The notes under the pieces: generated by a model
What the model was told of the DNA's origin: nothing
Databases searched by the model: none
The model's input: only the letters and a program-made list of their open reading frames with translations
Translations under genes and position numbers: made by a program
Part shown: positions 1 to 64,000 of the stretch, in pieces
How the letters are laid out: every line of letters starts with the position of its first letter
How positions within the stretch are numbered: position 1 is the first letter of the stretch
From: Pantoea endophytica
Lineage (GTDB): Bacteria; Pseudomonadota; Gammaproteobacteria; Enterobacterales; Enterobacteriaceae
Length of the DNA stretch: 64,000 nt
Assembly (NCBI RefSeq): GCF_002858935.1
Contig: NZ_PJRT01000005.1
Location: forward strand, 372,001 to 436,000
Direction of reading: 5' to 3'

Positions 1-154
1 CAAACCAACCGTCGCCTGCGTCGAGCATGGCGGTGTCGTTATCGGCAAGTCTTAAGGTGATGTGCTGCTGCCCTGGTGCCCAAACACGAAAACGGACGCT
101 GTCATCAGCAAGAATCTCAGCGCCCCAGGATTTTTCAAATGATCTGAATTCCAT
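1..154 (-). CDS. treZ: Malto-oligosyltrehalose trehalohydrolase, N-terminal part (runs off left edge)
   Basis: Only the first 51 codons lie in the window; the rest continues past position 1. The reverse strand from the ATG at 154 reads through residues resembling KSWGAEILADDSVRFRVWAP, the typical opening of the carbohydrate-binding domain that precedes the GH13 barrel in TreZ. A GAGG ribosome binding site lies about 8 bases upstream. TreZ releases trehalose from maltooligosyl-trehalose made by TreY, in the cytoplasmic TreYZ route from glycogen-type glucans. An osmoprotectant role would fit the ProP-type transporter next to it, but that is inference. The family call rests on only 51 residues; other GH13 enzymes with an E-set domain (GlgB, GlgX) open less similarly. 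Confidence 0.72.
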   Translation of the reverse strand, partial: MEFRSFEKSWGAEILADDSVRFRVWAPGQQHITLRLADNDTAMLDAGDGWF

Positions 155-360
155 TCAATTGCCTCGTTTAGCCCACGCAGGGGCAATGGACGACATCAAG
201 CGATTCGCTACTGGCTGAAAACGATAAATAATTTGGGATGAAAGTTAGGTCGGACAACAAATCATAGTCGATATTTTGGCGTTTTCTGGCGCGCGCGAGA
301 GGATTTCAGGTGGGTTTAAGAAATTATCGAATTAGCGGGGGATTTTTACGCTTCGGTTAG

Positions 361-705
361 ATGAGGTCGCCATGAATGGCGTAATGCTGCTCAGTTAAGC
401 GCCGAGCGACTTTCGTTCGCCCTATGCTGAGGCAGTTGCAGTATCTTCGTGCGGCGACCGAGCAGAGGACGCCTGGCCGCGCCCTCTGCACTCCCGGGCC
501 TTGCGCCAGCCCAACCCGCCGCTGCGCGGTGCCTTCACTCATTCACGATTCCTGACGGACCGGCGGCGATTCGCTCCTGCTCAGCGCCACCTCTCGCCGC
601 ATCCCTGCGGCTCGCCCTGGAATCCCTCATTCGTTCAGCGGATTGGGATGTCGCCTCAACATCCGCGCTGCAGCAGTCGTGCGTATTCTTAACTCAAAAT
701 CGCTT
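361..705. repeat. Mosaic intergenic repeat, copy 1, in a 594-bp gene-free stretch
   Basis: The stretch 155-748 has no credible gene. From 365 it opens with GGTCGCCATGAATGGCG, then GTAATGCTGCTCAGTTAAGC. On the reverse strand it also carries a small stem around GCAGGGATGC (about 602-618). The same end sequence, in slightly changed form, bounds the element at 28311-28669, and that copy carries its own GCAGGGATGC hairpin. The right boundary here is vague and lacks the matching terminal repeat. ORFs seen inside are short, have no ribosome binding site, and have the arginine, proline and serine bias of shadow frames. Confidence 0.5.
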
Positions 706-748
706 TAAATCCCGCAGGACTGCGGCCCTTGTTAATGCCGACTCGAAA

Positions 749-2188
749 CTACGCCGGTTTATGCTTAACCTTACGTTTACGCAATTTATCGATCAAACGA
801 TGCGCTTCCGCTTCTGTTGCCACCGCAGGCGATGAACCTTTCAGCGGTTTGCGGGCCGTTTCACTCAAGGTTAAAACCGTCAGCAAACCAATAATCCCGG
901 CACCGATCATGTAATACGCCGGCATCAGATTATTGTGCGTGGTATCCACCAGCCATGCGGTAATCAGCGGCGTGGTGCCACCAAATAGCGAAACCGATAA
1001 GTTAAAACCAATTGCCAGTGCGCTATAACGAATATCGGTGACAAATAGCGCCGGTAACGTTGCCGGCATGGTGCCGCTGAAACAAGTATGCAATAAGCCC
1101 AGAATCGCCAGTCCGGCAAACACCAGTAGCATATTGCCGGAACCAATCAACATGTAGCTCGGAATCGCCAGCACGATTAAGCCTAACGCGCCTAAACCAA
1201 TCACCGGACGGCGACCAATGCGGTCGGTGAGATATCCCCACATTAACGTCAGCGGCATCATGATAAACATAATCACCATCACCAACATCAGGCCGGATAA
1301 TTCACTCATTCCCAGCACGCCGGTTAAATAGCTCGGCATATAGGCGGTCAGCATATAATTGGAGACGTTGAACAACAGTACCAGACCAATACATTTCAGC
1401 AGCGGTTTACGTTGATCGCGCAGCATCTGCCACACGCTCAGGCGCGGCTTGTTGTGCTCCATCTCTTCGCGCTTATCCATGTGATCTTTAAACGCGGGCG
1501 TCTCTTCCAGCTTTAAGCGGATATACAAACCGAACAGACCCAACGGCGCGGCGAGGAAGAACGGCACACGCCAGCCCCAATCCATCATGGTTTGATGCGG
1601 TAAGAAAGCGATCATTGCTGTCACCAGGCTGGCGCCCAGCAGATAGCCACCCAGCGTACCGAACTCAAGGAAGCTACCCATAAAGCCGCGACGTTTGTCG
1701 GTGGAGTATTCCGCGATAAAGGTCGCGGCACCGCCATATTCACCGCCGGTGGAGAACCCTTGCAGCAAGCGCGCCAGCAGCAGCAGAATCGGCGCAGCGA
1801 TACCAATGCTGGCATAGCTCGGAATCAGACCGATACAGAACGTACCGATCGACATCATGATCATGGTCAACGCCAGCACCTTCTGACGTCCAATGCGGTC
1901 GCCGAGTGGGCCAAACACCATGCCGCCAATCGGACGCACCAAAAACGCCGCGGCGAAGGTACCGAACGAAGCGATCAGCTGCGCGGCAGCGCTGGCATCG
2001 GCGAAGAAGACCTGGCCAATGATCACGGCGAGATAGCTGTAAACGCCGAAGTCAAACCACTCCATCGCATTACCCAATGCGGCGGCACCGACCGCGCGTT
2101 TCAGCAATTTGTTGTCGATAACGGTGATGTCATCAACGGTTAAGCCACTGGCTGTGGCTGAGTGTGTTGTATCCGTTCCTGTGCTCAT
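749..2188 (-). CDS. proP: ProP-type MFS osmolyte/proton symporter
   Basis: A 479-residue MFS transporter of the metabolite:H+ symporter group, very like E. coli ProP. Visible signatures are GNAMEWFDFGVY near residues 39-50, GDRIGRQ at 96-102 in the loop between helices 2 and 3, QGFSTGGEYGGA near 143-154, and the late segment around ALAIGFNLSVSLFGG. ProP imports proline, betaine and related osmoprotectants across the inner membrane. The protein ends shortly after the last helix in a basic tail (RLIDKLRKRKVKHK) and lacks the long C-terminal coiled coil of E. coli ProP that tunes osmosensing. Start: ATG at 2188 behind GGGGAA. It stands alone between repeats. The substrate could instead be another compatible solute or an organic acid. 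Confidence 0.8.
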   Translation of the reverse strand: MSTGTDTTHSATASGLTVDDITVIDNKLLKRAVGAAALGNAMEWFDFGVYSYLAVIIGQVFFADASAAAQLIASFGTFAAAFLVRPIGGMVFGPLGDRIGRQKVLALTMIMMSIGTFCIGLIPSYASIGIAAPILLLLARLLQGFSTGGEYGGAATFIAEYSTDKRRGFMGSFLEFGTLGGYLLGASLVTAMIAFLPHQTMMDWGWRVPFFLAAPLGLFGLYIRLKLEETPAFKDHMDKREEMEHNKPRLSVWQMLRDQRKPLLKCIGLVLLFNVSNYMLTAYMPSYLTGVLGMSELSGLMLVMVIMFIMMPLTLMWGYLTDRIGRRPVIGLGALGLIVLAIPSYMLIGSGNMLLVFAGLAILGLLHTCFSGTMPATLPALFVTDIRYSALAIGFNLSVSLFGGTTPLITAWLVDTTHNNLMPAYYMIGAGIIGLLTVLTLSETARKPLKGSSPAVATEAEAHRLIDKLRKRKVKHKPA

Positions 2189-2354
2189 AAATTCCCCAGT
2201 TGAGAAAATGGCGCGATCTTATAGCTTTCGCAGCCGTAATTTCATAAATGGAAAAGAAAGCTATAAGAGGCAGAAGAAGCGCAAACCCTAGTAAAGATTT
2301 TAACATCTCGCAAGTTGGCAGGATAAAACACGGGTAGATAGCATGCTTGAGGGA

Positions 2355-2374
2355 GGTCGCCATGGATGGCGACC
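2355..2374. repeat. GGTCGCCA palindrome
   Basis: A perfect 20-bp palindrome, GGTCGCCATGGATGGCGACC, in the gap between the proP start and the end of the PanE-family gene. It belongs to a family of near-identical palindromes between genes across the window (see findings). Confidence 0.85.
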
Positions 2375-2388
2375 GTGAATGTAGATTA

Positions 2389-3279
2389 TCAGCCTGGCCC
2401 CTCACTACCGGCCGCCAGCAGCGGCACAATCACATCGCTGATTGGCGTAGGAATGCCGCGCGCCCGGCCATAACGCTGCACGACGCCGTTGCGGATATCC
2501 CACTCCAGCGGACGGTCGGCCTGGCGGTCGGCAAGGATCGAGGTGCCTAAATCAGTCGGTGCGCGGTGGAAGCGTTCTACAATCTCCTGCGGCACCTCAT
2601 CCTTTAACGCGGCACCTTCAGCGCGTGCTACCGTCAGGCACTCCTGCAAATAGGCCAGCGCCAGCGCGCTGATGTCGTCGCGCTGGAACATGCCCGCACG
2701 ACGATTCGACAGCACCATCAAACCGGCAACCGCGTTTTGCAGCAGTTTGCGCCAGGCGATGGTCAGGAAATCGGCGGAGAGATCGACCGCGCAGCGCGTG
2801 TCGCGCAGTGCCGCAACCACCAACTCAGCGTGCGGCGTTTCTGGCAGCGTCAGGCGCGGCTTTTCTCGCAGCCACACCGAGGCGTCTGGTTCGCGCTGGG
2901 CCGGGAACCACACCACCGATGGCAGCACGGTCGCGCCATTGACATAGGGCGCGAGTTGGCTTTTCTGCTCCACGCCATTCTGCAGCGCGCACACCACGGT
3001 ATTTTCATCACACAGCGCCGCCAGCCAGGGCGCGGTATCCTCAACCTGGGTGGTTTTCACCGCCACAAACACCAGATCGAACGGTTGCGCGATCTCGGCG
3101 GGATTGGTGAGCACCGGGCCGGGAACAATAATTTTGCCGCTGTCGTGACGCAACTCCAGCTGCGGATGTGCGGTACGCCCGCAAATCGTGGGCGTGCGTC
3201 CAGCTTCATGCAGCGCCGCTGCGATGGTGGTGCCAATCGCGCCCGGTCCAATAAGGGCGATGGTGGGATTCTCAGACAT
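2389..3279 (-). CDS. PanE/ApbA-family ketopantoate reductase-like protein
   Basis: A 296-residue protein with an N-terminal Rossmann motif GPGAIG at residues 11-16 and the two-domain plan of 2-dehydropantoate 2-reductases. The C-terminal helical domain shows WRKLLQNAV, matching the catalytic-lysine region, and EWDIRNGVV, matching the acid/asparagine region of PanE. Known members reduce ketopantoate to pantoate with NADPH in pantothenate synthesis, but paralogues reduce other 2-oxo acids, and enterobacteria usually have panE elsewhere, so the exact substrate is open. The start at 3279 is chosen because AGGAG lies 12 bases upstream; a longer frame to 3330 exists without such support. The gene appears monocistronic, flanked by repeats. 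Confidence 0.78.
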   Translation of the reverse strand: MSENPTIALIGPGAIGTTIAAALHEAGRTPTICGRTAHPQLELRHDSGKIIVPGPVLTNPAEIAQPFDLVFVAVKTTQVEDTAPWLAALCDENTVVCALQNGVEQKSQLAPYVNGATVLPSVVWFPAQREPDASVWLREKPRLTLPETPHAELVVAALRDTRCAVDLSADFLTIAWRKLLQNAVAGLMVLSNRRAGMFQRDDISALALAYLQECLTVARAEGAALKDEVPQEIVERFHRAPTDLGTSILADRQADRPLEWDIRNGVVQRYGRARGIPTPISDVIVPLLAAGSEGPG

Positions 3280-3317
3280 CTTATTAAGCTCCTGATTATC
3301 AAAATGCTTGCAGGGAT

Positions 3318-3359
3318 CGTAGCGGCGCAATTCATTGCGCGATAAATCGCGCCGCTACG
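3318..3359. repeat. GTAGCGGCGC inverted repeat (BIME-like)
   Basis: CGTAGCGGCGCAATTCATTG runs into CGCGATAAATCGCGCCGCTACG, giving a long imperfect hairpin with internal palindromes. Related units occur near 36258, 58396, 61958 and 63106, all between genes, as expected of REP/BIME-type elements. Confidence 0.8.
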
Positions 3360-3421
3360 GGATAGGCTTTGATTGGAAAGCGTACGATGACCTTAAATGT
3401 TTAGCAGCGAAGAATAGCCGT

Positions 3422-4186
3422 TTACAGCACAGTTATGTGCTTTTTCCGCAGCAGTTGGCACATTTCGTTATCGGGTTGAGCATCAACGATCAAGGTGCTG
3501 GCCAGTGATAATTCGCCGATGGCAAACGCCGAAGCGGAATTCAGCTTCTCATTCGACACCATCACCACCGTTTCCGCCGCGCGTGCGGAAAGCGCACGTT
3601 TCACCCCGGCCTCTTCGTAGTTGCCAGTGGTTAATCCCGCCGTTTTGTGCACGCCGGTCACGCCCATGAAGAACAGATCGGCATTAATCCGCGCAATGCC
3701 TTCCAGCACCGCCGCACCCATCGCCACCACCGAATGGCGATAGAGCAGGCCGCCAATCATGATCACGTCAACCTGTGGATAATCCACCAGCGCCACGGCA
3801 ATGCTTGGGCTGTGCGTCACCACGGTAAATGCCAGATCCGGCGGCAGCAATTTCACCATCTCGGCGGTAGTGGTGCCGCCATCGATAATCACTACCTGGC
3901 CTGGCTGGATTAGCTGGACCGCTTTCTGCGCGATAAGGCGTTTAGAGCTAATCTGCACGCTTTTGCGTGTTTCAAACGGTGCGATAGCGGCAGAAACCGG
4001 CAGCGCACCGCCGTGTACACGTTGCAATAATCCTTCGGCGGCTAGCTCACGCAAATCGCGGCGAATTGAGTCCTCTGACACCGCAAAGCGCTGGCTAAGC
4101 TCGCTCGACATCACCTGTTTTTCTTCGCTCAGAATGGCGAGGATGTACTGTTTACGTTGGCTGGAGAGCATTATTTTCTCATTCAT
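3422..4186 (-). CDS. DeoR-family transcriptional regulator
   Basis: About 254 residues. The N-terminal DeoR winged helix is clear (RKQYILAILSEEKQV, then SEDSIRRDLRELAAEGLLQRVHGG), followed by the sensor domain typical of regulators that bind phosphorylated sugars or nucleosides (VIIDGGTTTAEM, VMIGGLLYRHS, MGVTGVHKTAGLTTGNYEE). It lies divergent to the small DUF4406-like gene, and an 11-bp inverted repeat sits between the two starts, so it probably controls itself and that neighbour. Start choice is uncertain: ATG at 4186 or 4171; neither has a strong ribosome binding site. The ligand is unknown. Confidence 0.85.
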   Translation of the reverse strand: MNEKIMLSSQRKQYILAILSEEKQVMSSELSQRFAVSEDSIRRDLRELAAEGLLQRVHGGALPVSAAIAPFETRKSVQISSKRLIAQKAVQLIQPGQVVIIDGGTTTAEMVKLLPPDLAFTVVTHSPSIAVALVDYPQVDVIMIGGLLYRHSVVAMGAAVLEGIARINADLFFMGVTGVHKTAGLTTGNYEEAGVKRALSARAAETVVMVSNEKLNSASAFAIGELSLASTLIVDAQPDNEMCQLLRKKHITVL

Positions 4187-4199
4187 GTTTTTGCTTGTA

Positions 4200-4260
4200 T
4201 TTGCACGATTATGCATGTTAGCGTAGATTTTGTCACCTATCGCCGGGCAAATCGTGCAAA
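4200..4260. promoter_or_regulatory. Candidate DeoR operator pair
   Basis: TTTGCACGATT at 4200-4210 and its exact reverse complement AATCGTGCAAA at 4250-4260 stand 50 bp apart (start to start) in the divergent intergenic region. Two inverted half-sites between a regulator and its neighbour suggest an operator; binding is inferred. Confidence 0.55.
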
Positions 4261-4300
4261 AAAACGCTTGCCCACACCATCAAATTTTTGGAGAAACGCA

Positions 4301-4660
4301 ATGTTGATTCTTATAGCAGGGCCCGTACGCAGCGGCACCAACGGCAATCAAGTGTTAATTCATGAAAACATTAAGAAATTAGACCAGATTGCCCTGCAGG
4401 TCTACCAGCGCGGACATACGCCGGTGATCGGTGAGTGGCTGGCGTTGCCGCTGGCGAGCGCCGCCGGTTCGCAGACAATTGGCGATGAAATCAGTGAATC
4501 TTTTCTCTATCCGGTGGCGCATCGTTTGATTCACTGTTGCGATGCTATTTTACGCATTCCGGGCGCGTCGCAGGGGGCTGATAACGATGTGCGGATTGGC
4601 AAGGAGCGGGGGATGGCGATCTTTACTCAACTGGATGAGATTCCGGTGATTGAGGGTTAG
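4301..4660 (+). CDS. Small DUF4406-like protein (nucleoside deoxyribosyltransferase-like fold)
   Basis: A 119-residue protein beginning MLILIAGPVRSGTNGN. The opening beta strand followed by AGPxR resembles DUF4406 and nucleoside 2-deoxyribosyltransferase-like proteins, where this loop binds a nucleotide or nucleoside. No other domain is visible. The start at 4301 is chosen because GGAGAAACGCA lies directly upstream; a longer open frame from 4157 would cross the putative operator. Pairing with a divergent DeoR regulator would fit a nucleoside or sugar-phosphate signal, but no reaction can be assigned. A GGTCGCCA palindrome follows 9 bases after the stop. Confidence 0.68.
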   Translation: MLILIAGPVRSGTNGNQVLIHENIKKLDQIALQVYQRGHTPVIGEWLALPLASAAGSQTIGDEISESFLYPVAHRLIHCCDAILRIPGASQGADNDVRIGKERGMAIFTQLDEIPVIEG

Positions 4661-4669
4661 ATTAAGCGT

Positions 4670-4689
4670 GGTCGCCATGAATGGCGACC
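4670..4689. repeat. GGTCGCCA palindrome
   Basis: GGTCGCCATGAATGGCGACC lies in the convergent gap between the DUF4406-like gene and the SDR gene, a place where it could act as a bidirectional stop of transcription. Confidence 0.85.
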
Positions 4690-4707
4690 CGATAAAAATA
4701 TCATTTA

Positions 4708-5487
4708 TTACTCGTGATAAATCTGGCTGCGTCCGCCATCAACCAGGATATCGGTGGCATTGATGAAGCGCGCTTCGTCCGAGGCGAGAAACAGCGCGGT
4801 ATATGCCACTTCCTGCGGTTCACCAATACGTTTGCACGGTAGCAAAGCGGCCTGCCGTTCACGCTCGGCTTGCGGATCGGGACAGCTTGCCAGCCAGGCT
4901 TCAGCGGCGGGCGTCATGATCAAACCCGGAGAAATGCTATTAATGCGAATGCCCTGACTGGCGTACTCCACGCCCAGCGAACGCGTCAGGCCAATCAAAC
5001 CGTGCTTGGCAACCGGATAGGGAAACGCGCCGGGAATGATTTTGTGCCCGTGTACCGACGCGACGTTAACGATATTGCCGTACTGGCGCGCCAGCATGCC
5101 CGGCAGCACGCTGCGGATCAGGTTGAAGGGTCCTTTCAGATTGACCTCCATACAGCGCTGCCAGTCGTCATCTTCCAGTGCCAGCGGATCGCGAAACACA
5201 TTCACGCCCGCGCAGTTGATCAGAATATCAATCGGGCCCAGCGCTTGCTGCGCTTCGCTCACCGCCCGCTGCACCTCCTCGGGTTGCGTGACATCTGCGC
5301 TATAGGCAATACAGTGTTGACCACTTTGCTGCTGCAACTCTGCCGCCAGCGCTTCGGTGGTTTCACCGTCAAGATCGAACAGCGCCACGCGAGCACCTTG
5401 TTGCGCAAACATTGTAGCGATTGCGCTGCCTATGCCGCTGCCAGCACCGGTGATAATCGCGGTTTTATTAGCTAAGCGTGATGACAT
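4708..5487 (-). CDS. SDR-family NAD(P)-dependent oxidoreductase
   Basis: A classical 259-residue short-chain dehydrogenase. TGAGSGIG at 13-20 binds the dinucleotide; an acidic residue after the second strand (FDLD, D38) suggests NAD rather than NADP. NCAG near 91-94 is the structural motif, and S144, Y157 and K161 (YPVAK) form the catalytic set. It is the last gene of a leftward operon with the M24-like protein, the GMC oxidoreductase and the MFS permease; the gap to the upstream gene is only about 10 bases, and AAGGAGG precedes the ATG. It probably oxidises an alcohol or sugar-derived hydroxyl in the same pathway; substrate unknown. Confidence 0.85.
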   Translation of the reverse strand: MSSRLANKTAIITGAGSGIGSAIATMFAQQGARVALFDLDGETTEALAAELQQQSGQHCIAYSADVTQPEEVQRAVSEAQQALGPIDILINCAGVNVFRDPLALEDDDWQRCMEVNLKGPFNLIRSVLPGMLARQYGNIVNVASVHGHKIIPGAFPYPVAKHGLIGLTRSLGVEYASQGIRINSISPGLIMTPAAEAWLASCPDPQAERERQAALLPCKRIGEPQEVAYTALFLASDEARFINATDILVDGGRSQIYHE

Positions 5488-5497
5488 AATCGCCTCC

Positions 5498-6577
5498 TTA
5501 TGAAGATGCCGGTAATGCCAGCCAGTCTGGGAAGTACAACGTGCGCTCGCCGCGCTGCACAGTAATCATTGGCCATTCGCCACTGCGCGTTAAGGCTTCG
5601 CAGCCCTCAGCGGTAAGTAAAAAGGTATCTTCGCTTTTTACGCCGCTGAGCGTGGGATTCCACGCCACGGCAATATCAGGCTGAATATCGCCGCGCGTAT
5701 CTGGTGTTAGGATCACGTCGCGGCAACCATAACCCGCCGGGCCGCCCTGATGATGATTGCGCCACGCATCGCCATGTCCGTGCCGCTGATAGGCATCTTT
5801 AATTGCCTGAAATAGCGTTGACCAGCTTTGGCCCGGCTGCGTTGCACAGAGAATATCGGCGTGGATCTGGCACAACGAGTTGAGGTGCTGGCGTAATGCG
5901 GGTTCAGGTTGGCCGATATGCACTAACCGCGTCAGGCTCACGTGCAGCCCGTGGCGCTCGGCGCCGAGCGTGATCAGCATGTGTTGCTGCAGCTTTTTCT
6001 GCGTGGGCACCGGATGTTTGAACGCGCTAATACGCTCATCGGCCGCTACTAAGGTGCACATCGGACGAATACCGCGTGCCAGACAGGCTGCGACAAGCTC
6101 GGCCTCCACTTGCCATTCCGTTACGCCTGCTTTTAACTGGTGCGCCACGCCTTCGACAATCTGCGCGGCTTCGCGCCCCAACGCTTTGAATCGCTGTTGC
6201 TCATTGCTGTTCAGGCCCTGTCGCAGCGCCACCATCGCTTGTTGAATATCAGACATGCCGTTTTGCGGCGTATCGCTGCCGAATTTGCCCTCAGGCAACA
6301 GGGTATTTAACGATTGAAACCACGGGTAACTCAGCGTTTCACAGGCAAACGGCAGCGATTCTTCGGCGAGGATACGCGGCATCTCATTTTCAGGGGCGAG
6401 CAGCAGAACCTTGTCCTGCATGATGAGCAAGCTGGCCACGCCGACTTCAGCGCGTTCCACCACGTAAAAACTGGCACCTTCGGTCAGCCAGGCGATGTTA
6501 TCGCGCCGGGTAAGCAGCACACCATCGAGTTGCCAGGAGGCGAGTGCACGCTGCAGGCGGGATAATTTTTCACTCAT
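5498..6577 (-). CDS. M24-fold (pita-bread) hydrolase lacking most metal ligands
   Basis: A 359-residue protein with the creatinase/aminopeptidase P arrangement: an N-terminal creatinase-like domain (ALASWQLDGVLLTRRDNIAW), then a C-terminal M24 domain. The five metal ligands of M24 peptidases (two Asp, His, two Glu) are largely replaced. The first Asp motif reads ITLGAE, the second VSLTR, and the first Glu motif AWNPTLSG; only the last Glu (GVKSEDTF) is kept, and the His region reads HHQGGPAGYG. This resembles creatinase, which uses the fold without metal, so a non-peptidase amidinohydrolase-type or other function is likely. It starts at 6577 behind AGGAG and overlaps the end of the GMC gene by 8 bases, so the two are probably translationally coupled. 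Confidence 0.75.
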   Translation of the reverse strand: MSEKLSRLQRALASWQLDGVLLTRRDNIAWLTEGASFYVVERAEVGVASLLIMQDKVLLLAPENEMPRILAEESLPFACETLSYPWFQSLNTLLPEGKFGSDTPQNGMSDIQQAMVALRQGLNSNEQQRFKALGREAAQIVEGVAHQLKAGVTEWQVEAELVAACLARGIRPMCTLVAADERISAFKHPVPTQKKLQQHMLITLGAERHGLHVSLTRLVHIGQPEPALRQHLNSLCQIHADILCATQPGQSWSTLFQAIKDAYQRHGHGDAWRNHHQGGPAGYGCRDVILTPDTRGDIQPDIAVAWNPTLSGVKSEDTFLLTAEGCEALTRSGEWPMITVQRGERTLYFPDWLALPASS

Positions 6578-8213
6578 AAGCGTGCTCCTTGCTCTCGCTC
6601 TGCTGCGTCTGCAATAGCAATTCAGCAGCACGATGGGCCACCGCCATCACAATGGCATTGGTGTTGCCGCTGATAATGTTGGGCATCATTGAGGCATCGA
6701 CCACGCGCAGGCGGTTAACGCCGCGCACGCGCAGGTCGTCGTGTAACACCGCCAGCGGATCGTTATCGTGGCCCATGCGGCAAGTGCCAACCGGGTGATA
6801 GCCGGTTTTCACCATGCGTTTGCAGTGTTCGGCAATCTTTTCATCTGACGTAATCTCTGCACCAGGGAAGATCTCTTGCTGCACCATCGCGCCGATGGGC
6901 GTCGCGGTGATGACCTTACGCGCAAAACGGAAACCGGCGATGGTGCGCGCCAAATCGTCGGGATGACCAAAGATTTGCGTATCGATAATCGGCAAGCTGC
7001 TGGCGCTGCTATCGCGCAGCGTGACCTCGCCGGTCGCTTTGGGGCGCAGCAGAAGCGAATTGACGGTAACGCCATGGCCGGGATCGGCGCCCATCACGTC
7101 GCGGTCGAGATATACCGTGGGCACACAAAACATCTGAATCGTTGGCGTGGCGCCGAAATCGAGCGGGTCAAAGAAGGCGCAGGTTTCCACGCCGGTGGTG
7201 GTGACCGGACCGGTTTTGAACAACATATATTGCAAGCCAGCTTTGACCATCGGCCAGCCACGATCCTGGCCGTAATAGCCAAAGGCACCGTTGGTGCTGG
7301 CCACCACCGGCACTTCATAGTGATCCTGCAAATTCTTGCCGACACCCGGCAAATGCTGACGCAGCGTGATGCCATGCTGTTTTAGCTGGGCTTGTGGACC
7401 GATGCCGGAGAGCATCAGCAGCTTCGGCGTTTGATAGGCACCGGCAGCCAGAATCACCTCTTTACGCGCGCAGGCACGTTGCGGATGGCCATCTTGTGTG
7501 TAGCGTACGCCGCTGGCATTTGCGCCCTCAAACAGGATCTCTTCTACCTGCGCGCCGGTGACGATGGTCAAGCGCGCGTCATGGCGCAGCGGCGTAATAA
7601 AGGCATCCACCACGCTGCAGCGCTGGCGCGTCTGACCGTTAATGGTGTGCTGCATAAAGCCTACGCCAAACGGATTGCCGGTATTGAAATCCGGCGTGTA
7701 AGGAATGCCCAATCCCTGCAGAGTTTTCACATAAGCGCGGCTCAGAGGGCTGAAGTGGCCGAGATGCGACACTTTCATTGGCCCGCCGACGCCGTGATGG
7801 GGCGCACCGAGATGATCGTTATCCTCGATGGCGGTAAAGTGCGGCAGCAGCGCATCCCACGACCAGTCGATGCCCTGATTGCCGAGCGCGCTGTTCCAGT
7901 CGGCGTAATCCTGGCGATGGCCGCGCATATACACCATCGCATTGACCGTCGACCCGCCGCCCAACACTTTCGCCTGTGGCACAATCACGCCGCGTCCGTT
8001 GAGCTGCGGCTGCGGCTCGGTCTGGTGCATGGTGAGGAATTTGTCGCTGGCGAGAAACTTCATGTAACCTGCGGGCATCTTTAGCACCGGGTGATACTCA
8101 TCGCGCCCGGCTTCCAGCAGCAGCACGCGCGCGTTGCCTTCCGTGACTAACCTGGCGGCGACGATACAACCGGCGCTGCCGCCTCCCACCACAATGTAAT
8201 CAAACTCTTTCAT
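6570..8213 (-). CDS. GMC-family FAD-dependent oxidoreductase (choline dehydrogenase-like)
   Basis: A 547-residue flavoenzyme. The N-terminal FAD motif is VVGGGSAGCIVAARL near residues 8-22, ending in LLLEAG. The first GMC signature is in the VLGGGSTVNAMVYMRGH region and the second is around AAGAYQTPKLLMLSGIGP. The catalytic His region is HPVGTCRMGHD, and the closing segment is VDASMMPNIISGNTNA. Such enzymes oxidise primary or secondary alcohols, passing electrons to a quinone or to oxygen. No signal peptide is seen, so it should act on the cytoplasmic side. It lies between the permease gene and the M24-like gene of the same operon. Choline itself is not implied: no betaine aldehyde dehydrogenase is nearby. 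Confidence 0.88.
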   Translation of the reverse strand: MKEFDYIVVGGGSAGCIVAARLVTEGNARVLLLEAGRDEYHPVLKMPAGYMKFLASDKFLTMHQTEPQPQLNGRGVIVPQAKVLGGGSTVNAMVYMRGHRQDYADWNSALGNQGIDWSWDALLPHFTAIEDNDHLGAPHHGVGGPMKVSHLGHFSPLSRAYVKTLQGLGIPYTPDFNTGNPFGVGFMQHTINGQTRQRCSVVDAFITPLRHDARLTIVTGAQVEEILFEGANASGVRYTQDGHPQRACARKEVILAAGAYQTPKLLMLSGIGPQAQLKQHGITLRQHLPGVGKNLQDHYEVPVVASTNGAFGYYGQDRGWPMVKAGLQYMLFKTGPVTTTGVETCAFFDPLDFGATPTIQMFCVPTVYLDRDVMGADPGHGVTVNSLLLRPKATGEVTLRDSSASSLPIIDTQIFGHPDDLARTIAGFRFARKVITATPIGAMVQQEIFPGAEITSDEKIAEHCKRMVKTGYHPVGTCRMGHDNDPLAVLHDDLRVRGVNRLRVVDASMMPNIISGNTNAIVMAVAHRAAELLLQTQQSESKEHAYE

Positions 8214-8223
8214 GGTTCTCTCT

Positions 8224-9543
8224 TTACTCTGAAGCGACAGAATCTAAACGGCGCAGGCGCTGCGCCTCGGGATTATGCTGCTCGCCGGGATCCAGTGGGC
8301 TGAGCAGGAAGCACCAGGAAACAATGGCGCTGATTAAGTACAACGCGGCGTAACCCCACACCACGCCCGAGGTGCCAAACAGTGCGTTGAAGGCGCCATA
8401 GAGCGCGGGGCCAAAGAAAGTGGAAAGCCCGGCAGCAAAGCAGTAAATCGCCATCGCGTTACCTTTATCTTTTGGCTGGCACAGGGAAGAGAACAGCGCG
8501 GCAGCGGGAACATAGCCGCACAAGGTGATGCCATATAAACACGCGCAGATGACGCTGAGGACAAAGCTGCCGTGGCTCCATTGCGGCACAAAATACATCA
8601 GCAACATTGAGATGCCGGAGCCGAGTCCACCAAATACTGTCAGCACTTTGCGCCAGCCGATGCGATCGCTGAGCTTGCCGACAATGGGATTAAAACTCAT
8701 GCCGACTAAACCCATGATGGTGATCAGGCTGAGGTATTCGGTTTGCGTAAATCCGATCTGCTCGGTGAAAAAGCCCGGCAGGAAAATAAAGAAGCCGAAG
8801 TAAGGCGTGGTGTTGATGATACGAACCACGGCAGCCGCGGCGATGCGCGGTTCACGCCACAAAATATCGATGCCGCCCATCAGCGTACGCGCAACGCTCT
8901 GCTGACGGTGTTGCTCATCGAGCAACGACTGATAGCCGCTGCGTTCTTTCAGCGCGATCACCATCACCAGCAATCCCAACGCGACCAGCCCAAGCGACAA
9001 CCAGAACGTGGCATATTCACCAATCAACTGTATTGAGAAGATCGCCACCAGCGATCCCAGCGTGGGCAAGCCGCCGGTAAACGCCAGCCAGAACCAACCG
9101 GTTGCTGAACCGCGCATATCGGCGGGTGCGGCGGCCTGAATCCACACCAGAAACGCATAGGCAAACATGGGGTAGGCAACGCCGCGCAAACCGTAGGTTA
9201 ACGCCAGCAAGGCCACACTATGGGAAGGCAAGGCGATGGCGAGGAACAGCACTTCAAACACAATCCAGATCACACCGCCTGCCAGCATCACTTTGCGCGG
9301 GCCAATGAGTGTGGAGAGTGAACCGGCCAGCCACGAACCGAGCGTAACGGTGACGCCGTAGAAGGCGATCACCGCCGCCGCGATATTGAGTGAGAAACCA
9401 TTTTCATGCAGGTAAGGCGCGAGATAGTTCGACTCCACGCCATCGCCAATCATAAACAGCAATACAGCGACGTAGCCCCAGGCCAGCGCGGGTGGAATAC
9501 CGAGGCGGATCAGCCACGGATGGTTTGCAGGTGATGTTGTCAT
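8224..9543 (-). CDS. MFS permease, RbtT/DalT/CsbX-like
   Basis: About 439 residues with 12 hydrophobic segments. The opening (LRLGIPPALAWGYVAVLLFM then GDGVESNYL) resembles polyol permeases of the ribitol/arabinitol type, which also carry GDGIE after helix 1. The cytoplasmic loop motif reads GPRKVML in the first half and GKLSDRIGWRKVL in the second. It is the first gene of the leftward operon and faces the ROK regulator, so it probably imports the compound handled by the GMC, SDR and M24-like proteins. ATG at 9543 is preferred; the frame extends 6 bases further to a TTG at 9549. The polyol assignment is tentative. Confidence 0.8.
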   Translation of the reverse strand: MTTSPANHPWLIRLGIPPALAWGYVAVLLFMIGDGVESNYLAPYLHENGFSLNIAAAVIAFYGVTVTLGSWLAGSLSTLIGPRKVMLAGGVIWIVFEVLFLAIALPSHSVALLALTYGLRGVAYPMFAYAFLVWIQAAAPADMRGSATGWFWLAFTGGLPTLGSLVAIFSIQLIGEYATFWLSLGLVALGLLVMVIALKERSGYQSLLDEQHRQQSVARTLMGGIDILWREPRIAAAAVVRIINTTPYFGFFIFLPGFFTEQIGFTQTEYLSLITIMGLVGMSFNPIVGKLSDRIGWRKVLTVFGGLGSGISMLLMYFVPQWSHGSFVLSVICACLYGITLCGYVPAAALFSSLCQPKDKGNAMAIYCFAAGLSTFFGPALYGAFNALFGTSGVVWGYAALYLISAIVSWCFLLSPLDPGEQHNPEAQRLRRLDSVASE

Positions 9544-9646
9544 GTTCAATGTCTCTTGAGAGGTGAGGATATTTTTTTGTTATTGGGATGAGCACGAACT
9601 TTAAGGCAACGGTAGTAAAGAGGATGGCGAAACCATCACAAAAGAC

Positions 9647-9667
9647 AGTAAACTCTGTTTAGTAAAC
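9647..9667. promoter_or_regulatory. Possible ROK operator
   Basis: AGTAAACTCTGTTTAGTAAAC just before the ROK gene contains an imperfect inverted repeat (AGTAAAC against GTTTAGT, one mismatch). ROK repressors use AT-rich palindromes in divergent promoters. The match is short, so this is only a candidate. Confidence 0.3.
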
Positions 9668-9695
9668 GGGTCGGATGGGGTGTGATGGAGACAAA

Positions 9696-10868
9696 ATGAA
9701 GCCGGTTGGTTTGAACAATTTGCAGGTGCGAAAACATAATAAGGCGCTGTTTATGTCGCTGATGTGGCGGCATAAACAACTCAGTAAATCTCAATTGGCA
9801 CACCTCAGCGGCTTAACCATTCCAGCCACCAGCAAAATTTTGCAGGCGCTGCTGGATGAAGGAAAACTGCAACACTCTGAGGCGCTAATGAGCGCTCGCG
9901 GTAACAGTAATGGCAGTTTTGCACTGCCATCCAACGGTGCCTGGACGCTGTGTTTATGCGTCAAGCCGAGCAGCATTGAACGGCAACTGGCCGATGCGCA
10001 GCTGGTAGCGCAGGGAGAATTTGAGCAAGTCGCCATCAAAGCGGAAACGCCGGAAGCATTGCTCAGTGAGATTGAGGCGGTGTGGCGGAAAACCTGCAAA
10101 CAGTGGCCGAAGCGACGCATTAATCTGGCGCTGGCAGTGCATGGTCAGGTCGATCCGGTCACCGGTGTGTCACAGCATATGCCGCAAGCCGCGTGGAAAA
10201 CGCCGTTGCAGTTAAAATTTCTGCTGGAGGAGAAGCTCGGCGTGGAAGTGCGTGTGGATAACGACTGCGTGATGCTGGCGCTGGCTGAGAAGTGGTTAAA
10301 TCGCAATGCGCTCAGCGAATTCTGCGTCATCAATGTGGATTACGGCATCGGCTCATCATTTGTGATCAACGGTGAGATTTTTCGCGGCAATTTGTACGGC
10401 AGCGGCCAAATCGGCCACACCATCATTGAGCCGAACGGTCAGCGCTGCAGTTGCGGCCGTCAGGGTTGTCTGGAAACGGTGGCCTCACTCAGCACCTTAA
10501 AACAGGCGGCTCATCAGCGCGATCCCGAAGCGCCGCAGCCCAGCAGCACGCAGTTATTGCAAGCGTGGCAAGCGGGCGAACCCTGGATTGTAGCGTGGGC
10601 ACAGCGCGCCGCCGAAGCGATTGGTATGAGCTTATATAATTTTCTCAACACGCTGAATATTAATCAGATTTGGTTATATGGTCGCAGCTGTACCTTTGGT
10701 GACAGTTGGTTGCAGACCATTGTGCGGCAGATCGATTTTAATCCCTTCGATCCGCGTGATGCGTTGAAAAGCAAAGGCACCAATGTGCATTTTGGTCAGC
10801 TGGATCGAGCGCGGCAGGTGCTGGGGATTGGTTATTTGTATGTGGAGGCGGAACCCAGTGCGGCTTGA
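9696..10868 (+). CDS. ROK-family transcriptional regulator
   Basis: A 390-residue ROK protein with an N-terminal winged helix (HKQLSKSQLAHLSGLTIPATSKILQ), followed by a sugar-kinase-like domain. The ROK zinc motif is intact: IGHTIIEPNGQRCSCG then RQGCLE, with three cysteines and the histidine. DNA-binding ROK proteins such as NagC, Mlc and XylR sense sugars or sugar phosphates. The start at 9696 is chosen for the GGAG 8 bases upstream; a frame from 9675 lacks one. It is divergent from the MFS/GMC/M24-like/SDR operon and most probably controls it, which suggests that the substrate is a sugar-like or polyol-like compound. Confidence 0.88.
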   Translation: MKPVGLNNLQVRKHNKALFMSLMWRHKQLSKSQLAHLSGLTIPATSKILQALLDEGKLQHSEALMSARGNSNGSFALPSNGAWTLCLCVKPSSIERQLADAQLVAQGEFEQVAIKAETPEALLSEIEAVWRKTCKQWPKRRINLALAVHGQVDPVTGVSQHMPQAAWKTPLQLKFLLEEKLGVEVRVDNDCVMLALAEKWLNRNALSEFCVINVDYGIGSSFVINGEIFRGNLYGSGQIGHTIIEPNGQRCSCGRQGCLETVASLSTLKQAAHQRDPEAPQPSSTQLLQAWQAGEPWIVAWAQRAAEAIGMSLYNFLNTLNINQIWLYGRSCTFGDSWLQTIVRQIDFNPFDPRDALKSKGTNVHFGQLDRARQVLGIGYLYVEAEPSAA

Positions 10869-10874
10869 GAGCGT

Positions 10875-10894
10875 GGTCGCCATAAATGGCGACC
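10875..10894. repeat. GGTCGCCA palindrome
   Basis: GGTCGCCATAAATGGCGACC lies between the convergent ends of the ROK gene and the next SDR gene. Confidence 0.85.
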
Positions 10895-10907
10895 TACAAA
10901 ATAGCTT

Positions 10908-11654
10908 TCAGACCTGCGCCATACCGCCATCGACGAACAGCTCAGCGGCGTTAATAAAGCTGGACGCATCGGACGCTAAAAACGCCACCACTTTGCCAAT
11001 TTCGCCAGGTTCGCCAAGACGACCTAACGGCACCTGCGCCGCCAGCGCATCAAACAATCCTTGCTGCTGATCTTCCGGCACCAAACCACCCAAACCTGGC
11101 GTGCGCACCGGGCCGGGACTCACAACGTTAACGCGAATACCGCGATCTTTCACATCCAGCGCCCATGAGCGGGCAAAGTTGCGCACCGCGGCTTTACTGG
11201 CGCTGTATACGCTGAATCCGGCAGTACCCTGAACCGATGTGGTGGACGAGGTGAGGATCACCGAGGCATTGTCACTCAGTAGTGGCAACGCCTTCTGCAC
11301 GGTAAACAGCACGCCGCGCACGTTGGTGCCAAAGATACGGTCAAAATGCTCTTCGGTGATGGCGCCAAGCGGCAGCATGTCGCCGCCACCGGCGTTGGCG
11401 AACAGGATATCGAGGCGGCCCGCTTGTTTGGCGATTTCTGCGTAAACGTTGTCGAGGTCGCTTAGCACCGCAGCATCAGCGCGAATACCGCTGGCGCTGG
11501 CACCGATGCTGGCGACTGCCGCATCAAGCTCCGCCTGACGACGACCGGTGATAAACACGCGTGCGCCTTGTTTCGCCAACTCCTGCGCGGATGCCAGACC
11601 AATGCCAGTTGTGCCGCCAGTTACCAATGCGATTTTGCCGTTGAGTGCGTTCAT
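10908..11654 (-). CDS. SDR-family oxidoreductase
   Basis: A 248-residue classical SDR with TGGTTGIG near residues 12-19, NAGGG in the middle and YSASK as the catalytic Tyr-Lys pair. Arginines directly after the second strand (ITGRR) favour NADP(H). The start at 11654 follows GGAGAAGCAAAC. It is divergent from a LysR-type gene, an arrangement in which the LysR protein usually controls the neighbour. It probably reduces a carbonyl compound or quinone; similar SDRs are common in enterobacteria without a known substrate. Confidence 0.85.
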
Positions 11655-11801
11655 GTTTGCTTCTCCAATCGGTGATGAGGTTTTGATGACTGCCTTGCAG
11701 TGCATGAGAAGCAATCTATCTTCACGGCGTTTGCTGATAAATAGTGTAAAATCGAAATGACTATTTCTGTGTGTGGATAATTAAAGGCGGCGGAAAACAG
11801 C

Positions 11802-12707
11802 ATGGATCAGTTATTGGCGATAAAGGCCTTTGCGCGCGTCGTCGAAGCGGGCAACTTTACGCGTGCGGCGGATTCGATCGATATGCCGAATGCCACGCTG
11901 AGCAAACTGGTGCAGGAACTGGAAGCGCATCTCGGCATTCGCTTGCTGCAACGCACCACGCGGCGCGTCACGGTGACGCCAGAAGGGCGCGATTACTATG
12001 AAAAAGCGCTGCGCATCGTGCGCGATTTGGAAGATATCGACCACTCGTTTAATGCGGAAAGCGCCAAACCTGGCGGCTATCTGCGTATTGATATTGGCGG
12101 CTCAACCGCGCGCGATGTGTTGATTCCGGCGCTGCCCGATTTTATTGCCCGCTATCCGGACATTCGTATCGATCTTGGCGTTGCGGATCGCGCGGTGGAT
12201 TTGATCAGCGGTAACGTCGATTGCGTGATTCGCGGCGGTCCGCTTAGCGATTCGTCGCTGGTGGCGCGTCATTTGGGGGATGCGGAGATGATTACCTGCG
12301 CCGCGCCGGGCTATCTGAAAACCTATGGCGTACCGGCTTATCCGCAGGAGCTGAAAAATGGACATCGCGTGGTGAGCTATTTGTCACCGCAGAGCGGCAG
12401 AGCGTTTCCGTTTCGTTTTACTCAGGGCGAAGAGCAGCTTGAGATTAAGAGTGAGCATCGGATTGGCGTCAATGAAAGTAACGCGCATTTGGCGGCAGCG
12501 GTTGCGGGTTTAGGGATTATTCAGACCTTCCGCTATGCAGCGGCAGCAGATTTACAGGCAGGGAAATTGGTTGAGATTCTGGCGGCGTGGCGTCCGGGGA
12601 ATTATCCATTTCATGTGGTTTATCCGCAGAATCGTCATCTTACGCAGCGATTACGGGTATTTATCGGATGGCTGAGGGACGTGTTTCCTGAACGATTGAA
12701 CGGGTAG
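11802..12707 (+). CDS. LysR-family transcriptional regulator
   Basis: A 301-residue LTTR. The N-terminal helix-turn-helix covers LLAIKAFARVVEAGNFTRAA to NATLSKLVQELEAHLGIRLL, followed by the effector-binding domain starting near residue 90. It resembles the large PecT/AaeR-like group of LTTRs found divergent from oxidoreductases. The ATG at 11802 has only a weak ribosome binding site (GGCGGA). Its most likely target is the SDR gene 147 bases away on the other strand. No effector can be named. Confidence 0.9.
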   Translation: MDQLLAIKAFARVVEAGNFTRAADSIDMPNATLSKLVQELEAHLGIRLLQRTTRRVTVTPEGRDYYEKALRIVRDLEDIDHSFNAESAKPGGYLRIDIGGSTARDVLIPALPDFIARYPDIRIDLGVADRAVDLISGNVDCVIRGGPLSDSSLVARHLGDAEMITCAAPGYLKTYGVPAYPQELKNGHRVVSYLSPQSGRAFPFRFTQGEEQLEIKSEHRIGVNESNAHLAAAVAGLGIIQTFRYAAAADLQAGKLVEILAAWRPGNYPFHVVYPQNRHLTQRLRVFIGWLRDVFPERLNG

Positions 12708-12712
12708 AGCGG

Positions 12713-12732
12713 GATCGCCACGAATGGCGACC
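12713..12732. repeat. GGTCGCCA palindrome (imperfect)
   Basis: GATCGCCACGAATGGCGACC lies between the converging LysR and SDR genes; one arm carries an A in place of G. Confidence 0.7.
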
Positions 12733-12742
12733 CCAAAGATGA

Positions 12743-13639
12743 TTACAGCGTGCCGGTGCCGCCATCAGAGCACCACACCTGGCCGGAGGTGAAGCTGTTT
12801 TTCACATCGGCAAACGTGACGTACAGCGGGGCGATTTCAGCCGGTTGTCCCGGACGACCCAGCGGTGCGGATTCACCGAACTTCTCCACTTTCTCTTGCG
12901 GTTGTCCGCCGCTCACCTGCAGCGCGGTCCAGTATGGGCCAGGCGCAACCGCGTTGACGCGAATCTGCTTTTCACCCAGCTGTTTCGCAAGCGCTTTGGT
13001 AAACGCGACAATCGACGCTTTGGTCTGCGCATAATCCAGCAGGATCGCGCTTGGCTGATACGCCTGCACCGACGAGGTGTTGATGATGGACGATCCAGCT
13101 GGCAGATATTTCAGCGCCGCTTTGGTGATCCAGAACATCGCATAGACGTTGGTCTTAAAGGTGGCGTCAAAATCTTCAGTAGAGAGTGTCAGGATGGATT
13201 CATTAAACTGCTGACGTCCGGCGTTATTCACCAGAATATCCAATCCGCCTAGCTGCTCAGCAGCCTGATCCACCAGCTTCTGACAGAACTCTTCCGAACG
13301 AATATCACCCGGAATCGCCACCGCTTTGCGGCCTTCGGCTTCAATCAGTTTTACCACTTCTGCCGCATCAGCCTCTTCTTCCGGCAGGAAGTTGATGGCG
13401 ACATCCGCACCTTCGCGGGCATAAGCAATTGCCACGGCGCGGCCAATACCGGAGTCACCACCGGTGATCAGCGCTTTACGACCGGTCAATTTACCGGTAC
13501 CACGATAGCTGGTTTCACCATGATCGGGACGGGGATCCATTTTGCTCGCCAAACCCGGCATCGGTTGCGTCTGCTTTTTAAATGGCGGAACCGGATACGT
13601 TTCAGTAATAAGGGTTTTATTTGTGGTTTGCGATGTCAT
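12743..13639 (-). CDS. SDR-family oxidoreductase, YghA/YdaD-like (general stress)
   Basis: A 298-residue SDR with an N-terminal extension (PFKKQTQPMPGLASKMDPRP) before the Rossmann motif GGDSGIG. NNAGRQQF and the catalytic YAQTK are present, and the C-terminus is SGQVWCSDGG. The extension and these motifs are typical of E. coli YghA and Bacillus YdaD/YhdF, stress-induced dehydrogenases. The ATG at 13639 follows AAGGAGATATAT. About 250 bases upstream, on the same strand, is a KGG-repeat stress protein; the two could share stress control, though no common operator is seen. Confidence 0.87.
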   Translation of the reverse strand: MTSQTTNKTLITETYPVPPFKKQTQPMPGLASKMDPRPDHGETSYRGTGKLTGRKALITGGDSGIGRAVAIAYAREGADVAINFLPEEEADAAEVVKLIEAEGRKAVAIPGDIRSEEFCQKLVDQAAEQLGGLDILVNNAGRQQFNESILTLSTEDFDATFKTNVYAMFWITKAALKYLPAGSSIINTSSVQAYQPSAILLDYAQTKASIVAFTKALAKQLGEKQIRVNAVAPGPYWTALQVSGGQPQEKVEKFGESAPLGRPGQPAEIAPLYVTFADVKNSFTSGQVWCSDGGTGTL

Positions 13640-13887
13640 ATATATCTCCTTGTCGCATGAGGTGAATAAACTAAGCCTGGCATAAATGTGATGTTTGTCA
13701 CGTTAGAAAGTGAACAATCAGATTTATTAAGACGAAACGGTAAACGAAAGGGGGTTAAAGAGTGCAGCAGTAACGTGAGGTAATTAACAATATTTATCGA
13801 GGTGCGACTGCAGAAGGGGATAATGCTTAGGGCGTCCGTGCCCTGGCGGATTTCCAAGGTGCTATGTGCTATTTAAAACATGGTTGG

Positions 13888-14040
13888 CTACTTCTTGCCG
13901 CCTTTCTTACCTGCTTCTGATGCTTTAGCGGGGTCATCTTTGAAACTACCACCGCTTTTTTCTCCGCCTTTTTTACCGGCTTCTGATGCTTTCTTTTTAT
14001 CGTCAGCAAAATTACCGGAACCGCCTCTATGCTCAGCCAT
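13888..14040 (-). CDS. KGG-repeat stress-induced small protein (YmdF/con-10-like)
   Basis: A 50-residue hydrophilic protein, MAEHRGGSGNFADD at the start and two copies of (K/A)KASEAGKKGG with a GGSFKDDP link. This is the KGG or stress-induced bacterial acidophilic repeat motif, as in E. coli YmdF and fungal con-10. Such proteins are small, disordered and made in stationary phase or stress; their molecular role is unknown. The start at 14040 is fixed by GAGAGG about 8 bases upstream; longer frames upstream have no such site. The 248 bases between this gene and the SDR gene hold nothing else I can support. Confidence 0.85.
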   Translation of the reverse strand: MAEHRGGSGNFADDKKKASEAGKKGGEKSGGSFKDDPAKASEAGKKGGKK

Positions 14041-14156
14041 AAAACATCCTCTCGTGAGTTGTTGTTGCATGGCGGAAATAAGGGCTTCAACGCCATGCCC
14101 GTGCTGCAATTTAAGATTAGCGAGGTTCGGATTAATCACAAGCGGAGCGGAAGTGA

Positions 14157-15317
14157 TTATTTATTGCTCGCTGGCGGGATGTTAATAAAATAAGTGCCGC
14201 TATAAGGAATCGGTAAGAAATCACGAAAAATCTGCTGCAGGGTCTTTTCGGGTTCCAGGTCCGCAAACAGCTGTGGATAGAGTGTTTTAGCCATAAATTC
14301 TGTCGCCGCAATGTGCCACGGACTGAGGTAGAAATTCATCCAGATCACCGCCGAGTGACCATTTTTCAATGCTGATAATTCGCGTAAACCGTTTTGCTGC
14401 GCGGTGAGCTGTCTGAAACTGCTGAGCACGGTTTCGGGTGCCACGTCTGGCCCTAATTTCAGTAAGCCCTGCGAGGCGTTATCGCCAAAGCCGGTAGCAA
14501 AATAGTACTGCGGCTGAGCGGCAATCACACTCTCTTCACTCAGGCGACCAAACACGCCGTGCTGGGTTTTGTTGGCGATATTGTCGCCGCCCGCTGCGTT
14601 GAGTAATTCGCCGAGGCTGCCGTTGATCGCCGTCACGCAACATTCGTTACGGCGTCCAAGATGCAGTTGCAGCAGCACCGACGGTTTCGCGCCCTGATAG
14701 CTGGCTAAGCGATCATGAATCACCTGCATATGCTGCTGGTAGAAACGATTAAACGCTTCTGCCCGCGCCTGCTGATTCAGCACTTCGCCAAATATCTCCA
14801 CGCTGCGGCGGGTGTTTTTCAGCAGATGCACGCGCAGATCGATCTTCACCACCGGAATGTGCGCCGCTTTCAGCATGGTGACAAGGCGCAGGTCGGCATC
14901 ATCGTAGCGTGCCAGACTCGGCAAAATCACCACGTCCGGTTTCAGCGCCAGAATCTGCTCGGGATTGATGGCGTTCGGCCCGCCAGCACCCAGCGACGGG
15001 ATTTTCAGCATCTGGGGAAAGTGACGGGCAAAACTGTTCCAGGTTTGGCTGTCGTACTTCTTCAGATCCTGCGGCCACGCCACAATGTGCTGAAACGGAT
15101 CGCCAGGCTCCAGTAACGCCAGCGTATACAGCATGCGGCTTTCACCTAGCACGATACGCTGCGGACGATCGGGGATTTCAACGCGATTACCGTCGATATC
15201 GGTGATGGTTTTTGCCCAGGCCACGCTGTTGAGCACCAGCAGAAAACAGGCCAGTACCACCAACATCGGGCCGGACAAGCCTGGCGCACGTCGTACAAAT
15301 ATCGAATCAGAATTCAA
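14157..15317 (-). CDS. Ferri-siderophore ABC transporter substrate-binding protein
   Basis: A 386-residue periplasmic binding protein of the class III (BtuF/FhuD-like) fold: signal segment (PMLVVLACFLLVLNSVAWA), then TDIDGNRVEIPDRPQRIVLG, and later LKPDVVILPSLARY. It overlaps the end of the upstream TonB receptor by 11 bases. The likely start is TTG at 15317, because GAGG lies a few bases upstream within the receptor gene and this start supplies the basic n-region (RR) of the signal peptide; the next ATG, at 15266, gives a signal without charges. No permease or ATPase follows, so it must use a transporter encoded elsewhere. The cargo is probably the same siderophore as that of the receptor. 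Confidence 0.82.
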   Translation of the reverse strand: MNSDSIFVRRAPGLSGPMLVVLACFLLVLNSVAWAKTITDIDGNRVEIPDRPQRIVLGESRMLYTLALLEPGDPFQHIVAWPQDLKKYDSQTWNSFARHFPQMLKIPSLGAGGPNAINPEQILALKPDVVILPSLARYDDADLRLVTMLKAAHIPVVKIDLRVHLLKNTRRSVEIFGEVLNQQARAEAFNRFYQQHMQVIHDRLASYQGAKPSVLLQLHLGRRNECCVTAINGSLGELLNAAGGDNIANKTQHGVFGRLSEESVIAAQPQYYFATGFGDNASQGLLKLGPDVAPETVLSSFRQLTAQQNGLRELSALKNGHSAVIWMNFYLSPWHIAATEFMAKTLYPQLFADLEPEKTLQQIFRDFLPIPYSGTYFINIPPASNK

Positions 15318-17436
15318 CGCTGGCCTCGAGCATCAGGTTGCGGGTTTCTCCTTCACGCACGCGCAGATTGCCGCCGCTGGAGGTGTAATAATGTTTGTTG
15401 AACAGGTTATTCAGATTGAGCTTCAGCTGGGTTTTCTCGCCAAACAGCTGATTGTTCCAGGCGACAAAGCTGTCCGCCACCACATAATCGGGCAGGGTAA
15501 AGCTGTTTTCCGGATCGCCGGCGCGCGTTCCCACATAGCGCGCACCGCCGCCTACGCGTAAATCGCCCGGAATGCCGGAGATCGCCAGATTATGGCTCAG
15601 ATAGAGCGCGCCTGCGTGGCGCGGCGCATTCTGCAGGCGATTGCCGTTATTAGCCGCGTTAACACCGTCACCCACGATCTCGGCTTTGTCATAGCTGTAG
15701 TTGGCGCTGAGATCCCAGCCCGGCAGCACTTCGCCATTTAACTCAAATTCCGCGCCGCTGGAGCGCGCTTTATTGATGGCGCGCGTGGTGCCGTTAATGC
15801 TTAGCGACATATCGCGCTCGTTGATGCGATACAGCGCGACGCTGGCAAACAGCTTCGGTGAAATCTGCCACTTGCTGCCGACTTCCCATGTGGTGCCCTG
15901 TTCCGGTTTACCGACGTTGCCATCATCATCAACATCGGTCGATGGTGTGAAGGATTTACTCACGCTGGTGTAGAGCGAAACGTCCGGCGTCACTTTGTAG
16001 ATCAAACCGGCCTGCGGCAGGAATTTGTTGCCTTCGCTGTCCAGCGTTTGCACCACCGGATCAAAACCTTTCGAGGCGCGTTGCTCGTAATGCTGATAGC
16101 GTCCGCCCAGCACTGCAATCCAGTTTTCCGTCAGGCTGATGCTGTCTTTGGCATAGATTGAACGGCTGTGCGTGCGGTTGAGGTTATTGGCGTTGGCGCT
16201 GTTTTCGGTGCTGCTGTTGGTAACAGGCGACAGAATATCGTACTGCGGATCGGTGAAGTTGAAACCGGTGTTGGCTTTGCCCTGATACTGATGCGCGCGA
16301 TAGGTTTGGATCATCTCGTAATCGGTGCCCAGCACCAGATCGTGCGTCATCCCAAACACTTGCTGTGAGCCGATCACGTCCCACGAAACGTATTTGGTTT
16401 TATGGTTAAAACCGCGATTGGCATCGGCACGACGCGTCACCACGCCAGTGTTGGCATTGACCGCCGTGACGCGCACTTCATTATTATCGTATTGACGCTG
16501 GTTCCAGCCGAGCGTGACGCGCGTGCTCCAGTCATCATTAAACTGCCAGTCATAATGGGCGTTGAGGGTTTTGTTGTGGCCCCATGCATGGTTGGCTTTG
16601 TCATCCAGACGATCTTTGTAGCCCATATCCAGCGGCTTACCGTTAATGAATGCGGTGCCACGATCGTAAGGAATGTCGTACTGATAATCTGAATAGCTAA
16701 TCAGGAAGCTGGCTTGCTCACCAAACCACTGCAGCGAGGGCGCGATCAGCGTGTGCTTTTCGCTGCCGAAATTGCGCCAGTAATCCTGATTCTGTTTTTC
16801 CGCAATCAGGCGGAAGGCGAAGCCGTTGCCAAGCGGTCCGGTGACATCCACCGTGCCCGCGCCACCGCCTTCACTGGAGGTTCGGCCGCTGACTTTGCTG
16901 TGCCACTCATACTGCGGCTTTTTGCTTATCACATTGATTACGCCACCCGGATTCTGGATGCCGTACAGCAGCGATGCGGAGCCTTTCAACACTTCAACGC
17001 GCTCAGTGGTGGCATCAAAGTTCAAACCCTGGCTGCTGCGCACGCCATCGCGATAGATCGAACCATCCGAGTTGCTGCCAAAGCCGCGACGCACGAAGCC
17101 ATCTTCGGTGCCGGCCAGCGTGTTGCCTTCCGTAACGCCGCTGACAAAACGCATCGCGTCGGCAAGACTCGACGCCTGATAATCCTCCAGCTGCTGCTGC
17201 GTAACCACGCTGACCGACTGTGCCTGGTTAATGCGCGGCGTGGAAGTTTTACTGCCGATCGCGCTATTAGTGACGTTGTAACCTTGTGCGTTATCTTCCT
17301 GCGCCGAAACGGTGAGCGTGTTGCTCTCCTCTGCGGCAAAACTGCTGGTGGAAGCCCAAATGCTGACGCCGTAAATCGCAGCCAGAATGGCGGGATGGCG
17401 TTGAGATTCAAAAGCCGACGGCTTGTTGTTATTCAT
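15307..17436 (-). CDS. TonB-dependent siderophore receptor (hydroxamate-type)
   Basis: A 709-residue outer-membrane receptor. It has a signal peptide, a TonB-box-like NTLTVSAQ near residues 39-46, and a plug with QSVSVVTQQQLEDYQ, VLKGSASLLYGIQNPGGVIN and ISKKP. A 22-strand barrel ends in the aromatic residue of LEASVEF. The plug is of the FhuA/FoxA/FcuA hydroxamate type rather than the FepA type. It takes up a ferric siderophore using TonB-ExbBD energy. Fur-like sequence precedes it, and the downstream binding protein overlaps it, so the pair is one iron-regulated unit. The exact siderophore cannot be told. Confidence 0.9.
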   Translation of the reverse strand: MNNNKPSAFESQRHPAILAAIYGVSIWASTSSFAAEESNTLTVSAQEDNAQGYNVTNSAIGSKTSTPRINQAQSVSVVTQQQLEDYQASSLADAMRFVSGVTEGNTLAGTEDGFVRRGFGSNSDGSIYRDGVRSSQGLNFDATTERVEVLKGSASLLYGIQNPGGVINVISKKPQYEWHSKVSGRTSSEGGGAGTVDVTGPLGNGFAFRLIAEKQNQDYWRNFGSEKHTLIAPSLQWFGEQASFLISYSDYQYDIPYDRGTAFINGKPLDMGYKDRLDDKANHAWGHNKTLNAHYDWQFNDDWSTRVTLGWNQRQYDNNEVRVTAVNANTGVVTRRADANRGFNHKTKYVSWDVIGSQQVFGMTHDLVLGTDYEMIQTYRAHQYQGKANTGFNFTDPQYDILSPVTNSSTENSANANNLNRTHSRSIYAKDSISLTENWIAVLGGRYQHYEQRASKGFDPVVQTLDSEGNKFLPQAGLIYKVTPDVSLYTSVSKSFTPSTDVDDDGNVGKPEQGTTWEVGSKWQISPKLFASVALYRINERDMSLSINGTTRAINKARSSGAEFELNGEVLPGWDLSANYSYDKAEIVGDGVNAANNGNRLQNAPRHAGALYLSHNLAISGIPGDLRVGGGARYVGTRAGDPENSFTLPDYVVADSFVAWNNQLFGEKTQLKLNLNNLFNKHYYTSSGGNLRVREGETRNLMLEASVEF

Positions 17437-17461
17437 TCTTTATTAACCTGGTGCAATGCAA

Positions 17462-17480
17462 TTGAGAATCATTCAATCAT
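17462..17480 (-). promoter_or_regulatory. Fur-box-like site upstream of siderophore receptor
   Basis: TTGAGAATCATTCAATCAT, about 26 bases before the receptor start, resembles the Fur consensus on either strand (GATTCTCA core when read on the gene strand). A second, weaker match lies at about 17498-17516. Iron repression of the receptor is inferred. Confidence 0.55.
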
Positions 17481-17632
17481 GTTGTAATGTAGTAGTAAAT
17501 GGAAATGATTACGAAGCCGTTACATTTTTATTATCTTAAATTCATTGGCTTACATCTTAGATCTAAGTAGTAAGTGGGTAATTCACTACAAACCTTCAGT
17601 AAAACTCTGACACTTTAAAGAGCAATCAGCAG

Positions 17633-18520
17633 ATGAGTCGAAATAGCATTAAAAGTCGTGTGGATTTGCTGGGTGAACGCTATCGGTTACGCGCACCGAC
17701 ATTATCATCCGGTCTGCAAGCGGTGGCGCGTTACATCCACGACCATCGCGAGGTGGTGTTGGATGCCACGGCGCTGGAAATTGCCAATGCCACTAATACT
17801 TCGGATGCGACGGTAGTGCGCGCGGTGCAGGCATTAGGTTTTGCCGGTTTGCGCGATTTAAAAACCACGTTGAACGCCTGGTTTGGACCGGCGATGAACT
17901 CTGAAGAGAAGATGAGCGCCACCGTCAGCGAACTGTCGTGCGATATCAATTCCGGCATCGATTTTGTGTTGAGCGGCCATAAACATGCCTGCGATACGCT
18001 GTCTGAACCGCACAATCGTGAAGCCGTCGCCAAAGCGGTAACGCACTTGATTGACGCGCGTCAGGTGGCGCTATTTGGCATTAATGCCTCCGGGATTTTG
18101 GCGGATTACAGCGCGCGTCTGTTCACGCGCATTGGTATTCCGGCGGTAACGCTCAATCGCTCTGGGATTGCGCTAGCGGAACAGTTGATTGGGCTGCAAC
18201 GCGGCGATGTGCTGATTATGATGGCGCAGAAGTCGGCGCATCGTGAAGGCATGACCGCGCTGAAAGAGGCGAAGCGTCTCGGCATGCCGGTGATTTTGCT
18301 CACTAATGCGCTTGATTCGGCTTTCGCTAAACAGGCGGATGTCATTATTAACGTGCCGCGCGGTGGCGAGAATGGTCGCATGCCGCTGCACGGAACGGTG
18401 TTGGTGTGTCTGGAGATGTTGATATTGTCGGTGGCTTCCGCGACCTCATCGCGTACGGTAAAAACCATGAAGCGTATTCAGGATCTCAATCGATCGCTGA
18501 AGCCATCCGGCAAAAAGTAA
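17633..18520 (+). CDS. RpiR/MurR-family transcriptional regulator
   Basis: A 295-residue protein with the N-terminal HTH_6 domain (LQAVARYIHDHREVVLDATA, NTSDATVVRAVQALGFAGLRD) and a C-terminal SIS domain from about residue 125 (ARQVALFGINASGILADYSA, VLIMMAQKSAHREGM). SIS domains bind phosphosugars, so the effector is probably a sugar phosphate. The gene is divergent from the siderophore receptor and converges on the EamA gene with only 2 bases between the stop codons. No sugar operon is adjacent, so its target is unclear. Confidence 0.88.
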   Translation: MSRNSIKSRVDLLGERYRLRAPTLSSGLQAVARYIHDHREVVLDATALEIANATNTSDATVVRAVQALGFAGLRDLKTTLNAWFGPAMNSEEKMSATVSELSCDINSGIDFVLSGHKHACDTLSEPHNREAVAKAVTHLIDARQVALFGINASGILADYSARLFTRIGIPAVTLNRSGIALAEQLIGLQRGDVLIMMAQKSAHREGMTALKEAKRLGMPVILLTNALDSAFAKQADVIINVPRGGENGRMPLHGTVLVCLEMLILSVASATSSRTVKTMKRIQDLNRSLKPSGKK

Positions 18521-18522
18521 CG

Positions 18523-19440
18523 CTATTTGCTGGCGCTGCTATTTACAACGGCGCGTTTGCCAAAGCCGTTGCTGGTCACCAGCCACACCGCGCAGACAAT
18601 CAGCAGCGAACCGCCGATAAAGCCCTGATTGATCTGCTCGCCCAACACTAACCAGCCCCACAAAATCCCGAACGGCGGAATCATAAAGGTGACGGTCAGC
18701 GTGCGCAGCGGGCCAATATCGGCCAGCAGGCGGAAATAAATAATGTAGGCCAGCGCGGTACAGATAAACCCAATCGCCAAAATAGAAGCCCACACTTCCG
18801 GGATTTGCCAGCTGCTGGCGGGCGTTTGCGGAGCACTAAAGGCAAAGACCGGCAGTAAAAACAGCGATGCACCCAGTTGGCTGCCAAAAGCCACTTTGGT
18901 GGCATCCAGTCCGCCGCGTGCACCAATCCAGCGTTTGGTCAGGAAACCGGCAAATCCATAACAGGCGGTGGCAACCAGGCAAGCCAAAATGCCCCCGATT
19001 AAAGTGCTGCTCAGATGCGCTTCGCCGGTGGTGCTGATGATAATGATGCCGCTGAAGCCGGCTATCATGCCGAGAACTTTGGTGATCGTCAGTTTTTCAT
19101 CGAAAAAGGCCGCACCAATGATTACGCCCATTAACGGTGTGGTGGCGTTAAGAATCGCGGAATAGCCCGCCGGTAGCACGCGCGCCGCGAGACAATACAT
19201 CAGGAACGGAATCGCTGAGTTGATAACGCCCAGCAGCATCGCCCAACCTAATTTGCCCTCAAAGCGGCGTGGAATGCGCATCACCGCCATAATGATCAAT
19301 AAACCCAACATGCCGCAAAACACGCGTAAAAACGCGGTGTTCACCGCGCCCAGCGCCGGTACCGCAATGCGCATAAACAGAAAACTGGCACCCCAAATCC
19401 CCGCTAAAAGCAGCAGCCGCAACAAATCCGATGTTCGCAT
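18523..19440 (-). CDS. EamA-family (DMT) inner-membrane transporter
   Basis: About 305 residues with ten predicted hydrophobic helices in two EamA repeats. The first opens with LLLLAGIWGASFLFMRIAVP and the second with ACLVATACYGFAGFLTKRW. RhaT/YedA-like DMT carriers export metabolites or amino acids. The start is uncertain: ATG at 19440 or GTG at 19473, neither with a good ribosome binding site. It stands alone and ends 2 bases from the RpiR stop. No substrate can be assigned. Confidence 0.85.
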   Translation of the reverse strand: MRTSDLLRLLLLAGIWGASFLFMRIAVPALGAVNTAFLRVFCGMLGLLIIMAVMRIPRRFEGKLGWAMLLGVINSAIPFLMYCLAARVLPAGYSAILNATTPLMGVIIGAAFFDEKLTITKVLGMIAGFSGIIIISTTGEAHLSSTLIGGILACLVATACYGFAGFLTKRWIGARGGLDATKVAFGSQLGASLFLLPVFAFSAPQTPASSWQIPEVWASILAIGFICTALAYIIYFRLLADIGPLRTLTVTFMIPPFGILWGWLVLGEQINQGFIGGSLLIVCAVWLVTSNGFGKRAVVNSSASK

Positions 19441-19609
19441 AAGTTTCACAATTGTTAAGAAAGAGTCGCGCACAGAATAGCAAATAACCCGCTCCGTCGG
19501 GCCGCTATTAACGGCGACTGATTACCGCTTTGCAGAAATATTCCCAGGCAGCGCAATCATCAGGTAGTATTTAGGAATTGATCATTTCCTATATATGCGG
19601 AGAGCGAAA

Positions 19610-20522
19610 ATGTCAGCATCAGTTATCAAGCACGCACAGGGCTGGACGCAGCCATTCAACGCGTTAGACGGATTTTCCCATCATTACGCCACGGTAGACG
19701 GCGTGCGTTTGCACTACGTCAGCGGCGGCAATGCAAATGGAGAAACGTTGCTGCTGCTGGCGGGATTTCCGCAAAGCTGGTTCGCCTGGCGCCAGGTGAT
19801 GGCGCTGCTGGGCGATCGCTATTTCATTATCGCGCCGGATTTACCCGGTCAGGGCGACTCGGATAAACCGCTCAGCGGCTACGACACCACATCGCTGGCG
19901 CAGAATGTACAGGGCTTGATGCAGCAATTGGGTCATGAAAGCTATTACCTCGCCGCGCACGACGTCGGCGCGTGGGTTGCCTGGCCGTATGCCACGCTGT
20001 TTAGCGATCAGGTGAAGAAATTGGCGCTGCTTGATGCCGGTATTCCTGGCGTGACGTTGCCAGAATCGCTGCCCGCCACGCCGGATAAAGCGTGGAAAAC
20101 CTGGCACTTCGCGTTTCATCTCTTACCGGATTTGCCAGAGGCGCTGATAGAAGGGCGCGAAGCGATCTATCTCGAATGGTTCCTGAAACGCAAAGCGGCC
20201 AGTCCGATGGTGTTTGGCGATGAGGATATGGCGGAATATACCCGTTTTTCAGCAGAAGGGCGCGATACGCGCCGGAATGGCGACTTATCGTGAAGTGACG
20301 GTTTCGGCGGCGCAAAACCGTGCGTTGCTGAAAGAGCGCGGCAAATTAGCGTTGCCGTTACTGGCGATCAGCGCCGATCAGGGTTCGATTCCGGATATGG
20401 CCTTACCATTGCGAGAATTCGCTGCGGATGTGACGGGAATTAAGATCGCGCACTGCGGTCACTTCATTCCGGATGAGCAACCGCAGGCGCTGGCAGAGGC
20501 GTTGAGTGAGTTTTTTAATTAA
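19610..20522 (+). pseudogene. Alpha/beta hydrolase (epoxide hydrolase/dehalogenase-like), frameshifted
   Basis: The first frame runs to a stop at 20293 and gives a good alpha/beta hydrolase: LLLLAGFPQSWFAWRQ, APDLPGQGDSDKP and the nucleophile region AAHDVGAWVAW. The reading then shifts: the second frame continues VFQQKGAIRAGMATYREV and ends normally with HCGHFIPDEQP, carrying the catalytic His. Joining the frames near 20244 restores a natural sequence if two bases, for example CG, are missing in ACCCG-TTTTT. The total would be about 304 residues, the usual family length. The start at 19610 follows GGAGAGCGAAA. This may be a true recent pseudogene or an assembly error; if functional it would hydrolyse an ester or epoxide. 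Confidence 0.78.
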
Positions 20523-20528
20523 ACGTCA

Positions 20529-20548
20529 GGTCGCCATGTCTGGCGACT
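20529..20548. repeat. GGTCGCCA palindrome (imperfect)
   Basis: GGTCGCCATGTCTGGCGACT lies between the converging hydrolase pseudogene and the FepA-like gene. Confidence 0.7.
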
Positions 20549-20561
20549 AAACACCGCTCAA

Positions 20562-22745
20562 TCAAAACGACATCGTTACACCGGCATAATAGGCGCGGCC
20601 CGGTTCGTTATAGGTCGAAGCACCCGAATTTTCGCGGTAAATGCGTTTATCAAACAGGTTATTGATACCGGCATTGGCGCGCAGGTTTTTGCTGATGTCG
20701 TAATTGACGTTCAAACCAAACACCGAATACGGGCTGATTTCCTGCGTCGTCATGCTCGAGGTATCGATATTGGTCTCAACATTCTGACGCGGTTTCTGGC
20801 GGCCATACTGCGTCCAGTTGATGTTGGCGCTGAGATCCTGCGTCGCCTGCCACTCCAGCTGCGAGTTGATGGTGAATTCCGGGATCACCGACAGCGGATT
20901 GCCGGTTTTCTTGCTCTCGGAGCGGAACATGTAGGTGGCGTTGGAGCGCCATTCCAGCGTATCGGCGATCAAAGGAATAGTCAGATTTCCTTCCAGTCCT
21001 TCCACAATCGCTTTGCCGCCGTTTTCCCAGCGCAGCACGTTGTAAACCGGGCGAGTGCTGGAATAAACCGGCTCGGTGCCGGACACAATCTTGTTCTTGT
21101 AGTCATTGCGGAACCAGGTGATGCCCGCGACGTAGCCCTGGTTGCTGAACTCCAGTCCAATCTCTTTGTTGACGCTGGTTTCTGCATCGAGATCGTTATT
21201 CCCCAGCAGATAACATTGGCTGAGCCCAATCGGGCAGCCGTTGCCGCGCGTGGAGAGCAGATACCCCGGCGTTGACTGATACAGGTTTGGCGCTTTAAAC
21301 ACCCGTGCAATACCGGCCTTCAGGGTGAAAAAGTCGCCCAGACCTTGTGAGAGGTTAAGGCTTGGGCTCCAGTTGGCGCCAAACTGATCGTGATAATCAA
21401 AGCGAAGGCCAGGAATCACTTCGGTGCTATCGGTGGCGGCAATGTTGTCTTCGAAGAACAGTGAACTGATGGTGGCGCTGTTCTTACTGCTGCGCTGCGA
21501 TGGATCGCCCGAACTGCCAGGCAAATTCACGCCGCTCGCGCTGGCCGCAAGCATTGATGCTGGATCGTTCAGCTCATCGCGGTTCCACTCCGCGCCCAGC
21601 GTCACGGTTTGGTCGACCAGCAGCTGCAGCGGGAAGTTGATCTCTCCGCCCGCGCGATAGCTTTCCAGGCGGCTGGTGGCGTACGTATCGCTATTAATCA
21701 TCCCTTCAGTACGCCCGGCGGTGCCTTCCTGCAGGCGAGTGTTATTGGTTTTCTCGTAGTTGAAATTAAGCTTCGAGGTTCCCCAATCCCAGATACCGTT
21801 GTGCGCGATGCCGTAGCTTTGGCGATACATGCGGTTAGTTTCATCACCGTACAGCGACTCTACTAAACCGTCGGTGCTGGCGTTGCTGTTACTGTTCTGC
21901 GTGTCACCGGCATAAATATTGCCCTGACGGCTGTAGCCCCAAGAGAAGTCGATGATTTGCAGCGGCGTGATTTTCCACGACAGCACGGTATTGATGTCTT
22001 TGTTGCGCACGCCTTCACGGCCCGCCGCGTATGAACCGTTTTCTGCGGTGTTGATATCGAACGCATCGGCATCGGTGCGGTTGATGTTGCCGTACAGGCG
22101 CATGGTCAACGCATCACCGGCCAGCGGGCCGCTGAGATTGAAGTTAGCGCGTCGGGTATCGCCTTCTTTGCTATTTCCCGGCTGGCTGGTATAGAGCGAC
22201 AGCGAGCCGTGCCAGTCGTTGGTGGGACGCTTGGTGATGATGTTCACCACGCCGCCCGCCGCGCCAGAACCGTATCGAGCAGCGGCCGGGCCTCGAATCA
22301 CTTCAATGCGCTCAACCATTTCAGCTGGCACCCAGTTGGTATCGCCGCGTGAATCACGCTCGCCGCGCCAGCTGTAGCGCACCGAGTTACGAGAGGAAAC
22401 CGGCACGCCATCGATCATCACCAGGGTGTTTTCCGGGCCCATGCCACGGATATCGATTTGCCGGTTATTGCCGCGGCTGCCGCTGGCGCCGTTACCGGTA
22501 AGGTTTACGCCGGGCATTTTGCGAATGATGTCGGAGAGATCGTTAACAGGGGGATTTTTTTTGATGTCTTCAGCGGTGATGGTGGACACGCCCGGTTGCT
22601 GTTTCAGCTCCTGCTCGGCGGTGACGATCATTGATTCATCGTCAGCCAGCTTTTCGGTGGTTTCAGCTGCAAAGGCAGGCGACGTTAGCATTCCCGCTAA
22701 AAAAAGCGCAATTGGACGCTTTTTGCCACGCATGGTTACATACAC
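20562..22745 (-). CDS. fepA: FepA-like TonB-dependent catecholate siderophore receptor
   Basis: A 727-residue receptor strongly resembling E. coli FepA. The plug has GVSTITAEDIKKNPP, RKMPGVNLTGNGASGSRGNN, RQIDIRGMGPENTLVMIDG and EVIRGPAAARYGSGAAGGVVN. The barrel has AGYSRQGN-type strands, a two-cysteine loop (GCPIGLSQCYLLGN), and ends in VTMSF. It should import ferric enterobactin or related catecholates. The start is GTG at 22745, chosen because AGGGAG lies 9 bases upstream; an ATG four codons later is less well placed. A strong Fur box precedes it. No fepBCDG or fes is in the window. IroN/PfeA-type specificity is possible. Confidence 0.88.
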   Translation of the reverse strand: MYVTMRGKKRPIALFLAGMLTSPAFAAETTEKLADDESMIVTAEQELKQQPGVSTITAEDIKKNPPVNDLSDIIRKMPGVNLTGNGASGSRGNNRQIDIRGMGPENTLVMIDGVPVSSRNSVRYSWRGERDSRGDTNWVPAEMVERIEVIRGPAAARYGSGAAGGVVNIITKRPTNDWHGSLSLYTSQPGNSKEGDTRRANFNLSGPLAGDALTMRLYGNINRTDADAFDINTAENGSYAAGREGVRNKDINTVLSWKITPLQIIDFSWGYSRQGNIYAGDTQNSNSNASTDGLVESLYGDETNRMYRQSYGIAHNGIWDWGTSKLNFNYEKTNNTRLQEGTAGRTEGMINSDTYATSRLESYRAGGEINFPLQLLVDQTVTLGAEWNRDELNDPASMLAASASGVNLPGSSGDPSQRSSKNSATISSLFFEDNIAATDSTEVIPGLRFDYHDQFGANWSPSLNLSQGLGDFFTLKAGIARVFKAPNLYQSTPGYLLSTRGNGCPIGLSQCYLLGNNDLDAETSVNKEIGLEFSNQGYVAGITWFRNDYKNKIVSGTEPVYSSTRPVYNVLRWENGGKAIVEGLEGNLTIPLIADTLEWRSNATYMFRSESKKTGNPLSVIPEFTINSQLEWQATQDLSANINWTQYGRQKPRQNVETNIDTSSMTTQEISPYSVFGLNVNYDISKNLRANAGINNLFDKRIYRENSGASTYNEPGRAYYAGVTMSF

Positions 22746-22791
22746 TTAAGTTTTCTCCCTGTAACGTTAACAATTGTAAGTAAATGCGCAT

Positions 22792-22810
22792 GATAATGAT
22801 AACGTTTCTC
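22792..22810 (-). promoter_or_regulatory. Fur box upstream of the FepA-like receptor
   Basis: GATAATGATAACGTTTCTC is 47 bases before the start codon. The first ten bases match the Fur consensus GATAATGATA exactly and the other arm matches partly. Iron-dependent repression is the obvious prediction. Confidence 0.75.
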
Positions 22811-23059
22811 ATTGTCCATTCAGTGAGACGGCATCATGCCTGACAATACAAACCTTTACAAAGGTTGTTCGGTTGCGGGGTATGAGTTGCGGAGAGGGGA
22901 ATTTCTCATTTGCTTAGAAGAAACCGTTATGAGTAAGAAGAAATGTGTCGATGAATATTGGATAAGCAGACTATTGATTCACTAGCAAATTCTGAATTCT
23001 GCTGAGTGTTACGTGCCAAATCTGGGGCGGAAATCCCGCCTTGCAACCGTGCTTGCGGC

Positions 23060-23093
23060 TATTGCCATATTTCGGCAATAGATATGTTTTTTT
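23060..23093 (+). terminator. Terminator-like hairpin upstream of the ERIC element
   Basis: TATTGCC, a 7-base loop, GGCAATA, then a 6-base spacer and seven T. The spacer makes it a weaker intrinsic terminator. It lies in the gene-free stretch 22746-23392, between the Fur box and the ERIC element. Confidence 0.4.
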
Positions 23094-23142
23094 CGCATTT
23101 GTGATTGTTATCTATCTTCCAGAGAATGCTAATCGGGACGTA

Positions 23143-23269
23143 AATACCCGTCATAATTTCAGCCGCAACTGCGTTGGCTTCGCGTGTTCACCCCAGTCAC
23201 TTACTTAAGTAAGCTCCCGGGGATTCACACACTTGCCGCCTTGTTGCAGCTGGAATTATTTAGGGTATA
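23143..23269. repeat. ERIC element (enterobacterial repetitive intergenic consensus)
   Basis: A 127-bp imperfect palindrome from ATACCCGTCATAATTTCA to GGAATTATTTAGGGTATA. The centre, CAGTCACTTACTTAAGTAAG then CTCCCGGGGATTCAC, matches the conserved ERIC core that ERIC-PCR primers target. The length is exactly the usual 127 bp. ERIC elements occur in Enterobacterales and some Vibrio, which supports the host assignment. It sits directly before the leader of the ABC transporter operon. Confidence 0.93.
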
Positions 23270-23270
23270 T

Positions 23271-23392
23271 GAGGATGACAATTCCACTCACCGCACGCCG
23301 CTCGCGCGAGGTGAGTCAGGAGACAAAACCATCGCTACCTCAACGCCTTTTCCCTGTGGGGAAACTTTTTATAAATCAGGAGAAAGGTTCCA
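23271..23392 (+). promoter_or_regulatory. Structured leader with attenuator-like terminator before the ABC operon
   Basis: ACTCACC (23286-23292) pairs with GGTGAGT (23310-23316). The same right arm, GAGGT, could alternatively pair with ACCTC at 23336-23340. A terminator hairpin follows at 23348-23364, before the ribosome binding site AGGAG (about 23380). GAGTCAGGAGAC at 23314-23325 resembles the 3' end of cobalamin riboswitches, but the rest of that element is not recognisable. Attenuation or ligand control is inferred from geometry alone. Confidence 0.42.
23348..23370 (+). terminator. Intrinsic terminator inside the leader
   Basis: TTTCCC, loop TGTG (with one extra G able to pair), GGGAAA, then CTTTTT. 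It stands 23 bases before the GTG start, so the operon can be transcribed only if it is bypassed or if a promoter lies within. Confidence 0.6.
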
Positions 23393-24289
23393 GTGAAATT
23401 CGCCAAAGGCATGACTCTTCTTGCGCTCGCGCTGAGTGCACACACCGCGTTCGCCGCCGATGAAAACGTCCCAACTGACAGCTCAATCCATGTGCAGGCC
23501 GATCCTGCGCTGAAAAGCCTGCTGCCTGCGGATGTGGTGAAACGTGGCTATGTTGTTGCCGGAACCAACCCCAACACGCCGCCAACCACCTTCTATAAAG
23601 AAGACAACAAAACGCTTGCCGGCCGTGAAATCGATATCATGAATGCCGTGGGCGAGCGTCTGGGAATCCAGGTTCAGTGGCGCGACACCGGTGGTTTCGA
23701 CAACATCATTCCAGGCCTGAAAACCGGTCGTTACGATGTGGCGCTCTCCAATATCAACGCCACGCCAGCGCGTGCCAAAATCATCGACTTCGTGGGTTAT
23801 TACGATGCCAGCCGCCTCGGCATTATCTCGCGCAAAGATGCCAACATCGCGCCATTCAAAGAACTGGCCGATGTCTGTGGTAAAGAAGTGGGCGCCGGTT
23901 CCGGCACCACCCAGGTTACGCGCCTTGAAGACGCCAGCAAAGCCTGTGAAGCGGCAGGTAAAAAGCCAATCAAAGTCTCCGTCTTCCCGGATCGTCCAGC
24001 TGGCGTGCAGGCGGTGGTAAGCGGTCGCGTGCCAATGTTCCTCGGCCCGTATGAAGGTTTGCTGTGGCAGGTGAAAGTGATTAAACCGCTGACCATGAGC
24101 GGCGAAATCACCGTACACGATGCGCCAGTCTCCGTCGCTTTCCCGAAAGATTCCGCGCTGGAGCCCGCCGTACAGGCCGCGCTTAACTCGCTGATCAAAG
24201 ATGGCAGCTATAACAAGATCCTCGACAACTGGGGCATCGGCTTTGGTGCTGTTAAACAAGCCAAACGCAATCAGGAAATCTTTCAATGA
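23393..24289 (+). CDS. Amino-acid-type ABC transporter substrate-binding protein
   Basis: A 298-residue SBP_bac_3 protein. The signal peptide is FAKGMTLLALALSAHTAFA-like with cleavage near residue 22; no lipobox cysteine, so it is soluble in the periplasm. Motifs: LPADVVKRGYVVAGTNPNTP, GREIDIMNAVGERLG, IPGLKTGRYDVALSNINATPARA and VGAGSGTTQVTRLED. The start is GTG at 23393 behind AGGAGAAAGG. It is first in an operon with a permease and an ATPase. Because a molybdoenzyme for S- or N-oxides follows, a sulfoxide-bearing or sulfur amino acid is a reasonable cargo; this is inference. Confidence 0.88.
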   Translation: MKFAKGMTLLALALSAHTAFAADENVPTDSSIHVQADPALKSLLPADVVKRGYVVAGTNPNTPPTTFYKEDNKTLAGREIDIMNAVGERLGIQVQWRDTGGFDNIIPGLKTGRYDVALSNINATPARAKIIDFVGYYDASRLGIISRKDANIAPFKELADVCGKEVGAGSGTTQVTRLEDASKACEAAGKKPIKVSVFPDRPAGVQAVVSGRVPMFLGPYEGLLWQVKVIKPLTMSGEITVHDAPVSVAFPKDSALEPAVQAALNSLIKDGSYNKILDNWGIGFGAVKQAKRNQEIFQ

Positions 24290-25209
24290 GTGACATTCAC
24301 GACCACACCGGCGACTTGAAAATCGTCGGCAAACGTTACTACGGACGCTGGCTGAGTGCGCTGGTCGTGTTGTTGTGCGTGGTGGCGATGGCGAACTCGA
24401 TGATTAACAATCCACGCTTCGAATGGAGCGTGATTGCGGAGAACTTTACCGGCGAATCGATCCTGCAAGGCGTATTAATGACGCTGCAGCTTACCGCGAT
24501 CTCTGTGGTGCTGGGTTTTGCCTTCGGTACGGTGCTGGCGCTGATGCGCCTCTCCTCCAATCCGGTGCTGGTGGGCGTGAGCTGGTTCTACACCTGGTTC
24601 TTCCGTGGTGTACCGATGTTGGTGCAACTGTTCCTGTGGTACAACATCGCGGCGCTTTATCCCACCATCGCCCTATCGATTCCGGGCCTCGGCGAAGTCT
24701 GGAGCACGCAATCGAACGCGCTGGTGAGCCCATTCAGCGCGGCAGTGATCGCGCTGGTGATGCACCAATCTGCCTATGCCGCCGAAATTGTGCGTGCGGG
24801 TATCCAAAGCGTCGGCAACGGCCAGCTGGAAGCCGCGCGTGCGCTCGGCTATCGCCCTTCGCAGATTTTCCGTCACACCGTGCTGCCGCAGGCGATGCGC
24901 GCCATCATGCCGCCCGCCGGCAACGAAATCATTGGTCAGCTGAAAACCACGGCGGTGGTCTCAGTGATCTCGCTGCAGGACGTGCTGTTCTCGGCGCAGA
25001 TTATTTACCAGCGCACCTATGAAGTGATTCCGCTGCTGCTGGTGGCTACCTTGTGGTATCTGCTGATGACTTCGGTGCTGTCGGTGGGTCAGTTCTATGT
25101 GGAACGCTATTTTGGCCGTGGCGTTTCGCGCCGGGAAAAACGCAGCCTGTTGAAATCGCTGCCGGGCTTCTCAGCGCCAAAAGCAGAAAGGAGCGTCAGC
25201 AATGGGTGA
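24286..25209 (+). CDS. Amino-acid-type ABC transporter permease
   Basis: A 307-residue inner-membrane protein of the HisMQ family. It has an N-terminal cytoplasmic stretch, about five to six helices, and the coupling motif EAARALGYRPSQIFRHTVLP near residues 184-203 that docks onto the ATPase. Its length exceeds the usual 220-250 because of the N-terminal extension and a basic C-terminal tail. Its ATG overlaps the binding-protein stop (ATGA), showing translational coupling. A single permease gene implies a homodimer. Confidence 0.88.
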   Translation: MSDIHDHTGDLKIVGKRYYGRWLSALVVLLCVVAMANSMINNPRFEWSVIAENFTGESILQGVLMTLQLTAISVVLGFAFGTVLALMRLSSNPVLVGVSWFYTWFFRGVPMLVQLFLWYNIAALYPTIALSIPGLGEVWSTQSNALVSPFSAAVIALVMHQSAYAAEIVRAGIQSVGNGQLEAARALGYRPSQIFRHTVLPQAMRAIMPPAGNEIIGQLKTTAVVSVISLQDVLFSAQIIYQRTYEVIPLLLVATLWYLLMTSVLSVGQFYVERYFGRGVSRREKRSLLKSLPGFSAPKAERSVSNG

Positions 25210-25963
25210 AGCGATCGCCTTACGTAAAGTCACTAAGCGCTTCTCTGGCGTCACCATTCTGGATGAAGTGAATCTGGATATTCCGGCCGGTTCAGTCACG
25301 GTGATCCTTGGGCCGTCGGGTTCGGGGAAATCTACGCTGCTGCGCTGCATAAACCACCTGGAAAAACTGGATGGCGGCACCATTCGCATCGGCGGCGAGA
25401 TCATCGGCTATAAGCAGAAAGGCCAGGCGCTGTACGAGTTGAGCAGCGGTGAAGTTGCACGTCAGCGTGCCGAAATCGGCATGGTGTTCCAGCAATTCAA
25501 CCTGTTCCCGCACCGTACCGTGTTGCAAAACATCGTCGATGCGCCGATGCGCGTCAAGAAGCAGAGTCGTCAGCAGGCGACCAGCAAAGCGCTGTCGCTG
25601 CTGAAGCAAGTGGGTTTGTCTGGCCGCGAAGATGAGTGGCCGCAGAATCTCTCCGGAGGACAGCAGCAACGTGTGGCGATTGCCCGCGCGCTGGCGATGG
25701 ATCCCGGCGTGATGCTGTTTGATGAACCCACTTCAGCGCTCGATCCCGAACTGGTTGGCGAAGTGCTGCAGGTGATCAAACAGCTGGCGCACTCCGGCAT
25801 CACCATGGTGGTGGTGACGCATGAAATTGGTTTTGCGCGCGAGGTTGCTGACAACATTGTGTTTATGGAAAGCGGCAAAATCGTGGCGGCGGGGCCAACC
25901 CAGCAAGTGCTCGACGACCCGGAAAACGGGCGCGTAAGAAACTTTATTGCAACGGTGCTTTAG
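25202..25963 (+). CDS. Amino-acid-type ABC transporter ATP-binding protein
   Basis: A 253-residue GlnQ/HisP-like ATPase. Walker A is GPSGSGKST near residues 37-45, the Q-loop VFQQFNLFPH, the signature LSGGQQQRVAIARAL, Walker B VMLFDEPTSALDPE and the switch VVVTHEIGFA. The ATG overlaps the permease end by 8 bases. Its last codons form the 5' arm of an intrinsic terminator, so most transcripts probably end here rather than continue into the molybdoenzyme gene. Confidence 0.9.
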   Translation: MGEAIALRKVTKRFSGVTILDEVNLDIPAGSVTVILGPSGSGKSTLLRCINHLEKLDGGTIRIGGEIIGYKQKGQALYELSSGEVARQRAEIGMVFQQFNLFPHRTVLQNIVDAPMRVKKQSRQQATSKALSLLKQVGLSGREDEWPQNLSGGQQQRVAIARALAMDPGVMLFDEPTSALDPELVGEVLQVIKQLAHSGITMVVVTHEIGFAREVADNIVFMESGKIVAAGPTQQVLDDPENGRVRNFIATVL

Positions 25964-25981
25964 GCACCGTTTTTCTTTTTT
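25952..25981 (+). terminator. Intrinsic terminator overlapping the ATPase stop codon
   Basis: ACGGTGC, loop TTTAG, GCACCGT, then TTTTCTTTTTT. The stem starts inside the last codons of the ATPase gene and the T tract ends 16 bases before the start of the molybdoenzyme gene. Confidence 0.8.
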
Positions 25982-25997
25982 GATGCCAGGAACAGTG

Positions 25998-28283
25998 ATG
26001 ACGCAAAAACCGGTAATGCACAGCGCCCATTGGGGCGCTTTTCATGCCCAGCAACAGGGCGATCGGCTCACCATCGAACCGTTCAAGGGCGATCCCGATC
26101 CCAGCCCGTTGCTGCAAAATTTCCACACTGCGTTAAACCATCCGGCGCGCGTATCCCGTCCGATGGTGCGCCGTGGCTGGCTGGAGAACGGCCCGGGCGC
26201 GGACGATCGTCGTGGCAACGATGAGTACGTCGCGGTGAGCTGGGATGAAGCTTACGCGCTGGTCACGCGCGAACTGCAACGCGTCGGCGATAAGTACGGC
26301 CCGGAAGGCATCTTCGGCGGCTCTTACGGCTGGTCAAGCGCGGGGCGCTTCCACCACGCGCAAAGTCAGGTGCATCGCTTCCTCAACACCACGCTCGGCG
26401 GCTACGTGCGTTCAGTCAACAGCTACAGTTCCGGCTCCGCGTCGGTGTTGCTGCCGCATATCGTCGGCGACATGAATGAAATTGCCCGTCGCGGCGTCAG
26501 TTGGGAAGAGATCGCCCAGCACAGCGAAATCGTGGTGGCATTTGGCGGTTTGGCGCTGAAAAACTCGCAGGTCGCCAGCGGCGGTTTGAGCGAACACACC
26601 GAGCGCGGCTTTATGCAGCAGGCGGCTGAGCGCGGCACTCGCTTTATCTCGGTCAGTCCGCTGCAAAGCGATCTCCCTGAAGAAGCGCAGGGCGAATGGC
26701 TGGCGCTGCGTCCGGGCACTGATGCGGCCTTCATCCTCGGCGTGTTATCGGTATTGATCGCTGAACAGCTGACCGATGAGGCTTTCCTCGCGCGCTACAC
26801 CGTGGGCTGGCCAGAAATGGCGGCCTACATTCGTGGCGAAGAGGATGGCACGCCGCGCGATGCGGCGTGGGCAGCAGAAATTTGCGGCGTGAGTGCTGCG
26901 TTCATCAGCGATTTTGCTCGCCAGCTGCACGGCAAACGCGTGCTGGTGACGGTGGCGCATGCCTTGCAGCGCGCCGAAAACGGCGAACAGCCGGTGTGGC
27001 TGGGATTGGTGCTGGCGGCAGCGCTTGGTCAGCCAGGCTTGCCGGGCGGTGGCTACACCTATGCGCTGGGTGCGCTAGGCCATTACGGTAAGCATCACAA
27101 TCTGGTGAGTTTTCCGGCGCTACCGCAGGGCAAAAACGGTATCGATCGCCTGATTCCGGTGGCGCGAATTTCCGATATGCTGCTCAATCCCGGCAAGCCG
27201 TTTGATTACAATGGTCGCCGCTTAACCTATCCGCACATCCGTCTGGCATATTGGGCCGGCGGCAATCCGTTCCATCATCATCAGGATCTCGCTCGCTTGC
27301 GTCAGGCTTTTTGTCAGCTGGATACGCTGATCGTGCATGAGATCGCCTGGACCGCCAGCGCGCGCCATGCCGATATCGTTTTGCCCGCCACCATGACGCT
27401 GGAGCGCGAAGACATTGGCGGCGCACCCACCGATCGCCACTTGTTTGCCATGCAACCGGTGGCGCAACCGTTCGGTGAAGCCAAAGATGATTACGCGATT
27501 TTCACCGAGCTGGCGCGCCGTTTAGGCCGCGAAGAGGCCTTCACCGAAGGGCGCGATACGCGCGGCTGGTTGCAGCATCATTACGCCCAGCTGCAGCAGA
27601 AGCTGGCGGCGCATCAGGTTGAGATTCCCGACTTCGAGAAGTTCTGGCAACAAGGCGTGCTGGAGTTGCCGCAGCTGAAAGATGGCGGTCGTATGATCAA
27701 CGCGTTCCGCGCCGACCCGGAAGCGTCGCCGCTGCCGACGCCGAGCGGGAAAATTGAAATTTTCTCTGCCACCATCGCCAGCTTTAACTACGAAAACTGT
27801 CCGGGACATCCGGTGTGGCGTGAACCGCAGCAAAAACCGAATTCCGATCATCCGTTTTGGTTGATCGCCAATCAGCCGGCGACGCGCTTGCACAGCCAGC
27901 TCGATTTTGGTGATTACAGCCTGAGCGGCAAACGCGATGGCCGCGAAGTGTGCAGTTTGCATCCGGCGGATGCGGCGGCGTCAGGCATTAATGATGGCGA
28001 TATTATCGAGCTCTACAACGCGCGCGGCCACGTGCTCGCCAGTGCGCGTCTCACCGAAACCATCATGCGCGGCGTGGTGCAGTTGCCGACCGGCGCCTGG
28101 TATGATCCGGTCGATCCTACCGCGCTGCGTCCGCTGTGCCGTCACGGTAATCCCAATGTGTTGACGCTGGATATCGGCACGTCTTCATTGGCACAAGGTT
28201 GCAGCGGACAAATCACCGTCGTGCAGGTGCGTAAATATCGCGGCGAAGTGACGCCGGTACAGGCGTTTATTCCGCCGGGTTGA
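25998..28283 (+). CDS. BisC/TorA-family molybdopterin S/N-oxide reductase
   Basis: A 761-residue enzyme of the DMSO reductase family closest in motifs to cytoplasmic BisC (biotin and methionine sulfoxide reductase). It has HSAHWGAFHAQ at the start, IFGGSYGWSSAG near 105-116, NSYSSGSA near 141-148 with Ser144 as the expected molybdenum ligand, AGGNPFHHHQD, HADIVLPATMTLEREDIGG and ANQPATRLHSQLD in the cofactor domain. There is no Tat signal and no 4Fe-4S cysteine cluster, as in BisC. The start at 25998 follows AGGAACAGTG. It probably reduces a sulfoxide, perhaps one imported by the ABC transporter just upstream, though a terminator separates them. Confidence 0.85.
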   Translation: MTQKPVMHSAHWGAFHAQQQGDRLTIEPFKGDPDPSPLLQNFHTALNHPARVSRPMVRRGWLENGPGADDRRGNDEYVAVSWDEAYALVTRELQRVGDKYGPEGIFGGSYGWSSAGRFHHAQSQVHRFLNTTLGGYVRSVNSYSSGSASVLLPHIVGDMNEIARRGVSWEEIAQHSEIVVAFGGLALKNSQVASGGLSEHTERGFMQQAAERGTRFISVSPLQSDLPEEAQGEWLALRPGTDAAFILGVLSVLIAEQLTDEAFLARYTVGWPEMAAYIRGEEDGTPRDAAWAAEICGVSAAFISDFARQLHGKRVLVTVAHALQRAENGEQPVWLGLVLAAALGQPGLPGGGYTYALGALGHYGKHHNLVSFPALPQGKNGIDRLIPVARISDMLLNPGKPFDYNGRRLTYPHIRLAYWAGGNPFHHHQDLARLRQAFCQLDTLIVHEIAWTASARHADIVLPATMTLEREDIGGAPTDRHLFAMQPVAQPFGEAKDDYAIFTELARRLGREEAFTEGRDTRGWLQHHYAQLQQKLAAHQVEIPDFEKFWQQGVLELPQLKDGGRMINAFRADPEASPLPTPSGKIEIFSATIASFNYENCPGHPVWREPQQKPNSDHPFWLIANQPATRLHSQLDFGDYSLSGKRDGREVCSLHPADAAASGINDGDIIELYNARGHVLASARLTETIMRGVVQLPTGAWYDPVDPTALRPLCRHGNPNVLTLDIGTSSLAQGCSGQITVVQVRKYRGEVTPVQAFIPPG

Positions 28284-28310
28284 TAATGATTTTCGGCGGG
28301 GAAATGCAAA

Positions 28311-28669
28311 AAGGTCGCCACGAATAGCGTAATGCTAGTCAGTTTAGCCAACGACGAGTGCGCAGGCCGGAGCTTCAGTGAGTGCTGCTAAACAGGGCTC
28401 ATTTGCCAGAGGCGCTGGCGCGTCTGCTGCGGCAAAAGGGCTATCCGCAGCGCTGAGGCTTTTACGTTGGGCCAGGAGCCTCACGCAGGGATGCGTGAGG
28501 CAGTTCGGGGCGGCCAGGACGGCCGATCCTCGAACGATCCGTCGGCACAACGTGAAAGCCGAAGGTACCGCGTAAGCGGCGCGAGGACGGCCCGTGACGC
28601 AGCAGATGTGTCAGTGCCCGCACCAGATTAAAAGCAAAATGCTTGCTTAACTCCATTCATGGCGACCTT
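28311..28669. repeat. Mosaic intergenic repeat, copy 2, bounded by GGTCGCCA arms
   Basis: The 359-bp stretch begins AAGGTCGCCACGAATAGCGT and ends CCATTCATGGCGACCTT, an inverted pair. Inside is the long hairpin CCTCACGCAGGGATGCGTGAGG (about 28480-28503) followed by GGCCAGGACGGCC and GACGGCCCGTGACG. It lies between converging genes (molybdoenzyme and the three-module protein). No credible ORF is present. It looks like a non-autonomous mobile repeat; a partly matching copy is at 361-705. Confidence 0.6.
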
Positions 28670-28702
28670 ACGGTTTAGGCGGGATTTGGTGCGCACCTTT
28701 GG

Positions 28703-31700
28703 TTAAGCCGTGGTTTTCCGGTTATGGGTCAAATCTTTCACCGTTTCCGCTGCACGTTTACCGGCGAGGAACGCGTGGTCCGAGTTGTAATATTCCCACT
28801 CGCTGTAGCGCCCGGAAAGATGGATGCCTTGCGTCGCCAGCCAGCTACGAATCAGCGTGACGTTGGCGGTGCGTTGATGGTCGTACACCACATAAGCGTA
28901 CGGCATATCCACTTCGCTGGCGGTAACGATCTCATCATCGGCATTGATGATGCCGACCCGAATACAATCCGCAATGCAGCGTTCAATCAACGCATCGCCT
29001 TCGCAAGGAAGCGGCTGATCGTCGCGATAGGTCATTTCGCAGGTCAGGCCAAAACCGCCTTCTGGATTGCAGTGCGGGCTGGCGTTGCCCTGTAAAAAGA
29101 TGCGGTGGAACAGCGTGTTGCCGGGATAGTAAATCCAGTGTTTGTCGCTGATATTGGCGCGGCCAATGCCCAGATTGACGCAGCGCACCGAGATATGACG
29201 CAGTTGCTTCGCTGCTTTCTGCACCGCTTCTGGTGCAAAGCTGCCCATCAATCGCACCAGTTCTGGCAGCGGCAAGGTGCTGATCATCTGGTCATAATGA
29301 AACTGTCGACCATCACTTAACAGCACGCGCCGTTGCAACGGCTGAATTTCGCTGACGCCCGCTTCCATCTCCAGCGTGCAGTCCAGATGTGGCAGAAATC
29401 CTTCCATTAGCGCCTGAAAACCGCCGCGCAGCGGATAGCCAAAGCGCGCATTGGGGCCGACCGGCTTATCCAGCGGCGCCAGCGCGCCGGAGATGATCTG
29501 CTCCAAATCCGGCAGCGGCACGCGTCCGCCGAGCCATGAGGTTTCCATATTCACCAGCGGGGTTTTCCACAGTTTCTGGTTATACGGCAGGGCGAAATGG
29601 CGGGCGATGCCTTTGCCCCAGGTACGGAAAATAAAGCTTTCGAAATCTTCGCTCTCCGGCTGACAAACCAGGCTTTCACCATCCGGGATGGCGCCATCGG
29701 CGCAGCAATCACGCCGCGCCTCGGTGGCCACCGCCTGTAAAGCGGGAGGCGACGCATAGCGCGCTTCAATCGCGCCTAACACACACTCGCCAATCACTTC
29801 GGCAGGCAAACCATGCAGCGCCGACTGGAACGGATAGCGGGTGTAAACATCATGGCTGTAAACCCAGGCTTCACGCGTTTGCCAGTGCTGATTGTCGCCC
29901 AGCAGGATATCGTACAGGCGCAACACGTAAGGATCGTTGGAGAACATAATGTGGCCAGCGTGATCGAAGGTGAATCCCTGATCCTCGACCGAACGGCACC
30001 AGCCGCCCACGGTGGCATTTTTCTCCAGCAACACTGCGCCCGCGCCGTAGTGATAACCGGCGCTCAACCCCGTTGGCCCGGCCCCCAAAATCAAGCACGC
30101 AACGGTGTTGTGCGCCAGCGCGGGCGGAGGGGCGGCGGCTATTTCGGGATGGGAAATCTGACGTTGGGTCAGCGCCACGATATGCGCCTGCATCTCATCG
30201 ACAGTGCGATCCCACGAGGTTTCCGCAACGCGTGTCGCCATGTTTTTCGCTAGCTGATAGCGGGTTTCCACCGGCATGCTGAGCGCCGCTTCACAGGCCT
30301 GAACAAAGCTCTGATGCGAGTCGGCAATGCTCACTACGTCGGCATAGTGTCGCGCCACATCGGCAATCGCGGTGCTGACAATCGGCAACTGCGCCGCCAT
30401 GTACTCCAGCACTTTGGTGGGGCTGATAAAGCGCGTCGAAGCATTGAGCGCGAACGGCATCAGGCATAGATCCCAGCCGGCGAGAAAGTGCGGCAAGGCG
30501 GCGTACGGTTGCTGGCCGAACCAGTGCAGATTGCTGCGCTGGGGCAGGCTGGCGGCATCAATTTTCACCACCGGACCAACCATCACGATCTGCCAGTCGG
30601 GATGCGCATCCGCCAGCGCGGCAATCAGCGTCAAATCGAGGCGTTCATCAATTACGCCGTAATAGCCGAGGCGCGGTTTTGGCAGGTTTTCCTGCAGCGG
30701 ATGGCTGTTAGTGCGGTCCAGCGCCTGTTCGAAATGTCCCGCATCGACACTGCTTGGGCAGCAGAAAACCTGCGGATGGCGATGTTTCTTCGCTTCATAC
30801 AGGCTGGTGCCGCCGGTGAACACCAAATCGGCGCGGCTCAACAGCGCAGATTCACGCTGCTGAAGCTGGCGCGGCGCCTGGTTGAAGGCGGAGAGCTCAT
30901 CCATGCAGTCATAGATAATCGCGCTCGGTGTAAAGCAGGCCAGCAGCGGCAGCGCCATCGGCGTGTAAAACCACACCAGCGGCGTTTCATCGTCATCAAG
31001 CAGTTCGGCCAGCAGCGGTTGCAGCACGGCGATTTGGCTATCGTGAAAGCCAGGCGCGGCCACATCGGTATGCGGTTCGATCACCGTCACGTTTGGTGCG
31101 GGCTGATATTGGCGTAACGCGGCTTCACCGGGCTGATAAATCGGCTCTTCAATAAACACAATGCGGTGGAACTGGGCGAGGCGCGACAACAGATGCTGTG
31201 GACGTTGAAAGACAAATCCCCAACGTAAATGACTGAATACCACTAATACGGATTGTTTCATGACGCTTTCCTCTGGCCTGCTGGCCGCGGTGATAAGACC
31301 CTTAAAACGGGCTAATAATCGTTGTGATTGCTGTAATGACGCGGCATAAACCGGGTTCAGCAGACGCTTTTTGTGGGGATCGACATCCCACAATCCGCTG
31401 CGTGGCCAGTGTTCGAGATCTTCCCAAAGTGGGCGATCGATAATCGGATAAAGACAGATGCCGCGGATATCACAGCCGTTCAGCTGTGCCTGCGCGACAT
31501 CGGCGGTCACCTGGGCGATCCAGGCGGCGCGTCCGCTGCCGACGTGGCTGGTTTCCGCCAGCAAAATGGGCCGCTGGTAACGCTCAGTTAACTGCGCCAG
31601 CAGCGGATGCAGCGGCACGCGGCGCGCATCGCCCAGATGCCATTCCAGTCGGCAGCCGGACGCGGTGAGCCACTGATTGCCGTGGTAATAATTGGCGCCA

Positions 31701-32413
31701 ACCACATCGAGATAGTGCGGTTTGCCGCCGAGTTCCGGCTCGCGCAAACCGACGATCATGTCCCACGCCTGATATTGCGAAGCGTTGATATCCCGGGTGC
31801 GCTGCCGACATGCATCGCTGTCTTCATCCGGCACCACGTGAATAATCGGGTCGCAGTGCAGGAAACGCGCACGCGGATCTGCAAGGCGAATGGCGGCGCA
31901 ACCCGCCAGCGTGGCGCGAATCAATTGACGTTTAATCTCATCGGGATCGGTATGGGCATTATTACCAAACAGGCCGACAGAAATTCCCCACGCCATAAAC
32001 GAGATTTCATTCATCGGCGAATAAATGGGTGCGTCTTCATAATATTCCGCGAGGAAGCCCGCCATGCGCTGACAAAAAGCGGCGAAGCGCGGCACAAATT
32101 CGCTGGAAAATAAGGTTAAGTCATCCGGCCAGCCGTAATGGCAAAAGGTCCAGTTAATTTGCACGCCAAAGGAGCGCGCCGAATTCATGCGTTTTTTTAA
32201 ACTTTCGAGCGTGGTTTGCGGTTCCATTTCCGCCAGTCGCCAGCCAATACTTTCGCGGGCGGAGGTAATGCCAAACTGCTGCAGCGCGGCGTAATCGTTA
32301 TGGTGTTGCGATAAATGGTCGGTCAACGCATTCATTGAAAGCCGCTCGCCGAAGGGATTGATATGATCCGCTCCCTCATAACCGGCTTGCCAAAAGCTGG
32401 AAAATGGCGACAT
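28703..32413 (-). CDS. Three-module protein: glycoside hydrolase + glycosyltransferase + UGM-like FAD domain
   Basis: A continuous 1236-residue frame. Residues about 1-375 form a clan GH-A barrel (GH1-like) with SPMNEISF (acid/base E136) and LLAETSHVG (nucleophile E287). Residues about 385-750 form a GT-B glycosyltransferase with GFVFQRPQHLLSRLA, IIYDCMDELSAF and SPTKVLEYMAAQLPIVST. Residues about 770-1236 form an FAD domain like UDP-galactopyranose mutase, with LGAGPTGLSAGYH, LLEKNATVGGWCRS, DHAGHIMFSND and FGYPLRGGFQALMEG. No signal peptide. The start at 32413 follows GGGGGAAC. The domains suggest making or remodelling of an exopolysaccharide or glycolipid. An internal MKQSVLVV before the second module could allow internal initiation. 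It appears monocistronic. Confidence 0.82.
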   Translation of the reverse strand: MSPFSSFWQAGYEGADHINPFGERLSMNALTDHLSQHHNDYAALQQFGITSARESIGWRLAEMEPQTTLESLKKRMNSARSFGVQINWTFCHYGWPDDLTLFSSEFVPRFAAFCQRMAGFLAEYYEDAPIYSPMNEISFMAWGISVGLFGNNAHTDPDEIKRQLIRATLAGCAAIRLADPRARFLHCDPIIHVVPDEDSDACRQRTRDINASQYQAWDMIVGLREPELGGKPHYLDVVGANYYHGNQWLTASGCRLEWHLGDARRVPLHPLLAQLTERYQRPILLAETSHVGSGRAAWIAQVTADVAQAQLNGCDIRGICLYPIIDRPLWEDLEHWPRSGLWDVDPHKKRLLNPVYAASLQQSQRLLARFKGLITAASRPEESVMKQSVLVVFSHLRWGFVFQRPQHLLSRLAQFHRIVFIEEPIYQPGEAALRQYQPAPNVTVIEPHTDVAAPGFHDSQIAVLQPLLAELLDDDETPLVWFYTPMALPLLACFTPSAIIYDCMDELSAFNQAPRQLQQRESALLSRADLVFTGGTSLYEAKKHRHPQVFCCPSSVDAGHFEQALDRTNSHPLQENLPKPRLGYYGVIDERLDLTLIAALADAHPDWQIVMVGPVVKIDAASLPQRSNLHWFGQQPYAALPHFLAGWDLCLMPFALNASTRFISPTKVLEYMAAQLPIVSTAIADVARHYADVVSIADSHQSFVQACEAALSMPVETRYQLAKNMATRVAETSWDRTVDEMQAHIVALTQRQISHPEIAAAPPPALAHNTVACLILGAGPTGLSAGYHYGAGAVLLEKNATVGGWCRSVEDQGFTFDHAGHIMFSNDPYVLRLYDILLGDNQHWQTREAWVYSHDVYTRYPFQSALHGLPAEVIGECVLGAIEARYASPPALQAVATEARRDCCADGAIPDGESLVCQPESEDFESFIFRTWGKGIARHFALPYNQKLWKTPLVNMETSWLGGRVPLPDLEQIISGALAPLDKPVGPNARFGYPLRGGFQALMEGFLPHLDCTLEMEAGVSEIQPLQRRVLLSDGRQFHYDQMISTLPLPELVRLMGSFAPEAVQKAAKQLRHISVRCVNLGIGRANISDKHWIYYPGNTLFHRIFLQGNASPHCNPEGGFGLTCEMTYRDDQPLPCEGDALIERCIADCIRVGIINADDEIVTASEVDMPYAYVVYDHQRTANVTLIRSWLATQGIHLSGRYSEWEYYNSDHAFLAGKRAAETVKDLTHNRKTTA

Positions 32414-32742
32414 GATGTTCCCCCGGAATAACATTCAGGAAATAGCAATAAATAAAAGAAGTTAATCGTGTTATAGGGGCGCCATTTAAGGCAACCAGGG
32501 AAATCGACTGTTGAACCTAATTCAAATTATAACCACGCTTTGGCTTAGCGCAAATGGTTGAGCTGAAAAGAAAATAAGCCCAGCGTGAATTTTTCTTATT
32601 TAAGTGAAGCGGCATGAAGAAATGAAAATATTATTGTTGCGCGATTTCTTACGCTTAACTCACATAATGAAAAGAAGGGCGATGTTTAATTTATTTCATT
32701 ACTACACTTTAATTAACCCAATTCGGGTTTACGGAGGTACGT
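32414..32742. other. AT-rich intergenic region with divergent starts
   Basis: The 329 bases between the three-module gene and the small acidic protein gene hold no ORF. The rightward half is AT-rich, and ACTACACTTTAATTAA about 30-45 bases before the small ORF could be a sigma-S-type minus-10 region (CTACACT). Nothing else recognisable. Confidence 0.4.
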
Positions 32743-32865
32743 ATGTCAGAACGTCCAGATGATGATGTAATTCCACTGCCAGGTGATGATGAAACATTAC
32801 CCGACGAAGATGATGATTTACCCCGCGATACTGAATTCCCTGAAGATCAGCAACCTAAAATCTGA
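32743..32865 (+). CDS. Asp/Glu-rich 40-residue small protein
   Basis: A short frame starting MSERPDDDVIPLPGDDE and ending EDQQPKI. About 16 of 40 residues are Asp or Glu and only four are basic (Arg/Lys), so it is strongly acidic and probably disordered. The ribosome binding site is very good (ACGGAGGTACGT before the ATG), and a GC-rich hairpin follows the stop, giving a complete small transcription unit. No family is recognised. It is divergent from the three-module carbohydrate protein. A role as a stress or DNA-mimic-like acidic protein cannot be tested here; the main claim is that it is a real gene. Confidence 0.66.
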   Translation: MSERPDDDVIPLPGDDETLPDEDDDLPRDTEFPEDQQPKI

Positions 32866-32874
32866 AAATCAGTC

Positions 32875-32893
32875 GAGCCGCCGCTGGCGGCTC
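32875..32893 (+). terminator. GC-rich hairpin after the small acidic gene
   Basis: GAGCCGCCGCTGGCGGCTC, an 8-bp stem with a 3-base loop, 9 bases after the stop. The following ACTATTT is a poor T tract, so termination may be weak or Rho-aided. Confidence 0.5.
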
Positions 32894-32979
32894 ACTATTT
32901 AGAGTGCACTCTGCTGTAATTCCCCCATAATACCTCTCCAGGATTCATTTATTTTTTTAACACTTAAGGGAGAGATACG

Positions 32980-33204
32980 ATGGTCAACGACTATTTCACA
33001 CAGCCACCGATTGGCGTCACGGTTGAGCAGCATAAACGCACCGTTGCAGTTGCGGCGGCATTAGCGGTGGCAAAAGAGTCAGTTAGCGCCTCAACCTCTG
33101 CCAGCGGATCAAAGGCATCGTGGGATTTGCAGGCGGTTGCCAATGAGATCGCAAATCTGGCCGATGCCATTCAGGATGCGCTGGAGCCGGTCGAAACGCT
33201 TTAA
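32980..33204 (+). CDS. 74-residue hypothetical protein
   Basis: MVNDYFTQPPIGVTVEQHKR, then an Ala/Val-rich helix (AVAAALAVAKESVSAS), a Ser-rich linker and a second helix (AVANEIANLADAIQDALEP). No known family is recognised. AAGGGAGAGATACG gives a good ribosome binding site. Its TAA overlaps the TAA of the MmgE/PrpD gene on the other strand in the single sequence TTAA. The two amphipathic helices might mediate self-association. It could form a small unit with the acidic protein upstream, though a hairpin separates them. Confidence 0.62.
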   Translation: MVNDYFTQPPIGVTVEQHKRTVAVAAALAVAKESVSASTSASGSKASWDLQAVANEIANLADAIQDALEPVETL

Positions 33205-34514
33205 GCGAGCAGTTGGGTTAACTGCGCCAGGTGCGCGCTGTTAGCCAACTCGCTGCTGTTCAGCAGTTGTTGCTGACGTAGCGAGGATTCCTGCTGCAGT
33301 GCCGCGCGCAGCTTGCCTGCGACATCCACCGCATCGGCCAGCGATTGCTGACGTGTGCGGTGATGCTGCAACTGCAAGCCATCGCGTAGCGTAATCGTCA
33401 CCAGATGAAAACGCAGCGCCGGGTTAATCGCATCCGGTGGCGCACCTTCATCTGGCGTACGACGCACCTTTGCTGCCAGCGGCATCACCTCTTGATTCAA
33501 CTCGCCTTCGGCAAAATCCTGCAAACGCAAATCGCCATACATCAGCATCGCGGCGATCACATATTCCAGACTGAAACGCGCTTCGATGCCGTTGGTTGGC
33601 ACGCGCACCGATGCCGCAATATCACCGCCCGGCGGAAACGCCACGCTAATTTCGCTAATGTTTTCCAGCAAACTTTCCAGTGATTTACCGCTCGCCAGCC
33701 ATTGATTGCGCAAGATGCGCGTGGCTTCGGCGGCGCTGTGCGTACCGGCGCAGGTGGGGAAGGGTTTGAATTCCAGCCCAGGCGCGACGATGCGCCACGG
33801 CTGCGCCCAATGCTCAATCAGTTTTTCCGGCTGCGCCTGGCCATTGCTGGTGGCGGAGATGAAAGCGTCAATCACGCCGTCCTGCTTGCCATCAAAGCCT
33901 GCCAGCGTCAGCTGTGCGGCGCTCACCGCGCGTTCAGCTGCAAACCCGGCATGCAGCGGCTTTACCGCCGAACCAAACTGCGCGCGTAAGCCGCTGGCCT
34001 GCGTGGTGGCGATGCCGAGCAGCGTTGCGGTGGCAGCCACATCTAACGCCAGCAAACGCGCCAGCGCGGCGGCAGCGGCAACTGTGCCAAGCGTCGCGGT
34101 ATTGTGATGACCTAAAGCGTAATGCTGCTGGCTGACGGCGAGGCCTAAACGTCCGGCAACCTCCACGCCGACCGCATAGGCATCAAGAAACTGATCCAGC
34201 TCAGAGGGCTGCAACTGCTGCCAGGCAAAGAGCGCAGGCAGAATCACCACGCTGGGATGCCCGCGAAAATCCGCATGGAAATCATCGTAATCCAGCGCGT
34301 GGCTGGCATACCCGAGCAGCAGCGCGTTGGATCGCGCGCTGCCGTCGCCATATACGCTGCGCAGCGCCGGTAATCCGCTGTCTGGCACCTGACCTTGCAG
34401 TACCGGCCAGCTGACGGCGAGGAAATCACGCACCCCTTCGCGCGCCGCATTACGTGCGGCGGCGTCCGGTTGGCTGTGAACAATGCGCTCAGCCAGCGCG
34501 GCAGTGAGGCTCAT
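33201..34514 (-). CDS. MmgE/PrpD-family protein (YxeQ-like)
   Basis: A 437-residue protein of the MmgE/PrpD fold: the helical domain holds YASHALDYDDFHADFRGHPS, GVEVAGRLGLAVSQQHYALGHHNTATLGT and ASGLRAQFGSAVKPLHAGFAA; the second domain holds FKPFPTCAGTHSAAEA. Known members are 2-methylcitrate dehydratase and relatives, including B. subtilis YxeQ and an iminodisuccinate epimerase. Its ATG overlaps the stop of the M20 gene (ATGA). Together with the GNAT, M20 and flavin monooxygenase genes it matches the yxe set for S-(2-succino)cysteine; a role as a succinyl-moiety epimerase or dehydratase is inference. Confidence 0.85.
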   Translation of the reverse strand: MSLTAALAERIVHSQPDAAARNAAREGVRDFLAVSWPVLQGQVPDSGLPALRSVYGDGSARSNALLLGYASHALDYDDFHADFRGHPSVVILPALFAWQQLQPSELDQFLDAYAVGVEVAGRLGLAVSQQHYALGHHNTATLGTVAAAAALARLLALDVAATATLLGIATTQASGLRAQFGSAVKPLHAGFAAERAVSAAQLTLAGFDGKQDGVIDAFISATSNGQAQPEKLIEHWAQPWRIVAPGLEFKPFPTCAGTHSAAEATRILRNQWLASGKSLESLLENISEISVAFPPGGDIAASVRVPTNGIEARFSLEYVIAAMLMYGDLRLQDFAEGELNQEVMPLAAKVRRTPDEGAPPDAINPALRFHLVTITLRDGLQLQHHRTRQQSLADAVDVAGKLRAALQQESSLRQQQLLNSSELANSAHLAQLTQLLA

Positions 34515-35656
34515 CAGCTCACGCTCTTCAGCGCTGCGACCGCCAGATTGGCGAGATAGCGCGACGTCGGCAACAGCACATCATCATTGATGCGAAACGC
34601 CGGATGGTGCAGCGCGTAAGGCTCGCCGGTGCCAATCATCATAAACGCGCCCGGCAGCTGTTGCTGATAGAACGCGAAGTCTTCGCCGATTGGGCTGGCT
34701 TCCACCACGCGCGCCTCAAAGCCGCTGGCGCTGGCCTGCTGCAAGGCAAAATCCGCCCAATGCGCATCATTTACCACCGATGGCGGACCCGCGTGCCAGT
34801 TGAATTTCACCTCGGCGGCGAAAGCGGCGCCGATACCTTGCACGATTTCACGGAAGCGCTGCTCCAGACGTTCGCGCGTTTCCTGCGAGAAGGAGCGCAC
34901 CGTGCCTTCCAGCCAGGCGCTATCAGGAATCACGTTCCAGGTGCTGCCGCTGTGAATCTGGGTAATCGAGACCACCGCGTTATCGCCGGATGGGGCATTG
35001 CGGCTAATCAACGTTTGTGCGGCCGAGACAATTTGCGCGGCAATCACAATCGGATCGTTACCCTGATGCGGTTTGGCGGCGTGGCTACCCATGCCGGTGA
35101 TGCTGATATCAAAGCGATCGACCGCTGCGGTGAGCGGACCGGCTTTGCTGCCAATCACGCCAGGCGGCAGAGACGGATCGTTGTGAATGCCGAAGATTGC
35201 CACAGCATCATCCAGCGCGCCGGTCGCGATCACATCGGGCGCGCCCTGGCCGGTCTCTTCAGCGGCCTGGAACAGAATACGCACGCGACCTGGCAGCGTA
35301 TCTTCCTGCTGTTTGAGCAGAATCGCTGCCCCCAGCGCCGCCGAACTGTGAAAGTCGTGGCCGCAGGCGTGCATCACGCCGGGACGTTCAGATCGAAAGC
35401 TCACATCTGACTGCTCTTCAATCGGCAGCGCGTCAATATCGGAGCGTAACACCATCAATGGGCCTTTTTCCGCCCCGATTTCCGCCACTAAACCGGTTTT
35501 GAGCGGGAGATCCAGCACGCGAATCTGGTGTTGCTCTAATTGCTGACGAATTCGTGCGGTGGTTTCAAACTCTTGATTGGAGAGCTCGGGAAAACGGTGC
35601 AGTTCATGGCGGAAAGCGATCAGCTGTTCGCCTAAGGTGTCGAGAGATTGGCTCAT
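34514..35656 (-). CDS. M20D-family N-acyl-amino-acid deacetylase (YxeP/SndA-like)
   Basis: A 380-residue amidohydrolase, the same length as B. subtilis YxeP. Metal ligands and motifs: HACGHDFHSSAALGAA (Cys and His of M20D), AAEETGQGAPDV, FGIHNDPSLPPG, then the lid domain with MGSHAAKPHQGNDPI, and EDFAFYQQQLPGAF near the end. YxeP removes the N-acetyl group from N-acetylcysteine-type products after C-S cleavage. The start at 35656 follows AAGGAGTAAAAGC and overlaps the GNAT stop by 4 bases, so the pair is coupled. The acetylation/deacetylation pair GNAT plus M20 strongly supports a protect-and-release scheme. Confidence 0.88.
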   Translation of the reverse strand: MSQSLDTLGEQLIAFRHELHRFPELSNQEFETTARIRQQLEQHQIRVLDLPLKTGLVAEIGAEKGPLMVLRSDIDALPIEEQSDVSFRSERPGVMHACGHDFHSSAALGAAILLKQQEDTLPGRVRILFQAAEETGQGAPDVIATGALDDAVAIFGIHNDPSLPPGVIGSKAGPLTAAVDRFDISITGMGSHAAKPHQGNDPIVIAAQIVSAAQTLISRNAPSGDNAVVSITQIHSGSTWNVIPDSAWLEGTVRSFSQETRERLEQRFREIVQGIGAAFAAEVKFNWHAGPPSVVNDAHWADFALQQASASGFEARVVEASPIGEDFAFYQQQLPGAFMMIGTGEPYALHHPAFRINDDVLLPTSRYLANLAVAALKSVS

Positions 35657-36204
35657 GCTTTTACTCCTTGTTGTGCCGCCTGGCGTGTTAACCACGCATC
35701 GTGGGCGCTTTCATCCAGTACTTTCTTCATATATTGCGTGATATGCCCTTTGCCGAGATCGGTGGTGTGCATCAGCTGGAAACCGCGCTTTTTGTACATC
35801 TCGATCAGCCACGGATGGCTAGTGGCGGTGCCGAGCGACACCGCAGGCGCGCGTAACTGGCCCAGCAAGATCTCCTGCTCGAGACGATCCTGCACCTGAC
35901 GACCAAATTGCTGGCCGGGATAATCGGGATGCGCGCCAAACCAGCCGATATGCGGCAGGCCAAACGGGCCGGGCAGCGGTCCCCACGGATAGCGTACGGT
36001 AACGGATGAGACCATCACATCATCGGCATACAGGGCATAAACACCGTGGCTCTGCAGATGACGCAGTGTCTTGGCAAGGTCGGCGGTGGCGGCATCAAAT
36101 TTAATGCCGAGCGCCAGCGTGGGTGCATACGCGGCATGCATCAGCGCCTGATAGGTTTCCACCTCGTCTTCTCTAACCTGACGAAATTCAAGTGACATAG
36201 ACAT
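35653..36204 (-). CDS. GNAT-family N-acetyltransferase
   Basis: About 183 residues. The GNAT core is seen as HIGWFGAHPDYPGQQFGRQV (acetyl-CoA pyrophosphate loop, variant of Q/RxxGxG/A), preceded by the VMVSSVTVRYPWG strand and followed by the LGTATSHPWLIEMYKKRGF closing motif. It is first in the leftward operon with the M20 and MmgE/PrpD genes. By analogy with YxeL/SnaA it would N-acetylate S-(2-succino)cysteine or a similar S-alkylcysteine before oxidation. The start is uncertain between 36204 and 36198; longer frames to 36300 run through a BIME-like repeat and are rejected. Confidence 0.82.
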   Translation of the reverse strand: MSMSLEFRQVREDEVETYQALMHAAYAPTLALGIKFDAATADLAKTLRHLQSHGVYALYADDVMVSSVTVRYPWGPLPGPFGLPHIGWFGAHPDYPGQQFGRQVQDRLEQEILLGQLRAPAVSLGTATSHPWLIEMYKKRGFQLMHTTDLGKGHITQYMKKVLDESAHDAWLTRQAAQQGVKA

Positions 36205-36257
36205 CCCCGGGGAAAAAACCGCCATCAGGCGGAGAATCAAAAAGCAGGCACCTTCCA

Positions 36258-36295
36258 TAGCGGCGCGATTCATCGCGCAATAAATTGCGCCGCTA
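36258..36295. repeat. GTAGCGGCGC inverted repeat (BIME-like)
   Basis: TAGCGGCGCGATTCATCGCG followed by CAATAAATTGCGCCGCTA, a hairpin-forming unit in the divergent gap 36205-36533. The rest of that gap is AT-rich and probably carries the two divergent promoters; no operator is recognised. Confidence 0.8.
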
Positions 36296-36533
36296 CGCAA
36301 GGTGCTCGTCTGTTATAAGGGTTCAGATTACCAGCAAAGCCATTCCCCGCTATATGTGAAAAATAACTAAGCTAATGCGAATTTGTGAAAATGAAATCGC
36401 CCCTTTTGCATTGCTTAAATCGTTATTTACCGTAGTATGCAGAAAATACATAGCGCTATAACTATTCTGTATTAACCCTCTGAATTATCTTAATTTAATC
36501 CGTTATAGCCTTATTCTTAATCAGGGTGACGCC

Positions 36534-37604
36534 GTGTTAGCGATCAAATCTCCGCGTGCATATGCACATGAATCCGGTTTGCGTGCGCGCGCCGGTGAAT
36601 TTATCAAACCTTACGCTTCCCATATTCGCGTCTTTACTTCCCCCCGCGCCTGGCAGGCCGTTAATCCGGAATTAACCCAGAGCCTTGAAGCCAATGATAT
36701 TCGCTGGGAAATAGAGTATCTGACCGGTGAATGCACCGATGCCGCGATTGAAACCCTGAAGCACAATGTCGAGCGGCAGGGCGCTGAACTGCTGTTTGCG
36801 ATCGGCGGCGGGCGCGTGCTGGATGCGGCAAAAGCGGTGGGTAGCCAGCTGCCCGATCTCAAGGTGATCAACTTCGCCACGGTTGCCGCGACTTGCGCTG
36901 CCTGGTCGCCGGTGGCGATTGTTTACAACGAGCAGGGCGGCCATGTGCGCAGCCAGCCGCTGGGCAAAATGCCGGATTTGGTACTGGTCGATAGCGAGAT
37001 TATCGCGCGCAGCGACGTGCGTTACCTGAAGGCCGGCATCGTTGATGCGCTGGCAAAATATTATGAGTTCTATCCGTATCAGCGTAACAATCCCAACGAT
37101 CTGGCGCTGGATCTCAAAGTGATGACCGCCAAACGCGCGCTGGATCTTTATCGCGAGCTGGGCCCGGCGGCGGTAGCCGCTAACCAGCAACAGCAGGTCA
37201 CGCCGGAGCTGGTGAAAATCATCGATGCCAATATCGTGTTGGCCGGATTAGCCAACAGCGTGCGCGATGTGCTGCCGACGCCAGGTTTTGCTCACGCCAT
37301 TCACAATCGTTTGACGCATCAGCCGGAACTGCATCAATGGCTGCACGGTGAAAAAGTGGGTTACAGCCTGCTGGTGCAATCGCTGATTGAGCATGACGGC
37401 GTGCCGGATGCCGATCTGCTGACGCTGCTGCGTGCGTACGACATGCCGCTGACCTTAGCGCCGTTAACCGGTGACCGCGCGGCGACGATTCGCACCATCG
37501 CAGAACAGATTAAATTTCCGGCGGCCAGCGCCGAACGTCTGCCATTCCGCATCTCTGCCGATGCGCTGGAACAGGCGCTGCTGGCGACCGAGAACACGTT
37601 TTAA
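36534..37604 (+). CDS. Iron-containing alcohol dehydrogenase family protein (YbdH/HcxA-like)
   Basis: A 356-residue protein of the glycerol dehydrogenase-like group. IGGGRVLDAAKAVGSQLPDL is the NAD-binding loop; FATVAATCAAWSPVAIVYNE is close to E. coli YbdH (HcxA), a 2-hydroxycarboxylate dehydrogenase; metal-binding histidines lie in GFAHAIHNRLT and LHGEKVGYSLL. The start is GTG at 36534 behind AGGGTGACGCC. It is followed within 33 bases by the flavin monooxygenase and then an aminotransferase, so the three are an operon. HcxA reduces 2-oxo acids such as 2-oxobutyrate or oxaloacetate; here it could act on the C4 acid released by the monooxygenase. This is inference. Confidence 0.85.
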   Translation: MLAIKSPRAYAHESGLRARAGEFIKPYASHIRVFTSPRAWQAVNPELTQSLEANDIRWEIEYLTGECTDAAIETLKHNVERQGAELLFAIGGGRVLDAAKAVGSQLPDLKVINFATVAATCAAWSPVAIVYNEQGGHVRSQPLGKMPDLVLVDSEIIARSDVRYLKAGIVDALAKYYEFYPYQRNNPNDLALDLKVMTAKRALDLYRELGPAAVAANQQQQVTPELVKIIDANIVLAGLANSVRDVLPTPGFAHAIHNRLTHQPELHQWLHGEKVGYSLLVQSLIEHDGVPDADLLTLLRAYDMPLTLAPLTGDRAATIRTIAEQIKFPAASAERLPFRISADALEQALLATENTF

Positions 37605-37637
37605 ATCGCACCACTTTTTATTGACCAGGACAAATTA

Positions 37638-38939
37638 ATGGCTAACTCAAAACAACAACGCCGCATCCGTTTAGGCCTTTTCGTGCAGCCGGTAGGACAA
37701 CACGTCAGCGGCTGGCGTCTGACGGAAAAGCTCGGCGATCCAACTGACATCGACTGGCTGATCACCATCGCCAAAAAAGCCGAAGCCGGTAAATTCGATC
37801 TGTTCTTCGTAGGCGATGCGCTGGCCACCAGCATGTATCGTCTGCCCTCGACCATGGCGCGCCTTGAGCCGCTGACCATGCTGTCGGCGCTGGCGGTGAA
37901 TACCAAACGCATTGGTCTGGCGGCAACGGCGTCTACCACCTTTAGCGATCCGTTCACCATGGCGCGCAGCTTCTCTTCGCTGGATCACATCAGCCGTGGT
38001 CGCGCGGCATGGAACGTGGTGACCTCGTTCTCTACCGATGTAGCGCGTAACTTTAGCCGCAACGATATGCCAAACCATGCCGAGCGTTATGCGCGTGCGC
38101 GCGAATTCCTCGAAGTGGCTGACAAGCTGTGGGCCGGTTGGGAAGAGGGCGCGGTGCAGCCGAACAAAGAGACCGGTGCGTACTTTGTTGATGAAAAAAT
38201 CCAGCCGATTAACCATGAAGGCGAGCACTTCCAGGTGCAGGGTCCGCTGAATATCACCCGTTCGCCGCAGGGTCGTCCAGTGATCATCGAAGCCGGATCC
38301 TCCGCTGATGGTCAGAAACTGGCGGCGGAAACCGCGGAAGTGATCTTCACCGCGGCTGCCAGCCTCGAAGAAGCACAAACCTTCTACCGTTCGCAGAAAG
38401 ATCAGGTCATTGCCGCTGGTCGTAATCCGGATCATGTGGTGATTATGCCGGGCGTGATGCCGATTGTGGGCCGCACGCGTGAAGAGGCCAAAGCACTGTG
38501 GAAAGAGCTCAACACGCTGGTGGACATCGAAAACGGTCTGCGTCAGCTGTCGCTGCGTTTCAGCATGGATCTCAGCCAGTTCCCGCTGGATGGTCCGGTG
38601 CCAGAAGTGCCTCTGGGCGAGGGCAACCAGAGCCGCGTTAAACTGATGACCGATATGGCGAAACGCGAAAATCTGACGCTGCGCGAGCTGGCGGCGGTGG
38701 CTGCTGGTTCACGCGGACATCGCGTGATTGTCGGTACCGCCGAAGATATCGCTGACGATTTCGAGCTGTGGATGAACGAGGGCGGCGCGGATGGTTTCAA
38801 TATTATGCCGGCGATCATGTCCGAGCAGCTGGATCTGTTTGTTGAGCTGGTGATCCCTGAACTGCGCCGTCGCGGCCTGTTCCGTGACGATTACGAGTTC
38901 GCCACGCTGCGTGAAAACCTCGGCTTGCCGGTGGTCTAA
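37638..38939 (+). CDS. LLM-class flavin-dependent monooxygenase (NtaA/DszA/YxeK-like)
   Basis: A 433-residue bacterial luciferase-like monooxygenase of the NtaA/SnaA/DszA group: FVQPVGQHVSGWR, KFDLFFVGDALATS, LAATASTTFSDPFTMARSFS, SRGRAAWNVVTS and QGRPVIIEAGSSADGQ, ending near ELRRRGLFRDDYE. These enzymes use FMNH2 supplied by a reductase. B. subtilis YxeK (about 440 residues) cleaves the C-S bond of N-acetyl-S-(2-succino)cysteine to give oxaloacetate and N-acetylcysteine. With GNAT, M20D and MmgE/PrpD genes in the divergent operon the YxeK role is the best guess; no flavin reductase is adjacent. Confidence 0.87.
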   Translation: MANSKQQRRIRLGLFVQPVGQHVSGWRLTEKLGDPTDIDWLITIAKKAEAGKFDLFFVGDALATSMYRLPSTMARLEPLTMLSALAVNTKRIGLAATASTTFSDPFTMARSFSSLDHISRGRAAWNVVTSFSTDVARNFSRNDMPNHAERYARAREFLEVADKLWAGWEEGAVQPNKETGAYFVDEKIQPINHEGEHFQVQGPLNITRSPQGRPVIIEAGSSADGQKLAAETAEVIFTAAASLEEAQTFYRSQKDQVIAAGRNPDHVVIMPGVMPIVGRTREEAKALWKELNTLVDIENGLRQLSLRFSMDLSQFPLDGPVPEVPLGEGNQSRVKLMTDMAKRENLTLRELAAVAAGSRGHRVIVGTAEDIADDFELWMNEGGADGFNIMPAIMSEQLDLFVELVIPELRRRGLFRDDYEFATLRENLGLPVV

Positions 38940-38957
38940 CCCCTTCAGGAGCTCAAC

Positions 38958-40157
38958 ATGGTCACCTTATCAAAGCGTGTGCAGTCCGTGTCGCTCTCTG
39001 CCAATGCGGCGGCGCGTCAACTGACGCGCCAGCTGAAAGAGCAGGGCGTGGATATTCTCGATCTCACCACCGGTGAGCCAGATTTAGATACGCCCGCGCA
39101 TATTCGCCAGGCGGCGGTGGCGGCAATGGAAGCCGGTGAGACGCGCTACACGCCGACCAATGGCACCACGCCGCTGCGCAAAGCGGTGCTGGCTAAGCTG
39201 AAAAATGAAAATCAGCTCGATTATGAGCTGGCGCAAATTTGCATCGCCAACGGTGCCAAACAGATTATCTTCAACGCCTTTGCCGCCACGCTGAATGAAG
39301 GCGATGAGGTGATTGTGCCTGTGCCTTATTGGCCGACGTTCCCGGATAGCGTGCGTTTTAACGGCGGCGAAGCGGTGCTGCTGGCGTGTCCGCTGGAGCA
39401 GGAATACAAGTTGCAGCCGCAACAGCTGGCGCAGGCGATCACCGCCAAAACCCGCTGGCTGGTGCTGAACAATCCCGGCAATCCTTCTGGTATGGTGTAC
39501 AGCGCAGATGAGCTGACCGCGCTGGCGACGGTGCTGCGCGATCATCCTGATGTGCTGATCATGCTGGATGAACTCTACGAACATATTCTGTTTGATGGCC
39601 GTGAACATATTAGCCTGCTGCACGTTGCGCCGGATTTAGCCGACCGTATTCTGCTGGTGGGCGGCGTGTCGAAAACCTACGCCATGACCGGCTGGCGCAT
39701 CGGTTTCGGTGCCGGGCCTAAAGCGTTGATCGACGCGATGGTGGTGGTGCAGTCGCAAAACAGCTCCGGTGCCAGCGCGATCAGCCAGGCTGCGGCGGTG
39801 GCGGCGTATAACGGTGGACTCGACTTTCTGCCGCCGCAACGCACGGCTTATCAGGATCGCCGCGATGCGATTATGGCGCTGTTAAAGCCGGTGCAGGAAA
39901 TTGACGTGCTTAATCCTGATGGCGCGTTCTTTATTTTCTGTCGCTGCGCCGGTTTATTAGGTAAAACGCGTCCCGATGGTCAGAAGATCGAAAGCGAGCA
40001 GGATGTGATGAATTATCTGCTGGAAAGCGGTGTCTCTGGCGTGGCGGGCAGCGCGTACGGATTATCACCTTATTTCCGTTTGTCGATTGCCACCGACATT
40101 GAAACGGTGCGTGAAGCGGGTCGCAGAATTGCGCAGGCCTGCGCGGTTCTGAAATAA
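38958..40157 (+). CDS. Class I PLP-dependent aminotransferase (aspartate aminotransferase-like)
   Basis: A 399-residue fold-type I aminotransferase. ILDLTTGEPDLDTP opens the domain, NGAKQIIFNAFAATLNEGDE and NNPGNPSGMVY bind the cofactor, DELYEHILF provides the Asp/Tyr pair, and GGVSKTYAMTGWRIGF contains the Schiff-base lysine. The C-terminal FRLSIATDIETVREAG has the carboxylate-binding arginine. It is the third gene of the dehydrogenase/monooxygenase operon, 18 bases after the monooxygenase stop with AGGAG. It could convert oxaloacetate to aspartate or process another 2-oxo acid from the pathway. Confidence 0.88.
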   Translation: MVTLSKRVQSVSLSANAAARQLTRQLKEQGVDILDLTTGEPDLDTPAHIRQAAVAAMEAGETRYTPTNGTTPLRKAVLAKLKNENQLDYELAQICIANGAKQIIFNAFAATLNEGDEVIVPVPYWPTFPDSVRFNGGEAVLLACPLEQEYKLQPQQLAQAITAKTRWLVLNNPGNPSGMVYSADELTALATVLRDHPDVLIMLDELYEHILFDGREHISLLHVAPDLADRILLVGGVSKTYAMTGWRIGFGAGPKALIDAMVVVQSQNSSGASAISQAAAVAAYNGGLDFLPPQRTAYQDRRDAIMALLKPVQEIDVLNPDGAFFIFCRCAGLLGKTRPDGQKIESEQDVMNYLLESGVSGVAGSAYGLSPYFRLSIATDIETVREAGRRIAQACAVLK

Positions 40158-40200
40158 GCTTACTGGTAAAGACGTCAGATATTTCCGGGGGATTATCTGA

Positions 40201-40299
40201 CTTAACGGCAAGTATGATGCGCAATACGGTATCGCTTGCCAGGATTATGTTTACGACGTTTTAAAAGCGTATATCAAACAGATTAACGCGCAGAAGTAA
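40201..40299 (+). pseudogene. Possible C-terminal gene remnant
   Basis: A 32-codon open stretch without a start codon reads LNGKYDAQYGIACQDYVYDV, LKAYIKQINAQK and then TAA. It looks like the tail of a soluble helical protein. An in-frame stop lies directly before it. A bidirectional terminator follows at once, as at the end of a real gene. I cannot identify the parent family; chance is possible for a frame this short. Confidence 0.33.
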
Positions 40300-40303
40300 T
40301 AAC

Positions 40304-40334
40304 GAAAAAACGCAGCACTTACGCTGCGTTTTTA
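40304..40334. terminator. Bidirectional intrinsic terminator
   Basis: AAAAAACGCAGC, six-base loop, GCTGCGTTTTT. A-rich and T-rich flanks on both sides let it stop transcripts from the left and the H-NS family gene from the right. Confidence 0.85.
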
Positions 40335-40364
40335 CTGTTCATGCGCTGTACAGCAAGTCACCGA

Positions 40365-40766
40365 TTAAATCAGGAAATCATCCATTGAACCGCCCGCTTC
40401 CAGTGCGGCTTTAATCGGTGATGGCGTACGGCCCTGGCCGGTCCACAATTTCTCGTTCCCCTGTTCGTCGATGAATTTATACTTCGCGGGGCGCGGAGCA
40501 CGTTTCGACTTGGGTTTGCTTTCCTGGGTAGTTAATTGCGCCAGGTCACTAATATCAATGCCATCTTTCAACAACATCTCTTTATACAGCGCCAGCTTTT
40601 CTTCTTTTTCGCGCTGAGCTGCAGTTTCTGCTTCCGCTTCTTCACGGCGCTCTGCGACGACCACGGCGAATTTTTCCAGCATCTCTTCTAATGCTGCGAC
40701 GTCAATATTACGCGCCTCGGCACGCAGCGTACGAAGATTGTTCAATGCTTTAAGTGCATCGCTCAT
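40365..40766 (-). CDS. H-NS family nucleoid-associated protein
   Basis: A 133-residue H-NS/StpA protein. The N-terminal oligomerisation helices (ALKALNNLRTLRAEARNIDV and following Glu-rich coiled coil to about residue 65) are joined by a basic linker (SKPKSKRAPRPAKYKF) to the DNA-binding domain with LWTGQGRTPSPI, the conserved TGQGRTP minor-groove hook, ending DDFLI. It silences AT-rich and foreign DNA. The residues alone do not separate the core hns from a paralogue such as stpA; its place among accessory genes mildly favours a paralogue. It is monocistronic with its own terminator. Confidence 0.92.
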   Translation of the reverse strand: MSDALKALNNLRTLRAEARNIDVAALEEMLEKFAVVVAERREEAEAETAAQREKEEKLALYKEMLLKDGIDISDLAQLTTQESKPKSKRAPRPAKYKFIDEQGNEKLWTGQGRTPSPIKAALEAGGSMDDFLI

Positions 40767-41293
40767 GTATTAATCCTTATTACTTATTTAACTGGTGTAA
40801 AGGGAAGCATTCTACGAGATTTTTTGCCAAAGTAAAATAATCAAACGTGGGCAGAATTGTCTGTAAAATATCCGGGTGATCAGAGATTCTTTTATATTCC
40901 GTGACGCTTTATCGAGCTATTTGGCTTATTCACGTGACGCGGGAGAGTAAGGAGAATAATAGTGGGTGATTTAATATGCGTGTGTATGCGGTGCGTGTGA
41001 AGGTCGCCATAAATGGTACCGTACACATAAGAATCTGTTCAATTTCACATAGTTGCCGAAAGCCCCGCCATGAACCTTCCTGAAAATAACGTAAGTCAAC
41101 TATTACTCGTTGAAGAATAAGGCTTTTCACCAAGTGTAAAAGTGTCAGTAAACTGGTAACAATTTCTTGCATTGGAAATCTTAATGCGTATATTTCTCAT
41201 TTGCTTTCTTAACGGCTTCCTTACTGTCGTTCCTCTTTCCGACGTCAGCAGCGGTGCCGCAAAAAAATAACGATAAGTTGATTGAGGAATCGT
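40767..41293. other. Gene-free region between the H-NS family gene and fhuE
   Basis: 527 bases, AT-rich, with no supported ORF. It holds a degenerate GGTCGCCA palindrome at 41002-41021 (AGGTCGCCATAAATGGTACC context) and, at 41182-41202, TTAATGCGTATATTTCTCATT, a weak Fur-like inverted repeat (AATG...CATT) about 90 bases before fhuE. A 12-codon GTG frame at 40962 has AAGGAG before it but is too short to call. Confidence 0.45.
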
Positions 41294-43489
41294 ATGTCTT
41301 TCAGTGATTTGCGCGTCAGGAAACCCGGCAGTGCGCCTCAGCGTGCGTTACGTCTCTCTTTACTGGCTGTGATGGTTGCGTCAGGTATCGCGCAGGCAGC
41401 AGAGACCACCAACACCGAACAGACGCTGAACGTGGATGCCAGCGCCAACGCCGATCAGCAACAGCAGGCGGCACAGGATTACAGCGTACCGGTGACGCGT
41501 GCCGGTACCAAAATGGCGCTCACCGCGCGCGATATTCCGCAATCGGTTTCAATCGTCAGCAAGCAGCGTATGCAAGACCAACAGCTGCAATCGCTGAACG
41601 ATGTGCTGAAGAACACCACCGGTATCCACGGCGTCTCTTCTGATATGGACCGCACTAACTACTATTCGCGCGGTTTCCTGATCGACAACTATATGGTCGA
41701 CGGTATTCCAACTGCCTTCGCCTCACGCTGGAACCTTGGCGACGCGCAGAGCGACATGGCGCTGTATGAGCGCGTCGAAGTGGTGCGCGGTGCCACCGGC
41801 TTGCTGACTGGCCCAGGCAATCCTTCCGCCTCCATCAACATGGTGCGCAAGCACGCCGATAGCAAAGAGTTCACCGGTGATGTTTCCGCCAGCTACGGCA
41901 GCTGGAACAAGCAGCGTTACGTTGCCGATCTCTCTGCACCGCTGTCGCCTGAAGGGAACGTGCGTGGTCGTCTGGTTGCGGGCTATGAAGACAAAAACAG
42001 CTTTATCGAACGCTACGGCGCAGACAAAAAGTTCGTTTATGGCGTGGTTGACGCTGATCTGACCGACTCCACCAAATTGTCGGTTGGTTACGAATTTACC
42101 CAGGTAAACACCGATTCGCCAATGTGGAGCGGTTCCCCGCGCTGGTATACCGACGGTTCTCAGATCAAAGCGCGTCGTGGTTACAACACCGCGCCAGACT
42201 GGGCTTACAACAACAAAGAAAACAAAAAGGTCTTTGTTAACCTGCAGCAAAACTTCGATAACGGCTGGAACATCACGCTTAACGGCACGCACAACGAAAT
42301 GTTCCTCGACAGCAAACAGCTGTATATCGATGGCTTCTTTGATAAAACCACCGGCGCGGGCTCTTCCTCTTACGCCGGCTATCCGGTTATCGGCGGCACC
42401 GGCTATAACACCGGTAAACGTAAAGTGGATGCGGTGGATGCCTTCGCCAGCGGCCCATACGAATTGTTGGGACGTCAGCATGAGCTGATGATTGGCGTTA
42501 ACTACAGTCGTCAGGACAACAAGTACTACAGCTCGTGGGAGAACATCTCATCAGCAGAGCTGGGTAACTTCAATAACTACAACGGCGATTTCCCGGAATC
42601 TAACTGGGATCCGCGCGAACCGGCTTCAGATACACAGCTGGTACGTCAGAAATCTGCTTATCTGGCAACCCGCATCTCGCTGGCCGATCCGCTGCATGTG
42701 ATTCTCGGCGCGCGCTATACCAACTGGAATCGTCAGACGCTGAGCGAAGAGATGGAGAAGAACAACATCACGCCGTACGGTGGTGTGATTTGGGACTTCT
42801 ACGACAACTGGTCGGCGTATGCCAGCTACACCTCGGTATTCCAGCCGCAGGATTATCAGGATGCCTCAGGTGCATTCCTGGCGCCGGTGATTGGCAAAAA
42901 CTACGAAGCGGGCGTGAAATCAGACTGGTTTAACAGCCGCCTGACTACTTCTATCTCCGTATTCCGCACCGAACTGGATAACGTTGGCGAAGCGACCGGA
43001 CAAACCAACCCGGAAACGGGCAATGCCATTTATGTGGGTAAAAGTGGCGTAGTGAGCCGTGGCGTGGAGTTTGAAGTCAACGGCGCGGTAACCGATAACT
43101 GGCAGATGACCTTCGGCGGTACCAGCTATGTGGCGGAAGATCGCGAAGGCGAGAACTACAATTCTCAGCTGCCGCGCACCTCATTCAACCTCTTCACCAG
43201 CTATCGCTTGCCGATGCTGGATCAGTTGACTTTGGGTGGTGGCGTGACCTGGCAGTCGAAAACCTACGGTGACATTGGCGGTCCAGATGGCGAAGGCACC
43301 TGGCGCGCACGTCAGGGCAGCTACTCGGTGGTCGATTTGTTCGCACGCTACGACGTCACCAAAAACGTCTCACTGCAGGCAAACATCAACAACCTGTTCG
43401 ACAAAGAGTACGACACCAATGTCAGCAACGGCGGCATCGTGTACGGCGATCCACGTAATTTCTCTGTCTCGGCGAGCTATCGTTTCTGA
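41294..43489 (+). CDS. fhuE: TonB-dependent ferric coprogen/hydroxamate receptor FhuE
   Basis: A 731-residue receptor aligning closely in memory with E. coli FhuE. Shared stretches include YSVPVTRAGTKMALTARDIP, QSVSIVSKQRMQDQQLQSLN, YYSRGFLIDNYMVDGIPT, SRWNLGDAQSDMALYERVEV, VRGATGLLTGPGNPSASINM and, in the barrel, LADPLHVILGARYTNW. The signal peptide is near residues 10-36 and the C-terminus ends in YRF. FhuE imports coprogen, rhodotorulic acid and ferrioxamine-type siderophores. The ATG at 41294 follows TTGAGGAATCGT. No transport partners are adjacent, as usual for fhuE. Confidence 0.9.
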   Translation: MSFSDLRVRKPGSAPQRALRLSLLAVMVASGIAQAAETTNTEQTLNVDASANADQQQQAAQDYSVPVTRAGTKMALTARDIPQSVSIVSKQRMQDQQLQSLNDVLKNTTGIHGVSSDMDRTNYYSRGFLIDNYMVDGIPTAFASRWNLGDAQSDMALYERVEVVRGATGLLTGPGNPSASINMVRKHADSKEFTGDVSASYGSWNKQRYVADLSAPLSPEGNVRGRLVAGYEDKNSFIERYGADKKFVYGVVDADLTDSTKLSVGYEFTQVNTDSPMWSGSPRWYTDGSQIKARRGYNTAPDWAYNNKENKKVFVNLQQNFDNGWNITLNGTHNEMFLDSKQLYIDGFFDKTTGAGSSSYAGYPVIGGTGYNTGKRKVDAVDAFASGPYELLGRQHELMIGVNYSRQDNKYYSSWENISSAELGNFNNYNGDFPESNWDPREPASDTQLVRQKSAYLATRISLADPLHVILGARYTNWNRQTLSEEMEKNNITPYGGVIWDFYDNWSAYASYTSVFQPQDYQDASGAFLAPVIGKNYEAGVKSDWFNSRLTTSISVFRTELDNVGEATGQTNPETGNAIYVGKSGVVSRGVEFEVNGAVTDNWQMTFGGTSYVAEDREGENYNSQLPRTSFNLFTSYRLPMLDQLTLGGGVTWQSKTYGDIGGPDGEGTWRARQGSYSVVDLFARYDVTKNVSLQANINNLFDKEYDTNVSNGGIVYGDPRNFSVSASYRF

Positions 43490-43496
43490 TAAAGAT

Positions 43497-43554
43497 GCTG
43501 GGTGCGCAGGACTGTGTACCCAGCAATTCTCGGCGGTCGCCATTCATGGCGACC
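43497..43554. terminator. Hairpin after fhuE followed by a GGTCGCCA palindrome
   Basis: GCTGGGT (43497-43503) pairs with ACCCAGC (43518-43524) over a 14-base loop without a T tract. Ten bases on, GGTCGCCATTCATGGCGACC (43535-43554) is a perfect palindrome. They sit between fhuE and the converging M20 gene. Confidence 0.5.
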
Positions 43555-43558
43555 GATA

Positions 43559-44677
43559 TTAACCCTTCATCCACTCCGCAATAATCTGCCCATACAACTG
43601 CTCGGCTTCCCCCAGCTTACTCACCAGACAATACTCATCGGTTTGATGCGCCATCGTCGGTTCGCCCGAACCTAAAATAATGCACGGCGGATCACCCAGC
43701 GCGGGCAGCAGCAACGATGCATCGGTAAAGTAGGGCACCACGCGCGCTTGCAACGGCTGCTCGAAAAACGCCTGACAATGACGGTAGATCGACTGAATCC
43801 ACAGATTCTCTACGGAACTCAACACCGCAGGCAGATCGACCAAAGTGGTGATGTGCACTGCTTCGCCCATTAATTCGCCTAACCGCTGGCGAATAGTGGC
43901 GTGTTGCAGGTTTGGCGCGCTGCGGATATCAACATCAAACGCCGTGCGATCCGGCACCGAGTTAATATTCAGGCCGCCCTGAATGTGGCCAACGTTCAGC
44001 GTCGGTTGCTTCATTAAAGGATGCGGCGCGCCCGGCGAGAAGTGGCGGATTTTGCCTAACGCATCGGCAGCGAGATAGATGGCGTTAATGCCTAATTCCG
44101 GCATCGCACCGTGCGCGGTTTTGCCACGCGTCTCGCAGCGCAGCCACAGCGCGCCTTTGTGACCAATTACCGGATAGTTGGCGGTGGGTTCACCAACGAT
44201 CAATGCGCCAATCTCTGGCAACGTTCCGGCCGCAATCAGCGCCTGCGCGCCATCGCAGCCGGTCTCTTCACCGCCGGTAATCAGCAACACCACGCCACGC
44301 CCGGCGCGAATCGCCGGTTGCTGCTCGATGCAGGCGTGGGCAAAAGCGGCGATGGCCGCTTTCATGTCACTCGAACCGCGCCCATAAAGCCGATCGTCCG
44401 CAATTTCCGAACCAAAAGGATCGTGCTGCCACGGCTGATTGCCGAGCGGCACGGTGTCGAGATGTCCGGTAAACGCCAGCGGTTTGCCCGCAGCGGAGCC
44501 GCGCATCTGCGCCACCAGATTGCTGCGACCTTCGCCAAACGACGATAGCTGCACCTCAAAACCCTGATCGCTGAGCCACGCGGCAAAAAACGCCATGCAG
44601 GCAGCTTCGTTGCCCGGTGGATTAATGGTGTCGAAGCCGAGCAGTTGCTGAGCAAGTGCCAGTGAAGCGGGCTGCAT
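43559..44677 (-). CDS. M20-family deacylase (ArgE/DapE-like)
   Basis: A 372-residue M20A hydrolase. Metal and catalytic residues: FTGHLDTVPLG, YGRGSSDMKAAIAAF, LLITGGEETGCDGA (catalytic Glu), IVGEPTAN and the final MAHQTDEYC; the lid domain contains GKTAHGAMPELGINAI. Such enzymes cleave N-acyl bonds of amino acids or related amines. It is the last gene of the leftward LacI-linked operon; its ATG overlaps the GATase1-like stop (ATGA). Acetylornithine is unlikely given the transporter context. Confidence 0.87.
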   Translation of the reverse strand: MQPASLALAQQLLGFDTINPPGNEAACMAFFAAWLSDQGFEVQLSSFGEGRSNLVAQMRGSAAGKPLAFTGHLDTVPLGNQPWQHDPFGSEIADDRLYGRGSSDMKAAIAAFAHACIEQQPAIRAGRGVVLLITGGEETGCDGAQALIAAGTLPEIGALIVGEPTANYPVIGHKGALWLRCETRGKTAHGAMPELGINAIYLAADALGKIRHFSPGAPHPLMKQPTLNVGHIQGGLNINSVPDRTAFDVDIRSAPNLQHATIRQRLGELMGEAVHITTLVDLPAVLSSVENLWIQSIYRHCQAFFEQPLQARVVPYFTDASLLLPALGDPPCIILGSGEPTMAHQTDEYCLVSKLGEAEQLYGQIIAEWMKG

Positions 44678-45432
44678 CAGGCGCGCTCCGTCAGCCAGTC
44701 GAAGCAGTTAATCCACAGCTGGCGATAGCCGGGCCATTGGGTAAACTCTTCCGGCAGCCAGTGCGCCGACATATCGCTGGTCCACACCAGCGAACGGCCT
44801 TGCTGATATTCCCGCACCGCTAATAAAGGATGCGCTGTGCCGGCGACGGTCGCCAGCAGCGTGCCTTCGGGCTGCATCTCCACCTCGTTGTAGCCCAGCA
44901 TCCACGGCCATTCGCCGGAGATGTTATCGAACAGCGCATGTGATTGCGTCATCTCCAGCGTAGAACCTTCCGGCGTTTCAATGCGGTCATCCCAGGCGAG
45001 GCAGCGCACTGGCAACACCTTTTCGACCAGCGTATTGCGGAATCGCGCGCCGCCGTTGATGCCCTGAAAACTGAAGTAGCCGCCGATCATCATCAGGCTG
45101 CCGCCAGCGGCGACGTAATCATGAATCAATGCCAGGCGATTAGCGGTACGACGGCTTTTCAGCCAGGTATCGGGATGCAGCAGCAGCGTGTTGGCACCGA
45201 TATCCGACAGAATAATCACATCCCACTTTTGCAGCCCTTCGAGCGTCAGCGGGAAATCGGTGGCGGCGGCATGCGCTGGCATGTGGGTAATGGCGTAATC
45301 GCTATCCTTCAGCGCCGCGATAAAATCGTTGGCACCGCTGTGCCAGGTGGCGGTGGAGAACTGGTCAAAGCCTTTGATGTGGTTCGAGGTGCTGGTCCAG
45401 GATTCGCCCACCAGCAAGACTTGTTTCTGCAT
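44677..45432 (-). CDS. GATase1-like protein (glutamine amidotransferase-like family)
   Basis: A 251-residue protein: KQVLLVGESWTSTSNHIKGF, then LEGLQKWDVIILSDIGANT, LIHDYVAAGGSLMMIGGYFS and, near the end, GRSLVWTSDMSAHWLP. This is the GATase1-like group, with a class I amidotransferase/ThuA-like fold. The usual nucleophile cysteine of amidotransferases is not visible at the expected GGYFSF elbow, so glutamine hydrolysis is doubtful. The start at 45432 follows AAGGGAAAATATC. It lies between the phosphotriesterase-family and M20 genes of one operon. Function unknown; a hydrolytic or binding role in the same catabolic route is inferred. Confidence 0.72.
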   Translation of the reverse strand: MQKQVLLVGESWTSTSNHIKGFDQFSTATWHSGANDFIAALKDSDYAITHMPAHAAATDFPLTLEGLQKWDVIILSDIGANTLLLHPDTWLKSRRTANRLALIHDYVAAGGSLMMIGGYFSFQGINGGARFRNTLVEKVLPVRCLAWDDRIETPEGSTLEMTQSHALFDNISGEWPWMLGYNEVEMQPEGTLLATVAGTAHPLLAVREYQQGRSLVWTSDMSAHWLPEEFTQWPGYRQLWINCFDWLTERA

Positions 45433-45445
45433 GATATTTTCCCTT

Positions 45446-46525
45446 TTACCCACCAAATACGCGCTGCGGGTTAGCAATCATTAAGGTTTCGAGTTGTTCG
45501 CCGCTAACGCCGTGACGTTTCAGACGCGGGACAAAATGTTTGAGGATGTAGCCATAACCGTGGCCGCCAAAGCGCGTCAGCATGGTTTTCAGGAACACAT
45601 CCTGCGACAGCAAAATCTGCTGAATGTAGCCGTCATCAATCAGCTCGCAGATGGCGCGCGCGTTCTCTTCATCGGAAGGCGATTGCGCGGATTCATCAGC
45701 GTAGTAATAGCTCATGCCGATCATGTCGTATTCCAGGAACACGCCACGGTCGGCCAGTTCACGCTGATAGGTCTTATCGGCAAAGCTGGGATTCATATGG
45801 CACAGCACGGTGTGACGCAGATCGGCACCTTCCTGCTGCAGAATATCCAGCACTTTATGACCTAAACGCTCCCAACCCGGCAGATGCACCTGAATCGGCA
45901 CGCCGGTTGCCGCACTGGCGCGTCCGGCGGCACGCAGCGATTTCTCTTCATCGGCGGTAAAGCGGCTGGAGATGCCGATCTCGCCGATCAATCCAGCGAT
46001 CACCTCGGGTTTCTCCGCTGCGCCGCCAAGGTCAAAAATCAGCTTCTCGGTGAGTTGCTCAACGCTGATGCTCTTCACCCATTCCGGATGCGACGGCTCC
46101 AGATACAAGCCGGTGCCCATCACGATGTTGAGTCCGGTTAAGCGCGCGATGCGTTGCAGCCCTTTGGGATCGCGGCCAATGCCGATGTTGGTAGGATCGA
46201 CGATGGTTTCGCCGCCCAGCGCGCGATACTTCATCAGCTCGTCAATCGCCATATCGACGTCAAACAGCTGGCAGTTATCGCGGCTCATCAGCGGGTTCAT
46301 GTTGAGTTCACCGAGATTCTCCATTTTCACCGGCATCTCAGCGATATGACGATCGCTGCAACAGCAGGGCGGCACCCACTTGCCGGATGCATCCAACAGA
46401 ATGTGTTCATGCATCAAGGTAACGCCCATCTCGGCCAGCGGCAGCGGCCCTAAAACCGTCATCACATGTCCGCTGCTCACGCCGAGCGGTAACGGATCCG
46501 CATGGCGAAAAATCGATCCTTTCAT
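45446..46525 (-). CDS. Phosphotriesterase-family metal hydrolase (lactonase/amidohydrolase-like)
   Basis: A 359-residue TIM-barrel protein. The binuclear site is complete: HEH in GVTLMHEHILLD, a bridging Glu in LIGEIGISS where classical PTE has carboxylated Lys, His in IQVHLPGWE, His in VLCHMNPSF and Asp in LLSQDVFLK. Unusual features are a CCC triplet near residue 54-56 and an insert before VDMAIDELM. Members of this family are more often lactonases for sugar lactones or amide hydrolases than phosphotriesterases. It is third in the operon, after the ATPase and permease, 3 bases past the permease stop, so it probably acts on the imported compound or an early product. Confidence 0.85.
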   Translation of the reverse strand: MKGSIFRHADPLPLGVSSGHVMTVLGPLPLAEMGVTLMHEHILLDASGKWVPPCCCSDRHIAEMPVKMENLGELNMNPLMSRDNCQLFDVDMAIDELMKYRALGGETIVDPTNIGIGRDPKGLQRIARLTGLNIVMGTGLYLEPSHPEWVKSISVEQLTEKLIFDLGGAAEKPEVIAGLIGEIGISSRFTADEEKSLRAAGRASAATGVPIQVHLPGWERLGHKVLDILQQEGADLRHTVLCHMNPSFADKTYQRELADRGVFLEYDMIGMSYYYADESAQSPSDEENARAICELIDDGYIQQILLSQDVFLKTMLTRFGGHGYGYILKHFVPRLKRHGVSGEQLETLMIANPQRVFGG

Positions 46526-46528
46526 GAG

Positions 46529-47539
46529 CTATCCTTTTGCCGGTGCGCGAGTGGGATTGAGAATGCGGGTGTTGAGCCAGATGGCGAGCAGAATGATGGT
46601 GCCGGTTGCGATTTGCGTATAGAACGGCGAGATGTGCGACAGGATCAGCCCGTTCTGGATAATCGCAATCGACAGCGCGCCCAGCAGCGTACCGATAATG
46701 GTGCCGAAGCCGCCAAACAGGCTGGTGCTGCCGAGCACCACGGCGGCGATCACCTGCAACTCAAAGCCTTCGCCCTGATTGGATGAGCCGCTGCCGAGAC
46801 GCGCGGTGATAATCATCCCGGCCAGCGCCGCCGCCATGCCGCTGATAATATAGACCTTCATGGTGACCGATTTAGTATTGATGCCGCTGCGACGCGCGCC
46901 TTCGGCATTCGAACCAATCGCCGTCACGTAGCGACCAAAGCACATGTGGTTGAGCACAATATGCCCGGCGAACAGCACCACAATGCCAATCAGCGCCGGC
47001 ATCGGAATGCCCAGCACCCATGCGCGGCCCATAAAGGTAAACAGACTGTCGGCCGGCACCGGAATCGAATAACCCTGAGTGACCAGCAGAGCGATCCCAC
47101 GTACCACGGCCAAGGTAGCCAGGGTGACGATAAACGCCGGAATCCCCTCAAAGGCGATAAAGAAGCCGTTGATGGCGCCAACCAATCCGCCCAGCAGCAG
47201 TCCGCCAATTAACACCACCGGCCACGGCAATCCCCAGTTATTCAGCGCGATAGCCGAAAGCGCGCCGACCAGCGCCAGCGTTGAACCCACCGATAAATCA
47301 ATGCCGCCGGTGGTGATCACCAGCGTCATCGCGGTGGCGACGATCAGTAGCGGGGCGCTTTGGCGAATGATGTTCAGCCAGTTGTTGCTGGAGAGAAAAT
47401 TGCTGGTGATCAGCGAAAACACCACGCAGCAAAAGATGAAAAACAGCGCAATGCTTACCACGCCCGAATGGTTGTGCAACAGGCGACGCGGTAGCGAATG
47501 CTGGATCATGCGCGAACTGCTTAAATTCATGATGCTCAT
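46529..47539 (-). CDS. Ribose-type (CUT2) ABC transporter permease
   Basis: A 336-residue inner-membrane protein of the RbsC/AraH/XylH family with about ten hydrophobic helices: VIVATAMTLVITTGGIDLSV-like segment (TTGGIDLSVGS), NGFFIAFEGIPAFIVTLAT and AIGSNAEGARRSGINTKSV are the family signatures. It works with the upstream half-size ATPase and probably with the binding protein encoded divergently at 50044. Start 47539 with AGGTAACGGG close upstream; an ATG three codons later is possible. Confidence 0.9.
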   Translation of the reverse strand: MSIMNLSSSRMIQHSLPRRLLHNHSGVVSIALFFIFCCVVFSLITSNFLSSNNWLNIIRQSAPLLIVATAMTLVITTGGIDLSVGSTLALVGALSAIALNNWGLPWPVVLIGGLLLGGLVGAINGFFIAFEGIPAFIVTLATLAVVRGIALLVTQGYSIPVPADSLFTFMGRAWVLGIPMPALIGIVVLFAGHIVLNHMCFGRYVTAIGSNAEGARRSGINTKSVTMKVYIISGMAAALAGMIITARLGSGSSNQGEGFELQVIAAVVLGSTSLFGGFGTIIGTLLGALSIAIIQNGLILSHISPFYTQIATGTIILLAIWLNTRILNPTRAPAKG

Positions 47540-47548
47540 CCCGTTACC

Positions 47549-48331
47549 TCAGTGTGCAGCCGCTGAGTGAGCGGTAAATTTCTCACCCACGATCAAATTA
47601 ACGATATCGCTTAAGCTGGTATCCGCCACGCGCCGGTCCGCCACGTTGGTGCCTTCGTACATCACCATGATGCGATCGCACACCAGGAACAGATCCTGCA
47701 GGCGATGGGTGATGAGGATAACGCTGACGCCGCGCGCCGAGACGCGGCGAATCAACTCCAGCACTGCTTCCACTTCTGCCACCGCTAAGGCAGCGGTCGG
47801 TTCATCCATGATCAGCACTTTCGGTTCGAAGGCGGCGGCGCGCGCAATGGCAATAGCCTGGCGTTGTCCGCCTGACAAATTGCGCACCAGCAAGCGCGTA
47901 TCCGGAATCGAAATGCCCAAACCTTTCAGCATCTCGCGCGCTTCGGCGTGCATTTTTGCCTGATCGAGAAAGGGAATGCCGAGCACGCTTTTCATCGGCT
48001 CGCGTCCCATAAACAGATTGCCGGCGACATCCACCGTGTCGCATAGCGACAGATCCTGATAGACCATTTCAATATGGCAGCGGCGCGAATCGGCCGGATT
48101 GGTGAAGTGTTGCTGTTCACCGTCAATGCGAATGGTGCCGCTGGTGGGCACCACCGCGCCGGAGAGCACCTTGGTCAGCGTCGATTTACCCGCGCCGTTG
48201 TCGCCGACTAAGCCCAGCACTTCGCCCGGTGCCAGTTGAAGATTGACGCCGCGTAGGGATTGTATCGAACCGTAAGTTTTGGTGATGTTAATCATCTCTA
48301 CCCGCGCTGGGGTAGCATGAGGCTGCTGCAT
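47549..48331 (-). CDS. Ribose-type ABC transporter ATP-binding protein, half-size
   Basis: A 260-residue single-domain ATPase: Walker A GDNGAGKST, Q-loop MVYQDLSLCDTVDVAGN, signature LSGGQRQAIAIARAA, Walker B VLIMDEPTAALA and switch VILITHRLQD. CUT2 transporters usually have a fused double ATPase of about 500 residues; this one has a single domain and must dimerise, as in FrcA-type systems. It is first in the LacI-linked leftward operon. GGGAG precedes the ATG, and two perfect palindromic operators lie 77-264 bases upstream. Confidence 0.9.
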   Translation of the reverse strand: MQQPHATPARVEMINITKTYGSIQSLRGVNLQLAPGEVLGLVGDNGAGKSTLTKVLSGAVVPTSGTIRIDGEQQHFTNPADSRRCHIEMVYQDLSLCDTVDVAGNLFMGREPMKSVLGIPFLDQAKMHAEAREMLKGLGISIPDTRLLVRNLSGGQRQAIAIARAAAFEPKVLIMDEPTAALAVAEVEAVLELIRRVSARGVSVILITHRLQDLFLVCDRIMVMYEGTNVADRRVADTSLSDIVNLIVGEKFTAHSAAAH

Positions 48332-48408
48332 CTGAACACTCCCAATCGGTTACCGGGAACTTGGCCTGTTAGCGCAGCAATGCTTTAACTGACACGATTT
48401 ACCCTCTA

Positions 48409-48422
48409 GTAAACCGGTTTAC
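48409..48422. promoter_or_regulatory. LacI-type operator 1
   Basis: GTAAACCGGTTTAC, a perfect 14-bp palindrome with the central CG expected of LacI/PurR-family sites. It stands 78 bases before the ATPase start. Confidence 0.82.
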
Positions 48423-48580
48423 CTGTCAGTTAAAACACTGGCCGCACTTCCAGAGCAATGGGTTACAACGATATTTGTTTGCCGCTGGGAACGTTGCAGC
48501 TTCTGTGCCAGGTTAGAATTTAGTCAGTTTGGCCTGCATCAAACGCGTGAAGATTCAGCAGGTTAAAATTTTATTGTTCA

Positions 48581-48594
48581 GTAAACCGGTTTAC
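48581..48594. promoter_or_regulatory. LacI-type operator 2
   Basis: A second identical GTAAACCGGTTTAC, 172 bases from the first (start to start), at the 3' side of the adjacent LacI gene. Identical paired sites suggest looping by a tetramer or two dimers. The region between them (48332-48665) has no ORF and probably holds the operon promoter. Confidence 0.82.
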
Positions 48595-48665
48595 CTCGAA
48601 GTACTGAACTTCACTTGATTGATCAACTTTTGCGCCAAATCTGTGCAATTTTGCGCCACGGTGGA

Positions 48666-49682
48666 TCAGGGTAGGCGGATTTGAATCGAATCGCGTCCCA
48701 CCCATTCAACGGGTAAGCGTGTTTCCAGCGGGATATTCACGTCGTTATTCAGCAGGCGCAGCATGATGTCCACGGCGGTATAACCCAGTTCGCGCGCGGG
48801 TTGGCGGATGGTGGAGATGCGCGGCTGCGTCAGGTCGGTGTAGTTAGCATCATCAAAGCCGACCAGCGAAAGGGCATCCGGTGCCTGCAAGCCGCTGGCG
48901 CGTAAACCGTCCAGCAATCCCAGCACCAGATAATCGCTGGCCGCAAACACTGCGGAAGGGCGCGGCGACTGGCTGAACAGCCGCTGCAAAGCCTGCTGAC
49001 CGAACTCGCGCTCGTAGTTGCCGTACATCACCCATTCTGCAGGCACCGATAAACCGGCCTGCTTCATGGCGGTGCAGAAGCCGAGATAACGTTCGCGCAC
49101 GCTCATCAACTGTTCCGGGCCACCGATAAAGGCGATGTGGCGATGTCCGGCGGCGATCAGCTGTTCGGTGGCGATGCGTCCGCCCTGCACATTGTCGGCA
49201 AACACTTTCGGCACGCTGCTGCCGGGAATATCTTCATCGAGCAACACAATATGCTGATGGCGCTGAATCTCTTTACGTAACAGGCCGTTATCCGGTCGGT
49301 TGGTAGTGAACAGCAGGCCATCAACCTGACGCGTATCCAGCCAGCGAATGAACTGCGCTTCTTTGTCGGGATTGTTGCGGGTGATGCACAGCACCAAACT
49401 GTAACCGCGCGCCGACGCCGCCTCTTCTGCGGCATCAGCCAGTTCGGCAAAGAAGGAGTTGGTGATATCGGGCAGCACCAAACCCAGGGTTTCGCTGCCA
49501 CCTTTGCTCAGGCGTCGCGCCAGGCTGTTGCCGCGATAATCGAGCTGGCGAATCGCCGCTTCGATGCGGTCAATTGTCTCCTGCGGCAACACGATACTGT
49601 GATTCATATAGCGAGAGACCGTGGCTTTAGAGAGCCCGGCTAATTGTGCCACGTCGGTTAACAACACGCGTTTTGAATTCAT
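48666..49682 (-). CDS. LacI-family transcriptional regulator
   Basis: A 338-residue LacI/GalR protein. The headpiece is VLLTDVAQLAGLSKATVSRYM with the hinge NSLARRLSKGGSETLGLVLP; the ligand domain is ribose-binding-like (FADNVQGGRIATEQLIAAGH, VFAASDYLVLGLLDGL, LVGFDDANYTDLTQP). The start at 49682 follows GCGAGGAAC. It is encoded just upstream of the operator-bearing operon on the same strand, with the binding-protein gene divergent on its other side. The effector is probably the transported ligand or its phosphate. Confidence 0.92.
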   Translation of the reverse strand: MNSKRVLLTDVAQLAGLSKATVSRYMNHSIVLPQETIDRIEAAIRQLDYRGNSLARRLSKGGSETLGLVLPDITNSFFAELADAAEEAASARGYSLVLCITRNNPDKEAQFIRWLDTRQVDGLLFTTNRPDNGLLRKEIQRHQHIVLLDEDIPGSSVPKVFADNVQGGRIATEQLIAAGHRHIAFIGGPEQLMSVRERYLGFCTAMKQAGLSVPAEWVMYGNYEREFGQQALQRLFSQSPRPSAVFAASDYLVLGLLDGLRASGLQAPDALSLVGFDDANYTDLTQPRISTIRQPARELGYTAVDIMLRLLNNDVNIPLETRLPVEWVGRDSIQIRLP

Positions 49683-49727
49683 GTTCCTCGCCATTATTAC
49701 ATCGGGATCATCGTGTAGTGGTTACAA

Positions 49728-49747
49728 GGTCGCCATGAATGGCGACC
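49728..49747. repeat. GGTCGCCA palindrome
   Basis: GGTCGCCATGAATGGCGACC in the divergent region between the LacI gene and the binding-protein gene, the only copy in a 5'-5' gap with a regulator. Confidence 0.85.
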
Positions 49748-49787
49748 TTACGCGTTAATCATTACACATCGCCAACCAAATAAACAC

Positions 49788-49835
49788 TTGACAAAAATAT
49801 TTACTCAGCGAATTGTATGCACAGTTTACCGCATT
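49788..49835 (+). promoter_or_regulatory. Possible promoter of the binding-protein gene
   Basis: A perfect minus-35 TTGACA at 49788 is followed after 19 bases by TTGTAT as a poor minus-10. Just downstream, CAGTTTACCGCATTACC carries one half (GTTTAC) of the LacI operator. The region 49683-50043 has no ORF. Confidence 0.35.
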
Positions 49836-49925
49836 ACCGGGAATCACTTCCCAAGCCGACTTAAGTTATTTCACCGGGTATTCCTAGCGGATGGGTTACC
49901 GAAACAAACTTAAGCAGGTCGCTAT

Positions 49926-49949
49926 AAAAACACTGCACTTATGCAGTGT
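49926..49949 (-). terminator. Intrinsic terminator pointing left
   Basis: Read on the reverse strand: ACACTGCA, loop TAAG, TGCAGTGT, then TTTT. It would stop leftward transcripts before they reach the LacI promoter; no leftward gene ends here, so it may insulate or be a leftover. It also lies in the 5' leader of the binding-protein gene. Confidence 0.6.
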
Positions 49950-50043
49950 GTATATCACGTCATCGATATTCGCCCGCCAAAAATAATCTCAGTGCTTAAC
50001 GCTGGGAAACGCTGATTATTATTTATTCCCGACGAGGAACACC

Positions 50044-50994
50044 ATGATGTTATCTTTCACCGGAAAACTGCGTTCATTGGTTTTGGCTTCCACCTTAATT
50101 ACTGCGGGTTCATTTTTCTCGCTGGCGCAGGCTGCGCCGACGTATGCGTTGGTGCAAATTAATCAGCAGGCGCTGTTCTTTAATCTGATGAATCAGGGCG
50201 CACAGGAAGCCGCAAAAGCCAGCGGAAAAGATCTGGTTATCTTTAACGCCACCGATAATCCAGTGGCGCAGAACGATGCAATTGAAAACTATATTCAGCA
50301 AGGTGTGAAAGGTATTTTGGTTGATGCCATTGACGTCAACGGCATTATGCCCGCCATTAAAGAAGCCGCAGCGGCTAACATTCCGGTCATCGCCATTGAT
50401 GCTGTATTACCGGCCGGTCCACAAGCAGCGCAGGTTGGCGTAGATAATCTCGAAGGCGGCAAAATCCTCGGTAAATATTTCGTCGATTACGTAGCGAAAG
50501 AGATGGGCGGCAAAGCGCGTCTCGGCATTGTTGGTGCATTGAACTCGGCGATTCAGAACCAGCGTCAGAAAGGCTTCGAAGAGACCATCAAAAGCAACAG
50601 CAAAATCACCGTTGCCGATGTGGTGGATGGCCAGAATATTCAGGACAACGCCATGACGGCCGCAGAAAATCTGATCACTGGCAATCCTGATTTAACCGCG
50701 ATTTACGCCACCGGCGAACCGGCACTGCTGGGTGCGATTGCGGCGGTCGAAAACCAGGGCCGCCAGAAAGATATCAAAGTATTTGGCTGGGATCTGACGG
50801 CCAAAGCCATCAGCGGGATCGATGGCGGCTACGTCACCGCCGTGTTGCAGCAGGATCCGAAAAAGATGGGTGAAGAGGCGCTGAAAGCCCTCAACGCGCT
50901 CTCCGAAGGCAAAACGGTGAACAAAACTATTCTGGTGCCGGCCACCGTGGTCACCAAAGCGAACGTCGACAGTTACCGTTCGCTGTTTAAGTAA
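50044..50994 (+). CDS. Ribose-type ABC transporter substrate-binding protein
   Basis: A 316-residue periplasmic binding protein (peripla_BP_4). The signal peptide is near residues 1-29 (ASTLITAGSFFSLAQAA), then YALVQINQQALFFNLMNQGA, DLVIFNATDNPVAQNDAIEN and GILVDAIDVNGIMPAIKEAA. The later motif VAAVENQGRQKDIKVFGWD is typical. It faces away from the LacI gene and most likely serves the permease and ATPase at 46529-48331, giving a complete transporter split over two strands. GAGGAACACC precedes the ATG. It converges on the kinase gene with 4 bases between the stops. Confidence 0.9.
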   Translation: MMLSFTGKLRSLVLASTLITAGSFFSLAQAAPTYALVQINQQALFFNLMNQGAQEAAKASGKDLVIFNATDNPVAQNDAIENYIQQGVKGILVDAIDVNGIMPAIKEAAAANIPVIAIDAVLPAGPQAAQVGVDNLEGGKILGKYFVDYVAKEMGGKARLGIVGALNSAIQNQRQKGFEETIKSNSKITVADVVDGQNIQDNAMTAAENLITGNPDLTAIYATGEPALLGAIAAVENQGRQKDIKVFGWDLTAKAISGIDGGYVTAVLQQDPKKMGEEALKALNALSEGKTVNKTILVPATVVTKANVDSYRSLFK

Positions 50995-50998
50995 CCGA

Positions 50999-51868
50999 TC
51001 ACTCGCTGCGCGAAGTCAGCAGCGCAGCGAGTTCCTGTTGTGTGGGGAAAGCGTTAACGGTGCCGGTACGACTCACGGTAATAGCGGCGGCCTGGCTGGC
51101 ATGCTTCAGGGCAAGCGCATCGGGCTCCACTCCGCGTAACAGCGAGGAGGCGAGCAGCACGGCGAGGAAGGTATCGCCCGCGCCAGTGCTGTCCACCGCG
51201 TTTACCGCCGCTGCCGGACAGAAGTGGCGCTCGGTTTCGGTGATCAACCACGCGCCTTGTGCGCCTTGGGTGATCACTAAGGTGCTGACGCCAGCCGGTT
51301 GCAGCCGCTCAGCTTCCAGCTGGTTAACCACCGCGATATCCACTAGCGGCCAAAGTTGGGCGAAATCAGCATTGACCGGCGAAGGATTAAAGACCGTTTT
51401 CATGCCGTTGGCTTTTGCCCAGAGAAAAAGAACACGGGTTTTCTCAACCGAGAAGTTGCCCTGTTGCAGCAATATATCGCCTTTCTTTGCATCGGCTAAA
51501 TAAGGCAGCATCTGTTCGACGGTTAATGCATCTGCCGCAGCGGTGGTAGTAATAATGGCGTTATCGCCATCGCTGCTGTTAAGAATAATTGAGGAGTCGC
51601 TGTGTGGTGAAGAATATTGAGTGGGAAATAGCTTAACCGGCTCATGCGCTATTTTCTCACGCAGCCATTGTCCGTTACTGTCGTGACCGATTGCGGCAAT
51701 TAATCGTGTATCGAGACCACAGCGTGCAATAACAATCGCCTGATTCGCGCCTTTACCGCCAATATCCTGCGAGGTTTTTACGCCGTGGATCGATGCGCCT
51801 TTTTGCGGCAGATCGCCAATCGACCAGGTTTCATCAACAACAATATTCCCTGCAACATAAATTTGCAT
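50999..51868 (-). CDS. PfkB-family carbohydrate kinase (ribokinase-like)
   Basis: A 289-residue ribokinase-fold enzyme: MQIYVAGNIVVDETW, the first PfkB signature region GGKGANQAIVIARCGLDTRL, IAAIGHDSNGQWL, and the second signature AVDSTGAGDTFLAVL with the catalytic Asp. It should phosphorylate ribose, a nucleoside or a related sugar with ATP in the cytoplasm. The start at 51868 gives the normal family N-terminus; the frame open to 52015 overlaps the divergent gene. The start codons of this gene and the BtpA-family gene are only 28 bases apart. A long inverted repeat (ACTCGCTGCGC at 51001 with its complement at 51022) lies at its 3' end and may end transcripts from both sides. Confidence 0.87.
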   Translation of the reverse strand: MQIYVAGNIVVDETWSIGDLPQKGASIHGVKTSQDIGGKGANQAIVIARCGLDTRLIAAIGHDSNGQWLREKIAHEPVKLFPTQYSSPHSDSSIILNSSDGDNAIITTTAAADALTVEQMLPYLADAKKGDILLQQGNFSVEKTRVLFLWAKANGMKTVFNPSPVNADFAQLWPLVDIAVVNQLEAERLQPAGVSTLVITQGAQGAWLITETERHFCPAAAVNAVDSTGAGDTFLAVLLASSLLRGVEPDALALKHASQAAAITVSRTGTVNAFPTQQELAALLTSRSE

Positions 51869-51896
51869 AATGGTTCTCGTTAATAAGGTGGAGAAG

Positions 51897-52742
51897 ATGG
51901 TTTCTATATCAGCAGGAAAAACCAGCGCAATACAAGATATTTTTTCCAGAAAGAAAGCAGTGATTGGCGTAGTGCATTGTGATGCTTTTCCGGGTGCACC
52001 TAAATATCGCGGCAAACCGCTCCCAGCTATTATTGAGCGCGCACTGCGTGATGCCGAGAATTATATTTCCGGTGGCGTGCATGGGTTAATTATCGAAAAC
52101 CACGGCGATATTCCGTTTGCCAAACCAGACGATATTGGGCCGGAAACTGCCGCTTTTATGGCGGTGATCACCGAAAAGATCCGCGAGCGTTTTGGCGTGC
52201 CGTTGGGCATTAACGTATTGGCGAACGCCGCGATTCCCGCCTTTGCCACCGCTTTAGCCGGCGGCGCGGATTTTGTGCGCGTCAATCAGTGGGCCAACGC
52301 CTATATCGCCAACGAAGGCTTTATTGAAGGTGCGGCGGCGAAAGCGCTGCGCTACCGCAGCCAGCTGCGCGCCGAACACATTCGCGTGTTTGCCGACAGC
52401 CACGTCAAACACGGCAGCCACGCGATTGTGGCTGATCGCTCGATTCAGGAGCTGACGCGCGACGTCGATTTCTTTGAAGCCGATGCGGTGATCGCCACCG
52501 GGCAACGCACCGGCGACAGCGCCACGCTGAATGAGATCGACGAAATCCGCGCCGCCACCGAGCTGCCGCTGCTGGTCGGTTCCGGCGTCACGCCTGCCAA
52601 CGTCTGCCAGATTCTTGGTCGTACTCAAGGCGTGATTGTCGCCAGCACCCTGAAATTTGATGGCGTGTGGTGGAATGAGGTCGAGCTGGAACGCGTGAAG
52701 CACTTTATGTCCGTGGCGCAAGCGGCGCTGGAGGAGGCGTAA
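51897..52742 (+). CDS. BtpA-family TIM-barrel protein (SgcQ-like)
   Basis: A 281-residue BtpA-family protein: AVIGVVHCDAFPGAPKYRGK, AENYISGGVHGLIIENHGDI, NVLANAAIPAFATALAGGAD and VRVNQWANAY in order, with GRTQGVIVASTLKFDGVWWN at the end. The family is named after a cyanobacterial photosystem I factor, but bacterial members such as SgcQ sit in sugar or nucleoside operons and are thought to be enzymes of unknown reaction. The start at 51897 follows GGTGGAGAAG. It heads a seven-gene rightward operon and overlaps the TenA gene by one base (TAATG). Confidence 0.86.
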   Translation: MVSISAGKTSAIQDIFSRKKAVIGVVHCDAFPGAPKYRGKPLPAIIERALRDAENYISGGVHGLIIENHGDIPFAKPDDIGPETAAFMAVITEKIRERFGVPLGINVLANAAIPAFATALAGGADFVRVNQWANAYIANEGFIEGAAAKALRYRSQLRAEHIRVFADSHVKHGSHAIVADRSIQELTRDVDFFEADAVIATGQRTGDSATLNEIDEIRAATELPLLVGSGVTPANVCQILGRTQGVIVASTLKFDGVWWNEVELERVKHFMSVAQAALEEA

Positions 52743-53401
52743 TGAACAGCTTCACTGACCAGCTTTTACAGCAGCACCACACGCTGTGGCAGGCGATGCA
52801 GCAGCATCCGTTTGTGCTGGATATCGAGCGCAATCAGCTGCCCGACGCGGTATTCAATCGCTATCTGGTATTCGAAGGCAACTTTGTCGCCACCGCCATC
52901 AACATCTTCGCGCTGGCGGTAAGCAAAGCGCCGGATATCCGTCAGCAGCGCTGGTTAATCGGCGTGCTGAATGCGCTGGTGGACACGCAAATCGCCTGGT
53001 TTGAAGCGGTGCTGGCGCGCCGCAATATTAACCCACTGGATTATCCCGACGATCTGCCCGGCGTCACCGCCTTCCGCGATGGCATGTTTAACGTGGCAAA
53101 GCAGGGCAGTTTCGTCGAGATCCTCACGCTGATGTTTGGTGCCGAGTGGATGTATTACCACTGGTGCGCGCGCGTCAGTGCCCAGCCGCTGCTGGATGAC
53201 GACATTCGCCATTGGGTCGATATGCATGCCGAAGAGGAGTTTCACCAGCAGGCGCGGTGGCTGAAAGCTGAGCTGGATCGCGCCGCGTTGGCATTGACGC
53301 AAGAGGAGAAGCAGCGCTTATCCAATCTCTACGCGCAGGTGCTGCAGTGGGAAATCGATTTCCACAGCGCCGCCTATCTCAGCAGCGGGGAGGCGAGATG
53401 A
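52742..53401 (+). CDS. TenA-family protein without the catalytic cysteine
   Basis: A 219-residue all-helical TenA/haem-oxygenase-like protein (LLQQHHTLWQAMQQHPFVLD, FNRYLVFEGNFVATAINIFA, MHAEEEFHQQARWL). TenA thiaminase II hydrolyses aminopyrimidines from degraded thiamine using a Cys in a PCYW-like motif; here that region reads MFGAEWMYYHW, so Ala replaces Cys, as in the Cys-less TenA_E class. A Glu near the C-terminus (LQWEIDFH) matches the second catalytic position. It lies between the BtpA-family and ATPase genes with overlaps at both ends. It is an enzyme candidate, not a regulator, despite the old family name. Confidence 0.83.
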   Translation: MNSFTDQLLQQHHTLWQAMQQHPFVLDIERNQLPDAVFNRYLVFEGNFVATAINIFALAVSKAPDIRQQRWLIGVLNALVDTQIAWFEAVLARRNINPLDYPDDLPGVTAFRDGMFNVAKQGSFVEILTLMFGAEWMYYHWCARVSAQPLLDDDIRHWVDMHAEEEFHQQARWLKAELDRAALALTQEEKQRLSNLYAQVLQWEIDFHSAAYLSSGEAR

Positions 53402-54165
53402 GCAGCTGTTTTATTGAAGCGCGCAACATCTGCAAACGCTTTGGCGCCTTAACCGCCCTCAATCAGGTCAATCTCAGCATCCATCGCGGTGAAGTACTGG
53501 CGCTGTTGGGGGATAACGGCGCGGGCAAATCCACCTTTACCAAAGTGTTGTCGGGCGCCTACAGCGCCAGCGACGGCGAATTGTGGATCGATGGCAAAGC
53601 GGTGAAATTCACCTCGCCGCGCCAGGCATCTGAACACGGCATCGCCACCATTTATCAGGAGCTGGCGCTGGCGGAGAACCTCAGCATCGCGGAAAACGTA
53701 TTTCTTGGACGTGAGCTCAAGCGGCGCGTGCTGGGCATTCCGTTTTTGCGTCGCCGGGAAATGCGCGAGCAGGTTGATCAGCTGTTAAAGGATCTCGACG
53801 CGCATATCTCCGATGCCGAAGCCTCGGTTGGCAGCCTCTCGGGCGGACAGCGCCAGGCGGTGGCGATCTGTCGTGCGCTCAACCTCAACGCGCAGCTGGT
53901 GATCATGGATGAACCGACCGCCGCGCTGGCGGTGGCTGAAACGCAGAAGGTGTTACAGCTCACCCGCAAACTCGCCGCACGCGGCTGCGCGGTGGTGCTG
54001 ATCAGCCACAACATCAGCGACGTGTTCGCGGTGGCCGATCGCATGGTGGTGTTCCGCCGGGGGCGAAAAATTGCTGAGCGCCGTCACGCCGAAACCTCGC
54101 CCGATGAAATCGTTTCATTAATTACCGGTGCGCATCCCGATGCGCGCGCCTTTGAGAATCAGTAA
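53398..54165 (+). CDS. Ribose-type ABC transporter ATP-binding protein, half-size (second system)
   Basis: A 255-residue single ATPase domain: NICKRFGALTALNQVNLSIH, Walker A GDNGAGKST, TIYQELALAENLSIAENVFL, signature LSGGQRQAVAICRAL and Walker B VIMDEPTAALAV. It is a paralogue of the ATPase at 47549 and shares its half-size form. The start at 53398 overlaps the TenA stop (ATGA) and follows GGGGAGGCGAG. It partners the two permeases downstream. Confidence 0.9.
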   Translation: MSSCFIEARNICKRFGALTALNQVNLSIHRGEVLALLGDNGAGKSTFTKVLSGAYSASDGELWIDGKAVKFTSPRQASEHGIATIYQELALAENLSIAENVFLGRELKRRVLGIPFLRRREMREQVDQLLKDLDAHISDAEASVGSLSGGQRQAVAICRALNLNAQLVIMDEPTAALAVAETQKVLQLTRKLAARGCAVVLISHNISDVFAVADRMVVFRRGRKIAERRHAETSPDEIVSLITGAHPDARAFENQ

Positions 54166-54196
54166 TTGTTGTGCCATTAACCCAGGGGAAATAAAG

Positions 54197-55168
54197 ATGC
54201 GTCGAATTACCACTGCAGTCTGTTCTCTCTCATTACTGTTTTCAGGTTATGCCCTCGCCGCCGAGAAAGTGGCTTTTGTGCCACAGATCATCGGTATTCC
54301 CTATTTTCAGGCGATGGAAGCGGGCGGTAAACGCGCGGCCAGCGACCTGGGCGTCGAGTTCGTTTACAGCGGTCCGGTGGATACCAATCCCATGGATCAA
54401 TTGCAGATTGTGCAGAACCTGATCGCGCAGAAAGTGAATGCGATTGGCATCAGCGTGCTCGATGCCTCAAGCATCGCGCCGGTGTTGGCGCAGGCGAAAG
54501 CCAACAATGTGCATCTGTTTACCAGCGACAGCGACGCGCCCGACAGCGGACGCCCGGTTTATGTGGCGCAGGCCACCGATCAGGGTTTGGGTGACACCAT
54601 CATTGATGAGATGGTCAAGCGCGTCGGCGATCACGGCAAAATCGGCATCGTCTCCGGCGAAGCCACCGCCTCCAACCTCAACAGCTGGATTGGCTTTATG
54701 CAGCAGCGGGTGAAGAGCAAATATCCCCATATCACCTTGCTGAAACCGCAATATGCCGGCGGTTCCGCCAGCCGCGCGGCGCAGATCGCCACCGATTTGA
54801 TGTCGGCGAATCCGGATATCAAAGGCCTGATCGCTATGGCCTCCACCACTTGCCCTGGCGTGGCACAGGCGATTGAGACCGCAGGCAAAAATGGCAAAGT
54901 GATCGGCAGCGGTTTCTGCAGCCCTAACACCGCGCGCGCCTACCTGAAAAGCGGCGCCTTTGGTTACACCGTGTTGTGGGATCCGGAGAAGCTCGGTTAT
55001 CTCACCGTTTGGGCAGGCAAACAGCTGATTGATGGCAAAGCCTTCAGCGCGGAAAACCGCGTGCCGGGCTTCGCCGAAGCGGTGAAGTTTGACAGCAAAA
55101 CCGGCGTGCTGCTGCTCGGTTCGCCAGCGGTATTCACCAAAGAGAATGTCGATCAGTTCAAATTCTAA
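54197..55168 (+). CDS. Ribose/AI-2-type ABC transporter substrate-binding protein (second system)
   Basis: A 323-residue periplasmic protein with signal peptide RITTAVCSLSLLFSGYALA. LsrB/RhaS-like motifs: VPQIIGIPYFQAMEAGGKRA, VEFVYSGPVDTNPMDQLQIV, ISVLDASSIAPVLAQAKANN and LFTSDSDAP. The body then runs through SGEATASNLNSWIGFMQQR. The start at 54197 follows AGGGGAAATAAAG. It differs clearly from the first binding protein, so the two systems probably take different but related ligands, or one imports a breakdown product. Confidence 0.9.
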   Translation: MRRITTAVCSLSLLFSGYALAAEKVAFVPQIIGIPYFQAMEAGGKRAASDLGVEFVYSGPVDTNPMDQLQIVQNLIAQKVNAIGISVLDASSIAPVLAQAKANNVHLFTSDSDAPDSGRPVYVAQATDQGLGDTIIDEMVKRVGDHGKIGIVSGEATASNLNSWIGFMQQRVKSKYPHITLLKPQYAGGSASRAAQIATDLMSANPDIKGLIAMASTTCPGVAQAIETAGKNGKVIGSGFCSPNTARAYLKSGAFGYTVLWDPEKLGYLTVWAGKQLIDGKAFSAENRVPGFAEAVKFDSKTGVLLLGSPAVFTKENVDQFKF

Positions 55169-55179
55169 CGGGGCTTCGC

Positions 55180-56121
55180 ATGCACATGACTTCACGGGAG
55201 ATCGCCTTGCTGGCGATTGCCATGTTAGCCATCGCCGGTTTTTCCTGGTTTTCACCCTGGTTCGCCACCGTCGATAACCTGCTCACTATTCTGCGCAACA
55301 GCAGTGAACTGTTGTTGATTGCGCTGGGAATGACGCTGGTGATCGCCATGGGCGGCGTGGATGTCTCGGTGGGCGTGGTGATGGGCGTTGCCGCATGGGG
55401 CGTCGGCCAGCTGTTGCTGCTGCAATCGCCGTGGCTGGCAGCAATGGCCGGTCCGCTGCTCGGTTTGCTGCTGGGTTTGATGACCGCGCTGGTGGTGGTG
55501 ATAGGCCGCATTCCGGCAATTGTTGGCACGCTTGGTCTGTTCGGTGTGTGGCGCACCGGGCTGTTTGCGCTGCTGGGCGGACAGTGGTTATCCGGGTTGC
55601 CCGGCAGCTTAACCAGCGGCCTGATGCATCCGCTGCTGGGTTTACCGGTGATGGCGTGGGTCATCGTGCTGGTGTGGGCGAGCGTCTGGCTGGTGTTACG
55701 TCACACGCCGTACGGTTTGTGGCTGCTGGCGGCGGGCAATTCAGAGGAGAAAGCGCGGCTGGCGGGCATTCCGGTCACTCAGGTGCGCATCGCGACCTTT
55801 ATGATCAGCGGCCTGTTGTGCGGCATCGCCGCTACCTGTTACATCGCTACCTATCGCAACGTCGAAATGACGGTCGGCGGCAGTCTGGCGCTGGAAGCCA
55901 TCGCGGCGGTGGTACTGGGCGGGACGCGCATTACCGGCGGTGCCTGCAGTTTGTTGGGCACGCTGCTCGGCGTGTTGTTGCTGCGCATTCTGCAAAACGG
56001 CTTATTGCTGGTGGGCATTCCGTCGCTGTGGCAAACCGTGGTCACCGGCGCGGTGCTGCTGATCGTTCTAAGCAGTGAAGCGGCAAGCGGTCGCGTTTTT
56101 GCCTTCAGGAGGATCGCATGA
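55180..56121 (+). CDS. Ribose-type ABC transporter permease (second system, first subunit)
   Basis: A 313-residue RbsC-family permease with about nine to ten helices: LLLIALGMTLVIAMGGVDVS is the conserved segment, followed by RIPAIVGTLGLFGVWRTGLF, LLAAGNSEEKARLAGIPVTQ and AIAAVVLGGTRITGGACSLL. The end overlaps the second permease by 4 bases. Two different permeases indicate a heterodimer like LsrC-LsrD, unlike the single permease of the first system. Confidence 0.9.
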   Translation: MHMTSREIALLAIAMLAIAGFSWFSPWFATVDNLLTILRNSSELLLIALGMTLVIAMGGVDVSVGVVMGVAAWGVGQLLLLQSPWLAAMAGPLLGLLLGLMTALVVVIGRIPAIVGTLGLFGVWRTGLFALLGGQWLSGLPGSLTSGLMHPLLGLPVMAWVIVLVWASVWLVLRHTPYGLWLLAAGNSEEKARLAGIPVTQVRIATFMISGLLCGIAATCYIATYRNVEMTVGGSLALEAIAAVVLGGTRITGGACSLLGTLLGVLLLRILQNGLLLVGIPSLWQTVVTGAVLLIVLSSEAASGRVFAFRRIA

Positions 56122-57062
56122 CGTTATGGCGCAAATCTCCCGACCTGACGCTGCTCAGCGCGCTGTGGCTGCTGCTGGCCATCGGCATTGTGCTGGTGCT
56201 GCCGCAGATGCTGGCTGGCTGGTCAATCACCTCGATACTGCAGTTTGCGACCTTGCTGTCGCTGGTGGCGCTCGGCCAATCGTTGGTGGTGATGAGCGGC
56301 GGCGGCGGTATCGATCTCTCGGTGGGCGGCAACGTTTCGCTCTCGGCGGTGATCGGCATGCTGGCGCTCAATCAGGGCATCAATCCGCTTTGGCTGCCGC
56401 CGATCTGCCTGATCACCGGCACGCTGGCAGGCGCGATTAACGGCTGGCTGATCGCGCGGCTGCGTCTCTGGCCGTTGATTGTCACGCTCGGCAGCTTCTA
56501 CTTGTTTTCCGGTCTGGCGCTGGCGCTAACCGGCGGCGCCGCCGTCGCCGGCGTGCCTGCGCAACTGACGCAATGGGGACGCGGCGCGCAGTTCTTTATT
56601 CCTTTGCCGTTTCTCACCTGCGTGATTCCGGCATTCCTCATCGCCTGGCTGATTCTCAGCAAAAGTGCATGGGGCAAATGGATCTACGCCTGTGGTTTCA
56701 ACGAACACGCCACGCGGCTGGTCGGCATTCCGGTCGATCGCCTGCGCTTTCTCGCGTACTGCCTGAGCGGCTTGCTGGCGGGCTGCGCGGGATTCGTTTC
56801 GCTCAGTTGGCTGGGCAGCGCGCGCCCGGAAATCGGCGTCAATCTGGAGCTCGAATCCCTTACCGCGGCTCTGCTCGGCGGCGTGGCGATCTTTGGTGGA
56901 CGCGGCAGCGTAATCGGCGTGTTAGCCGCCGCGCTGATGCTGGTCACCCTCAAAACCTGCATGTTGCAGCTGGGATTGAACAGCGTCTGGCAACTCGGCG
57001 TGGTGGGCATTCTGTTGATTATCGTATTGATGGCACAACGACTTTTTATCTATCGGAGATAA
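56118..57062 (+). CDS. Ribose-type ABC transporter permease (second system, second subunit)
   Basis: A 314-residue RbsC-family permease: LVALGQSLVVMSGGGGIDLS, LRLWPLIVTLGSFYLFSGLA, YACGFNEHATRLVGIPVDRL and GVAIFGGRGSVIGVLAAALM. It starts at 56118 behind AGGAGGATCGC and overlaps its partner. The pair with the gene upstream makes a heterodimeric channel. An M20 hydrolase follows 3 bases after the stop. Confidence 0.9.
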   Translation: MTLWRKSPDLTLLSALWLLLAIGIVLVLPQMLAGWSITSILQFATLLSLVALGQSLVVMSGGGGIDLSVGGNVSLSAVIGMLALNQGINPLWLPPICLITGTLAGAINGWLIARLRLWPLIVTLGSFYLFSGLALALTGGAAVAGVPAQLTQWGRGAQFFIPLPFLTCVIPAFLIAWLILSKSAWGKWIYACGFNEHATRLVGIPVDRLRFLAYCLSGLLAGCAGFVSLSWLGSARPEIGVNLELESLTAALLGGVAIFGGRGSVIGVLAAALMLVTLKTCMLQLGLNSVWQLGVVGILLIIVLMAQRLFIYRR

Positions 57063-57065
57063 CTA

Positions 57066-58388
57066 ATGAATCTGACTGAACAAATCAGCGCGCACGTTGA
57101 GGCGAGCGCCGAACGCATCGCCAACACGCTGTGCGATCTGCTGGCGTTTCCCTCGATCGTCAAAGTTGATCCGCGCGAAGCTGGGCCGGGCGAGCGCGAC
57201 TGCCAGCGCTATCTGCAGCAGCGTCTGGAATCGCTGGGGATGGAAACCGATCTGTGGGATCCGGATGGTCCGGCGCTCTACGCCAAGTATCAGGGCCGAC
57301 CGGGCGCCAATAAAGGCCGCACCTTTGAAGGTCGCCCCAATCTCGGCGGCACGTTAACTGGCGCGGGCGGCGGCAAATCGCTGATGCTGACTGGTCATAT
57401 CGACGTGGTGCCGCCGGGGCCGCCGGAACATTGGCTCACCGATCCCTTTGTGCCGGAGATCAAAAACGCAGCGGTGTACGGTCGCGGCGCGGTGGATATG
57501 AAAGGCGGCGTGGCCTGCATGTTAATGGCGGTCGAGTTGTTGCAGGATCTCAACATTCGTCTGGCGGGCGACGTGGTGTTTACCACGGTGGTGGATGAAG
57601 AGATCGGCGGCATGGGATCGCTGGCGATGGTCGATCGCGGATTCAGAGCCGATGCGGGCATCATGACGGAACCGACCGCCAACCGCATCTCGCCAATCTG
57701 CCACGGCATTTTGTGGGGCCGCATTATTCTCGACGGCATCGGCGGCCACGCGGAGCTGACGCCCAACAGCTGGGACAGCAGCGGCCCGGTGGATACGGTG
57801 ACGCTGTGCCGCCAGATGCTCGATGGCCTGGATGTGCTGAATCGCCGCTGGCAGACGCAGCCGAGCAAAAACCATCCGCTGATGGAATTACCAAACCAGA
57901 TTATCGTTACGCAGCTGAAAGTGGGTGAACATCCGGCCTCGATTGCGGGCCGCGCCGAGATTGTGATTGATGTGCAATATCTGCCCGGCGAGAAGGATGA
58001 GATGGGGCTGGGCGGACACGTCAAAAAAGAGATTGAGGCGCACGTTGCTAAAGTCTGTGCGCTCGATCCTTATCTGGCGCAACATCCGGCCAAAGTGGAA
58101 TGGATTCTGGATGCCGATTGCGCCGAAATCGAAGCGGATCACCCGTTTGTCACCACCTTCCAGCAGGGCGTCAGTGATGCGGCACTCAATCCGCAACTGG
58201 CCGGATTCGGCGCGCACAGCGACATTGGACTGCCGAGCACACTAGGGCAGACGCCAACGGTGAACTTTGGACCGGGCGATCCGGCGATGTCGCATCAACC
58301 CAACGAGCATGTGCCAATCGCCGATCTGGTAGCCTGCACCAAAGCCATAGCATTGACGTTAGTGCGCTGGTGTGGCGTCGCATCTTAA
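57066..58388 (+). CDS. M20-family deacylase (YlmB/ArgE-like)
   Basis: A 440-residue M20 hydrolase: LMLTGHIDVVPPGPPEHWLT, YGRGAVDMKGGVACMLMAVE, VFTTVVDEEIGGMGS with the catalytic Glu, GIMTEPTAN, and MSHQPNEHVP at the end. The long insert before the first metal site (RTFEGRPNLGGTLTGAGGG) and overall size resemble YlmB-type formylaminopyrimidine deformylases and larger acetylornithine deacetylase-like proteins. It ends the operon begun by the BtpA-family gene. Pairing of a YlmB-like M20 enzyme with a TenA homologue recalls thiamine-pyrimidine salvage, but ribose-type transporters replace ThiXYZ here. The substrate is unproven. Confidence 0.85.
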   Translation: MNLTEQISAHVEASAERIANTLCDLLAFPSIVKVDPREAGPGERDCQRYLQQRLESLGMETDLWDPDGPALYAKYQGRPGANKGRTFEGRPNLGGTLTGAGGGKSLMLTGHIDVVPPGPPEHWLTDPFVPEIKNAAVYGRGAVDMKGGVACMLMAVELLQDLNIRLAGDVVFTTVVDEEIGGMGSLAMVDRGFRADAGIMTEPTANRISPICHGILWGRIILDGIGGHAELTPNSWDSSGPVDTVTLCRQMLDGLDVLNRRWQTQPSKNHPLMELPNQIIVTQLKVGEHPASIAGRAEIVIDVQYLPGEKDEMGLGGHVKKEIEAHVAKVCALDPYLAQHPAKVEWILDADCAEIEADHPFVTTFQQGVSDAALNPQLAGFGAHSDIGLPSTLGQTPTVNFGPGDPAMSHQPNEHVPIADLVACTKAIALTLVRWCGVAS

Positions 58389-58395
58389 CCCGCAA

Positions 58396-58463
58396 TGGCG
58401 CAATAAATTGCGCCGCTACGGACCATCGCGCACCTCCGTAGCGGCGCGATTTATCGCGCGCCA
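58396..58463. repeat. Pair of GTAGCGGCGC units (BIME-like)
   Basis: TGGCGCAATAAATTGCGCCG and, inverted 25 bases on, CCGTAGCGGCGCGATTTATC, forming one large hairpin between the converging M20 and monooxygenase genes. Confidence 0.8.
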
Positions 58464-58471
58464 TTGGCCTT

Positions 58472-59548
58472 CTACGCCGCCGCGGCCGCTAACGTCTTCA
58501 CCCGCTCACGGATGCGTGGCAACAAATGTTGTCCGTAATCGGTGGCATCGCGCAGCTGATCAAATCCACGGAACAGGAACGTGGTGATGCCGAGCTTGTA
58601 ATACTCCAGCGCGGCATCGGCCACGGTATCCGCTGAACCCACCAGCGCGGTGGAATTGCCCGCCGCGCCGGACAGCGCCGCAATCTCCGTCCACAGGCAG
58701 CTATCGTATACTTTGCGCGCGGTGGCGAGCTGATACAGTCGCTGCGATCCGGTATTGCTATCAGGCTGAATCGCCTTGCCGCCAATGTTGGACTGCGCAT
58801 CCCGCAGCAGTCGATTGGCGCGCGCCCAGGCTTGTTCATCGCTATCGCCGAGAATCGGGCGCAGCGACAGGCTGAAACGAATATGTTTATCGCGGCCATA
58901 TTTCTTCGCTGCCGCGCGCACTTGCTCAATTCTCGCTTTCACCTGCTCCAGCGGTTCGCCCCACATCATATACACGTCGGCGTGACGCGCGGCGATATCG
59001 ATGGCGGCTTCTGAAGCACCGGAGAAATAGACCGGCACGCGCGGCTGCTGCCAGGGTTTAACCTCGGTGAGATTATCTTCCACCTGGTAAAACTTGCCGT
59101 CATAGCGGAACGGCGTACGTGATTCCCACGTCAGTTTCATGATGTCGAGATATTCGCCGGTGCGCGCGTAACGCTCATCTTTGCTAAGGAAATCGCCGTC
59201 GCGTTGCAAATCGCCGCTGTCGCCGCCGGTGATCACATTGATGGCCGCGCGTCCCTGGCTGAGCTGATCGAGCGTGGCAAACTGGCGGGCGGCAAAAGTC
59301 GGTGCCTGAAAGCCGGGTCTATGCGCCACCAGCAAGCCCAATTTTTCGGTAAAAGCCGCCACATAACTGGCGATGATCATCGAATCCGGCGCGCGGGTAT
59401 TCACCGCCAGCAGCACCTTGTCAAATCCGGCGTACTCCTGCGCGTGGGAAAAGGCTTTGATAAACGGCACATCGACAGTTGGCCCATGCGCCGCCACCGA
59501 TTCGCTGCTCTCCTGCGCCCCAACCAGACCAATAAATTCCAGCGTCAT
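58472..59548 (-). CDS. SsuD-like FMNH2-dependent monooxygenase (LLM class)
   Basis: A 358-residue luciferase-like enzyme of the alkanesulfonate monooxygenase group: LLAVNTRAPDSMIIASYVAA, HRPGFQAPTFAARQFATLDQ, QGRAAINVITGGDSGDLQRD and SKDERYARTGEYLDIMKLTW, then FSGASEAAIDIAARHADVYM. SsuD-type enzymes release sulfite from alkanesulfonates with FMNH2. Its ATG overlaps the acyl-CoA dehydrogenase-like stop by 4 bases, so the two act together, as SsuD/SfnG-like and SfnB-like proteins do in sulfone and sulfonate use. GAGGAGTACATC precedes the start. Confidence 0.87.
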   Translation of the reverse strand: MTLEFIGLVGAQESSESVAAHGPTVDVPFIKAFSHAQEYAGFDKVLLAVNTRAPDSMIIASYVAAFTEKLGLLVAHRPGFQAPTFAARQFATLDQLSQGRAAINVITGGDSGDLQRDGDFLSKDERYARTGEYLDIMKLTWESRTPFRYDGKFYQVEDNLTEVKPWQQPRVPVYFSGASEAAIDIAARHADVYMMWGEPLEQVKARIEQVRAAAKKYGRDKHIRFSLSLRPILGDSDEQAWARANRLLRDAQSNIGGKAIQPDSNTGSQRLYQLATARKVYDSCLWTEIAALSGAAGNSTALVGSADTVADAALEYYKLGITTFLFRGFDQLRDATDYGQHLLPRIRERVKTLAAAAA

Positions 59549-60693
59549 GATGTACTCCTCTCAGCAGAAAGGGCGGATTTGCCCACGGAAGTGAAAATGG
59601 CGTCGTCCTGCGGCGTATGTATGCGGCCGCAAAGCACGTTACGCAGGTGACGTTGTAACGGATGGTGGCGCGTCAGCGCGTGGTTGCCAATGCTTTCCAC
59701 CATCAGCTGCACGCTGCGAATGGCATTTTCAGTCACCACCTGTTTGATTTGCGCGGCATGTCCGCTGGCGATGTGGCCGTGGGAGGCGCTGCTTAGCATA
59801 GTTTGACTGGTAAACAGCAGCGTATCGATGCGGCCAACCAGCTCCTGGAAGCGCGGCAATGATGCCAGCGGTGCGCCAAGATTGGCCGGCACGCGCTGCT
59901 GCAAAAAGGCGATAAACCAGTCGCGCGCGCTGTGCGCAATGGCGTCGTACAGCGAACCGAGCAGCACCGCCATCCACAGCGATTCCTCTTCGTTGAGGCC
60001 CGCTCGCGGCGTGCTCCACGGCGCGACGTTGACCGCGTGATCGAGCGGGATCAGCACCTCGTCCAGCACCACGCGATGGCTACAGGTGCCGCGCATGCCG
60101 AGGTGATCCCACTCATCAATAATGTGGATGCCGGGCGCGTTGGCCGGCACCAGATAGCTGCCGACCAGCGGATCGGCATCGTCGCTGCTGGCCCACACCA
60201 GAAACCAGCTCAGCCCATAGCTGCCGGTGGAGTAAATCTTCTCGCCGCTGATGCGCCAGCCTTCAGCGGTGCGGCGTGCGCGGGTGGCGGGCAATCCGCC
60301 GCGCGCGGGCGTGCCTAATTCTGGTTCGACGCGCAGCGCATTGATCAGCGCACCGTCGCGAATCACGCTCTCCGCCACCTTGCGGCGCACCGCGTCTGGC
60401 CAGTTTGAGCTGTCGTCGAGGCGACGCGTGTTGAGATACTGAATGATGAGGATCAGCGCTGCAGAAGGTTCGCCGCGCGCCACGGCCTGGATAATCGCCT
60501 GGCTTGCCAGCAGATCGCCGCCGCTGCCGCCCGACGCCGTCGGCAATACAAAGTGCAGCAAGCCATGCTGCTGCAACACGCTAAAAGCGGTTTTGGGAAA
60601 TTCGCCGCTGCGATCAACCTCTTCAGCTTCTTTTTCTAAGGCCTGAATAATCACCGGCAATATTTCAGCCAGAAAGGGCGGGTTATTTGCCAT
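59545..60693 (-). CDS. Acyl-CoA dehydrogenase-like flavoprotein (SfnB/DszC-like)
   Basis: A 382-residue protein of the acyl-CoA dehydrogenase fold: LLHFVLPTASGGSGGDLLAS, WRISGEKIYSTGSYGLSWFL, DEWDHLGMRGTCSHRVVLDE and a C-terminal helical bundle. In sulfur-scavenging operons such proteins (SfnB, DszC) act as flavin-dependent monooxygenases or dehydrogenases rather than on acyl-CoA. It is the first gene of a two-gene leftward operon, divergent from a Tat-exported binding protein gene 200 bases away; both are probably sulfur-starvation genes. Confidence 0.85.
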   Translation of the reverse strand: MANNPPFLAEILPVIIQALEKEAEEVDRSGEFPKTAFSVLQQHGLLHFVLPTASGGSGGDLLASQAIIQAVARGEPSAALILIIQYLNTRRLDDSSNWPDAVRRKVAESVIRDGALINALRVEPELGTPARGGLPATRARRTAEGWRISGEKIYSTGSYGLSWFLVWASSDDADPLVGSYLVPANAPGIHIIDEWDHLGMRGTCSHRVVLDEVLIPLDHAVNVAPWSTPRAGLNEEESLWMAVLLGSLYDAIAHSARDWFIAFLQQRVPANLGAPLASLPRFQELVGRIDTLLFTSQTMLSSASHGHIASGHAAQIKQVVTENAIRSVQLMVESIGNHALTRHHPLQRHLRNVLCGRIHTPQDDAIFTSVGKSALSAERSTS

Positions 60694-60893
60694 GCGTTAT
60701 TAATCCCCTTATTAAATCAGGCTTAATTGTTTCCTGTTCTGCCACCGCTGTAAAAGCAATAAACCGGCTATATACATGCGGAATCGGCATAATTCTGCCG
60801 CCGGTGGAAGTGTTAATTTGCAATGGCTGTTTCTGCGCGAGCCATTAATTAGGGTCAACACCTTCACCTGCATTTACTTTTGGGAGTCATTTA

Positions 60894-61952
60894 ATGCCAA
60901 ATAATTATTTAGTTTCCCGTCGGCATTTTCTGGGATATTCCGCCGCAGCGGCGATGGCGGCAACGTTACCGGGCCGCGTGTTTGCCGATGATCATATGGC
61001 GGGCATGCAGATGCCCGGCGATTTACTGCAAGATGGCCCCGGAAAATGGACGCTGGCGAAGCCAACGCATGTGCGTCTGGCGGTCAATCTTAACGCCATC
61101 TGCCTTGCGCCGGTAGTGGTGGCCGATCAGCATAACTTCTTTAAAGCGCACAACCTGGAAGTGGAGTTCGTTAACTTCGGCAACTCCACCGAACTGCTGC
61201 TGGAATCCATCGCCACCGGCAAAGCCGAAGCTGCCATCGGCATGGCGCTGCGCTGGCTGAAAGCGCTGGAGCAGGGCTTTGACGTCAAACTCACCGCCGG
61301 CACGCATGGCGGCTGTATGCGCCTGCTGGCGCGCGATGGCGGGCCGACCACGCTGGAGCAACTGAAAGGCAAAACCATTGGCGTCACCGACATGGCGGGC
61401 GCGGATAAAAACTTCTTCTCACTGATGCTGAAAAAGCACGGCGTCGATCCCAATACCGATGTCGACTGGCGCGTGTTCCCGCAGGATTTGCTGCCGATGG
61501 TGCTGGAGAAGGGCGAGATTCAGGCCGCCAGCGGTTCCGATCCGGTGATGTGGCGCTTAACCCAGAAGCCAGGCTACCGCGAGATTGGCACCAACTTAAT
61601 GGACGAGTACGCCAGACTGAGTTGCTGTGTGGTGGGCACGCGCGGCAGTTTGATTCGCGAGCAGCCGGAAGTGGCGGCGGCGATCACCCACGCGATTTTG
61701 CAGGCGCATGCTTATGCGGCCAAACATCCCGAAGCGATTGGCAGCGAGTTTAACGGCCAGGCACTCAACACCACGCCGCAAGAGATCGCCAGCGTGCTGA
61801 AAACACATACGCACGGACACTATTCGGTGGGGAACGCGTTTGTGAATGAGATCGACGTGTATGCGCGCGATTTAAAGGCGATCAACGTGTTACGACCGGA
61901 AACCGATCCGCTATTGTTTGCTAAGGGGATTACCAGCAACGTGCTGGTTTAA
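60894..61952 (+). CDS. Tat-exported ABC transporter substrate-binding protein (SsuA/NrtA-like)
   Basis: A 352-residue binding protein with a twin-arginine signal (VSRRHFLGYSAAAAMAATLP), indicating folded export, perhaps with a cofactor or for quality control. The mature part starts near residue 32 with a short Met/His stretch (DDHMAGMQMPG), followed by HVRLAVNLNAICLAPVVVAD, HNLEVEFVNFGNSTELLLES and LKGKTIGVTDMAGADKNFFS. The fold is that of sulfonate, nitrate and taurine binding proteins. Its permease is likely the SsuC/TauC-like gene at the right edge. GGGAG precedes the ATG at 60894. Confidence 0.85.
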   Translation: MPNNYLVSRRHFLGYSAAAAMAATLPGRVFADDHMAGMQMPGDLLQDGPGKWTLAKPTHVRLAVNLNAICLAPVVVADQHNFFKAHNLEVEFVNFGNSTELLLESIATGKAEAAIGMALRWLKALEQGFDVKLTAGTHGGCMRLLARDGGPTTLEQLKGKTIGVTDMAGADKNFFSLMLKKHGVDPNTDVDWRVFPQDLLPMVLEKGEIQAASGSDPVMWRLTQKPGYREIGTNLMDEYARLSCCVVGTRGSLIREQPEVAAAITHAILQAHAYAAKHPEAIGSEFNGQALNTTPQEIASVLKTHTHGHYSVGNAFVNEIDVYARDLKAINVLRPETDPLLFAKGITSNVLV

Positions 61953-61957
61953 ATTGA

Positions 61958-62011
61958 AATCGCGCCGCTACGAATACATGCAGGATTCTGTAGCGGCTCG
62001 ATTTATCGCGC
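61958..62011. repeat. Pair of GTAGCGGCGC units (BIME-like)
   Basis: AAATCGCGCCGCTACG and the inverted TGTAGCGGCTCGATTTATCG around a 19-base centre, between the converging binding-protein and cysteine synthase genes. Confidence 0.75.
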
Positions 62012-62018
62012 ATTATTT

Positions 62019-63068
62019 TCAGGCGATTTTCCTGGAGGTTTGCACGGCGCTCGCCAGCTTCAGCGATTCGGCTGGTACCTGATGCGCGAACAGCTGGGTG
62101 GTTAAATAACTGCTGCCGCCATCGGCCAGCAACACCACAATGCGCTTGCCACGGTTCTCTGGTCGCGCTGCAACCTGTTGTGCCGCCCACAATACTGCCC
62201 CGGACGAATCCCCCACCAGCACGCCCTCGCTCAGCGCCAACTGCCGCGCCGCTTTATACGCCTGCCAGGTTTCCACCGCGATCACTTCATCGTAAACGCG
62301 GTGATCGAGATTGGCAGGAATACGCTCAGGCGTCTGGTTGCTGAACGCATGCACGCCGGTGATCTCCAGTGGATCCGGACGCAGTTCGCTCGGCTGTGAA
62401 CCCACGCCCGGCTCCACGGCGATAACCTGTAATTCCGGATGCTGCTGTTTGAGATAGCGTCCGGTGCCGGAGAGCGTGCCGCCGGTGCCGACGGCGGCGA
62501 TAAAGATATCCAGCTCGCCGCCGCTGTCGCGCCAGATCTCCGGCCCGGTGGTGCGCTCATGCACCGCCGGATTGGCCGGATTATCCAGCTGCAGCAGGAA
62601 GTGCACTTCCGGTTCCGCTGCGGTGACCTGCTCGGCCAGCCATTTGGTGGCGGCGACGAAATCGCCGTTGCTGGCATCGTAAAACGCTTTGAACCCTTCA
62701 ATGGTGCTGAACGGCACCACTTCGGCACCGTACGCCTGAATAATCTGGCTGCGTTCGATGCTAACGAAATCATTGATATAGACGCGGAACTTATAGCCTT
62801 TCGCCGCCGCAATCGCCGCTAACCCAATGCCGGTGTTGCCGCTGGTGGTTTCAACCAGCGTATCGCCGGGCTGAATAATGCCGTTGCGTTCGGCGGCTTC
62901 AATCATGCTGAGGGCGATGCGATCTTTCACGCTGTGATTGGGATTAAACAGTTCGAGTTTGGCGACCAAATCGGCCTGAATATCGTGTTGCTGTGCGTAG
63001 CGAGACAGGCGCAGCAGCGGCGTGTTGCCAATCAGTTCAGTGATAGAAGCAGAAATTTTTGCAGCCAT
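62019..63068 (-). CDS. cysK: Cysteine synthase (O-acetylserine sulfhydrylase)
   Basis: A 349-residue PLP enzyme: ITELIGNTPLLRLSRYAQQH, KLELFNPNHSVKDRIALSMI with the Schiff-base lysine, TSGNTGIGLAAIAAA binding the substrate carboxylate, VGTGGTLSGTGRYLKQQHPE binding the PLP phosphate, and SSGAVLWAAQQVA near the C-terminus. It makes cysteine from O-acetylserine and sulfide. It is somewhat longer than housekeeping CysK and probably a paralogue serving the local organosulfur genes. The start at 63068 follows ATGAGGTCGATT. It lies downstream of the permease on the same strand, with a BIME-like repeat between. Confidence 0.9.
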   Translation of the reverse strand: MAAKISASITELIGNTPLLRLSRYAQQHDIQADLVAKLELFNPNHSVKDRIALSMIEAAERNGIIQPGDTLVETTSGNTGIGLAAIAAAKGYKFRVYINDFVSIERSQIIQAYGAEVVPFSTIEGFKAFYDASNGDFVAATKWLAEQVTAAEPEVHFLLQLDNPANPAVHERTTGPEIWRDSGGELDIFIAAVGTGGTLSGTGRYLKQQHPELQVIAVEPGVGSQPSELRPDPLEITGVHAFSNQTPERIPANLDHRVYDEVIAVETWQAYKAARQLALSEGVLVGDSSGAVLWAAQQVAARPENRGKRIVVLLADGGSSYLTTQLFAHQVPAESLKLASAVQTSRKIA

Positions 63069-63105
63069 AATCGACCTCATAAATAGATGAGATGAGCCTG
63101 AATGA

Positions 63106-63170
63106 TTGCGCGATAAATCGCGCCGCTACGGATGGGTGCACATACCGGATCGGCGCAATTCATTACGCAA
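63106..63170. repeat. Pair of GTAGCGGCGC units (BIME-like)
   Basis: TTGCGCGATAAATCGCGCCG then, inverted, CGGCGCAATTCATTACGCAA. Located between the permease and cysteine synthase genes, a position where such hairpins often set relative transcript levels. Confidence 0.78.
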
Positions 63171-63179
63171 TGTATGTCG

Positions 63180-64000
63180 TTACCATTTCACCGCGCTACG
63201 CTGCCATGACAACAGGCGATCGCGCACCAGGAACAGCAGGGAGATCAGCGAAGAGAACAGCAGCGCCATCACAATCAGCGCGGCGTACATATTGGCGTAA
63301 GCCGCCCAGCCTTGCGCCCACTGCAGATACCAGCCGAGCCCGGACTTCACGCCCATCATCTCCGCCGCCACCAGCACCGAGAACGACGCGCCCAAACCCA
63401 TAAACAGGCCGACAAACAAGTGCGGCAGCGCTGCCGGCACCGCCACGCGCAACACGAGGAACAGCGAATTGGCACCGAGCGTGCGCGCCACATCGTAATA
63501 ACGCGTATCAACGCTGGAAACGCCCGACCAGGTTAGCACCGTCACCGGGAACCAGGTCGCCAGCGCAATCAGAAATACCGCCGCCGAGAAGCTTGACGGG
63601 AAGAAGTAGAGCGACAGCGGCAGCAGCGCGGTAGAAGGCACCGGGCCAAGGAAACGCAGAATCGGATGCACCCAATAACCCAAGCCGCGCGACCAGCCAA
63701 TCGCTACGCCGGTAATAAAGCCAACCACGCTACCGTAGATAAAGCCGAAGGCCAGCAGACGCAGCGAATTGAGCACGCTATCCAGCAGGCGCGGCCAGTC
63801 GGTGGCATAGGCTTCGACCAGCGCACGCGGCGGGGCGAAAAACGGCGCGGGCAGCAGCGCCAGTTTGCCGGTGACGGTTTCCCACAAGCCGATCAGCAGC
63901 GCCAGTACCATCAGCCACGGACCGCTGCGTTTGAGCGGCGCGAGTAGTGTCAGCCGTGGGAACAGGCCCGAGGCAATCGCCAGCCCGGTGAGAAGCAGCG
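63180..64000 (-). CDS. SsuC/TauC-like ABC transporter permease (runs off right edge)
   Basis: At least 273 residues; the frame stays open to position 64000 (upstream residues read LLLTGLAIASGLFPRLTLLA), so the N-terminus is missing. Six or so helices and the BPD coupling motif YDVARTLGANSLFLVLRVAV are visible, with VPSTALLPLSLYFFPSSF and LGASFSVLVAAEMMGVKSGL typical of sulfonate/taurine/nitrate permeases. The likely partner is the Tat-exported binding protein at 60894; the ATPase presumably lies beyond the edge. Downstream on the same strand is cysteine synthase, supporting sulfur acquisition. Confidence 0.88.
   Translation of the reverse strand, partial: LLLTGLAIASGLFPRLTLLAPLKRSGPWLMVLALLIGLWETVTGKLALLPAPFFAPPRALVEAYATDWPRLLDSVLNSLRLLAFGFIYGSVVGFITGVAIGWSRGLGYWVHPILRFLGPVPSTALLPLSLYFFPSSFSAAVFLIALATWFPVTVLTWSGVSSVDTRYYDVARTLGANSLFLVLRVAVPAALPHLFVGLFMGLGASFSVLVAAEMMGVKSGLGWYLQWAQGWAAYANMYAALIVMALLFSSLISLLFLVRDRLLSWQRSAVKW

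Follow-up and report, generated by a model that had tools for sequence, protein, structure and literature searches.

A single gene of Pantoea endophytica joins a GH1-like domain, a glycosyltransferase (GT) domain and a UDP-galactopyranose mutase (UGM) domain on one chain, and we consider it probable, at roughly 60%, that the protein is a cytosolic, stress-linked galactofuranose (Galf) synthase, or enzyme of galactofuranose metabolism. In the mechanism we propose, the C-terminal flavin domain would convert UDP-galactopyranose to UDP-galactofuranose, the central GT-B domain would move Galf onto an acceptor, and the N-terminal GH1-like domain would trim or re-transfer the glycoside. An internal start would also make a GT-UGM protein lacking the GH1-like part. 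The fused gene would then be the one-chain version of a widespread cassette, consisting of the GT, UGM or Glf, and a GH1-like or GH1-RmlD protein, often joined by a furanosidase-group GH2 and galE/K/T.

A conserved three-domain reading frame

The window, meaning the whole stretch of 64,000 nucleotides that was analysed, contains a real and intact ORF on its minus strand. The frame is open from 28703 to 32434 and encodes 1243 amino acids from the ATG at 32434; the ATG at 32413 gives 1236 amino acids and, with ccgggggaac directly upstream, is preferred as the best predicted start because of its better ribosome site. An earlier note, made from the sequence alone, had described 28703-32413 as open throughout, which was borne out once the strand was corrected to minus, the plus-strand reading containing many stops. 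The residues and motifs it listed can all be located: E136 and E287 in 1236 numbering, EYMAAQLP, and a FAD motif that reads GAGPTGLSAG. Its three domain calls also hold by Pfam, structure comparison and PDB match, which give a GH1 fold, a GT4-type GT-B domain and UGM.

The GH1-like (beta/alpha)8 domain occupies 31280..32413 on the minus strand (residues 8-385 in 1243 numbering), and its AlphaFold2 model has a mean pLDDT of 94.9. It matches GH1 in fold (VIA Z 37.4, rmsd 2.5, 344 aligned) and a GH1-type chain by profile (E 2.9e-13), and it combines the GH1 fold with a Glu pair at NE and E, the catalytic residues E136 and E287, which are invariant in 44/44 aligned N-terminal domains. The domain is thus like GH1 beta-glycosidases in fold, in its acid/base and nucleophile Glu and in the NYY and HY motifs, but differs in being fused to synthase modules and in its glycone motif, which is YPxxDRPLW in the GH1-like domains (YPIIDRPLW in the window protein) as opposed to WSxxDNFEW, the glycone motif of GH1. 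Since the window protein also gave no match to PF00232 at E 0.01 (Pfam), we use the name 'GH1-like'; PF00232 was matched by 11/11 GH1-RmlD relatives tested. Trimming of Galf is a putative role for this domain.

Downstream lies the GT-B, GT4-type glycosyltransferase domain (30167..31270, minus strand; residues 389-756; Pfam PF13692/PF00534), modelled with a mean pLDDT of 95.7. Its GT-B fold was matched with Z 32.1, rmsd 3.0 and 352 aligned residues, the Z score of 32.1 being to sucrose-phosphate synthase and one of 31.0 to MshA; together with the Glyco_trans_1 Pfam families this fold places the domain among GT4-type enzymes. A PDB sequence search with the GT domain matched no chain, and its donor can therefore only be inferred. 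The NCBIfam relative is the teichuronic acid protein TuaH (NF047676), at 88.6 bits against a curated cut-off of 550 and hence below equivalog level.

The C-terminal domain (28706..30118, minus strand; residues 773-1243) is a UGM of the eukaryotic type. Its homology to PDB 3ute (E 4.2e-45) spans nearly the whole domain, FAD motif included; we take 3ute and 4dsg to be the UGMs of Aspergillus fumigatus and Trypanosoma cruzi. In AfUGM numbering, mapped here onto the T. cruzi residues, equivalents of R182, N207, W315, Y317, R327, Y419, R447 and Y453 are kept in 55/55 sequences, and the flavin-loop His in 53/55, the other two rows being gapped; the catalytic set of the family, comprising this His, two diphosphate Arg, an Asn and a Tyr pair, is thus present. 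The equivalent of Y334 is Ala in 55/55, so substrate handling may differ, and the domain scores under the cut-offs of all NCBIfam models it matched. Compared to 3ute and 4dsg, the window UGM shares near-full-domain homology, the flavin motif and the catalytic residues, but differs in being preceded on its chain by a GH1-like and a GT domain, in the Ala at Y334 and in its bacterial host. The conserved residues, whose roles in T. cruzi UGM are treated in PMC4192007 (excerpts), suggest that the domain converts UDP-Galp to UDP-Galf.

The earlier note had called for a search for the same domain order and had allowed that homologues might always be split. On the contrary, the fusion is not unique: GH1-like, GT and UGM are joined in a single frame at 43/78 loci, these being the best 78 of 159 matches and biased towards close relatives, which rules out an assembly accident. 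Genera with the same fusion among these loci, as labelled by hand from record titles, include Pantoea, Erwinia, Duganella, Massilia, Janthinobacterium and Shewanella, along with others. In 36 same-genus genomes, including its own, the gene is intact in 19, split over two contigs in one, frame-broken in three and absent from 13; one copy counted as intact (G019) has a stop at the extreme N-terminus of the match, and its 1242-aa frame is open. Elsewhere, frame-broken copies occur at L072 and L109; L064, L065 and L078 run into contig ends; and L066 and L067 have no visible mutase.

A probable internal translation start

Just before the GT domain, the element AGAGGAAA (31259..31274, minus strand) combines a Shine-Dalgarno-like (SD) sequence with an in-frame ATG, the first base of which is 31261. 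An internal ATG ahead of the GT is found in 44/44 fused genes. At the last Met before the GT, an SD of at least 4 nt occurs in 40/44 and of at least 5 nt in 29/44, compared to 172/968 and 40/968 for other internal Met codons. When the choice was widened to the best Met of a somewhat longer segment, all 44 had an SD of at least 4 nt; as this choice favours the internal-start hypothesis, 40/44 is the like-for-like figure. With a narrower motif the values were 27/27 and, for other internal Met codons, 251/1019. A shuffled anti-SD control gave a mean of 6.9 of 44, a 95th percentile of 26 and a maximum of 38 against the observed 29. This control is weak because the rows are related, and we relied on the internal-Met control instead. 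Together, the invariant ATG and the SD enrichment make it likely that a shorter GT-UGM protein without the GH1-like part is produced, and they lend strong support to the earlier proposal of internal initiation near residue 385.

Mutase exchange, neighbouring genes and candidate stress promoters

In another clade of the GT tree (midpoint root), the partner of this GT is a PF03275-type Glf, either on the same chain or next to it. According to domain searches rather than tree labels, Glf is seen for 22/24 rows of this clade and for four rows within the UGM clade; at L075, L082, L083 and L104 no Glf was found, L083 stopping at a contig end. The exchange involves unlike proteins, classical Glf being only distantly related to eukaryote-type UGM. 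At E 1e-20, classical Glf was found in 3/40 Pantoea genomes and not in G000, which has galE and galK.

The earlier observation that the gene stands alone, without a polysaccharide operon, is true of the window, where no galactose genes lie beside the ORF, but many relatives have neighbours that suggest a pathway; this neighbour evidence comes from genera other than Pantoea. Among the best 78 of 159 matches, and with neighbour-gene thresholds set by hand, galE, galK and/or galT lie near 20/78 loci (16/41 groups) and galK and/or galT near 12/78, compared to about 0.25 of 78 for a chance galK, a figure that is an estimate rather than a computed control. All 10 galE calls exceed the GalE cut-off; some weak matches below 200 bits, which arose because the query contained an upstream frame, were discarded by the thresholds.

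A GH2 gene lies near 30/78 loci (15/41 groups) in the same set. Its four best PDB matches include 9j6m/9j6n, a beta-D-galactofuranosidase, and 7xyr, the best, deposited as a beta-glucuronidase. According to PMC12243196, these structures belong to GH2_18 and GH2_19, the GH2 group with furanosidase activities, and 7xyr is uncharacterised with an altered NE motif. Of 31 GH2 ORFs near the loci, 30 retain both NE and EFGG; the other is a fragment. In most of the 31, the GH2 domain begins a few residues past a plausible start codon (picked by eye), so the enzyme seems to have no signal peptide and Galf breakdown looks cytosolic. The GH2 query matched 0/40 Pantoea genomes in a search that had no positive control. 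Neighbour cluster 4 (L035:285-2246) had no Pfam match and looks like an antisense frame of GH2.

Because the same GT is paired with Glf, with galE/galK/galT and with a furanosidase-branch GH2, Galf is likely the sugar handled by the fused enzyme and, presumably, the one it transfers. The suggestion in the earlier note that the protein might make, transfer and trim a furanose gains support from these associations and from the UGM residues.

Stress genes lie near 22/78 loci (best 78 of 159), a raw count with no control rate. Upstream of alphaproteobacterial GT-Glf genes, the EcfG motif GGAAC-N16/17-CGTT is exact in 10/28 regions, compared to a mean of 0.14 and a maximum of 2 of 28 for permuted motifs; it is inexact in the other 18, three of which have 3 mismatches at best. 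Neither the EcfG nor the SD figures are independent observations, the rows counted being relatives of one another. NepR was present in all 19 genomes checked among those behind these regions, and the GT-Glf cassette appears to be part of the general stress response in alphaproteobacteria. Among the EcfG-dependent entries of PMC6599016 are #1750, a 'Glycosyltransferase', and #1751, 'Glycosidases', both listed with EcfG-like motifs and possibly members of this family; in the other stress-regulon papers searched, glf and related words were absent. Mentions of a mutase occur in excerpts of Salmonella desiccation work (PMC5596212) and for Deinococcus dr_A0367 (PMC7022480).

A stress role in Pantoea would follow by analogy with these relatives. 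The window's own genome gave no NepR match, which makes the EcfG promoter test inapplicable there. An RpoS-like -10 (CTATACT) occurs in 7/19 enteric upstream regions, with the next permutation at 6/19, and is missing from the window's own clade. A candidate promoter, TTGCGC-16-TATAAT (32525..32553, minus strand), is a consensus match only; GGTTATAATT is common to the window, L021, L022 and L023.

Alternative readings and known galactofuranose systems

We regard it as rather unlikely that the product leaves the cell as a Galf glycolipid or surface glycan, with an MsbA-like ABC exporter as its flippase, instead of being a soluble intracellular compound. In five cases, namely three Azospirillum records, Skermanella and Chimaeribacter, the gene after the cassette encodes an ABC transporter; the two of these five checked by Pfam both have TMD and NBD, and that of Chimaeribacter is nearest to MsbA-related models. 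Lipid acceptors are frequent among GT4 enzymes, and the relationship to TuaH points the same way. However, neither Pfam-checked exporter had a match above 400 bits at any of the best 78 of 159 loci, the neighbour annotation tables inspected list no flippase or polymerase, and the apparent lack of a GH2 signal peptide argues for cytosolic breakdown.

If the flavin domain acted on another sugar, such as another UDP-hexose, it would be a relative of UGM whose product is not Galf; we consider this improbable. The family-wide Ala at Y334, the NCBIfam scores under cut-off and the changed glycone motif would fit such a substrate, but classical Glf swaps in beside the same GT, and Leloir genes and furanosidase-group GH2 lie near relatives. 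A plasmid-borne fusion that arose by accident or is decaying, and whose function is not under selection, might account for the broken frames in 3/36 same-genus genomes and at L072 and L109 and for the absence from 13/36, yet it is scarcely credible given a single frame at 43 of the best 78 of 159 loci, in beta- and gammaproteobacteria, with invariant catalytic residues.

Within the favoured reading of a stress-linked enzyme of Galf metabolism, the boldest fit for the product would be a soluble Galf oligosaccharide such as the beta-D-galactofuranosyl oligosaccharides that Wieneke et al. (2007; cited in PMC3826126) report in their title from Nostoc commune. This organism group carries GT-Glf and GH1-RmlD (L089, L092, L094), a likeness at the level of the organism group, and the window protein differs in having no RmlD domain (Pfam). 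More tentatively, a reading to which we give less than even odds is a cross-phylum cassette for a stress-induced soluble galactofuranoside protectant, which GT and mutase would make and a cytosolic GH2 furanosidase and the Leloir enzymes would recycle. These might be the genes for the Nostoc oligosaccharides, with Pantoea having put the system on a single chain and setting the GH1-like dose by internal initiation.

Galactofuranose is known chiefly from pathogen and fungal surface glycans. That one chain carries a mutase, a transferase and a glycosidase, and that its relatives connect it with the general stress response and galactose salvage, suggests that bacteria living with plants or in soil may also use Galf as a stress metabolite. 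The gene set is concrete enough to be tested for a part in making Galf oligosaccharides. The single protein allows a test of mutase-to-transferase channelling, and it is a clean example of probable internal initiation within a fused enzyme. In the literature searched on UDP-galactopyranose mutase, galactofuranose and galactofuranosidase, mostly without subscription journals, neither the three-domain fusion nor the cassette is described. A further comparison is with the galactan locus of Kingella kingae, an example of classical bacterial Glf (PF03275) working alongside galactofuranosyltransferases. There too, mutase and transferase occur together, and in relatives of the window protein Glf takes the place of the mutase domain. 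The window ORF differs from that locus in having no polymer or export operon alongside and in its GT4-type GT, the K. kingae Galf transferases being GT2 and predicted GT111 (PMC12269835).

Modules and probable internal start of the fused protein

The earlier note had described a single 1236-residue protein at 28703-32413, and we confirmed it on the minus strand, within an open frame at 28703-32434 for which ATG 32413 is the preferred start, having the better ribosome site. Pfam searches at E 0.01 matched GT4-type and FAD/amine-oxidase-like domains and left residues 1-385 unmatched; this GH1-like domain was likewise left unassigned by curated libraries (E 0.01; second search E 1e-5). A profile search nevertheless returned beta-glycosidase chains, from E 2.9e-13 upward, and an AlphaFold2 model from a 44-relative alignment (mean pLDDT 94.9) had GH1 beta-glycosidases as its top PDB structural matches (Z 37.4, rmsd 2.5, 344 aligned). 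The proposed catalytic residues E136 and E287 are present and, together with H92, N135 and Y243, invariant in 44/44 aligned N-terminal domains. The Trp and Glu of the GH1 motif WSxxDNFEW bind the pyranose glycone, and the window protein has YPIIDRPLW at this position, an alteration that makes a glycone other than the usual GH1 pyranose plausible.

The transferase module was modelled as a GT-B fold (mean pLDDT 95.7), and by sequence no PDB chain matched it. Its closest folds were cyanobacterial sucrose-phosphate synthase, with 352 positions aligned at rmsd 3.0 (Z 32.1), then MshA (Z 31.0) and HepE (Z 28.9). Sucrose-phosphate synthase and MshA act on small soluble acceptors, which for the modelled domain is only a hint of such an acceptor. 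For the C-terminal part, the nearest solved sequence relatives are eukaryote-type UDP-galactopyranose mutases (UGM). The three modules thus stand as originally called, with structure prediction giving a GH1 fold and a GT-B fold for the first two.

Internal initiation near residue 385, also raised earlier, gained support: an in-frame ATG lies directly ahead of the GT domain in 44/44 fused genes (the window and 43 loci). By one measure, a Shine-Dalgarno match of at least 4 nt precedes this ATG in 40/44 and of at least 5 nt in 29/44, compared with 172/968 and 40/968 for other internal Met codons; when the better of two Met codons was chosen, all 44 had at least 4 nt, with a spacing of 5-7 nt before the ATG in 38/44. 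The internal start may be a relic of fusion. The Shine-Dalgarno-like element is in one codon phase in 30 genes and in another in 9 (5 not assigned), with differing residues, and its retention in different phases argues for a start that is in use.

Distribution of the fusion and exchange of the mutase

Among 36 same-genus genomes, including that of the window, 19 carry an intact gene, one has it split across two contigs, three are frame-broken and 13 lack it. In the wider comparison set, the best 78 loci of 159 matches in the genome collection, all three modules share a single frame in 43/78, showing that homologues are not always split. Other layouts comprise GH plus GT-UGM (L058, L059), GT-UGM alone (L062, L071, L076, L080), fusions of the GT to the classical mutase Glf (L085, L088, L089, L092-L095, L097), GT and Glf as separate genes, and GH1-RmlD fusions (PF00232 and PF04321; for example L106:5507-7738 and L085:10241-12424). 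GH1-RmlD matches lie near GT genes in 18/78 loci, and Pfam verified this composition in 11/11 proteins tested.

Equivalents of Aspergillus fumigatus UGM residues R182, N207, W315, Y317, R327, Y419, R447 and Y453 are retained in 55/55 mutase domains, the flavin-loop His in 53/55 (the remaining two being gaps), and the Y334 position is Ala in all 55. Passages of PMC4192007 give roles for His62, Arg176, Asn201, Arg327, Tyr395 and Tyr429 of the T. cruzi mutase; the mapping between the two enzymes is our own.

In a tree of 86 GT domains, a fully supported branch separates 24 from 62 rows. Glf is fused to or near the GT in 22 of the 24; the two rows without a visible Glf are L104 and L083, the latter stopping at the edge of its contig. 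In the larger clade, 51/62 are fused to eukaryote-type UGM, four (L063, L077, L079, L108) have Glf nearby, no mutase was seen for L066, L067, L075 and L082, and the remaining rows run into contig ends. That two mutase types accompany one transferase type is good evidence that each makes the transferase's donor.

The genome of the window has two GalE matches above cut-off and one galK, located away from the fused gene. Since classical Glf had no match there at E 1e-20, the fused protein would be its only recognisable source of UDP-galactofuranose (UDP-Galf). This genome also encodes a stand-alone GH1-like paralogue (L165:7858-9006, contig C11), beside opgG-, opgC- and ymdC-like ORFs named by eye. 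It occurs in 35/36 same-genus genomes, and in 13/13 copies read Gln replaces the acid/base Glu (NQ) while the nucleophile is retained; plant myrosinases have the same change. Two records under other genus names, an 'Acinetobacter venetianus' plasmid (CP060162; score identical to the P. eucrina match) and 'Enterobacter ludwigii' EnVs2 (93% identical to the window gene), each hold a Pantoea-like copy and may be mislabelled or contaminated.

Galactose, GH2 and stress genes around the loci

Consistent with the earlier remark that no polysaccharide operon adjoins the gene, neither galactose nor polysaccharide genes were seen in the window or in the flanks of the syntenic Pantoea sp. BRR-3P plasmid, whose order the window ORFs match. 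By annotation, one plasmid flank carries MmgE/PrpD, amidohydrolase, GNAT, dehydrogenase and flavin oxidoreductase genes, and the other a toxin-antitoxin pair followed by a molybdopterin oxidoreductase and an amino-acid ABC transporter. An intergenic Rfam TwoAYGGAY match (RF01731; 28457-28560, plus strand; 44.3 bits, cut-off 43) follows the fused gene.

In the flanking sequence of the 78 loci (at most 8 kb; 41 genus-level groups), galK and/or galT occur in 12 loci, any of galE/galK/galT in 20 (16/41 groups) and GH2 in 30 (15/41 groups); 10/10 galE calls exceed the curated GalE cut-off. In Methylomagnum, GT-UGM, GH2, galT and galK are consecutive. Its GH2 matches 7xyr (E 1.6e-94), deposited as a beta-glucuronidase, as well as 7sf2 and the beta-D-galactofuranosidase entries 9j6n (E 1.1e-70) and 9j6m (E 3.7e-70). 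Excerpts of PMC12243196 place 9J6M in GH2_18 and the uncharacterised 7XYR in GH2_19, and confine activity on furanoses to this group within GH2. The NE and EFGG catalytic motifs are kept in 30/31 GH2 ORFs, the one miss being a fragment, and no signal peptide is evident, the domain starting close to a plausible start codon; hydrolysis and galactose salvage hence look cytosolic. An M24 peptidase-like gene adjoins GH2 or gal genes in 5/78 loci (L062:6561-7685, L044, L070, L085, L093), lying between galT and galK in all except L044.

Mn-catalase, ferritin-like, DUF892, Zn-alcohol dehydrogenase, Ku/LigD and YetF genes lie nearby in several lineages; as a raw count at set thresholds, 22/78 loci (15/41 groups) have at least one such stress-type neighbour. 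EcfG-dependent genes, according to portions of PMC6599016, include Ku, catalases, ferritin-like proteins and Zn-alcohol dehydrogenase. The EcfG motif GGAAC-N16/17-CGTT was exact in 10, and had at most one mismatch in 16, of 28 upstream regions from alphaproteobacteria (2 and 4 in a subset of 8; 8 and 12 in 20 regions from 19 other genomes). By comparison, exact matches and matches within one mismatch numbered 2 and 5 on the reverse strand and on average 0.14 and 2.35 (at most 2 and 8) for 120 permuted motifs, and were present in 2.2% and 8.6% of random 400-base stretches taken from these loci. All 19 genomes carry NepR, and are therefore alphaproteobacteria with the EcfG/NepR stress system; among 14 control genomes NepR was found in Caulobacter only. 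In one genome (G353), NepR lies ~5 kb from the GT-Glf gene. Upstream regions of enteric relatives contain CTATACT, which we take to resemble the sigma-S -10 element, in 7/19, ranking first among 210 permutations, which average 0.53 and whose runner-up reached 6. The window's own clade, however, has TATAAT in its place, and for the Pantoea fused gene itself stress control is putative.

Candidate product of the cassette

The wider find would be a stress-linked Galf cassette, of which the fused protein is the most compact form seen; the literature searched held no description of it. The proposal that the protein makes, transfers and trims a furanose is supported by the mutase residues, the exchange of UGM and Glf, the gal genes and the furanosidase-group GH2. 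A soluble Galf compound fits as the putative product because of the apparent cytosolic breakdown and salvage, the stress genes and the GT fold neighbours. One observation speaks against a purely soluble product: in five records (three of Azospirillum, one each of Skermanella and Chimaeribacter) the cassette is followed by a gene for an ABC transporter, Pfam-tested in 2/5.

Nostoc commune reportedly has Galf-(1-6) oligosaccharides on 1,4-anhydrogalactitol (title of Wieneke et al. 2007, cited in PMC3826126). Cyanobacterial loci L085, L089, L092, L093 and L094 combine GT-Glf, GH1-RmlD and galK (partial at the L094 edge), two of them also with GH2 and galT; it is speculation that the RmlD-like part might make the reduced end of a Galf oligosaccharide. 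On Sinorhizobium meliloti pSymA, a 1079-residue protein of GT4, GFO/IDH/MocA and zinc dehydrogenase parts (L105:10346-13585) directly follows GT-Glf and precedes a GT4-GH1-like fusion, and Rhizobium sp. SU303 has the same order, with genes of like size and annotation.
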